A DNA stretch of 64,000 bases from the NCBI GenBank assembly GCA_949292785.1, contig CASFBK010000010.1, positions 105,403-169,402 of the forward strand, read 5' to 3'. The position numbers and the translations under genes were made by a program. Under the pieces are notes generated by a model. The model had not been told where the DNA came from, did no database searches, and worked only from the letters and a program-made list of their open reading frames with translations. Of the stretch, positions 1 to 64,000 are shown piece after piece. Every line of letters begins with the position of its first letter. Within the stretch, counting starts at the first letter, position 1. This DNA is from an uncultured Eubacteriales bacterium. GTDB taxonomy: Bacteria > Bacillota > Clostridia > Lachnospirales > Lachnospiraceae.

Positions 1-645
1 TTTCACTTTTTACAAAGGGAAGGTTATGTCAAAAGGGATGTAGCAGAAGACTTAAAGGCGCCAAAGGTAGAAAAAAAGATGCCGTCTGTGTTGACACAGG
101 AAGAAACCATAAGATTGTTGAATCAGGCGAAGGGAAGTTCGCCGAAAAAATTGCGTGATAGTGCAATGCTGGAATTATTATATGCTACCGGAATCAGGGT
201 ATCTGAATTGATTTCTTTGAAATTAGAAGATGTTAATTTGAAAATGGAATATATCACCTGTCGGGATGGCAGCAAGGAACGAATCGTACCATTTGGAGCA
301 GTAGCAAAAGAGAAGCTTCAGTTATATCTTGCGGGAGGAAGACCGGAGCTTATAACGGATGATACCAGTGATTATCTTTTTACAAATTGTTCGGGACATG
401 CCATGAGCAGACAGGGATTCTGGAAACTGGTAAAATGTTATGGAAAGAAAGCAGGAATAACAACAGAGCTGACACCACACACGCTGCGTCATTCGTTTGC
501 CATGCATCTGGTGAGCAATGGAGCAGATTTGCATGCGGTACAGGAAATGCTGGGACACTCTGATATTTCTACAACGCAGGTATATGCCAATATGAATCAG
601 AACAGAATACGGGAAGTATACGCAAAGGCACATCCCAGAGGCTAG
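1..645 (+). CDS. xerD: Tyrosine site-specific recombinase XerD-type, 5' end outside window
   Basis: Site-specific recombinase that acts with XerC at dif to resolve chromosome dimers. The frame is open to the first base of the window, and the residues before the ATG at 79 (FHFLQREGYVK, then LKAPKVEKK) match the end of the XerD N-terminal SAM-like DNA-binding domain, so the gene is cut by the window edge rather than starting at 79. The catalytic domain is complete: the first Arg in TGIRVSEL, the HTLRHSF box (HxxR), GHSDIST and the nucleophilic Tyr in TTQVYANM. It ends at a bidirectional hairpin shared with convergent aroF. A phage or integron-type integrase is less likely given the housekeeping context and the XerD-like linker. 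Confidence 0.9.
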   Translation, partial: FHFLQREGYVKRDVAEDLKAPKVEKKMPSVLTQEETIRLLNQAKGSSPKKLRDSAMLELLYATGIRVSELISLKLEDVNLKMEYITCRDGSKERIVPFGAVAKEKLQLYLAGGRPELITDDTSDYLFTNCSGHAMSRQGFWKLVKCYGKKAGITTELTPHTLRHSFAMHLVSNGADLHAVQEMLGHSDISTTQVYANMNQNRIREVYAKAHPRG

Positions 646-684
646 ATATTACATATTACATATAAAAATGATATAGTGTATAAA

Positions 685-714
685 AAAGGCGGCACGAATT
701 TTCGTGCTGCCTTT
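685..714. terminator. Bidirectional intrinsic terminator between xerD and aroF
   Basis: AAAGGCGGCACGAA pairs with TTCGTGCTGCCTTT across a tiny loop. The A-tract on one side and T-tract on the other let it serve both convergent genes. Confidence 0.85.
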
Positions 715-728
715 AGTTGTGAAAATTT

Positions 729-1760
729 TTATTTATTCATTTCTGCAATATGATAAATCAATTCTTCGGATTCTTTCCATCCAAGACATGGGTCAGTAAT
801 GGATTTTCCGTAAATATGGTCGCCTACCTTCTGACATCCCGGTTCGATATAACTTTCAATCATAACACCTTTTACCATTTTTTTGATATCAGGAGCAATC
901 TGGCGGTTATGCATTACTTCTTTTACAATACGAATCTGCTGTTCATACTGTTTGTTGGAGTTGGCATGGTTCGAGTCGATAATGGCAGCCGGATGAACTA
1001 AGTCCATTTTATCGTACATCTGAATTAAGCACTCTAAGTCCTCATAGTGATAGTTCGGCAGGGAAACACCACGCTTATTAACAGCTCCACGCAAAACAAC
1101 GTGAGTCAATGGGTTTCCGGTAGTGCGGACTTCATAACCACGGTATACGAAGTGATGTGGGTGCTGAGCCGCATATACGGAGTTAAGCATAACAGAAAAG
1201 TCACCGCTGGTAGGGTTTTTCATTCCGGCGGGAACATCAAAACCGCTGACGGTAAGACGATGATGCTGGTCCTCTACAGAACGGGCTCCGATGGCAACAT
1301 AGGAGAGTAAATCTTCTACATAGCTGAAGTTTTCCGGGTATAACATTTCATCGGCAGAGGAAAGTCCGCTTTCTTCTAAAGCGCGGATATGCATTTTACG
1401 CATTGCAATTAATCCGGCAACCATATCCGGTTTCTTTTCCGGGTCTGGCTGATGGGCAATTCCCTTGTAGCCTTCCCCGGTAGTACGAGGCTTGTTGGTA
1501 TAGATACGTGGAACGATAACTACGCGGTCAGCAACCTTTTCCTGTACCCGGCTTAAACGGTTGATGTAATCGCAGACAGCATCTTCGTTGTCAGCAGAGC
1601 ATGGACCGATGATAACTAGAAATTTGTCAGAAGCGCCTGTGATAATGTCGCTAATCATTTTATCTCTTTCTTTTTTGGTTTCCACTGCCTTTGCGGAAAG
1701 TGGATATTGTTCTTTGATTTGTCCTGGGGAAGGAAGCTGTTTTAAAAATGTGAAACTCAT
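729..1760 (-). CDS. aroF: 3-deoxy-7-phosphoheptulonate synthase (class I, AroFGH type)
   Basis: First step of the shikimate pathway: phosphoenolpyruvate plus erythrose 4-phosphate to DAHP. The 343-residue length fits the E. coli AroF/G/H class. Visible family motifs include LVIIGPCSAD near residue 50, VPRIYTNKPRTTGEGYKG near 85-100, the GARSVEDQHHR segment and IDSNHANSNK near 265, which carry substrate- and metal-binding residues. The start has an AAGGAG ribosome binding site. It lies 13 nt after aroE on the same strand, so the two are probably cotranscribed. Which aromatic amino acid inhibits it cannot be read from the sequence, so the symbol is by family only. Confidence 0.93.
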   Translation of the reverse strand: MSFTFLKQLPSPGQIKEQYPLSAKAVETKKERDKMISDIITGASDKFLVIIGPCSADNEDAVCDYINRLSRVQEKVADRVVIVPRIYTNKPRTTGEGYKGIAHQPDPEKKPDMVAGLIAMRKMHIRALEESGLSSADEMLYPENFSYVEDLLSYVAIGARSVEDQHHRLTVSGFDVPAGMKNPTSGDFSVMLNSVYAAQHPHHFVYRGYEVRTTGNPLTHVVLRGAVNKRGVSLPNYHYEDLECLIQMYDKMDLVHPAAIIDSNHANSNKQYEQQIRIVKEVMHNRQIAPDIKKMVKGVMIESYIEPGCQKVGDHIYGKSITDPCLGWKESEELIYHIAEMNK

Positions 1761-1773
1761 TGATAATTCTCCT

Positions 1774-2643
1774 TTATTTCTTAAAATATTTTTCTTTGAT
1801 AGGTTCTACGGGCATTTCTTTTCCGGTCCAACAGGTAAAGGCGGCTGCACCCTGATATAACAGCATGTATAATCCGTTAAAATGAGGACATCCTGCCTCT
1901 TTAGCCTGCTTTAACAGCAAAGTTTCCCGTGGGTTATATATAATGTCTGATACAATCAGTTCCTTAGGAAGCATGGAAGCATCCGGAATAGGGGAGACTG
2001 CTGTATCAGGTGCCATTCCTACATTCGTTGCATTGGTGAGAATTGCACTGTCTGTAAGACTTTCTTTCAGTGCGTCATAATCAGAAATATCACAAAGGCG
2101 AATCGGACAGCCTGTTTCTGCTGTGATTTTCTGGCAAAACTGCAATGTTTTGTCCCAGGAAGCATTTTTCCGCTTGTACATATCAATAGATGAAACACCA
2201 TCCAGGGCTGCCTGTACGCAGATTGCGGTAGCCGCACCTCCTGCACCCAGCAACGTCATTTTTTTACCGATAATGTCAAAGCCTGCATCTGTCACAGAGC
2301 GCATATATCCAATGCCGTCTGTGTTATGTCCAATTAATTTATCGTCTTTTACAATAACTGTATTTACAGCATCTGCAAGGCGGGCAGCAGGCGTAAGTTC
2401 ATCCAAGAGAGGAAGAATATGTACCTTTAAAGGCATGGTCAGATTAAAACCGCTGATTCCGGCAGCCTTAAGCCCCAAAACGGCATCCTTTAACTGTTCC
2501 GGCTTTACATCAAAGGCAAGATAAACATAATCAAGCCCAAGTAAACGAAATGCCTCATTGTGCATCTGCGGAGAAATACTGTGGGCAACGGGACTACCTA
2601 AGAGTCCGGTCAATTTTGTTTTGCCGGTAATTTCATAGCTCAT
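1774..2643 (-). CDS. aroE: Shikimate dehydrogenase (NADP+)
   Basis: Reduces 3-dehydroshikimate to shikimate. N-terminal substrate domain: GSPVAHSISPQMHNEAF (shikimate-binding Ser pair), NLTMPLKV with the catalytic Lys, and NTDGIGY. C-terminal Rossmann domain: LLGAGGAATAI. The ATG at 2643 is preferred over a GTG nine bases upstream because CAGGTG then sits at a usual Shine-Dalgarno distance; this gives 289 residues, normal for the family. It is the upstream gene of the minus-strand aroE-aroF pair, facing away from aroD-aroK, so three shikimate enzymes plus DAHP synthase cluster around one 360-nt spacer. Confidence 0.94.
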   Translation of the reverse strand: MSYEITGKTKLTGLLGSPVAHSISPQMHNEAFRLLGLDYVYLAFDVKPEQLKDAVLGLKAAGISGFNLTMPLKVHILPLLDELTPAARLADAVNTVIVKDDKLIGHNTDGIGYMRSVTDAGFDIIGKKMTLLGAGGAATAICVQAALDGVSSIDMYKRKNASWDKTLQFCQKITAETGCPIRLCDISDYDALKESLTDSAILTNATNVGMAPDTAVSPIPDASMLPKELIVSDIIYNPRETLLLKQAKEAGCPHFNGLYMLLYQGAAAFTCWTGKEMPVEPIKEKYFKK

Positions 2644-2794
2644 ATTATTCACCTGCTTTACTAATGTAATGGGAGAAAGTCTCCTGCATTATCTTAATAG
2701 ATTATAAAAAATATGTCAATGACTTGCGGCTTTTCTTTTTGTAGGGTATAATGTTCGATAGCAATGAGCAGTGCCAGGAGGGGACAGGCAGATT

Positions 2795-2930
2795 GACAGC
2801 TTGCTGACAAATCTGAATGTGACACTCATGATAGGGCGAATGCCCGTAAGCGAGATGGAGCAAAGCATAATCGAGCGTGCACTGTGGAGTAGAGGAAAAA
2901 CAAAGTATAATCGAGCGTGCACTGCGGACT
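2795..2930. repeat. Dispersed intergenic repeat with an internal 40-bp-period duplication
   Basis: This lies in the 360-nt spacer between divergent aroE and aroD. GACAGC at 2795 and TGATAGGGCGAATGC at 2829-2843 recur on the minus strand at the right end of the window (63902-63950), as does GCACTGCGGACT (2919-2930; there 63985-63996). Inside it, 2861-2890 and 2901-2930 are two 30-nt copies starting CAAAG(C/T)ATAATCGAG, identical at 27 of 30 positions. Open frames that read through it look spurious. The flanks must also hold the promoters of both shikimate operons, but I could not assign these confidently. Confidence 0.7.
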
Positions 2931-3003
2931 AAAAAGAATCAAAATCTATTTCGAAATTATATACATACTGTGAAGCAGAACCAAAATCAGGAGAAAATCA
3001 GCC

Positions 3004-3765
3004 GTGAATATAAATATAAAAGGAAAAGAATTAGGAAAAGGCAGACCATTCGTATGTGTGCCTATAGTAGAACAGGAAAGAGAAGACATTGTAAGAGCAG
3101 CAGAAAGTCTGAAAAAAAAGCCAGCAGACATGATAGAGTGGCGCATAGACTGGTATTGCAACAGTGCTTCGATAGAAGAAGTATGCGACATCGTTTCCAC
3201 CCTGTCAGAAATTCTAACAGACAAGATTCTTCTGTGTACCTTCCGCAGTAAAGCCCAGGGTGGAGAAAAGGAAATTACAAGAGAAGCCTATATGGAACTG
3301 CTACAAAACCTTGCAAAACAGGGCAAAGCAGATATGCTGGATGTAGAGGTATGCGAACTGGAGCAGCCTAAGCCGTTTCTTGCGGAGCTTCATCAAATTG
3401 GTGCTGTGGTCATAGCGTCCGACCATAATTTTTCCGAGACCCCATCCACAGATATCATGGCAGAGAAGCTTTTATATATGAAGAATCTTGGGGCAGATGT
3501 GGCAAAGCTTGCAGTTATGCCAAACAACCGCTATGATGTGCTGAATTTACTATCTGCAACGGCAAGTGTGAAGGAAGCTGCGCCGGAATATCCGGTGATT
3601 ACCATGTCTATGGGGGAAACAGGAATGATTTCGAGAATTGCAGGACAGTCCTTTGGTTCCTGTGTGACCTTTGCGGCAGCGGGAAAGACGTCCGCGCCGG
3701 GACAGATGCCTTTGGAAGATGTTGTGATGATTTTAAATAAAATTTCAGAAAGTATGGAAAAATAG
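3004..3765 (+). CDS. aroD: Type I 3-dehydroquinate dehydratase
   Basis: Dehydrates 3-dehydroquinate to 3-dehydroshikimate through a Schiff base. The active-site set of the type I fold is visible: Glu45 and Arg47 in EWRIDW, His141 in SDHNF, the imine-forming Lys168 in AKLAVMP, and the substrate loop SMGETGMISR followed by FAAAGKTSAPGQ. The start is GTG with AGGAG ten bases upstream; 253 residues is typical. The stop is separated by one base from the aroK start, so the pair is translationally coupled. Confidence 0.95.
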   Translation: MNINIKGKELGKGRPFVCVPIVEQEREDIVRAAESLKKKPADMIEWRIDWYCNSASIEEVCDIVSTLSEILTDKILLCTFRSKAQGGEKEITREAYMELLQNLAKQGKADMLDVEVCELEQPKPFLAELHQIGAVVIASDHNFSETPSTDIMAEKLLYMKNLGADVAKLAVMPNNRYDVLNLLSATASVKEAAPEYPVITMSMGETGMISRIAGQSFGSCVTFAAAGKTSAPGQMPLEDVVMILNKISESMEK

Positions 3766-3766
3766 T

Positions 3767-4309
3767 ATGAAGAGTAATATTTATTTTATTGGATTTATGG
3801 GAACCGGGAAAAGTACCATTTCCAGACATATGGCTGAGATTACAGGGTATGAGGAAATAGATACGGATCATGAAATTGTAAAACAGGAAAATATGCGGAT
3901 TCCTGAAATTTTTGAAAAATACGGAGAGAATTATTTTCGCAATCTGGAAACGAAATTTTTAGAGAAAATGCAGGAGAGAAAGCACTGCATTGTGTCCTGT
4001 GGCGGAGGAATGGTGCTTCGTAAGAAAAATGTAGCGCTTATGAAAACAAATGGTGTAATTGTATTACTGACAGCCACACCGGAGACGGTATTAGAACGAG
4101 TGAAAAACGGAAAAGACCGCCCTATACTGAATGGACATATGAATACAGCATATATTGAAGAATTGATGGAGGCACGCAGGAAGTATTACGAAGCGGCAGG
4201 AGAGATTGTAATAGTTACAGATGGAAGAGAAGTCGGGGAAATGGCAAAAGAATTGAAAAAAAAATTGGAGTCTCCTAAATTTTGTTTTGATTTTTTAAAA
4301 GAAGTATGA
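3767..4309 (+). CDS. aroK: Shikimate kinase
   Basis: Phosphorylates shikimate with ATP. The P-loop is GTGKST at residues 12-17; the Asp pair in EIDTDHEI (32-34) binds substrate and Mg; GGGMV is the mid-domain glycine motif; the lid region has DRPILNG. 180 residues, slightly longer than the usual ~170 because of a Lys-rich tail. It starts one base after the aroD stop. No clear intrinsic terminator separates it from the tRNA gene 33 nt downstream. Confidence 0.94.
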   Translation: MKSNIYFIGFMGTGKSTISRHMAEITGYEEIDTDHEIVKQENMRIPEIFEKYGENYFRNLETKFLEKMQERKHCIVSCGGGMVLRKKNVALMKTNGVIVLLTATPETVLERVKNGKDRPILNGHMNTAYIEELMEARRKYYEAAGEIVIVTDGREVGEMAKELKKKLESPKFCFDFLKEV

Positions 4310-4342
4310 TATACTTACAAAGTTGTAGATAATATATCAATG

Positions 4343-4414
4343 GCACCCATAGTTTAACGGATAAAACACCAGATTCCGGTTCTGGGGCTGGGGGTTCGAT
4401 TCCCTCTGGGTGCA
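4343..4414 (+). tRNA. tRNA-Arg (anticodon CCG)
   Basis: 72 nt fold to a cloverleaf: acceptor GCACCCA/TGGGTGC with discriminator A, anticodon stem CCAGA/TCTGG around loop TTCCGGT (anticodon CCG, reads CGG), and T arm GGGGG/CCCTC with TTCGATT. CCA is not encoded. Confidence 0.95.
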
Positions 4415-4466
4415 TTGCAACCGTAAATAACTTTTTTTATATAGATAAATTGAATAAGGAGGACAT

Positions 4467-5645
4467 ATGAAGAACTCTTTAAAGAACAATAATTTGAATG
4501 ATAATCATAAAAAGTTTGACTTTTCTAAGATTAATATAGATACAATTATTACATTTTGCAAAAATAATACACGCTATGTTTCAGCAGGCGTGCTGACCAT
4601 AATTCTGATAGTGGTACTGGCAGTGACAGCAGTAAATAACGGAAAGTCAGAAGGCAAAGAGGAAGAACAGCAGGAGCAGGTGGCAGATGCGCAGGATGCA
4701 TATGAAGTAAATGAAAATGAAGAACTGAATAGTTTGATTGGTAAATATTATGAATTATATGCAGCCGGTAATGTGGACGAGCTTGCAACGATAGCGACTC
4801 CTTTTTCTGATATGGAGAAAAGCTATGTTCAGATGATGAGCGGCTATGTGGAAGGTTATAATAATATTGACTGCTATACCAAAAGAGGATTGGAGAAAGA
4901 TTCCTACATGGTATCAGCAACCTATGAAATGAAGCTTAGCGGTGTAGAAGCAACTGTCCCCGGAATGGAATTTTTCTATGTAAGAACCAAGGAAGACGGA
5001 ACCCTTTATATTGATAATGTATATGGTACATTTAACAGTGAGATGAAGGAATTAGAAACAGACCCGGAAGTAATGGCGCTGATTGAGAAGTTTAATGATG
5101 CATCTGACGTAAAAGAACTGGTGGCAGATTTCCAGAGCCGATACACGCAGGCAATCGAACAAGATGAGAATCTTCGTAATATGGTAAATACGGTGACTGC
5201 GGGAATCGTAAGTTGGAAGGAAGCTTATGTTGCACAGCAGCAGGCGGCAGAGCAGGCAGCCGCAGAACAAGCGGCGGCAGAGCAGGCAGCAGCGGAACAG
5301 GCGGCGGCAGAACAGGCAGCCGCAGAACAAGCGGCGGCAGAGCAGGCAGCACAGCAAGCGGCGGCAGAACAGGCGGCAGCAGAGCAAGCAGCGGCGGAAC
5401 AGGCAGCACAGCAGCAACAGCAGGAAACAAATAACGGTTTAAATTATTTGCCGGAGGGAACCACCCTGACTGCAACTGATGCCTATAACATAAGAGTATC
5501 CATGAGTGAGACATCAGATAAGGTAGGGACTACGGCAATAGGTGATACCATTAAAGTTGTGTTGAGCTATGAAGAAGGTTGGACCAAGGTAGAATGGAAC
5601 GGTAAGACCGGATATATTAAGACAGAGCTATTGTTAAATAATTAG
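4467..5645 (+). CDS. Membrane-anchored protein with Ala/Glu/Gln repeat spacer and C-terminal SH3b domain
   Basis: Layout: a short polar cytoplasmic N-terminus, one membrane segment at about 37-56, an extracytoplasmic folded part (about 80-250) without an assigned family, a low-complexity run of about 70 residues (253-321) built from AAEQA units, then a bacterial SH3 domain (about 334-392; DAYNIRVSMSETSDKVGT and GWTKVEWNGKTGYIKT). Such SH3b domains usually bind peptidoglycan, so the protein may bridge membrane and wall with the repeat as a rigid helical spacer. At DNA level the spacer is a slippage-prone array of GCAGCN/GAACAR codons. RBS AGGAGG; a hairpin terminator follows. Exact role unknown. 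Confidence 0.8.
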   Translation: MKNSLKNNNLNDNHKKFDFSKINIDTIITFCKNNTRYVSAGVLTIILIVVLAVTAVNNGKSEGKEEEQQEQVADAQDAYEVNENEELNSLIGKYYELYAAGNVDELATIATPFSDMEKSYVQMMSGYVEGYNNIDCYTKRGLEKDSYMVSATYEMKLSGVEATVPGMEFFYVRTKEDGTLYIDNVYGTFNSEMKELETDPEVMALIEKFNDASDVKELVADFQSRYTQAIEQDENLRNMVNTVTAGIVSWKEAYVAQQQAAEQAAAEQAAAEQAAAEQAAAEQAAAEQAAAEQAAQQAAAEQAAAEQAAAEQAAQQQQQETNNGLNYLPEGTTLTATDAYNIRVSMSETSDKVGTTAIGDTIKVVLSYEEGWTKVEWNGKTGYIKTELLLNN

Positions 5646-5672
5646 AGAACAGAAAGACAGAATAAAAAGGAA

Positions 5673-5706
5673 AGGAGAATTGCTTTTAAAAGGCAGTTCT
5701 CTTTTT
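5673..5706 (+). terminator. Intrinsic terminator of the SH3-domain gene
   Basis: GAGAATTGC pairs with GCAGTTCTC (one G-T pair) around TTTTAAAAG and is followed by TTTTT. Confidence 0.85.
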
Positions 5707-5893
5707 ACTCTATAGGAAATACCGTGTTGCGTTAAAGTGTAAAATTGTGATTCCTATAGAGCAAAAAGCACTCCGTGCAGGATGCGCACTAGCACAAGTG
5801 GAATTATGTCGCAAGCGACTGTGCTCGGCGCGGCAAAGTGTGTTCCGCTTGAGAGGTAATGTATATTCGTGAGAGTGTGCGGAGCACACTTTG
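5701..5893. repeat. Structured intergenic element with nested inverted repeats
   Basis: This fills most of the 336-nt gap before the next gene. Arms: 5701-5718 with 5751-5768 (17 of 18 positions paired; core CTCTATAGGAA/TTCCTATAGAG), a small hairpin GCAC-TCC-GTGC at 5768-5778, AGCACA (5791-5796) with TGTGCT (5820-5825) enclosing GTCG-CAAG-CGAC (5808-5819), and CAAAGTGTGTTCCGC (5834-5848) with GCGGAGCACACTTTG (5879-5893). No convincing coding frame. It could be a miniature mobile repeat or a structured RNA; the sequence does not decide. Confidence 0.65.
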
Positions 5894-5981
5894 TTCTAAT
5901 AACAGGGTTTTTCTTTAGAATCAGTATAAAAACTGAAAAATGTTTCAACCTAATCAGTAAGAAAAGATTAGGAGGAAATAT

Positions 5982-6416
5982 ATGAAAAACTATGAAGAAA
6001 TTAATGTTTTAAAGGAAACAAAAAGAAACGCAGGGATGGCAATTAATGCTATAGATACCCTTATGAGTAAGATATATAATCAGGAATTTGCCTATGAGCT
6101 GACCTCCCAGAGAAACCGTTTCCGGGAATTTGAGCGAAAGGCAGAAGCCGGATTATGGGAATACGGAATTACAGTAAAAGAATCCGGTTGGGAGAAAGCA
6201 ATGCTTTGGGGCGGAATTCAGGCAAATACGTTATTAAATATCAGTACGCCTCATGTGGCAGACATGATGATAAAGGGAAACACAAGAGGTATTGCAGATT
6301 TGATGAAAGTAAGGCATAATAATAAAAACACAGGTAGTTATGCAAATGAAATTGCAGAAGAACTGATGGATTTTGAGGAAGAAAATATAGAACGGTTAAA
6401 ACAGTTTTGCAGGTGA
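5982..6416 (+). CDS. Conserved small helical protein of unknown function
   Basis: 144 residues, charged and predicted mostly helical, with no signal peptide or membrane segment. It begins MKNYEEINVLKETKRNAGMA and ends in an acidic helix followed by a single Cys near the C-terminus. AGGAGG precedes the ATG at a good distance, and the stop is six bases before rluF, so it is probably cotranscribed with rluF and ligA. The four-helix look recalls small ferritin-like DUF proteins, but I see no metal-ligand pattern to support that and assign no function. Confidence 0.75.
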   Translation: MKNYEEINVLKETKRNAGMAINAIDTLMSKIYNQEFAYELTSQRNRFREFERKAEAGLWEYGITVKESGWEKAMLWGGIQANTLLNISTPHVADMMIKGNTRGIADLMKVRHNNKNTGSYANEIAEELMDFEEENIERLKQFCR

Positions 6417-6422
6417 GGAAGA

Positions 6423-9199
<2,777 letters not shown>

Positions 9200-9302
9200 C
9201 TGGTAGGAATACTGGTAGGAAGAACAGAAAGCAGCGGGTAAGAATGTAATTGTACAAATATAGGCAGAAGAATAAAATATAAGACAGAAAGCAGGAGAGA
9301 AT

Positions 9303-10229
9303 ATGCCAATTAAGGTTCAAAGCGGATTGCCCGCAAGAGAAAAACTGGAATGGGAAAATGTATTCACAATGGATGAAAATCGGGCGATGCATCAGGATAT
9401 CCGCCCCATAGAGGTTGGAATCTTGAATCTGATGCCCCTAAAGGAAGATACGGAGCTGCAGATATTACGGGCGCTTTCTAATACCCCTTTGCAGGTAGAT
9501 GTCACCTTTGTTACGGTATCAAGCCATGAATCTAAGAATACCTCCATGAGCCATTTAAATAAGTTTTATAATACCTTTGAAGAAATCAAGGACAGAAAGT
9601 TTGATGGATTTATTATTACCGGAGCACCGGTAGAGCAGATGGAATATGAAGAGGTTGATTACTGGAAAGAGTTTGAGGAAATCTGCGAATGGACAAAGAC
9701 CAATGTAACCTCTACCATGCATTTGTGCTGGGGGGCACAGGCAGGTCTTTATTATCACTATGGAATCCCAAAGCATATGCTGGAGCATAAGATGTTCGGA
9801 CTGTTCGAACACCGGGTAAGTAACCGTAAGGTTCCGTTGGTACGGGGATTTGACGATTGTTTTTTTGCGCCTCATTCCAGACATACCGAGGTGCGCAGGG
9901 AAGATATTGAAAAAATACCGGAGCTGACGATTTTGGCAGAATCGGAAAAAGCAGGCGTATTTTTGGTCATGGATAAGACTGGAAAGAAAATCTTTGTGAT
10001 GGGTCATCCGGAATATGACCGGATGACCTTACATACAGAATATATGCGTGATAAGGAAAAGGGACTGGATATTCAGGTGCCGGAGAATTATTACGAAAAT
10101 GACGATTGTACCATAAAGCCGAAGCTGATGTGGCGTTCTCATGCCAATGCGTTGTATACCAACTGGCTGAATTATTATGTATACCAGACTACACCGTATG
10201 AGTACATTACCGTTCCACAGAAGAAATAG
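9303..10229 (+). CDS. metA: Homoserine O-acyltransferase (MetA family, probably acetyl-CoA specific)
   Basis: Acylates homoserine at the start of methionine synthesis. 308 residues; begins MPIKVQSGLPAREKLEWENV, a MetA hallmark. Catalytic Cys142 lies in HLCWGAQAG, and the His-Glu pair is in MGHPEYD near 236-238. Position 111 is Glu (GAPVEQMEYEEV); published work on the family links Glu here to acetyl-CoA and Gly to succinyl-CoA, so the enzyme is probably a homoserine acetyltransferase despite its name. AGGAGA ribosome binding site. I saw no SAM riboswitch or T-box in the 103 nt upstream, so control is unclear. Confidence 0.93.
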   Translation: MPIKVQSGLPAREKLEWENVFTMDENRAMHQDIRPIEVGILNLMPLKEDTELQILRALSNTPLQVDVTFVTVSSHESKNTSMSHLNKFYNTFEEIKDRKFDGFIITGAPVEQMEYEEVDYWKEFEEICEWTKTNVTSTMHLCWGAQAGLYYHYGIPKHMLEHKMFGLFEHRVSNRKVPLVRGFDDCFFAPHSRHTEVRREDIEKIPELTILAESEKAGVFLVMDKTGKKIFVMGHPEYDRMTLHTEYMRDKEKGLDIQVPENYYENDDCTIKPKLMWRSHANALYTNWLNYYVYQTTPYEYITVPQKK

Positions 10230-10249
10230 GCAAAACGTCAGGAAAATCT

Positions 10250-10277
10250 TTGCAAACAGACAATATTCTGTTATAAT
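10250..10277 (+). promoter_or_regulatory. SigA-type promoter for the yqhY-nusB operon
   Basis: TTGCAA (10250-10255), 16-nt spacer, TATAAT (10272-10277), about 34 nt before the yqhY start. Confidence 0.7.
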
Positions 10278-10310
10278 ATAACAATGAATAAGAGTTTAGG
10301 AGGCGTAGAA

Positions 10311-10688
10311 ATGGCTGAAGATAGAAAAGCGTATATGATAAAGGATGATAATTTAGGAGAGGTACGTATCGCAGACGAAGTTGTGGCAATAATCGCAGGA
10401 CTTGCAGCCACTGAGGTAGAGGGTGTAAGTTCCATGGCAGGCAATATTACCAATGAACTGGTAAGCAAGCTGGGAATGAAGAACCTTTCCAAAGGAATCA
10501 AGGTAGAAGTATTAAACAATGTTGTAAAGGTTGATGTGGCACTGCATATCAAGTTTGGGTTTGTCATTCCGGAAGTATCTGCCAAAGTGCAGGAAAGAGT
10601 AAAGACTGCCATAGAGAATATGACAGGATTGGAAGTCTGCGGCGTAAATGTAAGAATCGCCGGTGTAGATATGGAAAAAAGCAAGTAA
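10311..10688 (+). CDS. yqhY: Asp23/Gls24 family envelope-stress protein YqhY
   Basis: 125-residue Asp23-family protein (LGEVRIADEVVAIIAGLAATEVEGV, split here as LGEVRIADEV and IIAGLAATEVEGV; then EVSAKVQERVKTAIENMTG). In Firmicutes YqhY sits beside acc or nusB genes and has been linked to fatty-acid and acetyl-CoA carboxylase control; a biochemical function is not settled. The ATG at 10311 has TAGGAGG at good spacing; a longer frame from 10284 has no ribosome site. A hairpin lies between it and nusB, so it may also be transcribed as a short message. Confidence 0.88.
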   Translation: MAEDRKAYMIKDDNLGEVRIADEVVAIIAGLAATEVEGVSSMAGNITNELVSKLGMKNLSKGIKVEVLNNVVKVDVALHIKFGFVIPEVSAKVQERVKTAIENMTGLEVCGVNVRIAGVDMEKSK

Positions 10689-10753
10689 GTGTACCTTGAA
10701 AATAAGAAACCATGAAAAATAGTCAGCAAGTGCTGAATAGTAAAACAAAATAG

Positions 10754-10779
10754 GGGTGTCTTTTTAAGGCACCCTTTTT
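10754..10779 (+). terminator. Intrinsic terminator or attenuator between yqhY and nusB
   Basis: GGGTGTC pairs with GGCACCC around TTTTTAA, followed by TTTTT just before nusB. Because nusB has no other obvious promoter, this may set the yqhY:nusB ratio rather than end the operon. Confidence 0.75.
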
Positions 10780-10792
10780 GAAAGGGAAAAGG

Positions 10793-11188
10793 ATGAGCCG
10801 AAGAGAAATTAGAGAACAGATATTTAAGCTGTTATTTCGAGCAGAATTTTACGAACAAAGTGATATGCCGGAGCAACTGGCACTATTTTTTGAAGAACTG
10901 GACCAGCGGGAAGAAAAAGATACGGATTATATCCAGAAAAAATATGAGAGCATCATGGAACATTTGACGGAAATCGATGTAATGATAAACGAAGTGGCAC
11001 AAGGCTGGAAAACAAGCCGTATGGGAAAGGTAGACCTGACCCTGATTCGCCTTGCAACCTATGAACTGAAATTTGAAGAAGATATTCCTACCGGAGTGGC
11101 AATCAATGAAGCGGTAGAACTGGCAAAGACCTATGGAACCGATGATTCTGCTTCCTTTGTAAACGGAATTCTTGCAAAACTCGTATGA
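10793..11188 (+). CDS. nusB: Transcription antitermination factor NusB
   Basis: Forms the NusB-S10 (NusE) complex that binds boxA in rRNA leaders. All-helical, 131 residues. It starts MSRREIREQIFKLLFRAEFY, and the C-terminal family signature includes AIRLATYELKFEEDIPTGVAINEAVELAK in slightly altered form (here LIRLATYELKFEE and TGVAINEAVELAK). The ATG at 10793 has AGGGAAAAGG upstream, whereas the longer frame starts with TTG within the terminator T-tract. It overlaps xseA by four bases (ATGA). Confidence 0.92.
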   Translation: MSRREIREQIFKLLFRAEFYEQSDMPEQLALFFEELDQREEKDTDYIQKKYESIMEHLTEIDVMINEVAQGWKTSRMGKVDLTLIRLATYELKFEEDIPTGVAINEAVELAKTYGTDDSASFVNGILAKLV

Positions 11189-12411
11189 CAAAGAATGTAT
11201 ACACCGTAGGTCAGGTAAACGCCTACATCAAAAACATGTTTACCCAGGACTTCATGATGAACCGTATCTATGTGAAGGGAGAAGTGTCAAACTGTAAGTA
11301 TCATACTTCCGGGCATATTTATTTTACCCTGAAGGATGAGACAGGTGCATTGACGGCGGTTATGTTTGCAGGGAACCGCAAGGGACTTACCTTTCCTATG
11401 AAAAATGGGGACAATGTCATTGTGCTGGGTTCTATTTCCGTATATGAACGGGATGGAAAGTATCAGCTTTATGCCAAAGAGATTCTTTTGGATGGAGCAG
11501 GACTGTTATATCAGAAGTTTGAAGCATTAAAAAAAGAATTAGAAGAAATGGGGATGTTTGCACAGGAGTATAAGCGTTCCGTTCCAAGATATATTAAGAC
11601 ACTGGGAATTGTAACTGCGCCTACCGGAGCAGCTATTCGGGATATTCAAAACATCAGCAGAAGACGTAATCCTTACGTGCAGACGATTTTATATCCTGCA
11701 CTGGTACAGGGAGAGGGCGCAGCCGCAAGTATTGTAAACGGAATTCATGCATTAGAACAGCTGAAGGTAGATGTTATCATTGTCGGAAGAGGCGGCGGTT
11801 CCATTGAGGATTTATGGGCGTTCAATGAAGAAATCGTGGCAAGAGCCATTTTTGAATGTAGTATTCCCATTATCTCGGCCGTGGGACATGAGACAGATAC
11901 CACCATTGCGGATTATGTAGCGGATTTGCGGGCGCCAACGCCATCAGCAGCGGCGGAGCTGGCAGTCTATGACTGGCGGGAATTGGAACAACAGTTCTTA
12001 GCCATAAGGATGGAATTGAACCGCGGCATCAGTGATAAGCTGGAACTGACAGAACAGCGTCTCCGACAATATGAACGTCAGTTGAAGCTTTTGACACCGC
12101 AGAATCGTTTGAATGAGAAACGTCAGTATGTAGTTGATTTAGAAGAAAAGCTGAGAATGTATATGCAGCAAAAGCTGCTTCAAAAGAAGCATCAGCTGGA
12201 GTTATATGCGGGACAGCTAGAGGGAATGTCTCCGGTGAAAAAATTAAGTCAGGGATATTCTTATGTATCAGATGATGCAGGAAAAGCCATTAATGATGTA
12301 ACGATGGTGAAACAGGGAGACAATATTACCGTTCATATGTTGAATGGAAAAGTAAAGGCAGAAGTAACAGAAACGGAGGTTTTCTCATGGGAGAGCAGGA
12401 GCAGACATTAG
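11185..12411 (+). CDS. xseA: Exodeoxyribonuclease VII large subunit
   Basis: Catalytic subunit of ExoVII, which degrades single-stranded DNA from both ends. N-terminal OB fold (about 1-100), then the nuclease core with GIVTAPTGAAIRDI, the GRGGGSIEDLWAFN motif and GHETDTTIADYVADLRAPTP, and a coiled-coil C-terminal region for binding XseB. 408 residues. It overlaps nusB by four bases and xseB by 25, so the three are coupled. In Bacillus subtilis folD lies between nusB and xseA; here it is absent. Confidence 0.95.
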   Translation: MTKNVYTVGQVNAYIKNMFTQDFMMNRIYVKGEVSNCKYHTSGHIYFTLKDETGALTAVMFAGNRKGLTFPMKNGDNVIVLGSISVYERDGKYQLYAKEILLDGAGLLYQKFEALKKELEEMGMFAQEYKRSVPRYIKTLGIVTAPTGAAIRDIQNISRRRNPYVQTILYPALVQGEGAAASIVNGIHALEQLKVDVIIVGRGGGSIEDLWAFNEEIVARAIFECSIPIISAVGHETDTTIADYVADLRAPTPSAAAELAVYDWRELEQQFLAIRMELNRGISDKLELTEQRLRQYERQLKLLTPQNRLNEKRQYVVDLEEKLRMYMQQKLLQKKHQLELYAGQLEGMSPVKKLSQGYSYVSDDAGKAINDVTMVKQGDNITVHMLNGKVKAEVTETEVFSWESRSRH

Positions 12412-12605
12412 AAGAAATATTTCTGGAACTGGAAAGTATTATAGAGAAAATGCAGCAAAGAGAAGTGTCCCTTGAGGATTCTTTTCAGTTATATGAACAG
12501 GGCATACAAAAGCTGAAGCAATGCAACGAAAAAATAGATTATGTAGAAAAGCAGATGCTGCTGTTAAATGGACAGGGAGAGTTAGAGCCATTGGATGCAG
12601 AATAA
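12387..12605 (+). CDS. xseB: Exodeoxyribonuclease VII small subunit
   Basis: 72-residue helical partner of XseA with the family pattern LEEIFLELESIIEKMQ, VSLEDSFQLYEQG and LKQCNEKIDYVE. It starts inside the 3' end of xseA (25-base overlap), as in many Firmicutes, with AACGGAGG upstream. Confidence 0.93.
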   Translation: MGEQEQTLEEIFLELESIIEKMQQREVSLEDSFQLYEQGIQKLKQCNEKIDYVEKQMLLLNGQGELEPLDAE

Positions 12606-12627
12606 GCGGAATACAGGAGAGAACAGT

Positions 12628-13515
12628 ATGGATATGAAGAAAGAAATTGCAGCTCGTACCGAGCAGGCAGAGCAGATTATTGCACAATATCTTCCGGTAG
12701 AAGAAGGATTCCAAAAGACTGTAATGGAAGCCATGAATTACAGTGTGCTGGCAGGGGGAAAGAGACTTCGCCCTGTACTTATGCTGGAAACTTATCGGAT
12801 GTTTGGCGGACGCTCTAAGGTAATTGAGCCGTTTATGGCAGCAATGGAAATGATTCATACATACTCTCTGGTGCATGATGACCTTCCGGCAATGGATAAT
12901 GACGAGTTTCGCAGAGGCAAACAGACCACCCACGCCAAGTATGGAGAAGCTATGGGAATTCTAGCAGGCGACGGTCTTTTGAACTATGCCTTTGAAACAG
13001 CCGCAAAAGCCTTTGATATTGAGCCTGGAAATGGAAATATTGGAAGAGCCTTTCAGGTTCTGGCTATGAAGGCGGGCATTCATGGAATGTTAGGCGGACA
13101 ATGTGTAGATGTGGAGTCAGAGGGAAAAGAAGTAACAGAGGAGCTTTTACACTACATTTATAAATTAAAGACAGGAGCCTTGTTAGAAAGCTCCATGTTG
13201 ATTGGCGCTATTTTAGCAGGAGCAACCAAGAGTGAACAGAGAATTGTAGAACAGGCGGCGGGAGAGCTTGGTCTGGCATTTCAGATTCAGGATGATATTT
13301 TAGATGTTACAAGCAGTACCGAGGTGTTAGGAAAGCCTGTAGGAAGCGATGAAAAGAATCATAAGACCACCTATGTAACCTTGCGGGGCATTGAGCATGC
13401 GTCGAAGGAAGTGGAGGAGCATTCTCGTAAGAGCGTAGAGTTATTAAATACTTTAGTAGTAAAAAATGAATTTTTAACGAAGCTGATGATGGAACTGGTA
13501 CATCGGGAGAAATAG
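12628..13515 (+). CDS. ispA: Polyprenyl synthetase (farnesyl/geranyl diphosphate synthase)
   Basis: Condenses IPP and DMAPP to C10-C15 prenyl diphosphates. First Asp-rich motif DDLPAMDND in HDDLPAMDNDEFRRGK, second motif QIQDDILDVT, and GGKRLRPVL for IPP binding. The ATG at 12628 with AGGAGA gives 295 residues, the usual length; an earlier in-frame ATG (12595) overlaps xseB and adds an unconserved leader. It precedes dxs, which feeds the same isoprenoid pathway. Confidence 0.93.
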   Translation: MDMKKEIAARTEQAEQIIAQYLPVEEGFQKTVMEAMNYSVLAGGKRLRPVLMLETYRMFGGRSKVIEPFMAAMEMIHTYSLVHDDLPAMDNDEFRRGKQTTHAKYGEAMGILAGDGLLNYAFETAAKAFDIEPGNGNIGRAFQVLAMKAGIHGMLGGQCVDVESEGKEVTEELLHYIYKLKTGALLESSMLIGAILAGATKSEQRIVEQAAGELGLAFQIQDDILDVTSSTEVLGKPVGSDEKNHKTTYVTLRGIEHASKEVEEHSRKSVELLNTLVVKNEFLTKLMMELVHREK

Positions 13516-13546
13516 TGGAATTCACAAAGAAAGAAGGGAATTCTCC

Positions 13547-15433
13547 ATGGTATTGGAAAAGATAAATAACCCCAATGATATAAAAAAATTAACAAGTGCA
13601 GAATTGCCTGTTCTTGCAGATGAGATACGTGATTTCCTGATTCGTAAGATTTCAGAGAATGGCGGACATCTGGCATCGAATCTCGGTGTGGTAGAGCTTA
13701 CCATGGCATTGCATCTGGCCTTTCATTTACCGGAAGATAAGATTATCTGGGATGTAGGACACCAGTCCTATACCCATAAGCTGTTGACCGGGCGGAAAGC
13801 AGGATTTGACAATTTACGAAAGTTTGGCGGCATGAGTGGATTTCCGAAACGTAAGGAGAGTGCATGTGACAGCTTTGACACCGGGCACAGCTCCACTTCT
13901 ATTTCAGCCGGTTTAGGATATGCAGAAGCAAGAGAACTGACGGGACAGGATTATCATGTGATATCTGTTATTGGTGACGGTGCTCTGACAGGCGGAATGG
14001 CATACGAAGCCCTTAACAATGCCTCTCGTATGAAGAGCAATTTTATTATTGTACTAAATGACAATAATATGTCCATTTCGGAAAATGTAGGAGGACTTTC
14101 CAGACATCTGGGGAATTTACGCACCACAGATGCCTATAAGGATTTAAAGACGGGAGTAACGAATTCTCTTAACAAAATTCCCATATACGGAGAACGTATG
14201 GTGTCTCAGATACGCCGCACCAAGAGCGGCATCAAGCAGTTGTTTATTCCGGGCATGTTGTTTGAAGACATGGGAATCACTTATTTAGGACCGGTGGATG
14301 GTCATGACATTTCAGCCATGCTTCGGGTATTTAAAGAAGCTGTAAAGGTCGATGGAGCAGTTCTGGTACATGTGATGACAAGAAAGGGAAATGGTTATCT
14401 TCCTGCAGAACGTCATCCCGCCAGATTTCATGGAGCAGAGCCATTTCAGATTGATACAGGTCTTCCGGCGCAGAACAGGACCACATCCAATTATACAGAT
14501 ATCTTTTCTACGGTAATGCGTAAGCTTGGGGACCGGGATGAAAAGGTAGTAGCCATTACGGCGGCAATGGGAGAAGGAACCGGATTAAAGCGGTTTCACA
14601 ATATGTTCCCGGAGCGTTTTTTTGATGTGGGGATTGCAGAAGAACATGCGGTGACCTTTGCAGCAGGACTTGCGGCGGCAGGGTTAAAACCCATTGTTGC
14701 AGTGTATTCTTCCTTTTTGCAAAGAGCCTATGATCAGATTCTTCATGATGTCTGTATTCAGGATTTGCCAGTGGTATTTGCCATAGACCGTGCAGGGCTG
14801 GTGGGCAGCGACGGAGAGACACATCAGGGAATTTTTGATTTATCCTATCTGTCTTCCATTCCGAATATGACGATTATGGCGCCTAAAAACAAATGGGAGC
14901 TTTCGGATATGGTAAAATTTGCAGTAAACTATGAGCATCCGGTTGCCATTCGTTATCCGAGAGGCGAGGCATACGATGGATTAAAGGAATCCCGTGCCAG
15001 AATTATCTGCGGAAAAAGCGAAATCATTGCAATGGAAAGCCAGATTGTACTCTTTGCCGTAGGAAGCATGGTAAAAACTGCAGTAGAAGTAAGAGAGCTC
15101 TTAAAGGCTATGGGCTATCAATGTTCCCTGATAAATGCCCGATTTGTAAAGCCTTTTGATACAGAACTGATAGAAGAATTAGCACAGGAACATAATCTTC
15201 TGGTTACGATGGAAGAGAATGTAATCAGTGGCGGATTCGGAGAACATGTGGTACGCTATATGAATGAGCAGGATTGTGAGAGCACCCGGATGAAGGTTCT
15301 TAATATTGCCATTCCGGATGAATATGTAGAGCATGGAAATGTAGAGATTTTAAGAAAAGAAATCGGTATAGATAAGGAATCCATTGTGAAAAAGATTGTA
15401 GCGGAGTACGCGAAGATACGGGAAAGGTTATAG
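13547..15433 (+). CDS. dxs: 1-deoxy-D-xylulose-5-phosphate synthase
   Basis: Thiamine diphosphate enzyme joining pyruvate and glyceraldehyde 3-phosphate at the head of the MEP isoprenoid pathway. 628 residues: TPP domain with GHSSTSISAGLGYA and GDGALTGGMAYEALNNA (GDG...N signature), pyrimidine-binding domain around EGTGLKRF and FFDVGIAEEHAVTFAAGL, and a C-terminal transketolase domain. It follows ispA by 31 nt and is one base from the next start, so isoprenoid supply is cotranscribed with the RNA methyltransferase, NAD kinase and sporulation genes. Confidence 0.96.
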   Translation: MVLEKINNPNDIKKLTSAELPVLADEIRDFLIRKISENGGHLASNLGVVELTMALHLAFHLPEDKIIWDVGHQSYTHKLLTGRKAGFDNLRKFGGMSGFPKRKESACDSFDTGHSSTSISAGLGYAEARELTGQDYHVISVIGDGALTGGMAYEALNNASRMKSNFIIVLNDNNMSISENVGGLSRHLGNLRTTDAYKDLKTGVTNSLNKIPIYGERMVSQIRRTKSGIKQLFIPGMLFEDMGITYLGPVDGHDISAMLRVFKEAVKVDGAVLVHVMTRKGNGYLPAERHPARFHGAEPFQIDTGLPAQNRTTSNYTDIFSTVMRKLGDRDEKVVAITAAMGEGTGLKRFHNMFPERFFDVGIAEEHAVTFAAGLAAAGLKPIVAVYSSFLQRAYDQILHDVCIQDLPVVFAIDRAGLVGSDGETHQGIFDLSYLSSIPNMTIMAPKNKWELSDMVKFAVNYEHPVAIRYPRGEAYDGLKESRARIICGKSEIIAMESQIVLFAVGSMVKTAVEVRELLKAMGYQCSLINARFVKPFDTELIEELAQEHNLLVTMEENVISGGFGEHVVRYMNEQDCESTRMKVLNIAIPDEYVEHGNVEILRKEIGIDKESIVKKIVAEYAKIRERL

Positions 15434-15434
15434 C

Positions 15435-16232
15435 ATGAAAGAAAGATTGGATGTTTTACTGGTACAGCGCGGACTGGCGCCCTCCAGAGAAAAGGCGAAG
15501 GTCATGATTATGGAGGGAAACGTGTTTGTGGCCGGTCAGAGGGAAGATAAGGCAGGAACTTCCTTTGATGATAAAGTAGAGATTGAGGTAAGAGGAAATA
15601 CCCTAAAGTATGTAAGCCGCGGCGGACTGAAGTTAGAAAAGGCTATGGCGAACTTTGGTATTACTCTGGAAGATAAGATTTGTATGGACATCGGTGCATC
15701 TACCGGAGGATTTACGGACTGTATGCTTCAAAACGGGGCAAAAAAGGTGTATGCGGTAGACGTAGGATATGGGCAGTTCGCCTGGAAGTTAAGACAGGAT
15801 GAGCGCGTAGTATGTATGGAAAAAACAAATATCCGCTATGTGACACCAGAAGATATTGATGACAGATTGGATTTTGCATCGGTGGATGTGTCTTTTATTT
15901 CTCTGACAAAAGTGCTTCCGGCAGCAAAGGAGCTTTTGACAGAGCAGGGAGAAATGGTATGTCTCATTAAGCCTCAGTTCGAAGCCGGTAAGGAAAAGGT
16001 AGGAAAGAAGGGTGTGGTAAGAGACCCGAAGGTACACGAAGAAGTAATCGAAAAGGTGATTTCCTTTGCACAGGAGATTGGCTTTGGTATCAAACATCTG
16101 GAGTTTTCCCCCATTAAGGGACCGGAAGGAAACATAGAATATCTTGTATACATTCAAAAGGGCATGGAGAGTCAGGAGGAGCCGGTAAATGTAAAGGCTG
16201 TGGTAGAACAGGCACACAGTACACTGGCGTAA
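15435..16232 (+). CDS. tlyA: TlyA family rRNA methyltransferase
   Basis: S4 RNA-binding domain (about 1-60; ERLDVLLVQRGLAPSREKAK) followed by an FtsJ/RrmJ-type SAM methyltransferase domain (MDIGASTGGFTDCMLQNGA, then DVGYGQFAWKLR). TlyA in mycobacteria methylates 2'-O positions in 16S and 23S rRNA; the B. subtilis homologue YqxC occupies this same position. 265 residues. It starts one base after dxs and is followed four bases later by nadK. Haemolysin annotations of this family are historical. Confidence 0.9.
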   Translation: MKERLDVLLVQRGLAPSREKAKVMIMEGNVFVAGQREDKAGTSFDDKVEIEVRGNTLKYVSRGGLKLEKAMANFGITLEDKICMDIGASTGGFTDCMLQNGAKKVYAVDVGYGQFAWKLRQDERVVCMEKTNIRYVTPEDIDDRLDFASVDVSFISLTKVLPAAKELLTEQGEMVCLIKPQFEAGKEKVGKKGVVRDPKVHEEVIEKVISFAQEIGFGIKHLEFSPIKGPEGNIEYLVYIQKGMESQEEPVNVKAVVEQAHSTLA

Positions 16233-16236
16233 GGGA

Positions 16237-17082
16237 ATGAAACATTTTTATATTATTGCAAATCCGCAAAAAGATAAAGAACTGGTGCTGACGAAACAGA
16301 TAAAGAATTATATCGAAGAACATGGCGGAAGCTGTGGAACCCAGATGAATCAGGAGTATGATATGGAGGATATTTCCAATCAGATAGAATGTATTCTGGT
16401 GGTGGGCGGCGATGGAACTCTGCTTCGGGCAGCAAGGAATATGGCAGAACGCAACATTCCGCTGATAGGAGTGAATACCGGGCATGTAGGGTATTTGTGT
16501 GAGCTGGATGCAGAAACGGTCATGAATGGGCTTGAGATCCTGATGGAGGAAAAGGGATATTCCGTAGAACACAGGATGCTTCTTACCGGATATCTGGTGA
16601 ATAAATCAGGGTGCTGCGGACAACAGATTGCGTTAAATGACATTGTAATTCATCGCTCCGGTGCCCTTCAGATGGTGGATTTTATCATTTCTGTCAATGG
16701 AGAATATCTGAATACATACAGCGCAGATGGAATTATTATTGCAACGCCTACCGGTTCTACGGCATACAATATGTCAGCAGGAGGTCCCATTGTGGACCCA
16801 AGGGCAGAGCTGATATTGATTACGCCCATCAGCCCCCATACCTTGAATGCTAAAAGTATTGTACTGGGCGCGGATGATGAGATTACCGTAGAGATAGCAC
16901 AGAGACGGAGTGAAAATGATGAAAAGGCAGAGGTCAGCTTTGACGGAGAACATGTAGGAATTCTTACGGTTGGAGAGAAAATCGTAATGAAAAAAGCGAA
17001 AACCAGAACCGGAATTTTGAAGCTAAGTAAGTTGAGCTTTTTAGAACGGTTAGGAAAAAAACTACAGGGATATACCGGATAA
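16237..17082 (+). CDS. nadK: NAD kinase
   Basis: Phosphorylates NAD+ to NADP+. Family motifs: VVGGDGTLLRAARN (GGDGT catalytic loop with the Asp), GVNTGHVGYLCELD, NDIVIHRSG, and TPTGSTAYNMSAGGPI. 281 residues with the C-terminal beta-sandwich ending in FLERLGKKL. Starts four bases after tlyA; argR follows by 17 nt with AAGGAGG. Confidence 0.95.
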   Translation: MKHFYIIANPQKDKELVLTKQIKNYIEEHGGSCGTQMNQEYDMEDISNQIECILVVGGDGTLLRAARNMAERNIPLIGVNTGHVGYLCELDAETVMNGLEILMEEKGYSVEHRMLLTGYLVNKSGCCGQQIALNDIVIHRSGALQMVDFIISVNGEYLNTYSADGIIIATPTGSTAYNMSAGGPIVDPRAELILITPISPHTLNAKSIVLGADDEITVEIAQRRSENDEKAEVSFDGEHVGILTVGEKIVMKKAKTRTGILKLSKLSFLERLGKKLQGYTG

Positions 17083-17099
17083 GGCAAAAAGGAGGATAT

Positions 17100-17552
17100 A
17101 TGAAATCAAAACGTCAGGCAAAGATTTTAGAAATTATAGGGAAGTATAACATTGAGACACAGGAGGAATTGTCAGACCGTCTCGAACAGGAAGGCTTTGC
17201 AGTAACCCAGGCAACGGTGTCCAGAGATATTCGGGAATTGAAGCTTACCAAGGTGGCAAGCGGAACCGGAAGACAGAAGTATGTGGCGCTTAGCGAAAAT
17301 CACGTAGATATGAGCGAGAAGTATATCCGTGTATTTAAGGATGGATTTGTTTCCATGGATATGGCACAGAACATTTTAGTCATAAAGACAGTATCCGGAA
17401 TGGCGATGGCTGTAGCGGCAGCGTTGGATGCCATGGATTGCCATGAAATTGTGGGAAGCATTGCAGGAGATGATACCATTATGTGTGCGGTACGAACCGT
17501 AGAAGATACGGAAAATCTGATGAAAAGATTACGAAAAATCGTAGAAAAATAA
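17100..17552 (+). CDS. argR: Arginine repressor ArgR/AhrC
   Basis: Arginine-responsive hexameric regulator. N-terminal winged helix (KSKRQAKILEIIGKYNIETQ, then ATVSRDIRELKL) and C-terminal oligomerisation and arginine domain with IAGDDTIMCAVR (the conserved Asp-Asp pair). 150 residues. The B. subtilis counterpart ahrC is in the same place before recN. A likely target in this window is argH, though I did not find a clear ARG box in front of it. Confidence 0.94.
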   Translation: MKSKRQAKILEIIGKYNIETQEELSDRLEQEGFAVTQATVSRDIRELKLTKVASGTGRQKYVALSENHVDMSEKYIRVFKDGFVSMDMAQNILVIKTVSGMAMAVAAALDAMDCHEIVGSIAGDDTIMCAVRTVEDTENLMKRLRKIVEK

Positions 17553-17609
17553 ATGTAAGATACTGATTTTTAAGCCGTTGCAAATGAGAGAGCAAAAAGG
17601 AGAACGGAT

Positions 17610-19292
17610 ATGTTAGTAAGTTTACATGTGAAAAACCTTGCTTTAATCGAAGAAGCGGAGGTAGAATTTGGACCGGGATTAAATATTCTTTCCGGTGAGA
17701 CAGGAGCGGGAAAATCAATTATTATCGGCTCCATTAATTTAGCGTTGGGAGAAAAGGTTCCCAAAGAGATGCTGCGGGAAAACGCAGAGTATGCATTGGT
17801 AGAACTGATTTTTCAGGTGGAGAATCAGGAACAGCAGAAGCTGTTAGAGGAGATGGATATTTTTCCGGAAAATGGAGAGATTATTATGTCAAGGAAGATT
17901 ACCTCTTCCCGCAGTATCGGAAAAATCAATTCCGAAAGTGTATCGGCGTCCTGCATGAAAGCGGTAGCGGCACTACTCATTGATATTCACGGACAGCATG
18001 AACATCAGTCATTGCTGCAAAAGAAAAAGCATTTAGAAATTCTGGATGAATATGCCAAGGAAGAATTAAAAGACAAAAAGGAAGAATTAAAGCTTCGTTA
18101 TCAGGAATATCAGAAGATATTAGAAGAAAAGAAGGAAGCGGTAACCGATGACGCTCAAAGAGAACGGGAGTTGTCCTTTTTAGAGTATGAGATGAATGAA
18201 ATTGAAGAAGCACAGCTGATTCCGGGAGAAGACGAGACCTTAGAGAGCGCTTACCGTAAGATGGCAAACAGCCGTAAGATTATGGAAGCGGCAAATACAG
18301 CACATCATCTGACTGGCGGCGATGGAAGTGCAACGGAACAGATTGGGCGTGCGCTGCGGGAGATTACTTCTGTGGCAGAGTATGACAGTGAACTGGAACA
18401 GATTGCAGAACAGATTGGAGAAATCGACAGTCTGTTAAATGATTTTAACCGGGAACTGGCAGCTTATATCTCTGACGGGGAATTTGACGAAGAGACTTTC
18501 TATGAGACCGAGAAGCGCTTAGATGTGGTCAATCATTTGAAGGACAAGTTTGGCGGAAGCATCGAGGCGGTCTTAGAAGAAAAAGAGGAAAAAGAACTGC
18601 GCTATCAGCAGTTAAAGGATTATGAACAATACTTAGAAGACCTCACGAAGCGGGAAACGAAAGCGGAGGAAGCTTTAAAGAAGAGCTGTGAGGCAGTATC
18701 TGAGATAAGGAAGCGTTACGCGAAAAAATTGACGAAGCAGGTGCAGGAAGCTCTTGTTGACCTAAATTTCCTGGATGTGGAATTTACTATGGCATTTCAG
18801 GAAACGGTATCTTTCACGGCGAATGGAACAGATGACGCGGAGTTTTTGATTTCCACCAATCCGGGTGAGCCGGTAAAGCCTTTGGGGAAAGTGGCATCCG
18901 GTGGTGAATTAAGCCGTATCATGCTGGCGATTAAAACCATTTTAGCAGAAAGTGACCGGATAGAGACATTGATTTTTGACGAGATTGATTCCGGTATCAG
19001 CGGACGTACCGCCCAGATGGTTGCAGAGAAGATGAATGTAATCGGAAAGAATCATCAGGTTATTTGTATTACCCATTTGCCGCAGATTGCGGCTATGGCA
19101 GACCAGCATTTTTTAATCAGTAAAAATGTGGTAAATCAGTCAACGGTTTCTTGTATTTCCAGATTGCAGGAAGAAGAAACGATAGAAGAACTGGCAAGGA
19201 TGCTTGGCGGCGTAAAGGTTACGGACACGGTTATGGAGAGTGCGAAGGAAATGAAAGAGCTTGCACAATCAGTAAAAAAATCCCAGAGTTAA
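17610..19292 (+). CDS. recN: DNA repair protein RecN (SMC-like ATPase)
   Basis: Acts early at double-strand breaks. Walker A GETGAGKSII at about 30-39, a long coiled-coil middle (about 150-400, Glu/Lys-rich), signature LGKVASGGELSRIMLA and Walker B LIFDEIDSGISG. 560 residues. Its 3' end is followed by a hairpin terminator that separates it from spoIVB; the open frame of spoIVB extends back into it but without an initiation site. Confidence 0.95.
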   Translation: MLVSLHVKNLALIEEAEVEFGPGLNILSGETGAGKSIIIGSINLALGEKVPKEMLRENAEYALVELIFQVENQEQQKLLEEMDIFPENGEIIMSRKITSSRSIGKINSESVSASCMKAVAALLIDIHGQHEHQSLLQKKKHLEILDEYAKEELKDKKEELKLRYQEYQKILEEKKEAVTDDAQRERELSFLEYEMNEIEEAQLIPGEDETLESAYRKMANSRKIMEAANTAHHLTGGDGSATEQIGRALREITSVAEYDSELEQIAEQIGEIDSLLNDFNRELAAYISDGEFDEETFYETEKRLDVVNHLKDKFGGSIEAVLEEKEEKELRYQQLKDYEQYLEDLTKRETKAEEALKKSCEAVSEIRKRYAKKLTKQVQEALVDLNFLDVEFTMAFQETVSFTANGTDDAEFLISTNPGEPVKPLGKVASGGELSRIMLAIKTILAESDRIETLIFDEIDSGISGRTAQMVAEKMNVIGKNHQVICITHLPQIAAMADQHFLISKNVVNQSTVSCISRLQEEETIEELARMLGGVKVTDTVMESAKEMKELAQSVKKSQS

Positions 19293-19318
19293 AAATAAAA
19301 GAATTTCATATACTAAAA

Positions 19319-19351
19319 AAGGATTTCAGTGAAAGGCTGAAATCCTTTTTG
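19319..19351 (+). terminator. Intrinsic terminator after recN
   Basis: AAGGATTTCAG pairs perfectly with CTGAAATCCTT around a 7-nt loop, followed by TTTG. It separates the vegetative operon from spoIVB, which is expected to have its own forespore promoter. Confidence 0.85.
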
Positions 19352-19396
19352 TTTACGATAACAGAATTTTATTATAAGAGGAAGGGACGTGGAAAT

Positions 19397-20665
19397 GTGA
19401 GAATGCAAAAATGGATTGCAAGAACCAGCATATTAGGAGGATTGGGGCTTTTGCTGGTATTTTCTTTTTTCATTATGAAGGAGTCTGTACCAGATAAAAT
19501 ATGGATTGTACAGGGAAAAGAAGAAAACTTTAATTTTCATGTTCCCATGACCGGAGTGGTAGAACAGGAAGGATTGGAGGTGTTTGGAAATCAATCTCCT
19601 ACGGTAGATAAGGAAGAAATCCATGTGGATTTAAACAAAGATTTTTCCATGAAATCCGCCAGTCAGGGAAGCTATTCCATGGCCTGCCGCCTGTTCGGGA
19701 TTTTTCAGGTAAAGGAAGTTGCAGTAGAAGTTGTAGAAGAAGAAAGTGTGGTTCCCTGTGGGATTCCTGTCGGAATTTATGTAAAGACAGAGGGGGTACT
19801 TATTATCGGAACCGGAACTGTGGCAGGAACAGACGGCATGAACTATGAGCCGGCCGCTAATATTGTAAAAAGTGGAGATTATATTAAGACTATAAATGAG
19901 CAGGTGGTAAAAACAAAGGAAGATGTAATAGATACCATTAATCAGTGTGGCGGAAATCCGGTTGTGCTTGGCGTTCTAAGGGACGGAGAATATATTGAAT
20001 TAAAGGTAGAACCGGTAAAGACCGGAGAAAATGAATATAAATTAGGTATCTGGGTCAGAGATGACCTTGCTGGTGTAGGAACGCTTACTTTTTGCGACAG
20101 CGCAGGAAATTACGGAGCATTAGGACACCCGGTAAGTGATATGGATACCGGAACAAAAGTCCTTATGTCGGAAGGAACCTTGTATGAGGCGCAGGTGGCC
20201 GGAATTACCAAGGGCGAAAAAGGGAAACCGGGAGAAGTAACAGGAGTGATTACTTATCTGGACCAGTTTAAGCTTGGTACTGTGGAGGAGAATACAGAAG
20301 TAGGAATTTACGGAAAGCTGGAACGAATACCGGAACAGTTACAGGGCGTGGAATATTGTCCTATAGCAATGAAACAGGAGGTACAGAAAGGACCCGCCCA
20401 AATTATTTCTTATTTATCCGGGGAAAGAAAGGAATATGAAATTCAAATCACGGGTATGGATTATAGCAGTAGTAATGTGAATAAGGGAATCTTATTTGAG
20501 GTCACAGATCCGGACCTTTTGGAGCTGACAGGTGGAATTGTACAGGGAATGAGCGGAAGCCCGATTATACAAAATGGCAAGGTGATTGGTGCGGTAACGC
20601 ACGTATTTGTTCAGGATGCAGCACAGGGATATGGGGTTTTTGCGGAAAAGATGGTGGAACATTAA
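19397..20665 (+). CDS. spoIVB: SpoIVB serine peptidase (forespore signalling protease, S55)
   Basis: Secreted from the forespore to cleave SpoIVFA and so trigger SpoIVFB processing of pro-sigma K. One N-terminal membrane anchor (about 10-28), a PDZ domain (about 110-200; SGDYIKTINEQVV), and an S55 peptidase domain with His in YGALGHPVSD and the nucleophile in QGMSGSPIIQNGK (about Ser388). The GTG at 19397 has AGGAAGG upstream and gives 422 residues; an ATG two codons later is also possible. Directly upstream of spo0A as in Bacillus. Its presence argues for true endospore formation. Confidence 0.94.
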   Translation: MRMQKWIARTSILGGLGLLLVFSFFIMKESVPDKIWIVQGKEENFNFHVPMTGVVEQEGLEVFGNQSPTVDKEEIHVDLNKDFSMKSASQGSYSMACRLFGIFQVKEVAVEVVEEESVVPCGIPVGIYVKTEGVLIIGTGTVAGTDGMNYEPAANIVKSGDYIKTINEQVVKTKEDVIDTINQCGGNPVVLGVLRDGEYIELKVEPVKTGENEYKLGIWVRDDLAGVGTLTFCDSAGNYGALGHPVSDMDTGTKVLMSEGTLYEAQVAGITKGEKGKPGEVTGVITYLDQFKLGTVEENTEVGIYGKLERIPEQLQGVEYCPIAMKQEVQKGPAQIISYLSGERKEYEIQITGMDYSSSNVNKGILFEVTDPDLLELTGGIVQGMSGSPIIQNGKVIGAVTHVFVQDAAQGYGVFAEKMVEH

Positions 20666-20722
20666 AAATCGACAGTGTAAAGAAATAGTAAAGATTGGAA
20701 AGAAAAAAACTTACTGACACTT

Positions 20723-20883
20723 TTCGACAAAATAAAACTAAAAGAAACATATATTATCAGTAGGAAAAGATAGTTTATTCTTTTCAAATGACAAAGTTCG
20801 TGTTAATATGAAGAAATAAAAAGGGAACTGTCGAAAATGTGAGAAATCTTTTCATTGAAGGAAGATACGGATACGGTTATAAT
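20723..20883 (+). promoter_or_regulatory. spo0A promoter region with two 0A boxes
   Basis: TTCGACA at 20723-20729 and TGTCGAA at 20829-20835 match the Spo0A box (TGTCGAA) on opposite strands. TTGAAG (20855-20860), 17-nt spacer and TATAAT (20878-20883) form a SigA-like promoter about 45 nt before the gene. This suggests autoregulation by Spo0A. A SigH promoter could not be placed with confidence. Confidence 0.75.
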
Positions 20884-20928
20884 ACAAATTGTTTCGTATT
20901 ATGATGAAAAGCAACAGGAGGATATGAA

Positions 20929-21729
20929 GTGGAAAAATTAAATGTGGCAATTGCAGATGATAATGAAAGAATGCTGCAAGTATTAGGGGATATTGTGAGA
21001 AGTGATGAAGAATTTCAGGTAGTTGGAACTGCGAAAGACGGAGAAGAAGCTTATGAAATGATAAAAAAGAAAGAACCGGATGTAGTTCTGTTGGATATTG
21101 TCATGCCTAAACTCGACGGATTGACAGTAATGGATAAAATAAAAAATGACAGAAATCTCAAAAAGCATCCGGCATTTATTATGATAAGCGCCATCGGGCA
21201 GGAGAAAATCACAGAAGATGCCTTTGATTTGGGAGCAGACTACTACATTATGAAGCCTTTTGACAGTGATGTAGTGATTAATCGTATCAAGCATGTGCGG
21301 GATAGTGCAAATCGAAAGGTAACAGAGCTTCGGAAGGTGAATCCTTATGAAAAGAAGGAAAAGTTCGAGGAGCGAAATCTGGAAAATGATGTAACCAACA
21401 TTATCCATGAAATCGGAGTTCCGGCACATATCAAGGGATATCAGTATCTTAGGGAAGCGATTATGATGTCCGTTACAGATATGGAGATGTTAAATTCCAT
21501 TACAAAGATATTATATCCGAGTATTGCGAAAAAGTTTCAGACAACCCCAAGCCGTGTAGAACGTGCGATTCGACATGCGATTGAAGTAGCATGGAGCAGA
21601 GGAAAAATGGATACGATTGATGAACTTTTTGGCTATACCATACATAATGGAAAAGGAAAACCAACAAATTCAGAATTTATAGCTTTAATTGCAGACAAAA
21701 TTCGGTTAGAATATAAGATAGGAAAATAA
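20929..21729 (+). CDS. spo0A: Stage 0 sporulation response regulator Spo0A
   Basis: Master regulator of sporulation entry. Receiver domain with the acidic pair (ADDNERM), phosphoacceptor Asp56 in VVLLDIVMP, and the switch residues further on; a Lys/Glu-rich linker; C-terminal DNA-binding domain (about 150-266) with [16 protein letters not shown] and the recognition helix [18 protein letters not shown] start with AGGAGG. 266 residues. No phosphorelay genes (spo0F, spo0B) are nearby, as usual in Clostridia, where orphan kinases phosphorylate it directly. Confidence 0.97.
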
Positions 21730-21749
21730 TTACTAACCGGAGGTGTCAA

Positions 21750-23189
21750 ATGAAAAAAATACTTTTTGCAGCATCGGAGGGAAATCCATTTATAAAGACA
21801 GGCGGACTGGCAGATGTGGTGGGAGCACTGCCAAAGTATCTGGACAAGACAAAATACGAGGTCAGTATTATTATGCCCCTGTATCAGTGCATACCGGATA
21901 AATATCGTCAGAAAATGGAAAAAGTGACGCTTTTTTATGAAAATATGCCAAGGGAGCAGGAATATATCGGAATATACCAGATGCAGGAAGCCGGTATTTG
22001 CTACTACTTTATTGATAATGAATACTATTTTGCGGGAGATGCGCCGTATCACAATATCTGTGAGGACGTCAATAAATTTGCTTTTTTTTCCAGAGCAGTG
22101 TTGGCAGCATTGCCTCAGATGGATTACTGTCCAGATGTGATACATTGTCATGACTGGCAGACCGGATTGCTCCCTATGTTTCTGAAAGTATTTTACAGTG
22201 AAAAGAAGTTCTACCACAATATAAAGACAATTTTAACCATACATAATCAGAAGTTTCAGGGGAGATGGATGATAGATGATATCGAGAACTGTCGGGATAT
22301 TCCGGCAAAGTATCGATATGGAGCAATGGAAGCCTATGGAGAAAGTAATTTTTTAAAGGCAGGAATTCTTTATGCAGACCAGGTAACTACAGTAAGTGAG
22401 ACATATGCAAAGGAAATACAGACACCGGAAGGCGGAGAGGGATTAGACGGTGTGATGCGGGAGGTTTCCGAAAAGCTTTCGGGAATTACCAATGGAATTG
22501 ACGAAGAGGAGTATAATCCTAAAATAGATAAAAATATACCATATCCCTTTGGGAAAGGGAATATAGCAGAGAAAAAGAAGGATAAAAAGGCATTACAGAA
22601 GGAGCTGGGGTTAAGGCAGGACAGCAAGGCATGTCTCATTGCCATTGTATCCCGCCTGACACAGCAAAAAGGCTTTGATTTGGTGGTGTCTGTTATGGAA
22701 GAATTAGTGCGGACAGAGCATGTGCAGGTTGTGGTGCTTGGAACTGGGGAAGAGAGGTTTCAGCATGATTTTTCCTGGTTTGGACAGCAATATCCTGATA
22801 AAGTATCTGCCAATATTGGTTACAGTGAAGAAATGGCGCATCGCATTTATGCAGGGGCAGATATGTTCCTGATGCCATCTCAGTTTGAGCCATGCGGATT
22901 GAGCCAGTTAATCAGTATGCGGTATGGAACGGTTCCCATTGTAAGAGAGACCGGCGGATTGAAAGACACGGTAGAGCCTTATAACGAAATCTGGCAGACC
23001 GGAAACGGCTTTGGATTCCGCAATTATGATGCCAGAGAGATGCTGCATATCATCCGATATGCCCTCAAAATATACCAGGAACAGCCAAAATCATGGAGGG
23101 CGATGATGAAACGCTGTATGAATCGGGACAGTTCCTGGCAGAGCGTGACGAAAAAGTATGAAATGCTGTATGATAAGATTACCGGGTAA
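21750..23189 (+). CDS. glgA: Glycogen synthase (ADP-glucose, GT5)
   Basis: Elongates alpha-1,4-glucan from ADP-glucose. Family hallmark KTGGLADVVGALPK at 16-29, HCHDWQTGLLP near 134, the GT-B C-terminal domain with SRLTQQKGFDLV and the donor-site stretch MPSQFEPCGLSQLISMRYG. 479 residues. It follows spo0A by 20 nt with GGAGG, so it may share the spo0A transcript; no other glg gene is in the window. Confidence 0.94.
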   Translation: MKKILFAASEGNPFIKTGGLADVVGALPKYLDKTKYEVSIIMPLYQCIPDKYRQKMEKVTLFYENMPREQEYIGIYQMQEAGICYYFIDNEYYFAGDAPYHNICEDVNKFAFFSRAVLAALPQMDYCPDVIHCHDWQTGLLPMFLKVFYSEKKFYHNIKTILTIHNQKFQGRWMIDDIENCRDIPAKYRYGAMEAYGESNFLKAGILYADQVTTVSETYAKEIQTPEGGEGLDGVMREVSEKLSGITNGIDEEEYNPKIDKNIPYPFGKGNIAEKKKDKKALQKELGLRQDSKACLIAIVSRLTQQKGFDLVVSVMEELVRTEHVQVVVLGTGEERFQHDFSWFGQQYPDKVSANIGYSEEMAHRIYAGADMFLMPSQFEPCGLSQLISMRYGTVPIVRETGGLKDTVEPYNEIWQTGNGFGFRNYDAREMLHIIRYALKIYQEQPKSWRAMMKRCMNRDSSWQSVTKKYEMLYDKITG

Positions 23190-23208
23190 CGCTGTTTGGT
23201 AGTGCTGT

Positions 23209-24120
23209 TTACATGGTAATGCTGTCGGTACTGCGATGATAGTAATAAATATGGTCCGATAAGATTTCTTCCGCGGAGACCTCGGACTGGTTGATATCGC
23301 AGACCATTTGAGACAATGCAGGAACCGATTCTGTTACCGTAACAGGCATGAGAATTACTTCATGAATGCTACTTGGAAGAATGTATAAATCACTGTCTAA
23401 GCGTTCTGCGATTTCCTTTAAGACGTCATCGTAGAGAATGCAGCAGGCACCGAGGAACCGTTGCTGATTGGTAAGGACATACATGGGAACCATGGAAGCG
23501 GAAGCAAAGGTGTTTTTCGTATCGGTCTGTTCCTGCACTGGGAGCTGCTCTAGTATCGGAAGCAATAGTTCCGCAAGAGAATCACAGCAGGAGCTTAGAA
23601 GAAACGGCGTATTCTTTTGGGCAAGGGATAACAGGTCTTCTACGGAAACATTCCAATAGCAGAGATGTTCATTGCGAATCAGTACGGAAGCATTTTCCGT
23701 AGGAGATTTGGATAAGAGACAATAGAATACAATGGCAAGGTCCAGATATGGAATCCAGGGAACTTCTTTTAGGAGTTCCTTGTTTTTTTCCTGATGGACG
23801 AGCTTGTAAACAATGCGGGGGCGAATATTTTCAAAACAGGTAAAAAAGGATGTGTCAATACTTTGGGTGGAACGATGTTCCTGATAATAGCTGTAAATCT
23901 GGGCAATGATGGAGGAAATAGGAACCTCTTTTTTTAATTGTCGAAAATAAGATTCCAGATAAATCGTAGGTGAGATATTAAGTCCCGGCTCTAAGATGGT
24001 CAATGCTTCTTCCGTATGATTGTTATTATGGGGAATTTCCTGAATCGTAATAGATGTGCCGGAAGGAAAGCGTTCCTCCAGTTCTTTTAATAATTGATAT
24101 TTGAATTCTTTGTATGTCAT
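23209..24120 (-). CDS. DUF5688 family protein
   Basis: 303-residue soluble protein of a family with no known function that is frequent in Lachnospiraceae. It starts MTYKEFKYQLLKELEERFP and carries the family's opening pattern of a Glu-rich helix, then LEPGLNISPTIYLE. The start at 24120 has a perfect AGGAGG; the frame runs 13 codons further back without support. It converges with glgA across about 20 nt. Upstream is a perfect palindrome and then potD on the same strand. Family named from memory of its N-terminal pattern. Confidence 0.72.
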   Translation of the reverse strand: MTYKEFKYQLLKELEERFPSGTSITIQEIPHNNNHTEEALTILEPGLNISPTIYLESYFRQLKKEVPISSIIAQIYSYYQEHRSTQSIDTSFFTCFENIRPRIVYKLVHQEKNKELLKEVPWIPYLDLAIVFYCLLSKSPTENASVLIRNEHLCYWNVSVEDLLSLAQKNTPFLLSSCCDSLAELLLPILEQLPVQEQTDTKNTFASASMVPMYVLTNQQRFLGACCILYDDVLKEIAERLDSDLYILPSSIHEVILMPVTVTESVPALSQMVCDINQSEVSAEEILSDHIYYYHRSTDSITM

Positions 24121-24152
24121 AAGACCTCCTGCGCTGTGCTGGCAAAGCAGGA

Positions 24153-24174
24153 CCCACACAGAATTCTGTGTGGG
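24153..24174. promoter_or_regulatory. 22-bp perfect palindrome between potD and the DUF5688 gene
   Basis: The half-site CCCACACAGAA is followed directly by its complement with no loop. It lies 33 bp upstream of the DUF5688 start and about 75 bp after potD. No T-run follows on the minus strand, which favours a protein-binding site over a terminator, but either is possible. Confidence 0.5.
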
Positions 24175-24247
24175 CTTAATGTAACATGAAATAAGAAAGA
24201 ATACAAGAAAATAAGAGAAAATATGACATTCGCATACCAGATATGCG

Positions 24248-25303
24248 TTACTCGGAATAGGCTTTTAGTTCCAGCCAAAGCTCACTGTAGAGGGTAGTAG
24301 TGGTATCATCCAGTGATTTTAAAACTTCGCAGTTATCGAGAATTTCCTTGGGTGGGAAGATAGTGGTATTTTCCTGTAATTCCGGGTCTAATTGTTCTAC
24401 TACCTTGTTGTTTGGTGTGGCGTAGTAGACATAGTCAAAGTTCATCATGGCAATGTCTTCACGACACAGGAAGTTTAAGAACTTCTCAGCATTTTCCTGA
24501 TTGGTACAGGTCTTAGGAATGAACCAGGAATCAATCCACATGTTAGAGCCTTCCTTTGGTACGCTAAAAGAGAGATTGTCATTAAATTCCATGGCAAATC
24601 CGGCTTCTCCCGAGTACACTACAGCCATAGCTGCATTTTCCGCAATCATTTCATCCTGTGCTTCGTCTACCAGATAAGAATAAATCAAAGACTTCTGGTC
24701 TAAGAGGAGCTTCTGTGCTTCCCTAAGCTGTTCTTCATCCGTGGTATTGATAGAATATCCCAGACGCTTTAATGCCACCATAAAGGCATCACGGACGGAA
24801 TCCGGCATGATAATTTGTCCTTCATAATCCTTATCCCACAGAATATCCCAGGAATCTACTTTGGATTCGTCAACCATTTCCGTGTTATAGAGAATCCCTA
24901 CCGTACCAAAGAAATAGGGCAGAGAGTATTTGGTTTCCGGGTCAAAGGACTTAGAAAAATCGAAATAGGCTTCGTCCAGATTCTGGGCAAGGGGAATATT
25001 GTCATAGTTCATAGGAAGAACCTGTCCTTCCTTAATGAGCTTTTCCACCATATAGTCAGAGGTGCAGATTAAGTCATAATCAATGGCGCCTGCCTTGTAC
25101 TTGGTATACATATTTTCCGGTGTGATATATTCCTCGTAATCTACTTTAATACCGGTTTCTTCCTCAAACATTTCTAAGACTTCCGGTTCAATGTATTTTC
25201 CGTAATTTAATACCGTCAGCGTGTTTTCTGATTTTTTACCGCAGCCGTTTGAAAATGCCGCAGTTGCAATGGTACAAAGGATTAGTATCAGTTTCTTTTT
25301 CAT
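24248..25303 (-). CDS. potD: Spermidine/putrescine ABC transporter substrate-binding lipoprotein
   Basis: Extracellular polyamine receptor. Lipoprotein signal peptide (KKKLILILCTIATAAFS) ending in the lipobox SNGC with Cys21. The mature protein has the PotD/PotF fold pattern: LTVLNYGKYIEPEVLEMFEE, DYDLICTSDYMVEKLI and VYSGEAGFAMEFN. 351 residues. Last gene of the regulator-potABCD operon, 34 nt after potC. Spermidine versus putrescine preference cannot be read off. Confidence 0.92.
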   Translation of the reverse strand: MKKKLILILCTIATAAFSNGCGKKSENTLTVLNYGKYIEPEVLEMFEEETGIKVDYEEYITPENMYTKYKAGAIDYDLICTSDYMVEKLIKEGQVLPMNYDNIPLAQNLDEAYFDFSKSFDPETKYSLPYFFGTVGILYNTEMVDESKVDSWDILWDKDYEGQIIMPDSVRDAFMVALKRLGYSINTTDEEQLREAQKLLLDQKSLIYSYLVDEAQDEMIAENAAMAVVYSGEAGFAMEFNDNLSFSVPKEGSNMWIDSWFIPKTCTNQENAEKFLNFLCREDIAMMNFDYVYYATPNNKVVEQLDPELQENTTIFPPKEILDNCEVLKSLDDTTTTLYSELWLELKAYSE

Positions 25304-25337
25304 GAGGTGGAACTCCTTCCAGTAATAGATTTAAGTG

Positions 25338-26117
25338 TTACGCTCTCTTTTCCTTTCGGGCAGAAGGTCCGAAGTTCATCAACAGCAGAAGTATTAACGC
25401 AACCGTAAATAAAACCGTAGATAGGGCATACATTTCCGGGTTGATGCCCTTTCGCATATTGGTATAAATCATGGTGGACAAGGTATTGATTCCAGCACCT
25501 TTGGTAAAGTAAGTGATGGAAAAATCGTCCAGCGACATGGTCATTGCCATCAGAAAGCCGGACAGGACACCCGGAAGTATCTGTGGCCAGATAATCTTAA
25601 AAAAGGCATACATTGGGGTGGCGCCAAGGTCTAAGGCGGCTTCATAGGTATTTCGGCTGGTCTGGCGAAGCCTCGGCAGTACATTTAAAATCACATAGGG
25701 GATATTAAATGTAATATGTGCAATCAATACGGTACTCATACCAAGCCGGGTAAATCTCACGAACAAAAGCATCATGGAGATACCTGTTACAATATCTGCG
25801 TTCAGCATAGGAATATTAGTAGCTCCCAGCATGATGGCCTGATTTCTCTTTTTCATGGCGTCGATTCCAAGGGCTGCCATGGTGCCAAGCAAAGTAGCAA
25901 TCAGGGCAGAAGCGAGGGAAATAATAATAGTTGTCCAGAAGGCTTCCATAATGGTTGGGCTGGAAACCATTTTCTGGTACCATTTTAAGGTAAAACCGCC
26001 CCAGTGTACCTTGGACTTGGAATTATTAAAGGATAGTACAATTAAAACAGCAATGGGCAGATATAAAAACAGAAATATCAACCCAAGGTAAATCCGTTCC
26101 GCTGATTTTTTTACCAT
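25338..26117 (-). CDS. potC: Spermidine/putrescine ABC transporter permease PotC
   Basis: 259-residue membrane protein with six predicted helices and the binding-protein-dependent permease signature (EAALDLGATPMYAFFKIIWPQ, split EAALDLGATP / FFKIIWPQ) that contacts PotA. It ends in a basic tail. It overlaps potB by seven bases, showing coupling. Confidence 0.92.
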   Translation of the reverse strand: MVKKSAERIYLGLIFLFLYLPIAVLIVLSFNNSKSKVHWGGFTLKWYQKMVSSPTIMEAFWTTIIISLASALIATLLGTMAALGIDAMKKRNQAIMLGATNIPMLNADIVTGISMMLLFVRFTRLGMSTVLIAHITFNIPYVILNVLPRLRQTSRNTYEAALDLGATPMYAFFKIIWPQILPGVLSGFLMAMTMSLDDFSITYFTKGAGINTLSTMIYTNMRKGINPEMYALSTVLFTVALILLLLMNFGPSARKEKRA

Positions 26118-26932
26118 ACGTTGGCACCTCCTTCTGTATCACGGGAATTGACAAGTGTCATACTGATAAGAACAAAGAGCATCAGTACAAAGGAAAGACC
26201 GGAACCCAGATTCCAGTTGTAATCCTGTGTGAATGCCTGTTCAATAATATTTCCAATTAATAAGACCTTTCCACCGCCTAAAAGGTCGGATACGGCAAAA
26301 GAGGTCAGTGCAGGCACAAAGACCATGATAATACCGCTGATGACACCGGACATACTGAGTGGAACAATGATTTTGAAAAAAATCGTAATACTTCCGGCAC
26401 CCAGGTCCTTAGCCGCTTCAATGACATCCCGGTTGATACGCGCCAGCGCATTGTAAATGGGCAGTACCATAAAGGGGAGAAAGTCATACACCATGCAAAG
26501 GACTACTGCCGCAGGAGTATTAATAATATGAAGCTCCGGCAGTCCTAAGAAATCCAGTACGGTATTGATGATACCATTATTGGATAACAGCATCTTCCAG
26601 GCAAGAATCCTCAGCATGAAGTTCATCCACATAGGGAGGATGAAGATAAAAACAATAAAGCCCTGATGTCCGCTTTTCATATTGTTCAGTATCATGGCGA
26701 GAGGATATGCCAGTACCAGACAAATAATCGTACAGAGTAAGGCAAGCTTCAGGGAAAATAGCAATGCCTTAAAAAAAATAGGGTGGGTGATTGTCAGTAC
26801 GTTTGACATGGTAAAGGCTCCGCTGGAAGTGGTAAATGCATAGTAAAGAATCATAACCACCGGCAGCAGGATAAATCCTATAATCCATATCATATAAGGT
26901 CCGGCAAGCAGCTGTCGTTTTAAGTTACGCAT
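26111..26932 (-). CDS. potB: Spermidine/putrescine ABC transporter permease PotB
   Basis: 273 residues, six predicted helices, coupling-helix motif [17 protein letters not shown]. It begins with the basic [17 protein letters not shown] typical of PotB. It overlaps potA by eight bases and potC by seven. Confidence 0.92.
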
Positions 26933-27998
26933 CTAATTCCACCGCCTTTTCATCACTGGATTCCGGTTTGTTCATAATCTGAATATTAAATGGGTCGATA
27001 CGGATTCCCACTTTAGAACCTACCGGATGCATTTGGGTAGTGTGAACTAACCATTCATAACCGTTGGCAAGCACTTCAATTTCCCAGTGTACCCCTTTAA
27101 ATATGAGTGAAATCACTTCACCGTTGAAGCTTCCCTGTTCCGGAGCAACCAGCTCTACGTCTTCCGGACGGATAACCACATCTACCGGAGTATTGGTGCC
27201 GAATCCTTCATCTACGCAGGGGAGCGTAACATCCAGTATTTTTACCAGTTTGTCTTTTTGCATAATACCGTCAATAATATTACTTTCTCCGATAAAGTCT
27301 GCTACAAAGGCATTACAAGGCTCGTTGTAAATATCCTCCGGGGTACCAATCTGCTGGATATAGCCCTGGTTCATAACCACGATAGTGTCAGACATGGTAA
27401 GAGCTTCTTCTTGGTCGTGGGTGACGTAGATAAAAGTAATGCCCAGCTCGTTTTTTAAACGAATCAGCTCGTACTGCATATCCTGACGCAGCTTTAAGTC
27501 CAAAGCTCCCAACGGTTCATCCAAAAGAAGCACCTTGGGTTCGTTTACGATGGCTCTTGCAATGGCAATACGCTGTTGCTGACCGCCGCTTAAGGAATCA
27601 ACACTACGCTTTTCGAAGCCGTCTAAATTTACCAGCTTTAAGGCATATTTAATTTTATCGTTAATATAAGCTTTGCTTTTTTTCTTGATTTTCAGACCAA
27701 AAGCGATGTTTTCCGCAATGGTCATATGTGGAAAGAGAGCGTAACGCTGGAATACGGTATTGAGCTGTCTTTCATTGGGGGCAAGTCCTGTAATATCTTT
27801 TCCATCAAAAATTACCTTACCATTGTCAGGGGATTCAAAACCTCCAATCAAACGCAAGGTAGTAGTTTTTCCGCATCCGGAGGGACCAAGGAGGGTAAGA
27901 AATTCATTTTCCCGGATATATAGGTTTAAATCATCTAAGACCATTTGTCCGTCATAGGATTTGGTAATGTGCTGTAAGTCAATTAATTTTTTACTCAT
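26925..27998 (-). CDS. potA: Spermidine/putrescine ABC transporter ATPase PotA
   Basis: Energises polyamine import. Walker [18 protein letters not shown]-loop at [16 protein letters not shown] signature [16 protein letters not shown], Walker [13 protein letters not shown] and the H-loop YVTHDQEEA. The C-terminal TOBE domain (about 240-350; [13 protein letters not shown]) is typical of the PotA/MalK class. 357 residues. It follows the XRE-cupin regulator by 11 nt. Confidence 0.94.
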
Positions 27999-28009
27999 GG
28001 TAGTACCTC

Positions 28010-28549
28010 CTAAAAGCTTGGGGGAGTGGTAATCCAGAGAATGGATGCCTCCCGGCTGCCGAAGTTTTCAATATAGTGTTTTTTTCCTGCTTTATAATAA
28101 AAGGTTTCTCCCTGTCGTACCACAAAGGAGCGGGAACCGTAAAAGAGCTTAATGGCTCCCTTTAAAACGTAGCCGAATTCTTCTGCTTCGTGAGGAAGAT
28201 GGACTTCGGAAGAGCCACCGGGTCTTAACGTCATGAGGACAGGCTCCATGGCATTTTTCTGAGCATTGGGTACCAGCCATTTTCTGATGCTGTGAAGCTC
28301 CTCATTTTCCTTTTCAAAATAATCCTCTTGCTTGAACACAAGCTGTTCCGGTTCTTCATCGGTAAAAAACTCTGCGGGAGTGGTGCCGAGGCACTGGATA
28401 ATATCCAGCAAAGTGCTGATAGAAGGGGAAGTGAGATTGCGTTCTAACTGAGAGATAAAGCCCTTAGAAAGTTCACTGCGGTCAGCAAGCTCCTGCTGGG
28501 TAAGACCATATTGGATGCGCAGTTCTTTCATACGGTGTCCGATATCCAT
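28010..28549 (-). CDS. XRE-cupin transcriptional regulator of the pot operon (PuuR-like)
   Basis: N-terminal helix-turn-helix ([20 protein letters not shown], then GFISQLERN) and a C-terminal cupin domain (about 110-179; [30 protein letters not shown]) expected to sense a small ligand. First gene of the operon, 11 nt before potA, so polyamine control is likely by analogy with PuuR; that is an inference. The start at 28549 has AAGG at 9 nt; longer readings begin with TTG (28570). 179 residues. A nested dyad lies in the divergent spacer upstream. Confidence 0.85.
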
Positions 28550-28560
28550 TTTTCTCATCC

Positions 28561-28639
28561 TTTCCGTCAAAAACTAAAACTGATAATATATTTTATGTTT
28601 AATAATAATAAACAAAGCAAAATATATTATAGACGGAAA
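28561..28639. promoter_or_regulatory. Nested dyad-symmetric operator candidate in a divergent spacer
   Basis: Three concentric inverted pairs: TTTCCGTC (28561-28568) with GACGGAAA (28632-28639), TAATATATTTT (28584-28594) with AAAATATATTA (28619-28629), and GTTTA with TAAAC in the centre. It lies between the XRE-cupin regulator and the 862-residue PEP-binding protein, so one regulator could control both directions. Confidence 0.6.
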
Positions 28640-28711
28640 ATACAAAAAGTCAATAGAATTCACGGAAAAAGTGGTATACTGTAGAAAAAGAAAAAAACAG
28701 GAGGGAAAACT

Positions 28712-31300
28712 ATGGCAGCTTTTGAACGGATACTGTCCGGAATTCCGCAGATGGACGAAGCATTTCATAATATAAGACTTGGGGATAATGTGGTATGGCA
28801 GGTGTCTGACCTTTCGGAATTCCAGGCATTTGTCATGCCTTATGTGGAACAGGCAAAGCGGGATAAGCGCAATCTTATCTATATCCGGTTTGCGGCACAT
28901 GAGCCTATTATTACAGATACGGAAGGGGTAAAGGTATATCAGGTGAAATTATCTCATCGGTTTGAGACCTTTACCATTGAGATACACCGGATTATCGAAA
29001 AAGAAGGCAGAGATGCCTTTTATGTCTTTGACTGTCTGTCGGAATTACAGGTAGCATGGTCTACGGACTTGATGATGGGGAATTTCTTCCGGGTAACCTG
29101 CCCGTTTTTGTTCCAGTTGGATACGGTGGCATATTTCCCGATTCTGCGGGGAAGACATTCCTTTCAGGCGGTTGCCAAGATACGGGAGACAACGCAGCTT
29201 CTGCTGGATGTGTATTCCGATGAACAGTGTCTGTATGTTCATCCGTTGAAGGTATGGAACCGATATTCCCCTACCATGTTTCTGCCTCATGCGTATATCC
29301 CATCGGAGGGGAATTTTAAGCCATTGACGGATGGTGTCAGTACCAGTAGATTTTATGCGGTATTAAATAAAAAGGATGGTTACAATGGGCAGCATCATAG
29401 GGACAGCTATGACCGCTTTTTCGATTTTGCAAGACTCCAGTATGAACGCTCCGAGCTGAGCAGTGATACCTTTCATACTATGTGTAAGACCATGATGACC
29501 CGGGATGAAAAGCTGCGGGAAATGGTGTATACTGCATTTACACCGGAGGATTTGTTCCATATCAGGGCGCGCATGATCGGAAGTGGAATGATTGGCGGAA
29601 AGGCATGTGGAATGCTGCTCGCAAGAAAACTGGTAGAACGGGAGATGGAGAATGCACAGGCAGTTTTCGAGCCACATGATTCTTTTTATATCGGCTCCGA
29701 TGTTTTTTATACTTATATTGTATCAAATGGTTTTTGGGATATGCGTATTCGTCAGCGGAGCGAGGAAGAATATTTTTCCATAGCGCCAGAGTTGCAGAAG
29801 GCGTTGAGAAATGGGAAGTTTCCTCAGGATATTGAGGAGCAGTTCATACAGATGCTGGAATATTATGGACAGAGCCCCATTATTGTCAGAAGCAGCAGCC
29901 TTTTGGAGGATGGATTTGGAAACGCTTTTGCGGGAAAATATGAATCGGTGTTCTGCGTGAATCAGGGAGAGTTAGAGGAGCGTTTACAGGCATTTGAAGA
30001 TGCAGTACGGACCGTGTATGCCAGTACGATGGATACTTCTGCACTGGAATACCGAAGACAGCGCGGGCTTGCGGACCGGGATGAGCAGATGGCTCTTTTG
30101 GTACAACGTGTTTCCGGTTCTTCTTATGATGGGTTTTTCATGCCGGATGCAGCAGGGGTAGGATATTCTTACAGCTCTTATAAGGTGTGCGAAGAAATGA
30201 AGCCGGAGGAGGGAATGCTTCGTGTTGTGATGGGACTTGGAACAAGGGCAGTGGACCGTACCAACGGAGATTATCCGTGTATCATCGGATTATCTTGTCC
30301 GGAGGAAGCCTTAAAGAAAAAAGTGGAGGACAGGCAGAAGTATTCCCAGCATAATATAGATGTGTTGGATACCAGAGAAGGAAGCCTGCGTACGAAAGCA
30401 CTGTCTGCGCTTGGAATGGAAGGAAAGAGCCGTTTGGTGGAGCATGATTTTGAGTTAGAGCGTATGTTTCGGGAGCGGGGACAGAATCGGAATATTTACC
30501 TGATTTCCTGCAAAGGTTTTATCCAAAATAAAAATTTGATGCATACGATGAAACGGATTTTACGAATCCTGCAGGAACATTATGAATATCCGGTGGACAT
30601 TGAATTCACCGTAAATTTTGGAGAACAGGAGGATTATGTAGTAAATCTTCTTCAATGCCGTCCGTTGCAGCTTGGAAAAAATTATACCTGTGAGATTTCG
30701 GAGGATATACCGAAGCTGAGGGAAAATGAGGTGCTGTTTCACATCAAGAGTGCTTCTATGGGACATTCCAGAGTGGAAGACATTACCCATGTAATTTATA
30801 TTGACCCGCAGGCATACTATAGTTTCCCTTATTATTCTAAACCATTGGTAGCCCGGGCAGTAGGGGAGTTAAACCGCTATTATAAGGAAAAGGGAATGCA
30901 TATTTTATTGTTGACCCCGGGTCGGATAGGAACCTCTTCCCCGGAGCTTGGCGTTCCGGTGGTGTTCGCTGATATTTGTAATTTTATGGGAATCTGTGAG
31001 ATTTCTTATTCTAAGGCTGGGTATTGCCCGGAACTGTCTTTTGGAAGCCATATGTTCCAGGATTTGGTGGAGGCAGATATTTATTATGGAGCCATTTATG
31101 AAAACGAAAAGACCCACATCTGGAATCCAAGGCTTTTTGGAGAAGAGCGGGATTGTTATAAAAAAATTATGGAAGAAATCAGTCCACAGATGGTAGAGCT
31201 GTCAGAAATGATTCATGTGTATAATGCCAGAGAGTTAGGGCTTTTGTTCTATCACAATGCCAAGAAGGAAGAGACGGTTTGCGGAATTCGAGAAAAATAA
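28712..31300 (+). CDS. PEP/pyruvate-binding (PEP-synthase ATP-grasp) domain protein, unusual architecture
   Basis: 862 residues. An N-terminal part (about 1-200) reads like a RecA/KaiC core that has lost its P-loop (GDNVVWQVSDLSEFQAF where Walker A would be; FYVFDCLSELQ like Walker B). The middle (about 290-650) is a PEP-synthase/PPDK nucleotide-binding domain: GMIGGKACGMLLARKL, IIVRSSSLLEDGFGNAFAG, and a terminal LLQCRPLQLG. The phosphohistidine swivel domain (a Ser-His box) and the PEP/pyruvate barrel are not found; instead there is a C-terminal domain of about 200 residues I cannot place. It is therefore unlikely to be a genuine PEP synthase. RBS AGGAGG. Divergent from the pot operon. Confidence 0.7.
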   Translation: MAAFERILSGIPQMDEAFHNIRLGDNVVWQVSDLSEFQAFVMPYVEQAKRDKRNLIYIRFAAHEPIITDTEGVKVYQVKLSHRFETFTIEIHRIIEKEGRDAFYVFDCLSELQVAWSTDLMMGNFFRVTCPFLFQLDTVAYFPILRGRHSFQAVAKIRETTQLLLDVYSDEQCLYVHPLKVWNRYSPTMFLPHAYIPSEGNFKPLTDGVSTSRFYAVLNKKDGYNGQHHRDSYDRFFDFARLQYERSELSSDTFHTMCKTMMTRDEKLREMVYTAFTPEDLFHIRARMIGSGMIGGKACGMLLARKLVEREMENAQAVFEPHDSFYIGSDVFYTYIVSNGFWDMRIRQRSEEEYFSIAPELQKALRNGKFPQDIEEQFIQMLEYYGQSPIIVRSSSLLEDGFGNAFAGKYESVFCVNQGELEERLQAFEDAVRTVYASTMDTSALEYRRQRGLADRDEQMALLVQRVSGSSYDGFFMPDAAGVGYSYSSYKVCEEMKPEEGMLRVVMGLGTRAVDRTNGDYPCIIGLSCPEEALKKKVEDRQKYSQHNIDVLDTREGSLRTKALSALGMEGKSRLVEHDFELERMFRERGQNRNIYLISCKGFIQNKNLMHTMKRILRILQEHYEYPVDIEFTVNFGEQEDYVVNLLQCRPLQLGKNYTCEISEDIPKLRENEVLFHIKSASMGHSRVEDITHVIYIDPQAYYSFPYYSKPLVARAVGELNRYYKEKGMHILLLTPGRIGTSSPELGVPVVFADICNFMGICEISYSKAGYCPELSFGSHMFQDLVEADIYYGAIYENEKTHIWNPRLFGEERDCYKKIMEEISPQMVELSEMIHVYNARELGLLFYHNAKKEETVCGIREK

Positions 31301-31374
31301 GGTTGCCGTAGGGGATATCCGGGGCAAGGTAACGTGATATGTTCTAATCACTAAATTCATGAAACTGAAAAAGA

Positions 31375-31408
31375 AAAAAGCATTTATCAGTTTTGATAAA
31401 TGCTTTTT
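31375..31408. terminator. Bidirectional intrinsic terminator
   Basis: AAAAAGCATTTATCA pairs perfectly with TGATAAATGCTTTTT around a 4-nt loop. It serves the large plus-strand gene and the minus-strand tRNA-Thr. Confidence 0.9.
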
Positions 31409-31412
31409 GTTC

Positions 31413-31485
31413 AGCCAAAGAAGGGACTCGAACCCTCGACCTGCGCATTACGAATGCGACGCGCTACCAACTGCGCCACTTTGGC
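31413..31485 (-). tRNA. tRNA-Thr (anticodon CGT)
   Basis: 73 nt on the minus strand: acceptor GCCAAAG/CTTTGGC with discriminator T, D arm GCGC/GCGC, anticodon loop TTCGTAA (anticodon CGT, reads ACG), and T loop TTCGAGT. The outermost anticodon-stem pair is a T-C mismatch. CCA is not encoded. Confidence 0.93.
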
Positions 31486-31617
31486 AAAAATAAAATCCTT
31501 AAGTATTATATATTGTTTTGGAAAAAAAATCAAGAAAAAGTTTCACTCTAGGATTTTTGTTTCAGATATGCTATATTATCAGTAAAGAATAATAAATAAA
31601 AGGAAAAGGGGAAGCAT

Positions 31618-31998
31618 ATGAAAAGTGAGAAGGAAGAAATTGTAATTGAAGAATTTAAGACCAGTACCAAAAGAACGACAGAGATTAGAAAAAGAAAAGC
31701 AGAGGGGAATTATGTAATCCCTGCCGTATTTTGTCTTGTTTTTCTGGCAGCAGTATTAGCAGGAATGTTTTTGCTGAATCTGTCAGTGGTTATGGTATGT
31801 GTAATTCTTGTGTTGGAATCCTTAATTGGTATCTGTCTGCATGATATGCCGATTTGGGTACATGGATTGGAAGTTCTTATCAGTATTGTAGCTGGAGTTA
31901 TTTTTGGACAGACCGTATTTATGATAATCGGAGCCGTTATTTATATTGCGGCAATTCTTGCACTCCATTTTATCAATCATGAGAAGGGAACATTATGA
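31618..31998 (+). CDS. Small multi-pass membrane protein, unknown function
   Basis: 126 residues: a charged N-terminus of about 32 residues (KEEIVIEEFKTSTKRTTE), then three to four hydrophobic helices and a short His/Lys tail. AAAGGGGAAG ribosome site. It overlaps the phosphopantetheinyl transferase by four bases (ATGA), so the two are coupled. No family recognised. Confidence 0.75.
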   Translation: MKSEKEEIVIEEFKTSTKRTTEIRKRKAEGNYVIPAVFCLVFLAAVLAGMFLLNLSVVMVCVILVLESLIGICLHDMPIWVHGLEVLISIVAGVIFGQTVFMIIGAVIYIAAILALHFINHEKGTL

Positions 31999-32645
31999 AC
32001 CAGCAGGTGAATGTTTATTATATGTATTGTCCGAAAGAATCACGTACTGCAGGAACGTATCATAAATACCAGCAGAAATTGGCGGATAAAATATTAAATC
32101 ATGGTTTAATAAATATGTTCGGTATCGATGGTACTGGAAAAATCATAGAAAAGGGAAAATACGGAAAACCTTATTTGAAAGACATGGAACAGTATCAGTA
32201 TAATATCAGTAATACCGATGGAATGGTGGTCTGTGCGGTGTCAGATGGAACTGTTGGTATTGATGTTGAGAAGAAAAAGGATTTTCACCAAAGGATATTG
32301 CGTAAATGTGCCAGTTCTTTGGAGACGGCATATATTTTGGAAACAGAGGATAGAAAATGTCAGGCAGAGCGTTTTTTCAGGCTTTGGACCTTAAAGGAAA
32401 GTTATATCAAGATGACCGGAGAGGGGATGCGGGTTCCGTTAAAGGAAGTAGAATTTCGAATTTCGGAAAAAGGAACGAACGCAGATGTGAGAGAAAACGC
32501 CCAAATCATATGTAGTAAAGAAGGAAAGTTTTATCAGAAAGAACAGGGAGAATACTGGATTGCATTGTGCACCCGGGAAGAGGTGACAGTACGGTGGATT
32601 CCGGTGGTCTTGAATGAAATGTCAGAAATTCAACAAATCTGTTAA
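31995..32645 (+). CDS. 4'-phosphopantetheinyl transferase, Sfp type
   Basis: Transfers phosphopantetheine from CoA to carrier proteins. The Mg-binding motif VGIDVEKKKDF and the second signature RFFRLWTLKESYIKMTGEGM are both intact. 216 residues, normal for Sfp-type enzymes. No carrier protein, PKS or NRPS gene is in the window, so its substrate lies elsewhere; the coupled membrane gene gives no hint. Confidence 0.88.
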   Translation: MNQQVNVYYMYCPKESRTAGTYHKYQQKLADKILNHGLINMFGIDGTGKIIEKGKYGKPYLKDMEQYQYNISNTDGMVVCAVSDGTVGIDVEKKKDFHQRILRKCASSLETAYILETEDRKCQAERFFRLWTLKESYIKMTGEGMRVPLKEVEFRISEKGTNADVRENAQIICSKEGKFYQKEQGEYWIALCTREEVTVRWIPVVLNEMSEIQQIC

Positions 32646-32711
32646 TATAAAGATTGCGCAATCTACCACTCATGTGTATAATAGCAGAGAGAGAAAAAGA
32701 AGGTGGAAAGC

Positions 32712-33047
32712 ATGAAAAAGCAAGAATTTATTGAGAAGCATAAGAATGATCCTAAGGGCTACTGTCCATGTATCATAGATGCAAAGGGAGAAGTATATGA
32801 GTGTCCAAAGGGACATCTGGATGCATTGATGGAATTAGGAAAAGAAAAGAATTTGCTGCTTGAGATTCCGGATGAGATTTCACCACTGTTTTATATGATA
32901 TTTCAGACTGGGGCGATAGCAGTAGATTATGAGAATCAGGTATATGGTGAGGAATTGACCCAGGAACAAAGATATGCCTTAATTGATTTAAGTGAAGCCG
33001 GGTTGATTCAGATTGATTTGAAAAAAATTCATAAGAATATTTCGTAA
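32712..33047 (+). CDS. Small hypothetical protein
   Basis: 111 residues, soluble, with a cysteine-containing start (KGYCPCIIDAKGEVYECPKGH, i.e. CPC then ECPKGH) that could bind a metal but is not a standard zinc-finger spacing. The ATG at 32712 has AAGGTGG; a GTG nine bases earlier is less well placed. Ends at a strong terminator. No family recognised. Confidence 0.7.
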   Translation: MKKQEFIEKHKNDPKGYCPCIIDAKGEVYECPKGHLDALMELGKEKNLLLEIPDEISPLFYMIFQTGAIAVDYENQVYGEELTQEQRYALIDLSEAGLIQIDLKKIHKNIS

Positions 33048-33052
33048 AAAGA

Positions 33053-33097
33053 GGAGTGGCTCTCAGGTAAGAAACCCAGAGAGCCAGCTCCTTTTTT
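33053..33097 (+). terminator. Intrinsic terminator
   Basis: GGAG-t-GGCTCTC pairs with GAGAGCC-ag-CTCC and is followed by TTTTTT. It also separates this gene from the convergent permease. Confidence 0.9.
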
Positions 33098-33111
33098 CAT
33101 GAAGGAAAAAG

Positions 33112-33909
33112 TTAATAATGCTTCAAACACAACTTTTCCATAGCTACAATAGCCTGATACAGGATAACTGCGATAATACATAAAATTACGATGCTCATAA
33201 TTACCCAATCCAGCTTAAAGACCTGACTGCCATAAATAATCAGATATCCTAAACCTGCTCTTGCAGCAATAAATTCTCCAATGATAACTCCCACCAGACA
33301 AAGACCGATGTTGACCTTCATTAAAGAAAAGAGAGACGGAAGGCTGGAGGGCAGAACCACCTTGGTGAGTACATGCAGCTTGCTGCCCCCAAGGGTGTAG
33401 ATTAGTTTTACTTCCTCTGCATCCACGGATTGAAAACTGCTGTAAAGGCTTAAGATAGAACCAAAGATGGCAACAGACATACCGGTGATAATAATGGTAT
33501 TATAATTGGCACCCAGCCATACAATTAAGAGAGGAGCCAGAGCAGATTTTGGCAGACTGTTTAAAACGACCAGATAAGGCTCTAGTGTTTCAGAGACATG
33601 TTTATTAAACCATAATATAATAGTTACAATAAGTGCACATAAAATCACAAGAAAGAAACTTACCAACGTTTCAAAAAGGGTGATTCCTATATTCATAAAA
33701 AGAGTGTGGTCCAATGCCATGCCATAAGCACAGAGGAAAATCTTGGACGGACTGCTGAAAATAAAAGAATCAATCAGTCCTACCCGGGTGGAAATTTCCC
33801 ACAGACCAAGAAAGAAAATAAAAACGCACAGTCTGCTGACTGTGACGGTTCGTTTATGTCTTTTTTGCGCAGAAAGAAAGTTTTGCTGTGCAAGTGAAAT
33901 TTCAGTCAT
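33112..33909 (-). CDS. NitT/TauT-type ABC transporter permease
   Basis: 265 residues, about six membrane helices, with a coupling loop around LGGSKLHVLTKVVLPSSLPS. The class transports nitrate, sulfonates, thiamine precursors or similar. It overlaps the ATPase gene by eight bases. No substrate-binding protein is adjacent on either side, so the substrate cannot be inferred and the partner must be encoded elsewhere or be absent. Confidence 0.85.
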   Translation of the reverse strand: MTEISLAQQNFLSAQKRHKRTVTVSRLCVFIFFLGLWEISTRVGLIDSFIFSSPSKIFLCAYGMALDHTLFMNIGITLFETLVSFFLVILCALIVTIILWFNKHVSETLEPYLVVLNSLPKSALAPLLIVWLGANYNTIIITGMSVAIFGSILSLYSSFQSVDAEEVKLIYTLGGSKLHVLTKVVLPSSLPSLFSLMKVNIGLCLVGVIIGEFIAARAGLGYLIIYGSQVFKLDWVIMSIVILCIIAVILYQAIVAMEKLCLKHY

Positions 33910-34669
33910 CTGAGTTCAACTCCTTCCATATGATGTTAAAGTAATCCTTGAATTCCGGTGAATTACGCCTTTCCAAGGGCGTAAGCTGTTCCGGGAAGGT
34001 AATAGGAACGATATTTTTTATTGTTCCGGGACGTTTACTTAAAATTAATACCTGATTACCGAGACTGACAGCTTCGGAAAGGTCATGGGTAACCAGAATC
34101 GCGGTTTTTTGTTCTTTTTTTATAATAGAGCCAATGTCATCGCCTACCGTAAGCCTTGTCTGATAGTCAAGAGCGGAAAAGGGTTCATCCAAAAGCAACA
34201 GTTCCGGTTCTAAAGCAAGGGTACGAATGAGAGCAGCGCGCTGACGCATCCCGCCGGATAGCTGGGAAGGGCGGGCATCTTTGAACTTGTACAAGCCGTA
34301 GCGTTGTAACATATCCATAACCTTTTCTCTGGATTCTGGTGTGAGACGGTTCTGGATTTCAAGGCCCAGTAATACGTTTTTTTCAATGGTGCGCCATTCA
34401 AACAGGTGGTCATGCTGTAGCATATAGCCGATGGTTCCGCTGCCCTTTTGGAAGAGCTTTTGACCGTAGAGCAGAATGGAACCGTGTTCCGGTTCTATCA
34501 GTCCGGTGAGCAGGGACAACAGGGTGGACTTGCCGCATCCGCTTGGACCGACAATGCTTAAAAAGTCACCCTTGTGAACGGTAAAATTTATATTAACTAA
34601 AGCCGGGGTTTCCCCTTCCAGGGTATGGTAGGAGTAGCCCACGTGGCTGATTTCCATAAGTTTTTCCAT
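33902..34669 (-). CDS. NitT/TauT-type ABC transporter ATPase
   Basis: 255 residues. Walker A GPSGCGKSTLLSLLTG, Q-loop GYMLQHDHLFEW, signature QLSGGMRQRAALIRTLA, Walker B LLLLDEPFSALD and H-loop LVTHDLSEA. First gene of the two-gene minus-strand operon. I looked for a TPP or other riboswitch in its leader and saw none. Confidence 0.88.
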   Translation of the reverse strand: MEKLMEISHVGYSYHTLEGETPALVNINFTVHKGDFLSIVGPSGCGKSTLLSLLTGLIEPEHGSILLYGQKLFQKGSGTIGYMLQHDHLFEWRTIEKNVLLGLEIQNRLTPESREKVMDMLQRYGLYKFKDARPSQLSGGMRQRAALIRTLALEPELLLLDEPFSALDYQTRLTVGDDIGSIIKKEQKTAILVTHDLSEAVSLGNQVLILSKRPGTIKNIVPITFPEQLTPLERRNSPEFKDYFNIIWKELNSDD

Positions 34670-34918
34670 AAATAACTCCTGATTCGTTTGTAATATTATA
34701 TGTGCAGGGAAGCGATTGGGTGCTATTAGCAGTATTTAGGTGAGAAAATACGGATGATTGAAAGGTTGCTGTGGAAAAGGTTTGGAACGGTATGATATAA
34801 TAATGTATTATTTGTACGATATAGGCAGGTAATTAGTGATGAAAGACAGAAAAGGAAATGGATAAAGGTTTATTGACATATGAGGCAGAAACAAAATACA
34901 TAAGGGAGGGAATAGGCA

Positions 34919-35392
34919 TTGGTTAAATATCAAAAGGCAACGGAGAAAGACACAAATCAAATATTAGAACTGGTTCAGGAGACTATCACGAAAGTTTATC
35001 CGAAATATTATCCCAAAGAAGTGGTAGATTTCTTCTGTGAGCTTCATGGCAAAGAAAAAATAAAAGAAGATATTTGCCGGGGCAATGTAAGTGTGCTGTT
35101 GGTGAACAATTCTTTGGTGGGAACAGGAAGCTATCAGGACAACCATATTACCAGAGTGTATGTTCAGCCTGAGTTTCAGGGCAAAGGCTACGGAAGCCGA
35201 ATTATGGAAGAGTTAGAAGCGGAGATTGCTTTGACATATGACAAAGTTTATTTGGATGCGTCTCTTCCGGCAAGTCATTTGTATGAAAAACGAGGCTATC
35301 GCACCGTAAAACATGAAAAATGGCAGGTGGAAAATGGTGTCGTGCTGGTGTATGAAGTGATGGAAAAGCTGCTTTGTAGTCATATTATTTAG
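34919..35392 (+). CDS. GNAT family N-acetyltransferase
   Basis: 157 residues. Acetyl-CoA pyrophosphate loop in VQPEFQGKGYGSRIMEEL (QxxGxG), preceded by the beta-4 strand ITRVYV; a C-terminal ASHLYEKRGYRTVKHEKW fits the family. TTG start with GGGAGGG eight bases upstream. Substrate unknown. First of several acetyltransferase genes in a locus that also holds decayed remnants. Confidence 0.85.
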   Translation: MVKYQKATEKDTNQILELVQETITKVYPKYYPKEVVDFFCELHGKEKIKEDICRGNVSVLLVNNSLVGTGSYQDNHITRVYVQPEFQGKGYGSRIMEELEAEIALTYDKVYLDASLPASHLYEKRGYRTVKHEKWQVENGVVLVYEVMEKLLCSHII

Positions 35393-35552
35393 GAGGATAC
35401 ATACAGATGGAAAATACTATCTTTATTCCTATGCTGAGATGACGAATATTGTAGAAGTAGAACGGGAAAAGGTAAAAATTGTACTGAAAAACAAAATGTT
35501 AAATGATGTTTTAATTATTCCAAAAGAATATGGAACGTTCATTTGCAAGTAG
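35393..35552 (+). pseudogene. Remnant of a short gene (frameshifted)
   Basis: AGGAGG at 35393 is followed by an ATG (35407) that stops after 11 codons, while the neighbouring frame reads DGKYYLYSYAEMTNIVEVE and continues to a stop at 35550 (an ATG at 35439 lies in that frame). A good ribosome site in front of a broken frame suggests a decayed gene. The parent family is not recognised. Confidence 0.4.
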
Positions 35553-35569
35553 AAGGGTGGGGAAAATTT

Positions 35570-35761
35570 ATGGCTATATCAAATATAAAAGCTGATTTTT
35601 CAGCAGACATTGAAACTGTTTGGCGTCTGGTTACATCTCTTACAGAATACTCCTGGCGAAGTGATTTAGATAGAATTGAAGTGAACGAGCAGGGAAAAGA
35701 ATTTGTGGAGTATACCAAAGACGGTTATGCAACCAAATTTACATTTATAAGAGCATCATAA
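35570..35761 (+). pseudogene. Truncated SRPBCC/polyketide-cyclase-like protein
   Basis: 63 codons from the ATG at 35570 (GGGTGGGG upstream) encode the first half of an SRPBCC domain: SNIKADFSADIETVWRLVTS, then WRSDLDRIEV. Full family members are about 140 residues with a long C-terminal helix, which is missing here, so this is read as a 3'-truncated copy. The following gene starts 28 nt after its stop. Confidence 0.55.
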
Positions 35762-35789
35762 AAAAGCAGGAAGTTAGGAGAAAGAGGTA

Positions 35790-36320
35790 ATGAGTCAAAT
35801 AAAATTGATTAAGGCATCTGCTGAGTATGCAGAAAAAATTTGGGAATATAGAGCAGAATTTCCCGACGAGCGCATGAGGGTCACATATGACCCGGAAAGG
35901 ATTCCAGGTCTTGACTATCTTGAAAAATACGATAATGTGCTTGACTGGCTTCAATTCTGCGATGAGATGTCGGATAAAATAACGTGGTATATGTCTGTAC
36001 GCGAAAGTGACGACAGGATAATCGGTTTTATCGTTTTTCGCCATAAACTTGAGTATGATGATGACGATATCGCATTTGCGTCGCACTTAGGTTATTCCGT
36101 CCGTCCAAGCGAGCGCGGTAAAGGTTATGCAAAAGAGCAGCTTAGAATGGGTTTACAAAAAGCAAAAGCAATCGGACTTGATAAAGTACGAATTGTTTGC
36201 CGTGATATAAACATTGGCAGCAATAAAACAATTCTTGCTAATGGTGGCGTGTATGTTGACATGATTCACGGTGAGGAATCCGGAATGAATATTAATCGTT
36301 ATGATATTCAGATATCTTGA
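35790..36320 (+). CDS. GNAT family N-acetyltransferase
   Basis: 176 residues of the subgroup starting with a helical cap (KIWEYRAEFPDERMRVTYDP) and carrying the acetyl-CoA loop VRPSERGKGYAKEQLRMG, then CRDINIGSNKTILANGG. RBS AGGAG/AGAGG. Codon use is slightly more AT-rich and uses GAC/CGT differently from its neighbours, which may mean transfer. Substrate unknown. Confidence 0.85.
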   Translation: MSQIKLIKASAEYAEKIWEYRAEFPDERMRVTYDPERIPGLDYLEKYDNVLDWLQFCDEMSDKITWYMSVRESDDRIIGFIVFRHKLEYDDDDIAFASHLGYSVRPSERGKGYAKEQLRMGLQKAKAIGLDKVRIVCRDINIGSNKTILANGGVYVDMIHGEESGMNINRYDIQIS

Positions 36321-36356
36321 TTTTGCAGGATAAGTATTGTATGGGAAAGGAATCGT

Positions 36357-37940
36357 ATGAAAAAGGAAGCGTATAAAAAAGATACATCAATTAAAAAAGC
36401 AAAAGCTCTGAAAAAAGGTGACAAGGTCGCTATCGTCAGTCTTTCTAGTGGGATGCTGGGAGAAGAGTTTTGCAGTCATAATATTGAAATTGGTGGAAAA
36501 CGATTAAAAGAATTCGGTTTAGAGCCGGTTTTTATGAAGAATGCATTAAAAGGGATTGACTATCTAAAAGAACACCCACAGGCAAGGGCAGAGGACTTAA
36601 AAGAAGCGTTCCAAGATGATTCTATCAAAGGAATTATCTGTGCCATTGGCGGTGACGACACCTATCGCTTACTGCCATATCTAATGGAAGATACCGAATT
36701 CATAGAATTGGTGCAGAAGAAGCCAAAGCTTTTTACCGGGTTTTCTGATACCACTATTAATCACTTGATGTTTTATAAATTAGGTTTAGCAACGTATTAC
36801 GGACCATGCTTTATTTGTGATTTGGGAGAAATTGCAAATGATATGCTGCCCTATACGAAAAAAGCATTTCAGGGGTATTTTGCCGGGAAAGAACCTAAGG
36901 AAATTGTTTCTAGTGAAATCTGGTATGAGGAGCGGGAAGATTTTTCCAGAAACGCGGTGGGAACAGAACGAATCGCTCATAAGGAAGAACGTGGCTTTGA
37001 ACTCCTGCAGGGAAATGGAAGCTTTCAGGGCAGACTTTTAGGTGGCTGTGCAGAAAGTCTGTATGATATATTATCTCAGAACAGATATCAAGACGAAAAA
37101 GAAATCTGTGAGAGATATGGGGTTTTTCCGACAAAAGAGGAGTGGAAGGATAAGATATTATTTATAGAAACCTGTGAAGAAAAGCCTGCACCAGAAATGT
37201 TAAAAGAAGAATTAACTTTATTGAAACAACAGGGAGTATTCGAAAATGTGAGCGGGGTGCTGGTAGGAAAGCCACAGGATGAAGCTTACTATGAAGAGTA
37301 TAAGCAGGTTTATCTGGAAGTAGTAGATAATAAGGAATTGCCTATTTTATATAATGTAAATTTCGGTCATGCATTGCCAAGATGTGTCATTCCTTATGGC
37401 GTGGAAGTCAGGGTAGAAATAGAACAGAAGAAGATTATGTTTCTGGAATCTATGTTTGCGGAAGAGAGAGAATACCTTATCAGAGAAATGTACCAATCAG
37501 AGTATCCTCTATTGGAGGATTTCTTGTACGAAGCAATTTTCCAGCCGGATGAAACTAATCTGGCACCCAGAAGTATTTTAGAAAAGCCGGAGCTTCAGGT
37601 ATATATCAGAAATTTCGGCAGGGAAAAGGATGATTACTGTCTTTGTGCCGAAATTGAAAACAAAATTGCAGGTGCAGTCTGGGTGCGCAATATTAAGGGC
37701 TATGGAAGTATTGATGATGTAACACCGGAATTTGCCATTTCCTTATACAAGGAATACCGTGGAATGGGAATTGGAACGGAAATGATGGAGAAGATGTTAG
37801 AACATTTGAAACAAAAGGGTTATTCCCAAACATCTCTTGCGGTGCAAAAGGAAAACTATGCCGTGAAAATGTATTTGAAGGTTGGATTTCAAATTGTGGA
37901 TGAAAATGATGAAGAATATATCATGGTGTATGAATTATGA
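36357..37940 (+). CDS. MccF-like S66 serine carboxypeptidase fused to a GNAT acetyltransferase
   Basis: 527 residues. Residues 1-365: S66 fold with triad Ser130 (FTGFSDTT), Glu271 (LFIETCEEKP) and His338 (NFGHALP); the IGGDDTYRLLPYL box and GLATYYGP resemble the MccF branch more than LdcA murein LD-carboxypeptidases. Residues about 370-527: a GNAT domain with YRGMGIGTEMMEKML. MccF and the GNAT part of MccE each inactivate processed microcin C in E. coli, so a fusion suggests detoxification of an aminoacyl-nucleotide or similar; a role in wall peptide recycling remains possible because the next, overlapping gene is an M15 peptidase. Single frame, no sign of assembly error. Confidence 0.85.
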   Translation: MKKEAYKKDTSIKKAKALKKGDKVAIVSLSSGMLGEEFCSHNIEIGGKRLKEFGLEPVFMKNALKGIDYLKEHPQARAEDLKEAFQDDSIKGIICAIGGDDTYRLLPYLMEDTEFIELVQKKPKLFTGFSDTTINHLMFYKLGLATYYGPCFICDLGEIANDMLPYTKKAFQGYFAGKEPKEIVSSEIWYEEREDFSRNAVGTERIAHKEERGFELLQGNGSFQGRLLGGCAESLYDILSQNRYQDEKEICERYGVFPTKEEWKDKILFIETCEEKPAPEMLKEELTLLKQQGVFENVSGVLVGKPQDEAYYEEYKQVYLEVVDNKELPILYNVNFGHALPRCVIPYGVEVRVEIEQKKIMFLESMFAEEREYLIREMYQSEYPLLEDFLYEAIFQPDETNLAPRSILEKPELQVYIRNFGREKDDYCLCAEIENKIAGAVWVRNIKGYGSIDDVTPEFAISLYKEYRGMGIGTEMMEKMLEHLKQKGYSQTSLAVQKENYAVKMYLKVGFQIVDENDEEYIMVYEL

Positions 37941-38830
37941 AACGTAAATCTTTTTTATATCTTATAATTTTTACAGGTATCTTTGTAATATTTGTATTAT
38001 GTCTTTTCGCCAATGTTGCTAAGCCGAATCTGCCTGACACAGGTACGGAAACAGCTACAGGGATAGAAGCAGAAACAGATGCAGGAGCAGAAACAGAAGT
38101 AGCCACAGGGACAGGAATAGGAGTAGACACAGATATAGAAGTAGATACAGGTTCAGAAAGTATGGAATCATTAGAAACAACAGGTACCATCGAACCATTA
38201 GTACCTGGTGATATCATAAGCAATGCTGTGTTGGAGGCAAAGGGAATCGACAACCTGTTCTACAGTACCGAAATTTCCCCGGAGATACAGAACCGTATTG
38301 CAGGCGTATCCTATCAGGAAAATGATACTATCGCATTATCTGAGCTGCGTTATATCCGGGTGTTATACTATGGCTTTGATGGAGAGACACACATTGGAGA
38401 ACTGATTGTCAATCAGAAGATAGAAGCAGATATTTTAGAAATTATGAAAGAACTGTATGAAAATCAATATCCCATCGAAAAAATGGTATTAATCGACGAA
38501 TATGGTGCAGACGACGAGGATTCCATGGCAGATAACAACACATCCGCCTTTAATTACCGGAGCATCAACGGCAGTACCAAGTTATCCAAACACAGCCTGG
38601 GACTTGCCATAGATATTAATCCAAGATATAATCCCTGTGTCAGAACCAAAGACGGCGAACTTTCCGTAGAACCCGCTAATGGAAATGCATATACTGACCG
38701 TACGCAGGAATTTCCATATAAGATAAATGAAAATGATTTGTGCTACCGGCTATTTACAGCGCATGGATTTACTTGGGGCGGAAGCTGGAATTCCCTAAAA
38801 GACTATCAGCATTTTGAAAAGGATATTTAA
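37937..38830 (+). CDS. Membrane-anchored M15 family D-Ala-D-Ala carboxypeptidase-like protein
   Basis: N-terminal membrane anchor (about 6-28), a Thr/Glu/Ala-rich linker (about 35-75) with T-E-T repeats, then an M15 peptidase domain: LSKHSLGLAIDINPRYNP supplies the zinc His and Asp, and the final YQHFEKDI supplies the third ligand, with FTWGGSW just before. 297 residues. Its ATG overlaps the stop of the S66-GNAT gene (ATGA), so the two are cotranslated. Likely cleaves peptidoglycan peptides outside the cell. Confidence 0.85.
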   Translation: MKRKSFLYLIIFTGIFVIFVLCLFANVAKPNLPDTGTETATGIEAETDAGAETEVATGTGIGVDTDIEVDTGSESMESLETTGTIEPLVPGDIISNAVLEAKGIDNLFYSTEISPEIQNRIAGVSYQENDTIALSELRYIRVLYYGFDGETHIGELIVNQKIEADILEIMKELYENQYPIEKMVLIDEYGADDEDSMADNNTSAFNYRSINGSTKLSKHSLGLAIDINPRYNPCVRTKDGELSVEPANGNAYTDRTQEFPYKINENDLCYRLFTAHGFTWGGSWNSLKDYQHFEKDI

Positions 38831-38912
38831 GCAACGGAAAGTGTATTATACATTGCATTTTTTTTACGAATCATGTAAAATAAATGCAATGTATTTTTAT
38901 GAGGTAAAATCC

Positions 38913-39836
38913 ATGAAGCGCAATTATCAAAAAGAACTGGAACAGCTTTTAGAAAACTTAACAGAACAAAAGCAGGTTCCTGCATTATTTTTACACAGCT
39001 GTTGTGCTCCCTGTAGCAGTTATGTGCTGGAATATTTATCCCAATATTTTTCCATTACGGTGTTTTACTATAATCCCAATATCTATCCGGACGAAGAGTA
39101 TTACAAACGGGTAGAGGAGCAGAAGCAGTTTATCAAACGTTTTAATGAAAATAACAAGAATCTTTCCAATCACCAGCAGGAACCAAAGGAAAAGCTTGGG
39201 CAAAGGACTTTTCACGAAATCAGCTTTGTAGAGGGTAATTACGATAAGGACAGGTTCTATGAGATGGCAAAGGGCTTAGAACAGGTACCGGAGGGCGGTA
39301 AGCGTTGTTTTGCCTGTTATGAGCTGCGTCTTCGGGAAGCGGCAGAATACGCCAAAGAGCTTGGCATGGATTATTTTACAACCACCTTGTCCATTAGTCC
39401 CATGAAAAATGCAGAAAAGCTCAATGAAATCGGAGAAAAGCTGGCACAGGAATATGGCATACCATATCTTACCTCTGATTTTAAGAAAAAAAACGGCTAC
39501 AAGCGCTCTACGGAGATTTCCAGGGAATATGGGATGTACCGTCAGGATTACTGTGGCTGTGTGTTTTCACTGCGGGAACGAGAGCAGCAAAAACAGGAAC
39601 GGGAATTACTGGAACAGGAATATCGTGTAATTCAGATTGTGGAGCCGGACTTTGGCTGTGAAGGAAGACCGGAAGGGCAAAAGTCAATAGATATGGTATA
39701 TCTGGAAAACGTGCGAACCAAAGAACGCATTATAATAAAAGTACCGGATGACATCTTGTATCAAGAGGAAATAGAGGAAGGCACTGTTATCACTGAAAAA
39801 GTGATGCAGCAAATACAACAGATAGGTCAGAGGTGA
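38913..39836 (+). CDS. queH: Epoxyqueuosine reductase QueH
   Basis: Last step of queuosine synthesis, reducing epoxyqueuosine in tRNA; the non-B12 alternative to QueG. Cys motifs: LHSCCAPCSSYVLEYL, GGKRCFACYELRL and RQDYCGCVFS, expected to carry an Fe-S cluster and redox disulfide. The ATG at 38913 with GAGG gives 307 residues; the frame opens earlier (38814) inside the M15 gene without a usable site. The C-terminal extension after about 220 is longer than in minimal QueH. Confidence 0.88.
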   Translation: MKRNYQKELEQLLENLTEQKQVPALFLHSCCAPCSSYVLEYLSQYFSITVFYYNPNIYPDEEYYKRVEEQKQFIKRFNENNKNLSNHQQEPKEKLGQRTFHEISFVEGNYDKDRFYEMAKGLEQVPEGGKRCFACYELRLREAAEYAKELGMDYFTTTLSISPMKNAEKLNEIGEKLAQEYGIPYLTSDFKKKNGYKRSTEISREYGMYRQDYCGCVFSLREREQQKQERELLEQEYRVIQIVEPDFGCEGRPEGQKSIDMVYLENVRTKERIIIKVPDDILYQEEIEEGTVITEKVMQQIQQIGQR

Positions 39837-39931
39837 TAGAGATAATATAAAGTCAGTCATTAAATAGCAAACAAAATATAATTAAAACAAGATTATATAA
39901 AATAAAATACAAAAAAGAAAGAGGTAATCAT

Positions 39932-41353
39932 ATGGCACAATTATGGGGCGGACGCTTTACCAAGGAAACCGACCAGTTGGTTTATAATTTCAACGCGTCC
40001 ATATCATTTGATAAGAAGTTTTACAAACAGGACATGGAAGGCAGTATTGCCCATGTAAAAATGCTTGGCAAACAGGGTATCCTGACCCAGCAGGAAATGA
40101 ATGACATCGTAAAGGCGATTCGTGAGATTTTAACAGAGGTAGAAGAAGGAAAGTTGGAAATTTCTCACGAATACGAAGATATCCACAGCTTTGTAGAAGC
40201 CACCTTAATCGACCGTTTGGGAGATACCGGAAAGAAGTTGCATACCGGAAGAAGCCGAAACGACCAGGTAGCATTAGACATGCGTCTTTATACCAGACAG
40301 GAAGTATTGACAGTAGATGATTTATTAAGGGATTTATTAAATGCAATTTTAACAATTATGGAAAACAACACAGACACCTTTATGCCGGGTTTTACCCATT
40401 TACAGAAAGCCCAGCCGGTAACCCTGGCGCATCACATGGGAGCTTACTTTGAAATGTTCAAGCGTGACCGTCTGCGCCTGAAGGACATTTATCACAGAAT
40501 GAATTATTGTCCTCTGGGGTCCGGTGCACTGGCAGGAACTACATACGACTTAGACCGTGATTATACCGCTGAACTGCTGGGATTCTACGGACCTACCTTA
40601 AATAGCATGGACGGTGTATCCGATAGAGATTATTTAATTGAGTTCTTGTCTGCAATGTCCACAATTATGATGCATTTGAGCCGTTTTTCCGAAGAAATTA
40701 TTATCTGGAATTCCAATGAATACCAGTTTGTAGAGATTGATGATGCATACAGTACCGGAAGCAGTATTATGCCACAGAAAAAGAATCCGGATATTGCAGA
40801 GCTGGTAAGAGGAAAGACAGGACGTGTCTACGGTGCACTGACCTCTTTACTTACCACAATGAAAGGAATTCCGTTAGCATACAATAAGGATATGCAGGAA
40901 GACAAGGAATTGACCTTTGACGCCATGGATACGGTAAAAGGATGTATTGCATTATTTACCGGAATGATTGCGACCATGAAGTTTAATAAGGACAAGATGG
41001 AAGATAGTGCAAAAAACGGATTTACTAATGCCACAGACGCCGCAGATTATCTGGTAAATCATGGCGTGCCTTTCCGTGACGCACATGGTATCGTAGGAAG
41101 AATTGTTCTTTCTTGTATTGATAAGGGCATTTCTATTGACGATATGTCTTTGGAAGAATTAAAGGAAATCAGCCCGGTATTCGAAGCGGATATTTTTGAA
41201 GCGATTTCCATGGAAACCTGTGTCAATAAGCGCCTTACCATAGGAGCGCCCGGACAGGAGGCAATGAAAAAAGTCATTGCTCTGGAAAAAGAATATCTTT
41301 CTAAGGATTGGAAAGAAGAGTTAAAGGACTGGGAAAGCAGTCTGATGGAATAA
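39932..41353 (+). CDS. argH: Argininosuccinate lyase
   Basis: Cleaves argininosuccinate to arginine and fumarate. Starts MAQLWGGRFTKETDQLV; HTGRSRNDQVALDMRL near 100; the superfamily signature GSSIMPQKKNPDIAEL near 278. 473 residues. RBS AGAGG. No other arg biosynthetic gene is adjacent. It ends 21 nt before a large cruciform and terminator. Confidence 0.96.
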   Translation: MAQLWGGRFTKETDQLVYNFNASISFDKKFYKQDMEGSIAHVKMLGKQGILTQQEMNDIVKAIREILTEVEEGKLEISHEYEDIHSFVEATLIDRLGDTGKKLHTGRSRNDQVALDMRLYTRQEVLTVDDLLRDLLNAILTIMENNTDTFMPGFTHLQKAQPVTLAHHMGAYFEMFKRDRLRLKDIYHRMNYCPLGSGALAGTTYDLDRDYTAELLGFYGPTLNSMDGVSDRDYLIEFLSAMSTIMMHLSRFSEEIIIWNSNEYQFVEIDDAYSTGSSIMPQKKNPDIAELVRGKTGRVYGALTSLLTTMKGIPLAYNKDMQEDKELTFDAMDTVKGCIALFTGMIATMKFNKDKMEDSAKNGFTNATDAADYLVNHGVPFRDAHGIVGRIVLSCIDKGISIDDMSLEELKEISPVFEADIFEAISMETCVNKRLTIGAPGQEAMKKVIALEKEYLSKDWKEELKDWESSLME

Positions 41354-41373
41354 GTAGGATAGGAGCATGATGC

Positions 41374-41508
41374 AGCCGGCTCGTGTGCCTGAAGTGCGTA
41401 GCACTTTTTCCCTGGCATAACCTATACTGCTTACAAGGGAGCTTAACGCAGTATAGATTCTACCAGGGAAGCACCTTTGGTGCTTTAGGCATACAAACCG
41501 GCTTTTTT
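41374..41508. other. Four-helix cruciform ending in a T-run (argH terminator or structured RNA)
   Basis: Outer stem 41374-41391 with 41486-41503 (AGCCGG/CCGGCT at its base, two mismatches), hairpin AAGTGC-GTA-GCACTT (41392-41406), central stem CCCTGG (41410-41415)/CCAGGG (41463-41468) continued by CTATACTGC (41422-41430)/GCAGTATAG (41448-41456) with a 17-nt loop, and hairpin AAGCACC-TTT-GGTGCTT (41469-41485). A T-run follows directly. It occupies much of the 304-nt argH-asd gap; the remainder holds TATAAT at 41552 as a possible asd -10. Confidence 0.75.
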
Positions 41509-41657
41509 ATACAGTTTACCTATATTCAAATTATAAAAAATGGTAATTTTGTATAATATTCGGGGTTGCATTTTCTTTTAAAGTGTAATAATATATTTAC
41601 TACAAAGACAAGTGTACGTGGTAAACGGACAGAATAAAAGCGAGGAGAATTAGAGAA

Positions 41658-42743
41658 ATGAGTCAAAAGTTAAAAGTAGGTATTCTTGGTGGAACAGGTA
41701 TGGTAGGACAGAGATTTATCTCTTTATTAGAGAACCATCCATGGTTTGAGGTAACAACCATTGCAGCAAGTCCACGTTCTGCTGGAAAGACATATGAAGA
41801 AGCAGTAGGTGACCGTTGGAAAATGGATACTCCAATGCCGGAAGCAGTAAAGAAAATCGTTGTTATGAATGTAAACGAGGTAGAAAAGGTTGCTGCTGAG
41901 GTTGATTTCGTATTCAGTGCAGTAGATATGTCCAAGGATGAAATCAAGGCAATCGAAGAGGCATATGCAAAGACGGAGACACCTGTTGTTTCTAATAACA
42001 GCGCTCATAGATGGACACCGGATGTACCAATGGTAGTACCGGAAATCAATCCGGAACACATGAAAGTCATTGACTTCCAGAAGAAGCGTTTAGGAACCAC
42101 CAGAGGATTTGTTGCAGTAAAGCCAAACTGTTCCATCCAGTCCTATGCTCCGGTTCTGACCGCTTGGAAAGAGTTCGAGCCATATGAAGTAGTTGCTACT
42201 ACCTATCAGGCAATCTCCGGTGCAGGAAAGACCTTTAAGGACTGGCCGGAAATGGTTGGAAACATCATCCCATACATCGGCGGAGAAGAAGAAAAGTCTG
42301 AAAAAGAGCCTCTTCGTATCTGGGGTGAAATCAAAGACGGTGTTATCGTACCGGCAACCAGCCCAACGATTACCTGTCAGTGTATCCGTGTTCCGGTATT
42401 AAACGGACATACTGCAGCTGTATTTGTAAAGTTCAAGAAGAAACCGACCAAAGAGCAGTTAATTGAAAAATTAGTAAACTTCAGCGGCGCACCACAGGAA
42501 TTAGAACTGCCAAGCGCACCAAAGCAGTTCATTCAGTACTTAGAAGAAGATAACCGTCCACAGGTAACAGAGGATGTCAACTATGAAAACGGTATGGGAA
42601 TCAGCGTAGGACGTTTAAGAGAAGATACCGTATATGATTGGAAGTTCATCGGTCTGTCCCACAATACGGTAAGAGGAGCTGCCGGCGGAGCTGTACTTTG
42701 TGCAGAACTGTTAAAGGCACAGGGATATATCACAGCAAAATAA
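41658..42743 (+). CDS. asd: Aspartate-semialdehyde dehydrogenase (archaeal/fungal-type)
   Basis: Reduces aspartyl phosphate to the semialdehyde used for lysine, threonine and methionine. Rossmann motif GILGGTGMVGQRFISLL, active-site Cys in VAVKPNCSIQSY, and the acid-base His in CIRVPVLNGHTAAV. At 361 residues, and with this Cys context, it belongs to the archaeal/fungal branch rather than the E. coli type. RBS GAGGAG. A terminator follows. Confidence 0.93.
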   Translation: MSQKLKVGILGGTGMVGQRFISLLENHPWFEVTTIAASPRSAGKTYEEAVGDRWKMDTPMPEAVKKIVVMNVNEVEKVAAEVDFVFSAVDMSKDEIKAIEEAYAKTETPVVSNNSAHRWTPDVPMVVPEINPEHMKVIDFQKKRLGTTRGFVAVKPNCSIQSYAPVLTAWKEFEPYEVVATTYQAISGAGKTFKDWPEMVGNIIPYIGGEEEKSEKEPLRIWGEIKDGVIVPATSPTITCQCIRVPVLNGHTAAVFVKFKKKPTKEQLIEKLVNFSGAPQELELPSAPKQFIQYLEEDNRPQVTEDVNYENGMGISVGRLREDTVYDWKFIGLSHNTVRGAAGGAVLCAELLKAQGYITAK

Positions 42744-42762
42744 GAGAAGTATATAGGAAAAG

Positions 42763-42800
42763 CAGCCATATTGGAGGGAAAATACCAATGTGGCTGTTTT
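42763..42800 (+). terminator. Intrinsic terminator after asd
   Basis: CAGCCATATTGG pairs with CCAATGTGGCTG (one T-G pair) around a 10-nt loop, followed by TTTTCTTG. Confidence 0.85.
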
Positions 42801-42864
42801 CTTGTAAAAAAAATTAAAGCATGATATAATAAGTCGGAAAGAAAAACAGAAAGGAAACCCGAAG

Positions 42865-43338
42865 ATGAATGAACCAGATGTGATTACATTAACCATAGGA
42901 AAGCAGAAAAACATTGCATTAATTGCTCACGACAGTAAAAAGAGAGAATTGATTTCCTGGTGTGAAGAACATAAGGAAGAATTAAAGAAGCATTTTTTAT
43001 GTGGAACAGGAACAACTTCCCGTATGATTACAGACCAGACCGGACTTCCGGTAAAGGGATATAATAGTGGTCCTTTGGGCGGTGATCAGCAGATTGGAGC
43101 GAAAATCGTAGAAGGAAAGATTGACTTTGTAGTTTTCTTTTCTGATCCATTAGCAGCACAGCCCCACGACCCGGATGTAAAGGCTCTTTTGCGTATTGCC
43201 CAGGTATATGATATTCCAATCGCCAATAACCGGGCTACTGCAGATTTTATGATTACATCATCCTTTATGAATGAATCGTATGACCATGATATTATCAATT
43301 TCAAGAAAAATATCAAAGACAGGGCAAGTACCTTATAA
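42865..43338 (+). CDS. mgsA: Methylglyoxal synthase
   Basis: Converts dihydroxyacetone phosphate to methylglyoxal and phosphate, a bypass under phosphate limitation. Family motifs: IALIAHDSKKRELI, CGTGTTSRMI, SGPLGGDQQIGA with the catalytic Asp, and FFSDPLAAQPHDPDVKALLR. 157 residues. It is followed 18 nt later by a DUF234-type ATPase. Confidence 0.95.
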   Translation: MNEPDVITLTIGKQKNIALIAHDSKKRELISWCEEHKEELKKHFLCGTGTTSRMITDQTGLPVKGYNSGPLGGDQQIGAKIVEGKIDFVVFFSDPLAAQPHDPDVKALLRIAQVYDIPIANNRATADFMITSSFMNESYDHDIINFKKNIKDRASTL

Positions 43339-43356
43339 AGTTAAAAGGAGACCGCC

Positions 43357-44718
43357 ATGGCAGGAAGAAAAGCACAGATAAGAAGATTAGAAGAACTGTA
43401 TCATCAGACAGGCAACCAGCTTGTCGTATTGTATGGAAGACGGGAAAACGGGATTCGTGAACTGTTAAAGGATTTTTGTAAAGACAAAAAAGCCTTTTAT
43501 TATCATGCACCGGAGGTGTCTGCAAAGGCACAGCAGAAGAGAATGATTCGGGAGGTGGAAGAACACTCCCATGTTTCTATTTCAGAAGAATCCTACGATA
43601 TCTGTTTTAACCGTATCAAAAGCGGTGATGCCAGCAAGCTGGTACTGATTGTGGACGAATTTGACCATATCGTAAAAAAAGATGCCCGGTTTATGGAGAG
43701 TATTCGGAAGTTAAAAGAGCATAAGCTGTATCCCGGACCGGTCATGATTCTTTTGTATACGTCAGCACTTGCCTGGGCGACTCAGAGCATGCCGCAAATA
43801 CTGGAAAAATATCAAAATAAAATAGATGTCACTATGCAGCTTTCAGAATTAAAGTTTGTTGAAATGGTGCAGTCTTTTCCGGACTATACGGTAAGCCAGA
43901 GCGTTGAGGTCTATGGCGTCATTGGCGGTGTGCAGGAATATATGGAAAAATGGGATGAGTCTCAGGATATTCGCTACAATGTCTGCAAGCATATTTTATC
44001 ACCGGATGGTTTTCTGTTCGGTGAGGCAGAGCGGATTATCCGCGGTGAATTGCGGGAACTTTCCGTGTATCATACCATTTTGGAAGCGGTTGCATCCGGA
44101 AAACGTAAGCTGAATGACTTGTACCGGGAAACCGGATTTTCCAGAGCCAAGATTAGTGTCTATCTGAAAAATCTTATGGCATTTGGAATGGTAGAAAAGC
44201 TGACCTCTTTTGAGACCGGAGGATGGGAAAATGCCCAAAAGGGCTTATATCAGATAAAAGACACCTTTATTAATTTCTGGTTCCGGTTTGTTTCTCCACA
44301 TATGTCTGATTTGTATCAGATGGAGCCGGAAGCATTTTATGACAAGTATATCGCAGAAGGATTAGAAGAATATCTGAATCGCTATTTTGTAAAAGTATGT
44401 ATGGAGTATCTGGAATTACAGAATCAGGTACATAAACTGCCATTAGAGATACATAAAATGGGAACCTGGGTCGGAAAGCAGGGGCATATTGATATTATCG
44501 TACAAAATGAAGTAAGGGAGAATCTCATTTGTCTTTGCAACTGGTCAGAACCGGAAATGACATTTGAAATGTGTCAGAACCTGTTTCAGAGTATGGAACA
44601 GGCAAAACTCACGGCGAACTATTACTATCTGTTTTCCGCAAAAGCATTTGATGAAAAGCTGGTAAAAATGGTTTCTGCCGACAAACGTATCCTGTTAGTG
44701 GATATGAATCAGTTATAA
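43357..44718 (+). CDS. AAA-family ATPase-like protein with DUF234-type C-terminus and degenerate Walker A
   Basis: 453 residues. The N-terminal part follows the archaeal-ATPase/DUF234 pattern (IRRLEELYHQTGNQLVVLYGRR), but the P-loop reads GRRENGIRELL, lacking the Lys-Thr/Ser of GxxGK(T/S). Walker B LVLIVDEFDHI is intact. Middle: winged helix (YRETGFSRAKISVYLKNLM). C-terminus: a DUF234-like possible nuclease fold (WVGKQGHIDIIVQNEV). Loss of the catalytic Lys suggests a non-hydrolysing or atypical nucleotide-binding protein. Lies between mgsA and topB, all closely spaced. Function unknown. Confidence 0.72.
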   Translation: MAGRKAQIRRLEELYHQTGNQLVVLYGRRENGIRELLKDFCKDKKAFYYHAPEVSAKAQQKRMIREVEEHSHVSISEESYDICFNRIKSGDASKLVLIVDEFDHIVKKDARFMESIRKLKEHKLYPGPVMILLYTSALAWATQSMPQILEKYQNKIDVTMQLSELKFVEMVQSFPDYTVSQSVEVYGVIGGVQEYMEKWDESQDIRYNVCKHILSPDGFLFGEAERIIRGELRELSVYHTILEAVASGKRKLNDLYRETGFSRAKISVYLKNLMAFGMVEKLTSFETGGWENAQKGLYQIKDTFINFWFRFVSPHMSDLYQMEPEAFYDKYIAEGLEEYLNRYFVKVCMEYLELQNQVHKLPLEIHKMGTWVGKQGHIDIIVQNEVRENLICLCNWSEPEMTFEMCQNLFQSMEQAKLTANYYYLFSAKAFDEKLVKMVSADKRILLVDMNQL

Positions 44719-44739
44719 AAGAAAGCAGGATATGGATTT

Positions 44740-46962
44740 ATGGCGAAAGCTTTATATATAGCAGAAAAGCCCAGTGTTGCCCGGGAATTTGCCAAGGCAT
44801 TAAAACTGGATTTAAAAAATCATGATGGATACATGGAATCACCGGAAGCCATTGTGACATGGTGTGTAGGACATCTTGTTACAATGAGCTATCCGGAAAG
44901 TTATGACCCAAAATACAAAAAGTGGAGTCTTGCTACCTTACCTTTTATCCCCGAGAAATTCAAATATGAAGTCATTCCGGGCGTAAAGAAACAATATGAT
45001 ATTGTAGCAGGACTTTTAAACCGCCCGGACGTGTCTACCATTTATGTCTGTACCGACTCCGGACGGGAAGGAGAATACATTTATCGTCTGGTGGAACGAC
45101 AGGCAAAAGTAGAAGGAAAAGAGCGAAGAAGGGTATGGATTGATTCCCAGACAGAAGAAGAAATCTTACGTGGAATACGGGAAGCAAAGGATTTATCCGA
45201 GTACGATAATCTTTGTGAATCTGCTTATCTGCGTGCAAAGGAAGATTACCTGATGGGTATTAATTTTTCCAGACTTTTGTCCTTAAAGTATGGAAATGCC
45301 ATTTCTAATTTTTTAAATACAAAGTATACCGTAGTCAGCGTAGGACGCGTGATGACCTGTGTGCTTGGAATGGTAGTAAGAAGAGAACGGGAGATTCGGG
45401 ACTTTGTAAAAACGCCTTTTTATCGTGTCTTAAGTACCTTGGACATTCAGGGCAATCAGGTAGAGGGAGAATGGCGTGCCGTAGAGGGTTCAGCCTATTT
45501 TCAGTCGCCGAAGCTCTATAAAGAAAATGGATTCTTAAAGGAAGAAGACGCAAAACAGCTTATCGCAGAGCTGCAAAGCTCTCACATAGAAGGAACTCCT
45601 GTTGGAGCAATATCTGCCGAAGAAGCCAATGCAGGAGAAACAGTAGGAGAAGCAGGGAAAGCGGTAGTAGTTTCTCTGGAAAAGAAAAAAGAAACCAAAA
45701 ATCCACCACTACTTTACAATCTGGCAGAGCTTCAAAACGACTGCTCCCGGCTGTTTAAAATCAGTCCGGACCAGACCTTACAGGTAGTACAGGAGCTTTA
45801 CGAAAAAAAACTGGTGACGTATCCAAGAACCGACGCCCGCGTACTTTCTACCGCAGTAGCAAAAGAAATACATAAAAATATCGGTGGACTCAAAAACATC
45901 CCTTCAGTAAAAGCATTTGCAGAAGAAATCTTAGAAAAGGGAAGCTACAAAAACATTGCCAAAACAAGATATGTCAATGACAAGCAGATTACAGACCATT
46001 ATGCCATTATTCCTACCGGGCAGGGCTTTGGGGCTATCCGCAGTCTGAACCAGACATCACTGAACGTATACGAGACCATTGTCCGAAGATTTCTTGGAAT
46101 TTTCTGCCCGCCTGCCATTTATCAAAAGGTCAGTCTGGTAACAGGCATGGGACAGGAAAAGTTCTTTTCTTCCTTTAAGGTGCTGGCAGACCCGGGTTAT
46201 TTAAAGGTCATGGAATATTCCTTCCAGAAGAAAAAGGAAACGGGCAGCAGCAATAACAACGAGAGCAGCAATAGTAACTCTGATAACAGCGGAAACAGTG
46301 GTGAAAGTGGAGAAGAATCCTGCGATGTAAGCTTCATGGAAATCCTTTCCGGCTTAAAGAAAGGAATGGAACTGCCGGTAAAAGAGCTGAATATCAAGGA
46401 GGGAGAGACAGCGCCGCCAAAGCGTTACAACTCCGGTTCCATGATTCTTGCCATGGAAAATGCAGGACAGCTCATTGAGGATGAAGAACTGCGCGCCCAG
46501 ATAAAAGGAAGCGGTATCGGCACCAGTGCCACCCGTGCAGAGATATTAAAAAAACTGGTGAATAACAAATATCTGGCATTAAATAAAAAAACGCAGATTA
46601 TCACGCCCACTTTGTTAGGAGAAATGATATATGATGTAGTAAATGCATCCATTCGCTCCTTGTTAAATCCTGAATTAACCGCCAGCTGGGAAAAAGGATT
46701 GAACTATGTGGCAGAAGGAAGCATTACACCGGAAGAATACATGGTAAAGCTGGAGAACTTTATTAAATCCAGAACCAGTGGCGTATTAGGCTTAAATAAT
46801 CAGTATGCATTGCGGGGCTGTTTTCAGCAAGCGGCGTCCTATTATAAGACGCCTGCGAATAAGACATCTGCAAAACAGACGGGAAAAGCAAAGGGCAAGA
46901 AGAAGGAAGCTGACACCAAAGAGGAAAAAGCAGAATCTGAAAAGGAAGAATCGGTTTCCTGA
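44740..46962 (+). CDS. topB: DNA topoisomerase III (type IA)
   Basis: Decatenates DNA via a 5'-phosphotyrosine. TOPRIM domain with LYIAEKPSVAREFAKALK and VCTDSGREGEYIYR; active-site Tyr in KKLVTYPRTDARVLS; GSGIGTSATRAEILKKL later. 740 residues. A Ser/Asn/Gly-rich insertion (about 500-525) splits the core, and the C-terminus is a Lys/Glu-rich tail rather than zinc fingers. The chromosomal housekeeping neighbourhood argues against origin from an integrative element, although plasmid and ICE copies of topB are common. Confidence 0.92.
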   Translation: MAKALYIAEKPSVAREFAKALKLDLKNHDGYMESPEAIVTWCVGHLVTMSYPESYDPKYKKWSLATLPFIPEKFKYEVIPGVKKQYDIVAGLLNRPDVSTIYVCTDSGREGEYIYRLVERQAKVEGKERRRVWIDSQTEEEILRGIREAKDLSEYDNLCESAYLRAKEDYLMGINFSRLLSLKYGNAISNFLNTKYTVVSVGRVMTCVLGMVVRREREIRDFVKTPFYRVLSTLDIQGNQVEGEWRAVEGSAYFQSPKLYKENGFLKEEDAKQLIAELQSSHIEGTPVGAISAEEANAGETVGEAGKAVVVSLEKKKETKNPPLLYNLAELQNDCSRLFKISPDQTLQVVQELYEKKLVTYPRTDARVLSTAVAKEIHKNIGGLKNIPSVKAFAEEILEKGSYKNIAKTRYVNDKQITDHYAIIPTGQGFGAIRSLNQTSLNVYETIVRRFLGIFCPPAIYQKVSLVTGMGQEKFFSSFKVLADPGYLKVMEYSFQKKKETGSSNNNESSNSNSDNSGNSGESGEESCDVSFMEILSGLKKGMELPVKELNIKEGETAPPKRYNSGSMILAMENAGQLIEDEELRAQIKGSGIGTSATRAEILKKLVNNKYLALNKKTQIITPTLLGEMIYDVVNASIRSLLNPELTASWEKGLNYVAEGSITPEEYMVKLENFIKSRTSGVLGLNNQYALRGCFQQAASYYKTPANKTSAKQTGKAKGKKKEADTKEEKAESEKEESVS

Positions 46963-47050
46963 CAGCTTCCTACAATATAGAAATCTGTTAGAATTAGTTT
47001 GTAATAATAGTTTGTAATAAAATCGTTATTTGGGAAAGAGGAAAATAGAA

Positions 47051-47722
47051 ATGGAAACAGCAAAAATCAGTAATTTATATACCTTACAGGAAACCATCGC
47101 AGCAGATTTGTTTGAAGGACTGACCTATCCGTGGGAGGCATTGCCCAAAATCAGCGCGTTCATCTGTGAACTTGGCAAGAACCTGGACTCGGCAGTTTAC
47201 GAGCAAAAGGGAGAGAATGTCTGGATCGCCAAAAGTGCCAAGGTAGCTCCAACAGCATTTATCAATGGACCTGCCATTATTGACGAAGAAGCAGAGGTGC
47301 GTCATTGTGCTTTTATCCGTGGAAATGCCATTGTAGGAAAAGGTGCCGTGGTAGGAAATTCCACCGAATTAAAAAATGTCGTGTTGTTCAATAAGGTTCA
47401 GGTGCCACACTATAACTATGTGGGGGATTCTGTTCTGGGGTACAAAGCACATATGGGAGCAGGCTCCATTACCTCTAATGTAAAGTCAGATAAGACACTG
47501 GTGGTGGTAAAGGATAAAGTAACCGGAGAAAACATAGAGACTGGATTAAAAAAATTCGGTGCTATGCTGGGGGATGAAGTAGAAGTAGGCTGCAACAGTG
47601 TGTTAAATCCGGGAACGGTCATTGGAAATCACAGCAATGTATATCCATTATCTATGGTGCGCGGTGTGGTTGCGGCAAATTCCATTTATAAGAATAAGAA
47701 TGAAGTGGTGGAGAAGCAATAG
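47051..47722 (+). CDS. Left-handed beta-helix (hexapeptide) acyl/nucleotidyltransferase-like protein
   Basis: 223 residues. The N-terminal third is helical (TLQETIAADLFEGLTYPWEA); the rest consists of hexapeptide repeats forming a left-handed beta-helix (AKVAPTAFINGPAIIDEEAE, IVGKGAVVGNST, VLNPGTVIGNHS). Resembles the GlmU C-terminal domain and is often annotated as UDP-N-acetylglucosamine pyrophosphorylase-like, but the nucleotidyltransferase domain is absent. The ATG at 47051 has AAAGAGG; a TTG further up is unlikely. Substrate unknown. Confidence 0.8.
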   Translation: METAKISNLYTLQETIAADLFEGLTYPWEALPKISAFICELGKNLDSAVYEQKGENVWIAKSAKVAPTAFINGPAIIDEEAEVRHCAFIRGNAIVGKGAVVGNSTELKNVVLFNKVQVPHYNYVGDSVLGYKAHMGAGSITSNVKSDKTLVVVKDKVTGENIETGLKKFGAMLGDEVEVGCNSVLNPGTVIGNHSNVYPLSMVRGVVAANSIYKNKNEVVEKQ

Positions 47723-47737
47723 AAGTTATTATAGAAG

Positions 47738-47777
47738 AAAACCCTGTAACACATATAGTAGTGTTTCAGGGTTTTTT
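47738..47777. terminator. Bidirectional intrinsic terminator
   Basis: AACCCTG-taACAC pairs with GTGTttCAGGGTT, followed by TTTT and preceded by an A-run. Serves the beta-helix gene and the convergent XRE regulator. Confidence 0.85.
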
Positions 47778-47789
47778 CATGCACATATA

Positions 47790-48125
47790 CTAAAGTTTGT
47801 CGGTAATTTGAGCTAATGCTTTGATGATGGTTAGATATTTTTCATATTGAACCTTACCATTCCTTTTGGCAGAATGAATGATATTGAGAACGGTCGCATC
47901 TGCATTGGGCAATTCATCTGAAAGAACGTAATCTGTACTTAGATTTAATTCGGAACATATTGTAAGAAAGGTTTCTAAAGACATTTTTCGGGTGCCGCGT
48001 TCTATATGTCCAAGAAAAGAAGTAGAAATATCACATTTTGAAGCCAGCATTTCCTGAGACATTTCATTTTCCATACGGGCTTGTTTGATTTTTTTTCCTA
48101 TTTCTGTGTAATCTACATATTTCAT
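47790..48125 (-). CDS. XRE family transcriptional regulator
   Basis: 111 residues. Helix-turn-helix near the N-terminus (IGKKIKQARMENEMSQEMLA, then TSFLGHIERGTRKMS) and a short helical C-terminus without a ligand domain. The ATG at 48125 has AGGAAGG at good spacing; the frame also opens at 48146 without one. It is divergent from the first surface-protein gene and separated from it by a promoter carrying two identical half-sites, so it probably controls that locus or itself. Confidence 0.85.
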   Translation of the reverse strand: MKYVDYTEIGKKIKQARMENEMSQEMLASKCDISTSFLGHIERGTRKMSLETFLTICSELNLSTDYVLSDELPNADATVLNIIHSAKRNGKVQYEKYLTIIKALAQITDKL

Positions 48126-48195
48126 ATAAATTTCCTTCCTAAGCATTTTTGAAAGTCAAATTCCATTTTATAGAGTAATTATATGTATGAACTGC

Positions 48196-48242
48196 GACTA
48201 ATAGAATTAAAAGTTGACTAATGGAAGCAACTTGAATATAAT
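48196..48242 (+). promoter_or_regulatory. SigA promoter with GACTAAT direct repeats before the surface-protein gene
   Basis: TTGACT (48214-48219), 17-nt spacer, TATAAT (48237-48242). GACTAAT at 48196-48202 and 48216-48222, extending to GACTAATAGAA/GACTAATGGAA, are exactly 20 bp apart (two helical turns) and the second overlaps the -35. A likely operator, perhaps for the divergent XRE regulator. Confidence 0.7.
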
Positions 48243-48301
48243 AGAAATGGATTTACAGAAAAGTAGTAAAGACAAAAGAAAAGAGCAGGAGGTATGAGGA
48301 A

Positions 48302-50338
48302 ATGAAGATGAAGTATGTAAAAAAAACATTGGCAACCGTATTAGCAGTGGCATTGATGGCAGGTACTGTAAATAATATGCCTGTGCTGGCAGAAGACTTA
48401 GAAAATATGCCAGAGACAGAAGCGATATTGGAAACGAAAGCAGCTTCCGTAACCGATAGCGGATCCTGTGGAGAAAATGCTACATGGACTTATAACAATG
48501 GAGTGCTGACCATTAGCGGAAGCGGAGAGGTTGCATGGGAACATGAGGGGGAAAATGGTTTATGGACACCATGGTACGATTATAGAGATGCGATTACCAG
48601 TGTGATAATTGAGAATGGAATTACTGGATTTTCAGATAGTGTCGGAAATACAATAACGGGCAAACCCTATCTTTATTCCTGTAATGAATATGCATTTGCA
48701 TATTCAAAGATGGAGAGGGTATCCTTACCGGAATCATTAGTAAAGCTTCCGCTGTTTAAAACATGTACCAAACTGAAAGAAATAGAAATTCCAGGTGGGA
48801 TAACAAAGATTCCGGAAAATGCATTTTTTCAGTGTTATAGCTTAGAAAAAGTTGTTGCCAAAAGTGTAACAGAAATCGGTAATACGGCTTTTTATGATTG
48901 CCAAGAGTTAAAGGTACTTGTGCTTGCAAATGCTATTACATTTAATGGATTGGAATATGGTGTTGATTCATACTTTAATCCCTTTGTTGGATGTTATTCA
49001 TTAGCAGATGAAAATGGAATGGTAATTATAGGAAATATATTGTGGTTGGGAAATGGAGAAAAATTTGGAGTTAATGTAGTAATTCCAGAAGGAGTGAAGA
49101 CAGTAGTAAGTTTACCGCAGTCTTATCCTGATAAATCTAAATGGGGATTGCCACAGGTAAAAACAGTTACAATTCCAAGTACACTTCAAATAGATAGTAA
49201 AATAGTAGTATCAGAAAACGATGATGAGATGACAGTATTGACTGAGTGGTTATCAGAGTTAACCGGATTAAAAAAAATCGAGGTATCAGAAGACAATCCA
49301 CTTTATACATCAGTAAATGATTGCTTGTTAAATAAAGAAAAAACAGAGTTTCTTGTTTGCCCCAATGCAATGGAGGGAAATTGTGTTATTCCGAAAGGGA
49401 TAGAAAAAATAGGATATGGAGCCCTTTCACAATGTGCATATTTAACGAAGGTTATGATTCCAGACAGTGTGAAAGAGATTGAGGAAAGTGGACTTTGTAC
49501 CGCAAATGCAACTTCTATTTATTTTTCAGGAAATGCAGTAAAGGATACTGGAAATATTTTTTATGACAAGTACTATGATAGTACAGAGTTTATAGAAGAT
49601 TATAAAAATATGCAAGAGGGAGATTATAAACAGACTATAACAGAAGAGTTGGAGAAAATTGCACAAAAGAAAATTTATTATGTAGAGGGAACCTCAGGCT
49701 GGGATAAGTTGAAAAAAGCATATCCAAGAGTTCAATGGCTCACCTGGGATGGAAAGGAATCCGAGGAGACATGTACTGTGCCGTATTATAATCTTTCCAA
49801 GGATGGCGGTACCTGGGATGGTAGTCATTATACAAAAAAAGATGGAACAATAGCTAAGGATGTATTTTTCTTTGATGGAAGCAATACATATTATCTGCAG
49901 GCAGATGGAACCCCAATGAAGGACAGGCTGACTTATCATCCGGATGGAAAACACATCATCTATCTGGATTCTAACGGACATGAAGTATTCAATTCCTTCC
50001 AGTACTGCCCAAGCGTAGGCTACACCTGCTACTTTGATTCCAACGGATATATCTACAAAGACCAGATTACCTTTGTGGGAGATAAGACTTATTATCTCAA
50101 TGGTAACGGAAAGATGGAAAACGAAGGCTGGTTTCAATTCGCAAACGGAAGAGACTACGGATTCGCAAACTGGGATGGAACTTTGAATATAGGCGGCTTT
50201 TCCTATGACCCATGGGGCAGAGTAGTGTTCTATCATTGGAATGGTATGGTAGCAAGAGGATTGATTACGGATGGTCAGTGGTATTATCTTATGGATGAGA
50301 CAGACGGACACTATACAGGAAGTTTTCCGGTGAACTAA
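48302..50338 (+). CDS. Secreted BspA-like leucine-rich-repeat protein with C-terminal wall-binding-like module
   Basis: 678 residues. Signal peptide (MKYVKKTLATVLAVALMAG, cut after VLAE or nearby). BspA-type LRR units from about 60 to 400 (LKEIEIPGGITKIPENAF; LTKVMIPDSVKEIE). From residue 492 to the end, a module of aromatic YYL/DSNG repeats resembling choline/cell-wall-binding repeats. The module is almost identical to the one in the gene at 52457-53809 (about 12 differences over 187 residues). Likely surface-bound, perhaps adhesive; ligand unknown. RBS AGGAGG. Confidence 0.85.
   Translation: MKMKYVKKTLATVLAVALMAGTVNNMPVLAEDLENMPETEAILETKAASVTDSGSCGENATWTYNNGVLTISGSGEVAWEHEGENGLWTPWYDYRDAITSVIIENGITGFSDSVGNTITGKPYLYSCNEYAFAYSKMERVSLPESLVKLPLFKTCTKLKEIEIPGGITKIPENAFFQCYSLEKVVAKSVTEIGNTAFYDCQELKVLVLANAITFNGLEYGVDSYFNPFVGCYSLADENGMVIIGNILWLGNGEKFGVNVVIPEGVKTVVSLPQSYPDKSKWGLPQVKTVTIPSTLQIDSKIVVSENDDEMTVLTEWLSELTGLKKIEVSEDNPLYTSVNDCLLNKEKTEFLVCPNAMEGNCVIPKGIEKIGYGALSQCAYLTKVMIPDSVKEIEESGLCTANATSIYFSGNAVKDTGNIFYDKYYDSTEFIEDYKNMQEGDYKQTITEELEKIAQKKIYYVEGTSGWDKLKKAYPRVQWLTWDGKESEETCTVPYYNLSKDGGTWDGSHYTKKDGTIAKDVFFFDGSNTYYLQADGTPMKDRLTYHPDGKHIIYLDSNGHEVFNSFQYCPSVGYTCYFDSNGYIYKDQITFVGDKTYYLNGNGKMENEGWFQFANGRDYGFANWDGTLNIGGFSYDPWGRVVFYHWNGMVARGLITDGQWYYLMDETDGHYTGSFPVN
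49775..50338 (+). repeat. C-terminal module copy A
   Basis: 564-nt stretch repeated in phase and at equal length at 53246-53809; a partial third copy of its last 123 nt is at 52237-52359. Confidence 0.9.
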
Positions 50339-50399
50339 TTCAGAAGGGATAGAGGTATAGAAGTATATAAGAACAAGAGAAAAATGGAGGATGAATGAA

Positions 50400-52220
50400 A
50401 TGAAAATAAAGTATATAAGAAAAATCTTGGCAGTTGTATTAACAGGTGTACTTTTGACAAGCAATGCAAACCATCTTCTGGTGCAGGCAGAAGATGCTAA
50501 CACTAATGTGACAGAAAATGTAGAAGTACAGGAAGAAGAAATATTGGAAAATACAGAGGAACAGGAAGAGATAATATCAGAACATGCAGACACACAGCAG
50601 AATGCCATATCGAATGAAGAAGTGGAAGAGTCAGTATCTGATGCAGAGATAATGGGAGATGATAAGGCTGCGGCAAATGCAGAAAGTGATTTTGAATGGG
50701 ATGGTACTATTATTACAAAATATAAAGGAACATCACAGTATGTAGTTATCCCGGCAAAGGCAACACAGATAGCAAGTGGCGCATTTTCGTTTAAAGATAT
50801 TGTAAGTTTGAGTTTTGCAGGAGATAAAGTATCAAGTATAGGGAGTTCTGCTTTTTATAATTGCAAATCTTTGAAAAATGTAACGCTTCCAAGTAATTTG
50901 AAAAAAATAGAGACCAGTGCTTTTGTGGATTGTACAGCATTGGAAAAAATCATAATTCCACAAAGTGTACATACGCTTGGAGGCAGAGCTTTTGATGGAT
51001 GTAATAGTTTGAATTCTGTTGAAATTAAGGGAAATGTGCAGTCTGCAGGGTGGTATATTTTTAATGGATGTCTGAGCCTTGAAACTGTGAAATTAAGTGA
51101 GAACCAGACTACAATACCAAGTGGGATGTTTTATGGTGCTACTTATATTACTAATATCATGATTCCGAATACAGTAACAGAGATAGGAAGCTATGCATTT
51201 TATGACTGTAATTTATTAACTAATATTACAATTTCGTTAAATGCTGTAAAAATAGGAAACGATGCATTTTATAATTGTAATTCATTAACTAGTATTAAAA
51301 TTCCATCCAGTGTAAAAAAAATAGAAAGTTATGCGTTTCAAAATTGTGCATCACTAAAAGATGTTTCTATTGCAGAGGGAGTAAAAACCATAGGAAGCTC
51401 GGCATTTTATAACTGCCAAACATTGAAAGAGATAGTATTGCCGGAAAGTTTGGAAGAAGTTGGTTATGGAGCTTTTCAAAATTGTATTTCCTTAGAAAAG
51501 GTAACAGTTAAATCTTCAGATGTAACTTTACGAAGTAGTATTTTTAGTAATGACTTAGTAGTAAAACTCTATGGACTGACAGGTTCGACAGCAGAAAAAT
51601 ATGCAAAGGAATCTAACATTCCCTTTGTTTCTATTGGGTATATTTCAGAACCGTTATCTTATGTAGGAATATACCTCTGGCAGTATGAGAATGGTTTGAT
51701 TGAAGGTGGTGCAGTTGTAAATGAGGGTGTTGATACTTCTCGATTATCTTATCGTTGGTTGGTTTATGATGTGAAAAATCAACAGTGGATACAGGCAAGC
51801 AATTGGTCTGCTGATTATGGTATTCATTATCGACCAAATGTCAGTGGGGATTATTTAGTTTACTGTGAGGTAAAGGATAGTACCGGTAAAGTGATTAACA
51901 CAGCTGTTGGCGTTAACTATCGCCATGCGATAAAGGAAACCTGCCAGATGCCCGACCCAAGTGGAAATGGTTATCTGATAGGTATTCAGAGTTTTGATAA
52001 TCAGGGATATTATTATGAAATGCAGATTCTTGATTGCAACTTGTATGTGCAGGGAAAAGATGCGTGGATTTACACAACAGGGAAGTGCAGAGCTCAGGAT
52101 ACGACCTTGTGGACAACATGGCAGCCGGTGACTGGATATTATTGGACATTGTTTAATTTATATGATTCATCAGGTAAGCTAATTGACCAGCAGTGCTATG
52201 GATTTACGAATGCACAATAA
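50400..52220 (+). CDS. Secreted BspA-like leucine-rich-repeat protein with a different C-terminal domain
   Basis: 606 residues. Signal peptide (KYIRKILAVVLTGVLLTS), an acidic Glu/Asn-rich spacer (about 40-90), at least ten BspA-type LRR units (about 100-400; IGSSAFYNCKSLKNVTLPSN is one), then a C-terminal beta-rich part (about 420-606; LSYRWLVYDVKNQQWIQAS, repeats of YYxW) unlike the module of the two flanking genes. The ATG at 50400 lies nine bases after GGAGG. Just past its stop is an orphan tail of the flanking genes' module, so the C-terminus appears to have been exchanged. Confidence 0.85.
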   Translation: MKIKYIRKILAVVLTGVLLTSNANHLLVQAEDANTNVTENVEVQEEEILENTEEQEEIISEHADTQQNAISNEEVEESVSDAEIMGDDKAAANAESDFEWDGTIITKYKGTSQYVVIPAKATQIASGAFSFKDIVSLSFAGDKVSSIGSSAFYNCKSLKNVTLPSNLKKIETSAFVDCTALEKIIIPQSVHTLGGRAFDGCNSLNSVEIKGNVQSAGWYIFNGCLSLETVKLSENQTTIPSGMFYGATYITNIMIPNTVTEIGSYAFYDCNLLTNITISLNAVKIGNDAFYNCNSLTSIKIPSSVKKIESYAFQNCASLKDVSIAEGVKTIGSSAFYNCQTLKEIVLPESLEEVGYGAFQNCISLEKVTVKSSDVTLRSSIFSNDLVVKLYGLTGSTAEKYAKESNIPFVSIGYISEPLSYVGIYLWQYENGLIEGGAVVNEGVDTSRLSYRWLVYDVKNQQWIQASNWSADYGIHYRPNVSGDYLVYCEVKDSTGKVINTAVGVNYRHAIKETCQMPDPSGNGYLIGIQSFDNQGYYYEMQILDCNLYVQGKDAWIYTTGKCRAQDTTLWTTWQPVTGYYWTLFNLYDSSGKLIDQQCYGFTNAQ

Positions 52221-52236
52221 CACATAGATACAACAT

Positions 52237-52359
52237 GGAAGAGTAGTATTTTATCATTGGAATGGTATGGTAGCGCGTGGACTTATTACAGACGGTCAGT
52301 GGTATTATCTCATGGATGAAACAGACGGACACTATACAGGAAGTTTTCCGGTGAACTAA
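52237..52359 (+). pseudogene. Orphaned 3' tail of the wall-binding-like module
   Basis: 41 codons, ending in a natural stop, read GRVVFYHWNGMVARGLITDG and continue QWYYLMDETDGHYTGSFPVN, the same as the end of the protein at 48302-50338, and the match continues past the stop (CTAATTCAGA). It has no start or ribosome site and is in a different frame from the preceding gene. It is the leftover of a module that the gene at 50400 once carried, or of a recombined copy. Confidence 0.85.
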
Positions 52360-52456
52360 TTCAGAGATTTAAATAGATAAGATTTTTGTTGGAGCATCTT
52401 GTTTATTTTTTTAGATAAAATATAGTTAAGTAAGTTTTTTTGCAAGGAGGAAAAAC

Positions 52457-53809
52457 ATGAAACAAGGAAAGAAATGGAAAAAGAGGATAAGCGTGGTTGT
52501 ACTTGCAGCGGTAATGTTTCTGTCAGCAGGTGTACAGAGCGTGAGAGCGGATGAAGGAGAATATAATCCCAGTTATATCTATGAAGGGGAAGGATATGAT
52601 GTTAATGTTTCGATTGATAATACATTATATGTAGACATATATGGGGACAATGTAAAAGATATGAATAAAACTTTGACAGAGATATTTACACTCCCTCGGG
52701 CTGATGAAATAAAACATGTGTATATGTATTATTATCAGTCAGGAAGAATTTCAAAGGAGGCAATGCAGTTAATTGCAAGTCGGACATATGAACTGGTAGT
52801 ATTTCAAGGAGAAAATTTAGATAAAGGCTTTCGTATAACGGATTTTACCGATATAGCCAATGATTTTGAAACAAGTATTTCTCAAGAACAAAGGTCTGAT
52901 ATTTCGAAGAAAATTTTGGACGCGGGGGTGAGCGGTAAGACGTATCAATTTACATTGGCGGGTTCTGGTTTTTTGCCGGGAACTACATATGTATGGTTTA
53001 CTGTACCAGATGGAACTTTTGCCGGAACATCGGATAATGAAAAATACATTTATCGGTATATAGAAGAAAAAAATGCTTTTGAATTTGTGTCAAGAGAAGT
53101 GTTTTATTCAGAAAAAACGAGTGAAGAGATGGAAAATCAATTAGGCTGTGATTCTTTAGTTAAGACTGGCTCATACGTAGTTAGTGATGAAAAATTTCCA
53201 GATTCTATTGTAACGGATAGCACCGGTGGCAATGATGCAAACCGCACTGTACCCTACTACAGTCTTTCAGTAGACGGCGGTACCTGGGATGGCAGTCATT
53301 ATACAAAAAAAGATGGAACAATAGCCAAGGATGTATTTTTCTTTGATGGAAGCAATACCTACTATTTACAGGCAGACGGAACTCCAATGAAGGACAGGCT
53401 GACTTATCATCCGGATGGACAACACATCATTTATCTGGATTCCAACGGACACGAGGTATTTAATTCCTTCCAGTATTGCCCGAGCGTGGGTTATACCTGC
53501 TACTTTGATTCTAACGGATATATCTACAAAGACCAGATTACCTTTGTGGGAGACAAGACTTATTATCTCAATGGTAACGGAAAGATGGAAAACGAAGGCT
53601 GGTTCCAATTTGCAAATGGAAGAGACTACGGATTCGCAAACTGGGATGGAAATTTGAATACAGAGGGCTTCTCCTATGACCCATGGGGAAGAGTAGTGTT
53701 CTATCATTGGAACGGTATGGTGGCACGCGGATTAATTACAGACGGAGCTTATTATTACAACATGGATATGAAGGATGGACACTATTTGGGAAGTTTCCCG
53801 GTAAATTAA
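52457..53809 (+). CDS. Secreted protein with unique N-terminal domain and the shared wall-binding-like module
   Basis: 450 residues. Signal peptide (KKRISVVVLAAVMFLSAG, cut after VRAD region). Residues about 32-255 form a domain I do not recognise (no LRRs; FTLAGSGFLPGTTYVWFTVP suggests a beta-sandwich). From 264 to the end is module copy B. RBS AAGGAGG. A strong terminator follows. Paired with the BspA-like genes it suggests one anchoring module used with different outward domains. Confidence 0.82.
   Translation: MKQGKKWKKRISVVVLAAVMFLSAGVQSVRADEGEYNPSYIYEGEGYDVNVSIDNTLYVDIYGDNVKDMNKTLTEIFTLPRADEIKHVYMYYYQSGRISKEAMQLIASRTYELVVFQGENLDKGFRITDFTDIANDFETSISQEQRSDISKKILDAGVSGKTYQFTLAGSGFLPGTTYVWFTVPDGTFAGTSDNEKYIYRYIEEKNAFEFVSREVFYSEKTSEEMENQLGCDSLVKTGSYVVSDEKFPDSIVTDSTGGNDANRTVPYYSLSVDGGTWDGSHYTKKDGTIAKDVFFFDGSNTYYLQADGTPMKDRLTYHPDGQHIIYLDSNGHEVFNSFQYCPSVGYTCYFDSNGYIYKDQITFVGDKTYYLNGNGKMENEGWFQFANGRDYGFANWDGNLNTEGFSYDPWGRVVFYHWNGMVARGLITDGAYYYNMDMKDGHYLGSFPVN
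53246..53809 (+). repeat. C-terminal module copy B
   Basis: Same 564-nt length as copy A (49775-50338). DNA differences are mostly at third codon positions and cluster near the 3' end. Confidence 0.9.
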
Positions 53810-53902
53810 CCCAGAATTGAATATGTAAAAGAATATTATAATCTATAAAGAACTTCGTGGAAACTATGAATAATACGATGATTGATAGATTCCACATAGT
53901 TT

Positions 53903-53944
53903 AAAAAGAACTCTCAAAATTGTTAAGCCTTGGGAGTTCTTTTT
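53903..53944 (+). terminator. Intrinsic terminator of the surface-protein locus
   Basis: AAAAAGAACTCTCAA pairs with TTGGGAGTTCTTTTT (one T-G pair) around a 12-nt loop. It lies in a 341-nt gap whose remaining content is a 20-bp tandem repeat and AT-rich sequence. Confidence 0.9.
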
Positions 53945-53959
53945 GAATTTGAAAAATTC

Positions 53960-53999
53960 TAAACTTTCCATAAAATCCCTAAACTTTTCACAAAATCCC
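53960..53999. repeat. 20-bp tandem duplication
   Basis: Two adjacent 20-nt units, TAAACTTTCCATAAAATCCC and a near copy with TTCAC for TCCAT, plus a decayed third (TTGCATTTTCC). Located just before the Rpn-family gene. Confidence 0.6.
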
Positions 54000-54150
54000 T
54001 TGCATTTTCCAAGTATACCATTATAGTTATCATTACAGATATTATCAAATAGGCAATATCATATTTTGGGAGTTATCCAGTCTGACCATATCGGTCAAAA
54101 TTTTCCGTATTGCAGGAATCAAAAAAACTATTTATAATAGAGGTGGGTAT

Positions 54151-55026
54151 ATGACAGAGGAACATAAGAAACAATATAATAGGGAATATAAGGACAGGCT
54201 GTTCAAATTGATATTCCGGGAAAAGAAAGATTTACTGGAGTTATATAATGCTATTAATGGTACAGGTTATGATAACCCGGAGGATATGGAAATCAATACG
54301 ATAGAAGATGTGGTCTATATGGGAATGAAGAATGACATATCTTTTGTGATTGCCGATGTACTGAATCTGTACGAGCATCAGAGTACCTTTAGCCCAAATC
54401 TTCCCTTAAGAGGATTTTTGTATTTTGCAGATATTTATCATAAGATAATTGGAAAGAGAGATATATACAGCAGTAAGTTATTGCAGCTTCCGTTTCCGCA
54501 ATTTGTGGTATTTTATAACGGAACCAAGGAGGAAACGGAACGTCAGATATTACATCTACACGAAGCATTTCCAGCAGATATGCCTAAGAAAGATGCAGCA
54601 CTTGACTGTCATGCAGTCGTATTGAATATAAATCTTGGTAATAATGCAGAAATTATGGAGAAATGTAAAAAGCTGCAGGAATATGCTATTTTTATTAGTC
54701 GGATAAGAAAATACATAGGACAGAACGAACAGATTGAAGAAGCAATCGACCGAGCAGTAACGGAATGCATAGAAGAAGGTATCCTGGAAGAGATTCTTCG
54801 CAACAACAGAGAGGAGGTAGCGTCTATGTTGTTAACAGAGTATGACGAACAAAGTCATTTGGAAAATGAACGAAACATAAGTATGGAAAAGGGAGAGAAA
54901 CGAGGTGTAGAGCGTATCAATGCCCTGAATAAAAAATTAATAGAATTGGGAAGGACGGAAGATATGATTCGGGCAACAACCGACAAAGCTTTTCAACAAA
55001 GGTTATTTAAGGAATTCGGAATATGA
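54151..55026 (+). CDS. Rpn family recombination-promoting nuclease (PD-(D/E)XK)
   Basis: 291 residues. Family pattern of RpnA-type proteins once labelled transposase: DRLFKLIFREKKDLLELYNA at the start, then the nuclease motif region NDISFVIADVLNLYEHQST (Asp, Glu-x-Gln), LRGFLYFADIYH and FPQFVVFYNGTKEE. The C-terminal helical tail (LLTEYDEQ onwards) has a repeated charged pattern. Members cut DNA and promote RecA-independent recombination in E. coli. It has GAGGTGG before the ATG and its own terminator. Directly downstream of a locus that shows module exchange. Confidence 0.85.
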   Translation: MTEEHKKQYNREYKDRLFKLIFREKKDLLELYNAINGTGYDNPEDMEINTIEDVVYMGMKNDISFVIADVLNLYEHQSTFSPNLPLRGFLYFADIYHKIIGKRDIYSSKLLQLPFPQFVVFYNGTKEETERQILHLHEAFPADMPKKDAALDCHAVVLNINLGNNAEIMEKCKKLQEYAIFISRIRKYIGQNEQIEEAIDRAVTECIEEGILEEILRNNREEVASMLLTEYDEQSHLENERNISMEKGEKRGVERINALNKKLIELGRTEDMIRATTDKAFQQRLFKEFGI

Positions 55027-55081
55027 CTTAGTTGTTTGTCAGATAATGGTAGAAAATACCAGAGTTAGAAACAGTTAAAAA

Positions 55082-55132
55082 ACAGATAGCATTTGCCGTG
55101 AATTTTAGTGGTAAATATGCTGTCTGTTTTTC
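55082..55132 (+). terminator. Intrinsic terminator after the Rpn gene
   Basis: ACAGATAGCAT pairs with ATGCTGTCTGT (one T-G pair), followed by TTTTTCTG. Confidence 0.85.
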
Positions 55133-55135
55133 TGT

Positions 55136-55179
55136 TGAAACTTTTTTTCCTGTTAACTCATCTAACTATATGTAACAGG
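55136..55179 (+). promoter_or_regulatory. ECF-type autoregulatory promoter of sigV with an overlapping dyad
   Basis: TGAAAC (55136-55141), 17-nt spacer, CATCTA (55159-55164), close to the SigV/ECF consensus TGAAAC and CGTCTA. CCTGTTA (55149-55155) and TAACAGG (55173-55179) flank the -10 as an inverted repeat. Confidence 0.65.
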
Positions 55180-55213
55180 AACAAAGCGCGATGTTCTGCA
55201 AGGAGGAAGATAC

Positions 55214-55699
55214 ATGAAGAGGCAGAAAAAGAGCCAGGAAGTAGAAGAATTGATCCATCAGAACCTGGTAGAAAATTATGAAAAATATTACAGGCTGGCT
55301 TACAGTTATGTGCATAACGAGGCCGATGCACAGGATATTGTACAGGAAGCTGCATATAAAGCAATTTTTAAAAGCAATACCTTAAAAAGTCCTGAATATG
55401 CAGGGACCTGGATTTATCGCATCATAGTAAATGAAGCACTGGGATTTTTGAGGAAAAATAGCAGAGTACAGCCGGAGGCAGAGCCGGAAACAGGGAATCA
55501 TACCGATACCTATCGGGACTTTGATTTAGAAGAAGCCATTGAAGAACTGGAGCCGTTAGAAAAGACCATAGTCATGCTGCGATTTTTTGAGGATTTTAAG
55601 CTGGAACAGATTGCTCTGGTTACCAATGAAAATATCAGTACGGTAAAGAGTCGATTGTACCGCGCATTGAAAAAATTACGGATTGCTTTGGCTGAATAG
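55214..55699 (+). CDS. sigV: ECF RNA polymerase sigma factor, SigV-like
   Basis: 161 residues. Region 2 (YYRLAYSYVHNEADAQDIVQ, then AAYKAIF) and region 4 (LEPLEKTIVMLRFFEDFKLE, NENISTVKSRLYRALKKLR). The gene after it encodes an RsiV-like anti-sigma, which identifies the pair as the lysozyme-responsive SigV class. It overlaps no gene; 11 nt separate it from rsiV. An ECF promoter in front suggests autoregulation. Confidence 0.85.
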   Translation: MKRQKKSQEVEELIHQNLVENYEKYYRLAYSYVHNEADAQDIVQEAAYKAIFKSNTLKSPEYAGTWIYRIIVNEALGFLRKNSRVQPEAEPETGNHTDTYRDFDLEEAIEELEPLEKTIVMLRFFEDFKLEQIALVTNENISTVKSRLYRALKKLRIALAE

Positions 55700-55710
55700 G
55701 AGGAGATAAT

Positions 55711-56616
55711 ATGGATAGAAATGAAAAAAATATGGAGCAATTAAAGGAGGAATACATGAATGTACAGCCGCCAAAGGAAGGGCGAAAACAGCTAGAACAT
55801 ACCATAAGCCAGGCAAAACGGGATAAGAGAAGAACAGAGAAAATTCGATTTTGGCGTAATGCGGCAATGGGAACAGCAGCGGTATTTGCCGGAGTATTTG
55901 TAACAGTAAATGTAAATTCTGATATAGCCTATGCCATGGGACAGATACCGGTTCTTGGAAAAGTAATTAAAGTAATTACTTTAGATCGTTATCAGGTAGA
56001 GGAAGAACATTATTCTGCGGATATTAAGACACCTAAGTTAGAATCTGACGAAGACACACCTGGCATTGATGCGGTGAATGAGGCAGTACAAAAGGACAGG
56101 GATGCATTGATTGCGGAGTACAAGGAAATATTTGAAGCATATGCAAATGATGAAAGTCTGGCAGAAGATGATGGACTTACCAACCATTATAGTGTTGATG
56201 CTGATTATGAGGTCGTTACAGATAATGATGATTATTTTGTCCTGCATTTTTCAGTTGCAAAAGTTGCTGCCAGTGCACAGCAGATTGACAGGTATTATAC
56301 CATTGATCGCAAGACTGGAGAGATGGTGGAATTAAAAGATTTGTTTCAGGAGGGAAGTGATTATGTTAAGGTAATCAGCGATATCATTAAGGAACAAATG
56401 AAGCAGCAGATGGCGGAAGATGAAAATGTTTATTACTGGTTGGAAGATGAAATAGACGAATGGAATTTTAAGGAGATAAAGGAAGACCAGAACTTCTATA
56501 TTAATGATAAGGGCAATTTAGTTATTTCTTTTGATGAATATGAAGTAGCTCCTGGATATATGGGAGCAGTATCCTTTGAGATTCCGAGAGAAGAGCTGAC
56601 CTCTATTCTAAAATAA
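55711..56616 (+). CDS. rsiV: RsiV-like anti-sigma factor (DUF3298/DUF4163)
   Basis: 301 residues: cytoplasmic N-terminus that binds the sigma factor (about 1-48, ending in KRDKRRTEKIRFWRN), one membrane helix (about 49-67), then an extracellular domain with a DUF4163 part and a C-terminal DUF3298 part (DRYYTIDRKTGEMVELKDLF; SFDEYEVAPGYMGAVSFEIP). In B. subtilis RsiV binds lysozyme directly and is then cleaved by signal peptidase and RasP, releasing SigV. The ABC exporter downstream may or may not be a target. Confidence 0.83.
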   Translation: MDRNEKNMEQLKEEYMNVQPPKEGRKQLEHTISQAKRDKRRTEKIRFWRNAAMGTAAVFAGVFVTVNVNSDIAYAMGQIPVLGKVIKVITLDRYQVEEEHYSADIKTPKLESDEDTPGIDAVNEAVQKDRDALIAEYKEIFEAYANDESLAEDDGLTNHYSVDADYEVVTDNDDYFVLHFSVAKVAASAQQIDRYYTIDRKTGEMVELKDLFQEGSDYVKVISDIIKEQMKQQMAEDENVYYWLEDEIDEWNFKEIKEDQNFYINDKGNLVISFDEYEVAPGYMGAVSFEIPREELTSILK

Positions 56617-56644
56617 ATTTAAGGTTAAGTTAAGGTAAAAGATA

Positions 56645-56709
56645 TTGACAGAAAACGACGCATGTATTATTGTATTAAGTAGCTAATACAAAATATGCGT
56701 TGTTTTTTG
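56645..56709 (+). promoter_or_regulatory. Promoter with TGTATTA-N6-TAATACA operator inside a terminator-like hairpin
   Basis: TTGACA (56645-56650), 17-nt spacer, TATTGT (56668-56673). TGTATTA (56671-56677) and TAATACA (56684-56690) form a dyad over the -10. Outside it, AACGACGCAT (56654-56663) pairs with ATGCGTTGTT (56695-56704), followed by TTTT, so the same DNA can end rsiV transcription. Confidence 0.6.
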
Positions 56710-56752
56710 TATACGAAAAAGAAAATTTCGTGGAAGGAAAAGGAGAAGCGTT

Positions 56753-57451
56753 ATGTTAGAAATTCAAAAATTGACCAAGAAATATGGAAAGAATCTGGCA
56801 GTAGACCAGGTGAGCTTTGTAGTACCGGATGGAAAAGTAGGAATCCTGCTGGGACCCAATGGTGCAGGAAAGTCTACCATTATAAAAAGTATTGCGGGAC
56901 TTTTGCGCTATGAGGGAGGCGTAGGGATTCAGAAAATGCCGGCAAGAAGCTTAGAGGCAAAGAGAATTTTTGGGTATGTTCCGGAGATTCCGGCTATGTT
57001 CGATGCCCTGAATGTAAGAGAACATATTGAATATATCCGACGTGCTTATGATTCCGGGATTACCAACGAAGAAATAGATGTATTATTAAAGCGGTTCGAA
57101 CTGGATGACAAGCAGAATAAGCTTGGAAATGAGCTTTCCAAGGGAATGATGCAGAAAGTGAGTATCTGCTGTGCCCTTGCAGTAAAGCCAAAGGTACTTA
57201 TGCTGGATGAGCCTATGGTAGGACTTGACCCGGCAGCCATTAAAGAATTAAAGGAAGTTGTCTTAGAGTTAAAAGAACAAGGTGTTACCATTTTAATTAG
57301 TACCCATATGTTAGAAATGGTAAAAGACCTGTGGGATGTGATGTTTATTATGGAAAAAGGAAAAATCGTTGGAGAATTTACCAGAGAACAGGCGCAGGAT
57401 GAAGATATCGAAGAACTGTTTTTCAAGATTACGGGAGGCGGTGAAGCATAA
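56753..57451 (+). CDS. ABC transporter ATPase (exporter type)
   Basis: 232 residues. Walker A GPNGAGKSTIIKSIAG, signature ELSKGMMQKVSICCAL (a degenerate LSxG), Walker B KVLMLDEPMVGLDP and H-loop LISTHMLEM. Single-domain ATPase of the drug/lantibiotic-exporter type. Its stop overlaps the permease start (TAATG). The leader carries a palindromic operator resembling those of YtrA-type GntR regulators, but no GntR gene is present. Confidence 0.88.
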   Translation: MLEIQKLTKKYGKNLAVDQVSFVVPDGKVGILLGPNGAGKSTIIKSIAGLLRYEGGVGIQKMPARSLEAKRIFGYVPEIPAMFDALNVREHIEYIRRAYDSGITNEEIDVLLKRFELDDKQNKLGNELSKGMMQKVSICCALAVKPKVLMLDEPMVGLDPAAIKELKEVVLELKEQGVTILISTHMLEMVKDLWDVMFIMEKGKIVGEFTREQAQDEDIEELFFKITGGGEA

Positions 57452-59037
57452 TGAAGGGATTGATTTATCTTTATCAGAGAACGATTTTAAACCGAATTAA
57501 AAAAGCATTGAAAAAGCCTATGACATATGTAGCGCTGATTTTTATTCTTTTATATGTTGTCATGATTTTCTGGAGTTTTAATATGATGATAAAGGAGTCC
57601 AATCTTGCAACACCGGAAAATCTGGTGACCGTACTGGCCTGTATTGTACTGTTGATTCTTCCGAGTAATATCATTGGTTACAGTAAAAGGCGTGGGCTTT
57701 TGTTTCGCCCCTCAGAGGTGCATTTTGTGTTTCAGGCGCCGGTAAGCCCCAAGATGATATTGATGTTTGCAGGGGTAAAATCATTTTTCATGAACATACT
57801 GCTTGGAATTGCAATTTTCATTTTTGGAATTTACTGGTTTCATGCAGGGATTGTACAGATGCTGGTATATTTTCTTTTCTTTGTAGTCTTTGAAAGTATT
57901 TTAGAGGCAAGTATTATTATCTTCTGTTATGGAAATGAAAGGCTGCATGAAAAATTCTTTAAAGGCTTAACGGTTGTGATGTACGCGTTTATGGCAGTTG
58001 TCGTAGGAATTGGTGTTTACCTGTTGTTGACCCGAGAAGCAGAGTTTGCTGTGATTCGGGACTATCTTGCGATGCCTGTGATTCAGTTGATTCCGATTGT
58101 AGGATGGAATATTGCGGTGGCACATCTTGTTTTTCTGGGACCGGATGTGATAAATGTAATTGGGACCGTGCTGTTTTTAGGCTCAACCCTTGGTATGTTC
58201 GTTTTGGCAAGGAAAATGAAATGTACCGGAGAATATTTTGAAGATGCCATGAAGTTTGCGGAAGAATATCAAATTCGTCGGGAAAAAGCGAAAAAGGGTG
58301 AAATGACAAACCTGAGGTTTGGAAAAAAAGCGAAATATAAAGAAGCTTCCGTGGAATACAAAGGAAACTATGCGAAAGCAATCTACTTCCGTCAGATGCT
58401 GGAGTATAAGAAAAATAAAACCTTTATCTTTGGATGGAATACGCTTTTGTGCTTGGGGCTTGGCATTTTAATTGCGGTTTATGGATATGTCAATGATATC
58501 GAGAAGGTATTTGGTCCGTGGAAGGTTTTTGTCATTCCGGCAGTAGCAGCGTACACCGTATTTATTTTCAGCGGATATGCCACAAAATGGTCAAAAGAAC
58601 TGGAAAATCCATATACCTATTTGATTCCGGATTCTCCGCTGAAAAAGGTATGGTATTCCACTAAGATTGAGCACATCCGGGCTATTGTGGATGGAATTCT
58701 TCTTACCCTTCCCGGGGCAGTAGTATTCGGTATGGGTCCGGTGCTTACGGTACTTACAGTGCTCTTGTATATCTGTCTGATGGCAAACCGCCTGTATTAT
58801 GGAATGCTTGCAGATGCAATCATAGGAAAAAGCCTGGGGAATACCGGACGAACCATTGTAAAAATGTTTCTTCAGGGAATTGCCATGATTGTGGCAATCG
58901 TAGCAGCGGCAGTCGGATATTTTATCTGGGGATTAGATGCAGGATTTTTCTTAATGATTCTTGTAATGGGATTACTTACCTTCGCCGGAGCGGCCATTGC
59001 ATCTGTTTCCTTTATGAAAATGGAAGTATTGGATTGA
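57451..59037 (+). CDS. Putative ABC exporter permease
   Basis: 528 residues with about 10-12 predicted membrane helices in two groups split by a cytoplasmic charged loop (about 265-305, Lys/Arg/Glu-rich). Fits the 'putative ABC exporter' family found with such ATPases in Clostridia. One-base overlap with the ATPase start shows coupling. Substrate unknown; the SigV/RsiV genes upstream hint at envelope stress but this is only adjacency. Confidence 0.8.
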   Translation: MKGLIYLYQRTILNRIKKALKKPMTYVALIFILLYVVMIFWSFNMMIKESNLATPENLVTVLACIVLLILPSNIIGYSKRRGLLFRPSEVHFVFQAPVSPKMILMFAGVKSFFMNILLGIAIFIFGIYWFHAGIVQMLVYFLFFVVFESILEASIIIFCYGNERLHEKFFKGLTVVMYAFMAVVVGIGVYLLLTREAEFAVIRDYLAMPVIQLIPIVGWNIAVAHLVFLGPDVINVIGTVLFLGSTLGMFVLARKMKCTGEYFEDAMKFAEEYQIRREKAKKGEMTNLRFGKKAKYKEASVEYKGNYAKAIYFRQMLEYKKNKTFIFGWNTLLCLGLGILIAVYGYVNDIEKVFGPWKVFVIPAVAAYTVFIFSGYATKWSKELENPYTYLIPDSPLKKVWYSTKIEHIRAIVDGILLTLPGAVVFGMGPVLTVLTVLLYICLMANRLYYGMLADAIIGKSLGNTGRTIVKMFLQGIAMIVAIVAAAVGYFIWGLDAGFFLMILVMGLLTFAGAAIASVSFMKMEVLD

Positions 59038-59049
59038 CGAATTCGTCAA
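59034..59049. promoter_or_regulatory. 16-bp perfect palindrome overlapping the permease stop codon
   Basis: TTGACGAATTCGTCAA, 77 bp before the Fe-S scaffold start. The left half also reads as a -35 (TTGACG). A candidate operator for the downstream operon. Confidence 0.45.
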
Positions 59050-59126
59050 AATGTGATTAAATATGATTAAGTATGTTAAATACATAACAATCAAAATTTA
59101 ATGTATGGATTGAAAGGAGTCTTAAA

Positions 59127-59819
59127 ATGATTTACACTCAGGAAGTTGAAAAGATGTGCCCGGTAGCAAAAGGCGCAAAACATGAACCAGCTCCAATCCC
59201 GGAAGAGGGAAAATGGGTTCATTCCAAAAAAATTGAAGATATTTCAGGTTTTACACATGGTGTAGGCTGGTGTGCTCCCCAGCAGGGTGCTTGTAAGCTT
59301 TCATTAAATGTAAAAAATGGTGTTATCGAAGAAGCATTAGTTGAAACAATCGGATGTTCCGGTATGACCCACTCTGCAGCTATGGCAGCAGAAGTTTTAC
59401 AGGGAAAAACCATTCTGGAAGCATTAAATACAGACCTTGTCTGTGATGCTATCAATACAGCTATGAGAGAATTATTCTTACAGATCGTTTACGGACGTAC
59501 ACAGAGTGCATTCTCTGATGACGGACTTGCAGTAGGTGCTGGTCTGGAAGACTTAGGAAAAGGACTTCGTTCTCAGGTTGGTACTATGTATGCAACCAAG
59601 GAAAAGGGTGTTCGTTACCTTGAAATGGCAGAAGGCTATGTAACAGGTATTGCACTTGACGCTGACAACGAAGTAATCGGATATCAGTTCGTTTCTCTTG
59701 GAAAAATGACTGACTTCATTAAAAAAGGTGATGATCCTAACACTGCATGGGAAAAAGCCAAAGGACAGTATGGCCGTGTAGCTGACGCTGTTAAGATTAT
59801 CGACCCAAGGGAAGAATAG
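59127..59819 (+). CDS. Iron-sulfur cluster assembly scaffold-like protein (NifU-N-like)
   Basis: 230 residues. Contains a NifU/IscU-like core with Cys residues in GWCAPQQGACKLS and VETIGCSGMTHSAAMAAEVL, spaced like scaffold ligands, and an N-terminal CPVAKGAKH. Followed 17 nt later by a GGGtGRT protein; the two occur as a conserved pair in Clostridia with no established function. Codon choice shifts clearly to GCT/GGT/CGT/GTT-type codons compared with neighbours, typical of high expression. RBS AAAGGAG. Confidence 0.82.
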   Translation: MIYTQEVEKMCPVAKGAKHEPAPIPEEGKWVHSKKIEDISGFTHGVGWCAPQQGACKLSLNVKNGVIEEALVETIGCSGMTHSAAMAAEVLQGKTILEALNTDLVCDAINTAMRELFLQIVYGRTQSAFSDDGLAVGAGLEDLGKGLRSQVGTMYATKEKGVRYLEMAEGYVTGIALDADNEVIGYQFVSLGKMTDFIKKGDDPNTAWEKAKGQYGRVADAVKIIDPREE

Positions 59820-59836
59820 GAAGGAGAGAGACGACA

Positions 59837-60847
59837 ATGGCTTTATTTGAATCATATGAAAGAAGAATTGACCAGATTAATTCTGTATTAAACAGTTATG
59901 GAATCAGCTCTATCGAAGAAGCTGAAAAAATTACAAAAGATGCTGGACTTGACGTTTACGAGCAGGTAAAGAAAATCCAGCCAATCTGTTTTGAAAATGC
60001 ATGCTGGGCTTACACAGTAGGTGCAGCAATCGCAATCAAAAAAGGTGCAAAGAGAGCAGCAGATGCAGCTGCAGCAATCGGAGAGGGTCTTCAGGCATTC
60101 TGTATCCCGGGTTCCGTTGCAGACCACAGAAAAGTTGGTATTGGACATGGTAACTTAGGAAAGATGTTATTAGAAGAAGAGACCGAATGTTTCTGTTTCT
60201 TAGCAGGACATGAATCCTTCGCAGCAGCAGAAGGTGCTATCGGTATTGCTGAAAAGGCAAACAAAGTACGTCAGAAACCATTACGCGTTATCTTAAATGG
60301 TTTAGGAAAAGACGCAGCACAGATTATTTCCCGTATCAACGGATTTACCTTTGTAGAAACAAAATATGACTACAAAGAAGCAAAATTAAACATTGTATAT
60401 GAAAAAGCATATTCTGATGGACTTCGTGCAACTGTAAAATGTTACGGTGCTGATGATGTTCAGGAAGGTGTTGCTATCATGCATCATGAAAACGTTGGTG
60501 TTTCCATCACTGGTAACTCCACCAACCCAACACGTTTCCAGCATCCAGTAGCTGGTACATACAAAAAAGAATGTATCGAGCAGGGTAAGAAATATTTCTC
60601 TGTTGCATCCGGCGGTGGTACAGGACGTACCCTTCATCCGGACAACATGGCAGCAGGACCTGCTTCCTACGGTATGACAGATACTATGGGACGTATGCAT
60701 TCTGATGCACAGTTCGCTGGTTCTTCTTCCGTACCTGCACACGTTGAAATGATGGGACTTATCGGAATGGGTAACAACCCAATGGTAGGTGCTACCGTTG
60801 CTGTTGCAGTTAGCATTGAGGAAGCTGCTAAGGCTGGTAAGTTTTAA
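59837..60847 (+). CDS. GGGtGRT family protein
   Basis: 336 residues, named for its motif, here ASGGGTGRTLHPDNMAAG near 260. Other conserved-looking parts: CIPGSVADHRKVGIGHGNLG near 95, CFLAGHESFAAAEGAIGIAE near 120 and VSITGNSTNPTRFQHPVAG. The Gly-rich and His-rich loops suggest nucleotide, phosphate or metal binding, but no activity is known to me. Strong codon bias as in its partner. RBS AGGAGAG. Confidence 0.83.
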   Translation: MALFESYERRIDQINSVLNSYGISSIEEAEKITKDAGLDVYEQVKKIQPICFENACWAYTVGAAIAIKKGAKRAADAAAAIGEGLQAFCIPGSVADHRKVGIGHGNLGKMLLEEETECFCFLAGHESFAAAEGAIGIAEKANKVRQKPLRVILNGLGKDAAQIISRINGFTFVETKYDYKEAKLNIVYEKAYSDGLRATVKCYGADDVQEGVAIMHHENVGVSITGNSTNPTRFQHPVAGTYKKECIEQGKKYFSVASGGGTGRTLHPDNMAAGPASYGMTDTMGRMHSDAQFAGSSSVPAHVEMMGLIGMGNNPMVGATVAVAVSIEEAAKAGKF

Positions 60848-60911
60848 TAAGTTATCGGGATATTTGGCAGGTTTACAGAGATGAATTGCTAATTTAATAA
60901 GACAAAATAAC

Positions 60912-60958
60912 AGAGGACTTCTTATGCTCTGAAAGGGTGTGGGGAGTCCTTGTTTATT
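60912..60958 (+). terminator. Probable terminator after the GGGtGRT gene
   Basis: AGGACT (60914-60919) pairs with AGTCCT (60945-60950) over a long loop, followed by TGTTTATT. The remaining 230 nt up to the next gene are AT-rich; TTGACG (61093-61098) with AATAAT 16 nt later is a weak promoter candidate for the restriction-modification gene. Confidence 0.55.
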
Positions 60959-61184
60959 GTATGATTTTTTCGAATTTTCGATTATGATAGAAAAGGTATT
61001 ATTTCTAGTCGAGTAAATAAAAAGTAAAAATATTATATTGGCAAAATGATATTTTTATGATATGATAAATGCAAGAAAGAACATATGTTCCTTTGACGCG
61101 AATATGGTTTTGAAAATAATGTAGTTCTAAAATATTTTGGATGAAAATACAAAGCTTATAAAAATTGTAGGAGAGATTACAAAA

Positions 61185-63203
61185 ATGAAAGTAATTAGCC
61201 TGTTTAGCGGATGTGGAGGACTTGATTTAGGCTTTGAAAGAGCAGGATTTGATATTCCGGTTGCAAATGAATTTGACAAAACAATATGGGCAACTTTTAA
61301 GGCAAATCACCCTAATACCCACCTTATTGAAGGTGATATTAGAAACTTAAGAAAAGAAGATATTGCAGAGTTTATTGAGGGAGAAGTAGATGGAATAATT
61401 GGTGGACCACCATGTCAGTCTTGGTCAGAGGCTGGTTCACTTAAAGGAATAGAAGATTCAAGAGGTCAATTGTTTTTTGATTATATTAGAATATTAAAAG
61501 AATTTCAACCGAAGTTTTTTTTGGCTGAGAATGTCAGTGGTATGTTGGCAAAAAGACACTCCGATGCGGTACAGAATATTTTGCAACTTTTTGAGGAGAA
61601 TGGGTATGATGTATCATTTACTATGGTAAATGCAAAAGACTATGGTGTTGCAGAAGAAAGAAAGCGAGTATTCTATATTGGTTTTAGACATGACCTGAAT
61701 ATAGATTTTGGATTTCCAAAAGGTTCTACAAAAGATGACAGTAAAAAAATAACTTTAAAAGATGTTATATGGGATTTGCAAGATACTGCAGTCCCAGCAG
61801 GTCCTAAAAACCATCATAATCCAGAAGCTATAAATAATAACGAATATTTTACAGGCGCATATTCTCCAATTTTTATGAGTAGAAATAGAGTTAAGTCATG
61901 GGATGAACAGGCATTTACAGTGCAGGCATCTGGCAGGCAGTGTCAATTACATCCGCAAGCACCAAAGATGGAGAAAGTTGGGAAAAATGATTGTCGTTTC
62001 GTTGAAGGTAAAGAAGATTTATATCGAAGAATGACAATAAGAGAGGTTGCAAGGGTTCAGGGATTTCCAGATGACTTTCAGTTCATTTATGAGGATACAA
62101 ATACTGCATATAAAATGATTGGGAATGCTGTCCCGGTAAATTTGGCATATGAAATAGCAAGTGCCATAAAAAAATATCTGGAGGGAAATGGAACAGAGGT
62201 TGAGGTAGATAGTGAAGTTATAGATGCGAAGGAGGTTAATAAAAGAAAAATGAGTACAAGGAGTAATGATCAGGGGCGGGCTTATGAATATGCATGGATT
62301 CAAACATTATACAAGGCATTACATAAATCGAGAAAAACACGTATCATTGAAAATTCTAGCCTGATTGCGAATGAACGTGCATGGTCAATTATGGATGAAG
62401 ATATGCAGAAAATATTTATGGTTTCAGCTAATGCTGCAATTGATGCTGTTTTAGAATTGGAACCCAAGTTATCTGAGAATGATGGAGATGAATTAACACT
62501 GGAATTTCAGAAAGATGGGGAAGGAATTAAGGGGGATGTAAGAGACATTGTAATTAAGAGAAAAGATATCAAATGGGAAATTGGTTTAAGTATTAAACAT
62601 AATCATGCTGCAGTTAAGCATAGTCGGCTTAGCTATAAATTGGATTTTGGGAAAGAATGGTTTGGAATACCGTGCAGTGATAGCTATTGGAGTGCAGTAG
62701 GACCAATTTTCGATATGCTTAAAGAGGAAAAGGCAAATGGCACCAGATGGTCAGAAATAGCGGACAAGAATCAAAGGGTATATATACCTTTATTGCAGGC
62801 GTTTATAGATGAGATTAATAGGGCAAATGAAAAAGATAAAGCAATGCCACGGAAGATGATAGAATATCTTATTGGTATTGAGGATTACTATAAGATTGTG
62901 AGCAAAGACAGCAAACAACTTACGCTGATTCATACATTTAATATGCACGGCACGTTAAATAAACCGAGTAAAGTTAAGGTGTCAGCAATCATGGTTCCGG
63001 TAGTGGAATTGCCTACGAGAATGGTAGCTTTGGAATTTAAGCCAGATAGTGAAAATACAGTTGAAATGTATCTCGACAATGGATGGCAGCTAAGTTTTAG
63101 AATCCATAGTGCTAAATCAACTGTTGAGCCAAGTCTCAAATTTGATGTTCAGTTTATTGGTATGCCGACTTCTGTATTGAATATTGAATGTAAATGGAAG
63201 TAA
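61185..63203 (+). CDS. HaeIII-like DNA cytosine-5 methyltransferase fused to a HaeIII-like restriction endonuclease
   Basis: 672 residues. About 1-330: C5 methyltransferase with motif [14 protein letters not shown], motif [12 protein letters not shown] (catalytic Cys77), motif VI AENVSGM, motif [15 protein letters not shown], a recognition region ([20 protein letters not shown]) and motifs IX-X ([32 protein letters not shown]). These match M.HaeIII as I recall it, so GGCC is predicted. Linker about 331-355 is Glu/Val-rich. About 356-672 resembles the HaeIII endonuclease family ([19 protein letters not shown]), with Asp454, Glu465 and Lys471 ([13 protein letters not shown]) as a possible catalytic set. 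AAGGAGG at 62229-62235 and ATG 62250 (Met356) fall in the linker. ATG 61185 (GGAGA, 10 nt) is preferred to TTG 61137. More AT-rich than neighbours, suggesting transfer. Confidence 0.9.
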
Positions 63204-63240
63204 TATAGAAGTAATGACGTATTTGTAGGAGAAAAATAGA

Positions 63241-63266
63241 AAAGCCACTCTTAAGGTGGCTTTTCC
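63241..63266. terminator. Bidirectional intrinsic terminator
   Basis: AAAGCCAC pairs with GTGGCTTT around a 7-nt loop, with A- and T-runs outside. Serves the convergent restriction-modification and TetR genes. Confidence 0.85.
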
Positions 63267-63267
63267 C

Positions 63268-63879
63268 TTACGTCATCAAAAAATTCAAAGACCCTGCAGG
63301 GTTTTCGGTACCTTTCTCAAGCAGGGAGATTAATCCCAGTATCGTTTCCTGAATTTCCTCCGGTGTAGAAGGAATCAAGGTATTATCCAATTTTACCGCA
63401 AGTACAATCAATACAATTTCTGCTAAGGCGGCAGGATGGTCGAAGTGAATATCACCATTTTCAATTCCCTGTTTGATAATCTCAGTTAGTGCAGGCTTTA
63501 ACTCCGTCACCAGATGATTCAGATATTTCTGATGCAGCAATGAATTTTCCTGAGCGTTGGGCGGTACGGAGACACTTCTGTGACTGTGGAATTCCAGAGA
63601 AGAATTTCGGCAAGCCTGAAAAATCATTGCCATACGCATAAAAGGAGAAATTTCTGTCTGAATTGCAAGGCTTTTAGCGGTCTCGATAGGCTTTTCATAA
63701 TTTCGTTCTATCAATGCTTCTAAAATAGCATCTTTGGAAGGAAAGTAATAGTAGATGCTTCCCTTTCCAATGCCCGCAGTTTTTGCAATTTCGCTGACGG
63801 AAATGGATTCTATATCTTTTGTTTCTAATAATTCCTGAAGAGAGTCCAGAATTTTATCATATTTTATATGGTTTCCCAT
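63268..63879 (-). CDS. TetR family transcriptional regulator
   Basis: 203 residues. N-terminal helix-turn-helix: LQELLETKDIESISVSEIAK, AGIGKGSIYYYFPSKDAILE (the TetR signature), and a helical ligand domain. The ATG at 63879 has a perfect AGGAGG; the frame is open 32 codons further, but that part is a translation of the dispersed repeat (reading AFGYGCFDRANAR) and is not expected to be made. Its own target is probably the gene beyond the right edge. Confidence 0.88.
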   Translation of the reverse strand: MGNHIKYDKILDSLQELLETKDIESISVSEIAKTAGIGKGSIYYYFPSKDAILEALIERNYEKPIETAKSLAIQTEISPFMRMAMIFQACRNSSLEFHSHRSVSVPPNAQENSLLHQKYLNHLVTELKPALTEIIKQGIENGDIHFDHPAALAEIVLIVLAVKLDNTLIPSTPEEIQETILGLISLLEKGTENPAGSLNFLMT

Positions 63880-63894
63880 GATGTTATCCTCCTG

Positions 63895-64000
63895 ATTGCG
63901 AGCATTCGCCCTATCAAAACAGCCATAGCCAAATGCTCCAGCGGGCTGTCGATTTGTCTCTGTCAGTTTTGGCATATGTGTTGTAGTCCGCAGTGCCCGC
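63895..64000 (-). repeat. Dispersed intergenic repeat, second copy
   Basis: On the minus strand: GCACTGCGGACT (63985-63996), GACAGC (63945-63950) and TGATAGGGCGAATGC (63902-63916), each also present in the aroE-aroD spacer (2795-2930) but in a different order. It runs to the window edge and may continue beyond. Confidence 0.65.

Follow-up and report, generated by a model that had tools for sequence, protein, structure and literature searches.

The 64,000-nucleotide stretch of DNA analyzed here (the window) carries on its forward strand, at positions 61185..63203, a single open frame of 672 amino acids plus a stop codon that encodes a fused methylase–nuclease (M–R) protein, with both Pfam domains at full length. 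In the assembly sequence neither a stop nor a frameshift separates the two domains, and the coordinates given in an earlier note on this DNA, which had described a single-polypeptide restriction-modification system of the HaeIII type, are right. The frame begins at ATG 61185, which pairs with residue 1 of M.HaeIII in the alignment; a Shine-Dalgarno-like AGGAG, read in the sequence at 61169..61173 (+ strand), lies 11 nt before it. An in-frame TTG further upstream, at 61137, would add 16 residues and has no evident Shine-Dalgarno sequence.

The N-terminal portion of the protein, residues 1–330 (61185..62174, + strand), is a C5-cytosine methylase domain resembling M.HaeIII. Its match to PF00145 covers profile positions 1–324 of 324 (E 4.6e-103), and its alignment with M.HaeIII (PDB 1dct, E 5.5e-131) runs from end to end, with 208 of 320 aligned residues identical (65%). 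The half contains GGPPCQSW and AENV, in which we take PCQ and ENV to be the catalytic motifs, and is thus a C5 methylase of the HaeIII type; in residues 226–282, about the extent of what is presumably the target-recognition region, 45 of 57 residues are identical to M.HaeIII (79%). Because of the end-to-end alignment and the identity in the recognition region, GGCC is well supported as the target of the methylase. A linker of residues 331–355 (62175..62249, + strand), which includes an IDAKEV stretch, runs from the methylase domain to the internal start described below, and is followed by the HaeIII-family nuclease part (62250..63203, + strand; 317 aa if counted from the internal start). There PF09556 (RE_HaeIII) matches residues 364–661 over profile positions 1–298 of 298 (E 2e-143), scoring 477 bits against a curated cut-off of 25 and placing the domain in the family. 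The two complete domains that the earlier note had read from the letters, a C5 methylase with a HaeIII-like recognition region and, downstream in the same frame within residues 356-672, a HaeIII-family endonuclease, are therefore both borne out by the profiles. The nuclease would also be expected to act at GGCC, judging by its family and its partner methylase, and we regard 61185–63203 as confirmed as a natural HaeIII-type methylase–nuclease fusion with GGCC as its predicted site.

Structure models add to this picture. The model of the nuclease part has a pLDDT of 94.9, and its best solved match among the folds compared is HinP1I, which scores above unrelated rows. The whole-chain model of the fusion has a mean pLDDT of 73.7 and a pTM of 0.48, with values below 50 in the recognition region (17 rows) and at residues 345–358, too low for contacts between the domains to be read from it. 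Among the best 60 of 84 matches in a sequence search of the PDB, every best stretch fell in the methylase half and none in the nuclease half.

The fused gene is flanked by a GGGtGRT gene (PF14057, 59837–60847) and by a TetR-type gene that is convergent with it (63268–63975, minus strand). In a second genome of the genus, G026, the GGGtGRT and TetR-type genes are adjacent, with 73 bp between the matched stretches, and that genome's own fusion lies at a different place (3.31 Mb); either the window's genome thus gained the gene here by itself, or G026 lost it from this site. A separate promoter for the nuclease was considered and rejected: among the promoter-like sites listed, none falls on the + strand from 61610 to 62318, and the seven sites of the region are fewer than the shuffle mean of 10.0. 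Carriage by phages or plasmids was considered and rejected: among 50,697 phage records only one weak match (23.7% identity) to the nuclease half was obtained, and 6 of 72,556 plasmid records match it, whole-protein searches of both being swamped by methylases, and none of ten relatives on viral contigs was classed as fused.

The earlier note had contrasted the fusion with the classical system of separate genes, and in the loci compared the two-gene form is the commoner one: among 84 distinct loci on a quick tree (with methylases sharing 55% or more identity with that of the window), 60 are split and 24 fused. A search for the same fusion in other genomes, which the note had proposed, yielded 32 fused loci, a tally that leaves out four further views of the same places and in which L008 ends at a contig end; counting that of the window, these loci comprise 27 distinct coding sequences. 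Within overlapping samples at four taxonomic levels, PF09556 occurs in 14 of 392 genomes of the order (four frames of 654–696 aa, the fused size, and ten of 314–343 aa), 9 of 397 of the family (ten matches: six frames of 681–758 aa, three of 337–352 aa and one fragment), 5 of 29 of the genus (frames of 639–710 aa in four, with a contig end truncating one) and 5 of 398 of the phylum, where the only frame of fused size is that of the window. Of the 496 relatives that a scan of named genomes brought up, the best 80 were kept, so that the fusion frequencies there are biased towards the window.

Most of these relatives are metagenome-assembled, and with so many of that kind the fusion might be suspected of being a sequencing or assembly artefact, or the nuclease of having decayed and been kept only as a tail. 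However, the same in-frame fusion is found in the single-contig genome G026, where it is 85% identical to the window's, in another single-contig genome (G413), and, with a longer linker, in a named strain of Mediterraneibacter glycyrrhizinilyticus. Moreover, dN/dS ratios of 0.016–0.117 across both halves in six pairs (0.017–0.117 for the nuclease half alone) indicate purifying selection. This recurrence, together with the low dN/dS, largely contradicts an artefact or a dead nuclease; we reject both and give them next to no likelihood.

On the tree the label of fused or split changes at least eight times, five of the changes being forced by starred branches, and the direction of the changes is not given by the tree. 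One starred set comprises 15 rows, 14 of them fused. The split relatives that were classed carry the methylase gene first and the nuclease gene downstream of it, the same order as in the fusion, and in many of them the nuclease start is only a few bases from the methylase stop, often overlapping it. Several relatives stand out individually. In M. glycyrrhizinilyticus (L026/L057) a long linker insert follows directly after the old nuclease start (CTG), and this lineage is perhaps committed to the fused form. A distant fused pair, L006 (G011) and L008 (G016), is about 35% identical to the window's protein in the methylase and about 31% in the nuclease, has no usual start codon at the junction, and may differ in recognition site. 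Additionally, one metagenome-assembled genome (MAG RUG13174 bin) carries two different fused HaeIII-type genes, L040 and L041.

Within the fused frame of the window, the region just before the nuclease part contains what appears to be a second translation start. A putative Shine-Dalgarno sequence, AAGGAGGT (62229..62236, + strand), is indicated by the sequence itself, by the ranks of its AAG and GAG codons and by an unstructured surrounding; the gap from AAGGAGG to ATG 62250 is 14 nt, longer than the usual spacing. This ATG (62250..62252, + strand), which encodes Met356, is the predicted start of a free nuclease and aligns with the nuclease starts of split relatives: of the 60 split loci on the tree, 55 have ATG (53), GTG or TTG at exactly the equivalent position; in four of the remaining five an ATG stands one codon further on, and the fifth (L121) carries a frameshift at this point. 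At the same position (hereafter the R-start) the 27 fusions have ATG in 11, GTG in 10, CTG in two and other codons in four, so that 21 of 27 have ATG or GTG. The four others are ATA in L053, AAA in L017, and ATT or CGG, by alignment, in L006 and L008; the CTG of L026 is placed by the multiple alignment only, with a long insert following, and pairwise projection gives GGA.

A valine serving only as a linker residue would be expected to use any of its four codons. Among the 24 closer fusions, valine at the R-start is GTG in 10 of 10 cases, compared with 183 of 1045 other valine codons, and the R-start is the only all-GTG column among 50 that have at least eight valines. In one fused clade of 14 sequences (R-start codons GTG in nine, ATG in three and CTG in two), it is likewise the only single-codon column among 28 valine columns, and the five pairs tested from this clade have dS values of about 0.9–2.4. 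All columns in the comparison come from one set of sequences on one tree, so relatedness alone does not account for the outlier. Similarly, the 14 sequences with Lys-Glu at the Shine-Dalgarno position encode it as AAG GAG in 11, AAG GAA in one and AAA GAA in two, and the use of AAG ranks first of 19 invariant lysine columns and that of GAG first of 22 invariant glutamate columns. Two fusions (L052 and L063) have lost AAGGAG synonymously (AAAGAA) and kept the GTG. The initiation region is also little structured, at the 99th percentile of its own coding sequence in the window and at the 56th–100th percentile over 13 of the 14 Lys-Glu sequences (L026 left out), a feature that may be partly due to the Lys-rich linker.

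These codon comparisons show the fusion to keep an apparent internal start at the nucleotide level, conserved codon by codon. Because both the start codon and the Shine-Dalgarno sequence of the nuclease gene are conserved in this way, free nuclease is probably also made, in addition to the M–R chain. This makes doubtful the earlier note's statement that a fusion renders methylation and cutting stoichiometric; among the ways it listed in which the host could solve the timing problem, the internal start is the one for which there is evidence. A contrary reading holds that the M–R chain is the only product and does all of the work, the start-like codon and Shine-Dalgarno sequence being ancestral leftovers. 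A usual start codon is missing here from the fusions L017, L006, L008, L053 and, with its long insert, L026; a fusion can thus apparently dispense with one, and a pure fusion is perhaps viable in other lineages. In addition, both activities are present in RM.Eco29kI, a fusion made artificially (PMC3039593, in extract). Against this, a leftover is unlikely to stay GTG in nine of nine valine-bearing members of the clade (one of 28 valine columns) with synonymous sites near saturation, or to keep AAG GAG in 11 of 14 sequences, and we consider a fusion without internal initiation unlikely for the window's gene.

A natural one-base comparison is provided by Brotaphodocola catenula (L046), whose genes are split, yet nested inside a fused clade (a starred set of 14 rows, 13 of them fused). 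Compared with six aligned fused junctions, its junction lacks one base after AAGGAGGTT, besides substitutions, and its methylase ends in a TGA that overlaps the GTG of the nuclease. No ATG, GTG or TTG occurs from the preceding in-frame stop to this GTG, and the next start-type codon lies 16 codons into the nuclease domain; the nuclease must therefore start either at the position conserved in the fusions or inside the domain. In our view this locus is the strongest individual argument for the hidden start being genuine and, given the nesting, re-splitting is the simplest reading of its history.

The same observations could be taken further, with the locus being effectively two genes in which the nuclease from the internal start is the sole working cutter and the nuclease part of the M–R chain an inert tail. 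Such an arrangement fits the conservation of the internal start and also L046, where a single base separates two reading frames that are otherwise uninterrupted. It is harder to reconcile with a fused state that is kept (14 of 15 rows of the starred set) and recurrent (at least five forced changes), and so at least tolerated, with the existence of fusions that have no internal start, and with a nuclease part that is mostly confident in the fusion model. An inert tail is, in our judgment, improbable.

Site frequencies in the host genomes were also compared. The observed/expected ratio of GGCC is 0.15 in the window's genome (G000, 400 kb sampled), and in a first comparison G000 and G026 (0.28) stood against 0.40–0.71 in four genus members lacking the gene. 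In a wider comparison, based on 17–400 kb per genome and leaving out G003 (two stretches, 1.2 kb), G007 and G009, G000 comes third and G026 eighth among 26 genus members. Five members (G015, G006, G004, G005, and G018) have no PF09556 match, yet have GGCC ratios of 0.12–0.26; GGCC avoidance was therefore rejected as proof of activity, some gene-less members having equal or nearly equal ratios. GGTC is a product of deaminated methyl-GGCC, and its ratio in G000, 0.93, is the second highest (G016, 0.97), which is suggestive only. G015, one of the members without PF09556 and at 0.12 for GGCC, contains a short methylase remnant with a stop (G015:C69:969-1136), 73% identical to residues 281–336 of the window's protein, and is possibly a former owner of the system. 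In G000, GATC is scarcer still than GGCC (0.06 vs. 0.15, 400 kb sampled); no DpnII-family nuclease was found in this genome, which has one D12-class adenine methylase, at G000:C23:332-1003.

In Type II systems methylation must precede cutting. Our preferred explanation, to which we assign a probability of about 0.6, is a natural Type IIC-like M–R gene from which internal initiation would additionally give free nuclease. The gene would probably have originated from an overlapping pair, methylase then nuclease, when an indel put the two frames in register. Its main product would be the 672-aa M–R protein from ATG 61185, while the ribosome-binding site and start of the old nuclease gene would still be used to make a free nuclease of 317 aa (about 36 kDa) from ATG 62250. 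We infer that both halves would be active and specific for GGCC. Methylase would be made on every full pass of a ribosome, whereas free nuclease would rely on a widely spaced Shine-Dalgarno sequence and, in many relatives, also on a GTG start, which could give the methylase a head start when the gene enters a new host. Furthermore, if the nuclease must oligomerize to cut, a low concentration of the M–R protein would at first be methylase-positive and nuclease-poor. According to the argument of a review, there is a concentration range that Type IIC chains traverse as monomers with methylase activity only, and internal initiation in mcrB provides a precedent in a restriction gene (PMC12707154, in extract); both ideas would help here. 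A more elaborate possibility, which we hold only tentatively, is a dual-product switch, in which the M–R chain and the free nuclease subunit would pair or compete, the ratio of the products would time restriction, and single-base indels at the junction would let lineages switch from the fused form to two genes or back.

When a C5 methylase and a HaeIII-type nuclease are naturally fused, the customary means of control, separate promoters and C proteins, are lost, but the arrangement is recurrent and persists. How one frame could still yield unequal amounts of two activities is suggested by the conservation of the internal start, and annotation of such genes as single bifunctional enzymes may miss the free nuclease; the one-base comparison of fused and split forms is ready for experiment. 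Single-chain restriction-modification enzymes are known. Our searches of open-licence papers in PMC found no description of a natural HaeIII-type fusion with the C5 methylase first and a conserved internal start, and within their reach such an arrangement appears to be undescribed.

Like Type IIC enzymes such as Eco57I, MmeI, and BtgZI (PMC4081073, in extract), the window's gene joins endonuclease and methylase domains in one reading frame and one chain. The canonical Type IIC/IIG definition is of an N-terminal PD-D/EXK nuclease followed by a gamma-class methylase, an order and class found in most Type IIC enzymes, and BtgZI has an N-terminal alpha-class methylase (PMC4081073, in extract). The gene described here departs from that architecture, with a C5 methylase at the N terminus and a HaeIII-type nuclease at the C terminus. 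The long and short forms of McrB, in which internal initiation gives a C-terminal product that tunes restriction (PMC12707154, in extract), resemble what is proposed here. Unlike the window's gene, McrB belongs to a modification-dependent GTPase system, and the proteins are unrelated.

M.Eco29kI is a C5 methylase. The artificial RM.Eco29kI likewise combines a Type IIP methylase and nuclease in one chain, but is engineered, with the nuclease first and of the GIY-YIG family; its nuclease activity is three-fold lower and its phage protection 100-fold weaker than those of the wild type (PMC3039593, in extract). The same 2011 work foresaw natural derivatives and named HaeIII among the head-to-tail pairs that are candidates for fusion (PMC3039593, in extract). 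EcoKI remains functional when its M and S subunits are joined by the removal of a frameshift (PMC3510504, in extract). Also among the closest known systems is the HaeIII system, with which the window's gene shares two domains that are full-length members of their families; the order, methylase before nuclease, is likewise that of the split relatives classed. The Type IIP HaeIII system is encoded by two genes in separate frames, whereas here a single open frame specifies one polypeptide with a 25-residue linker and a predicted internal start.
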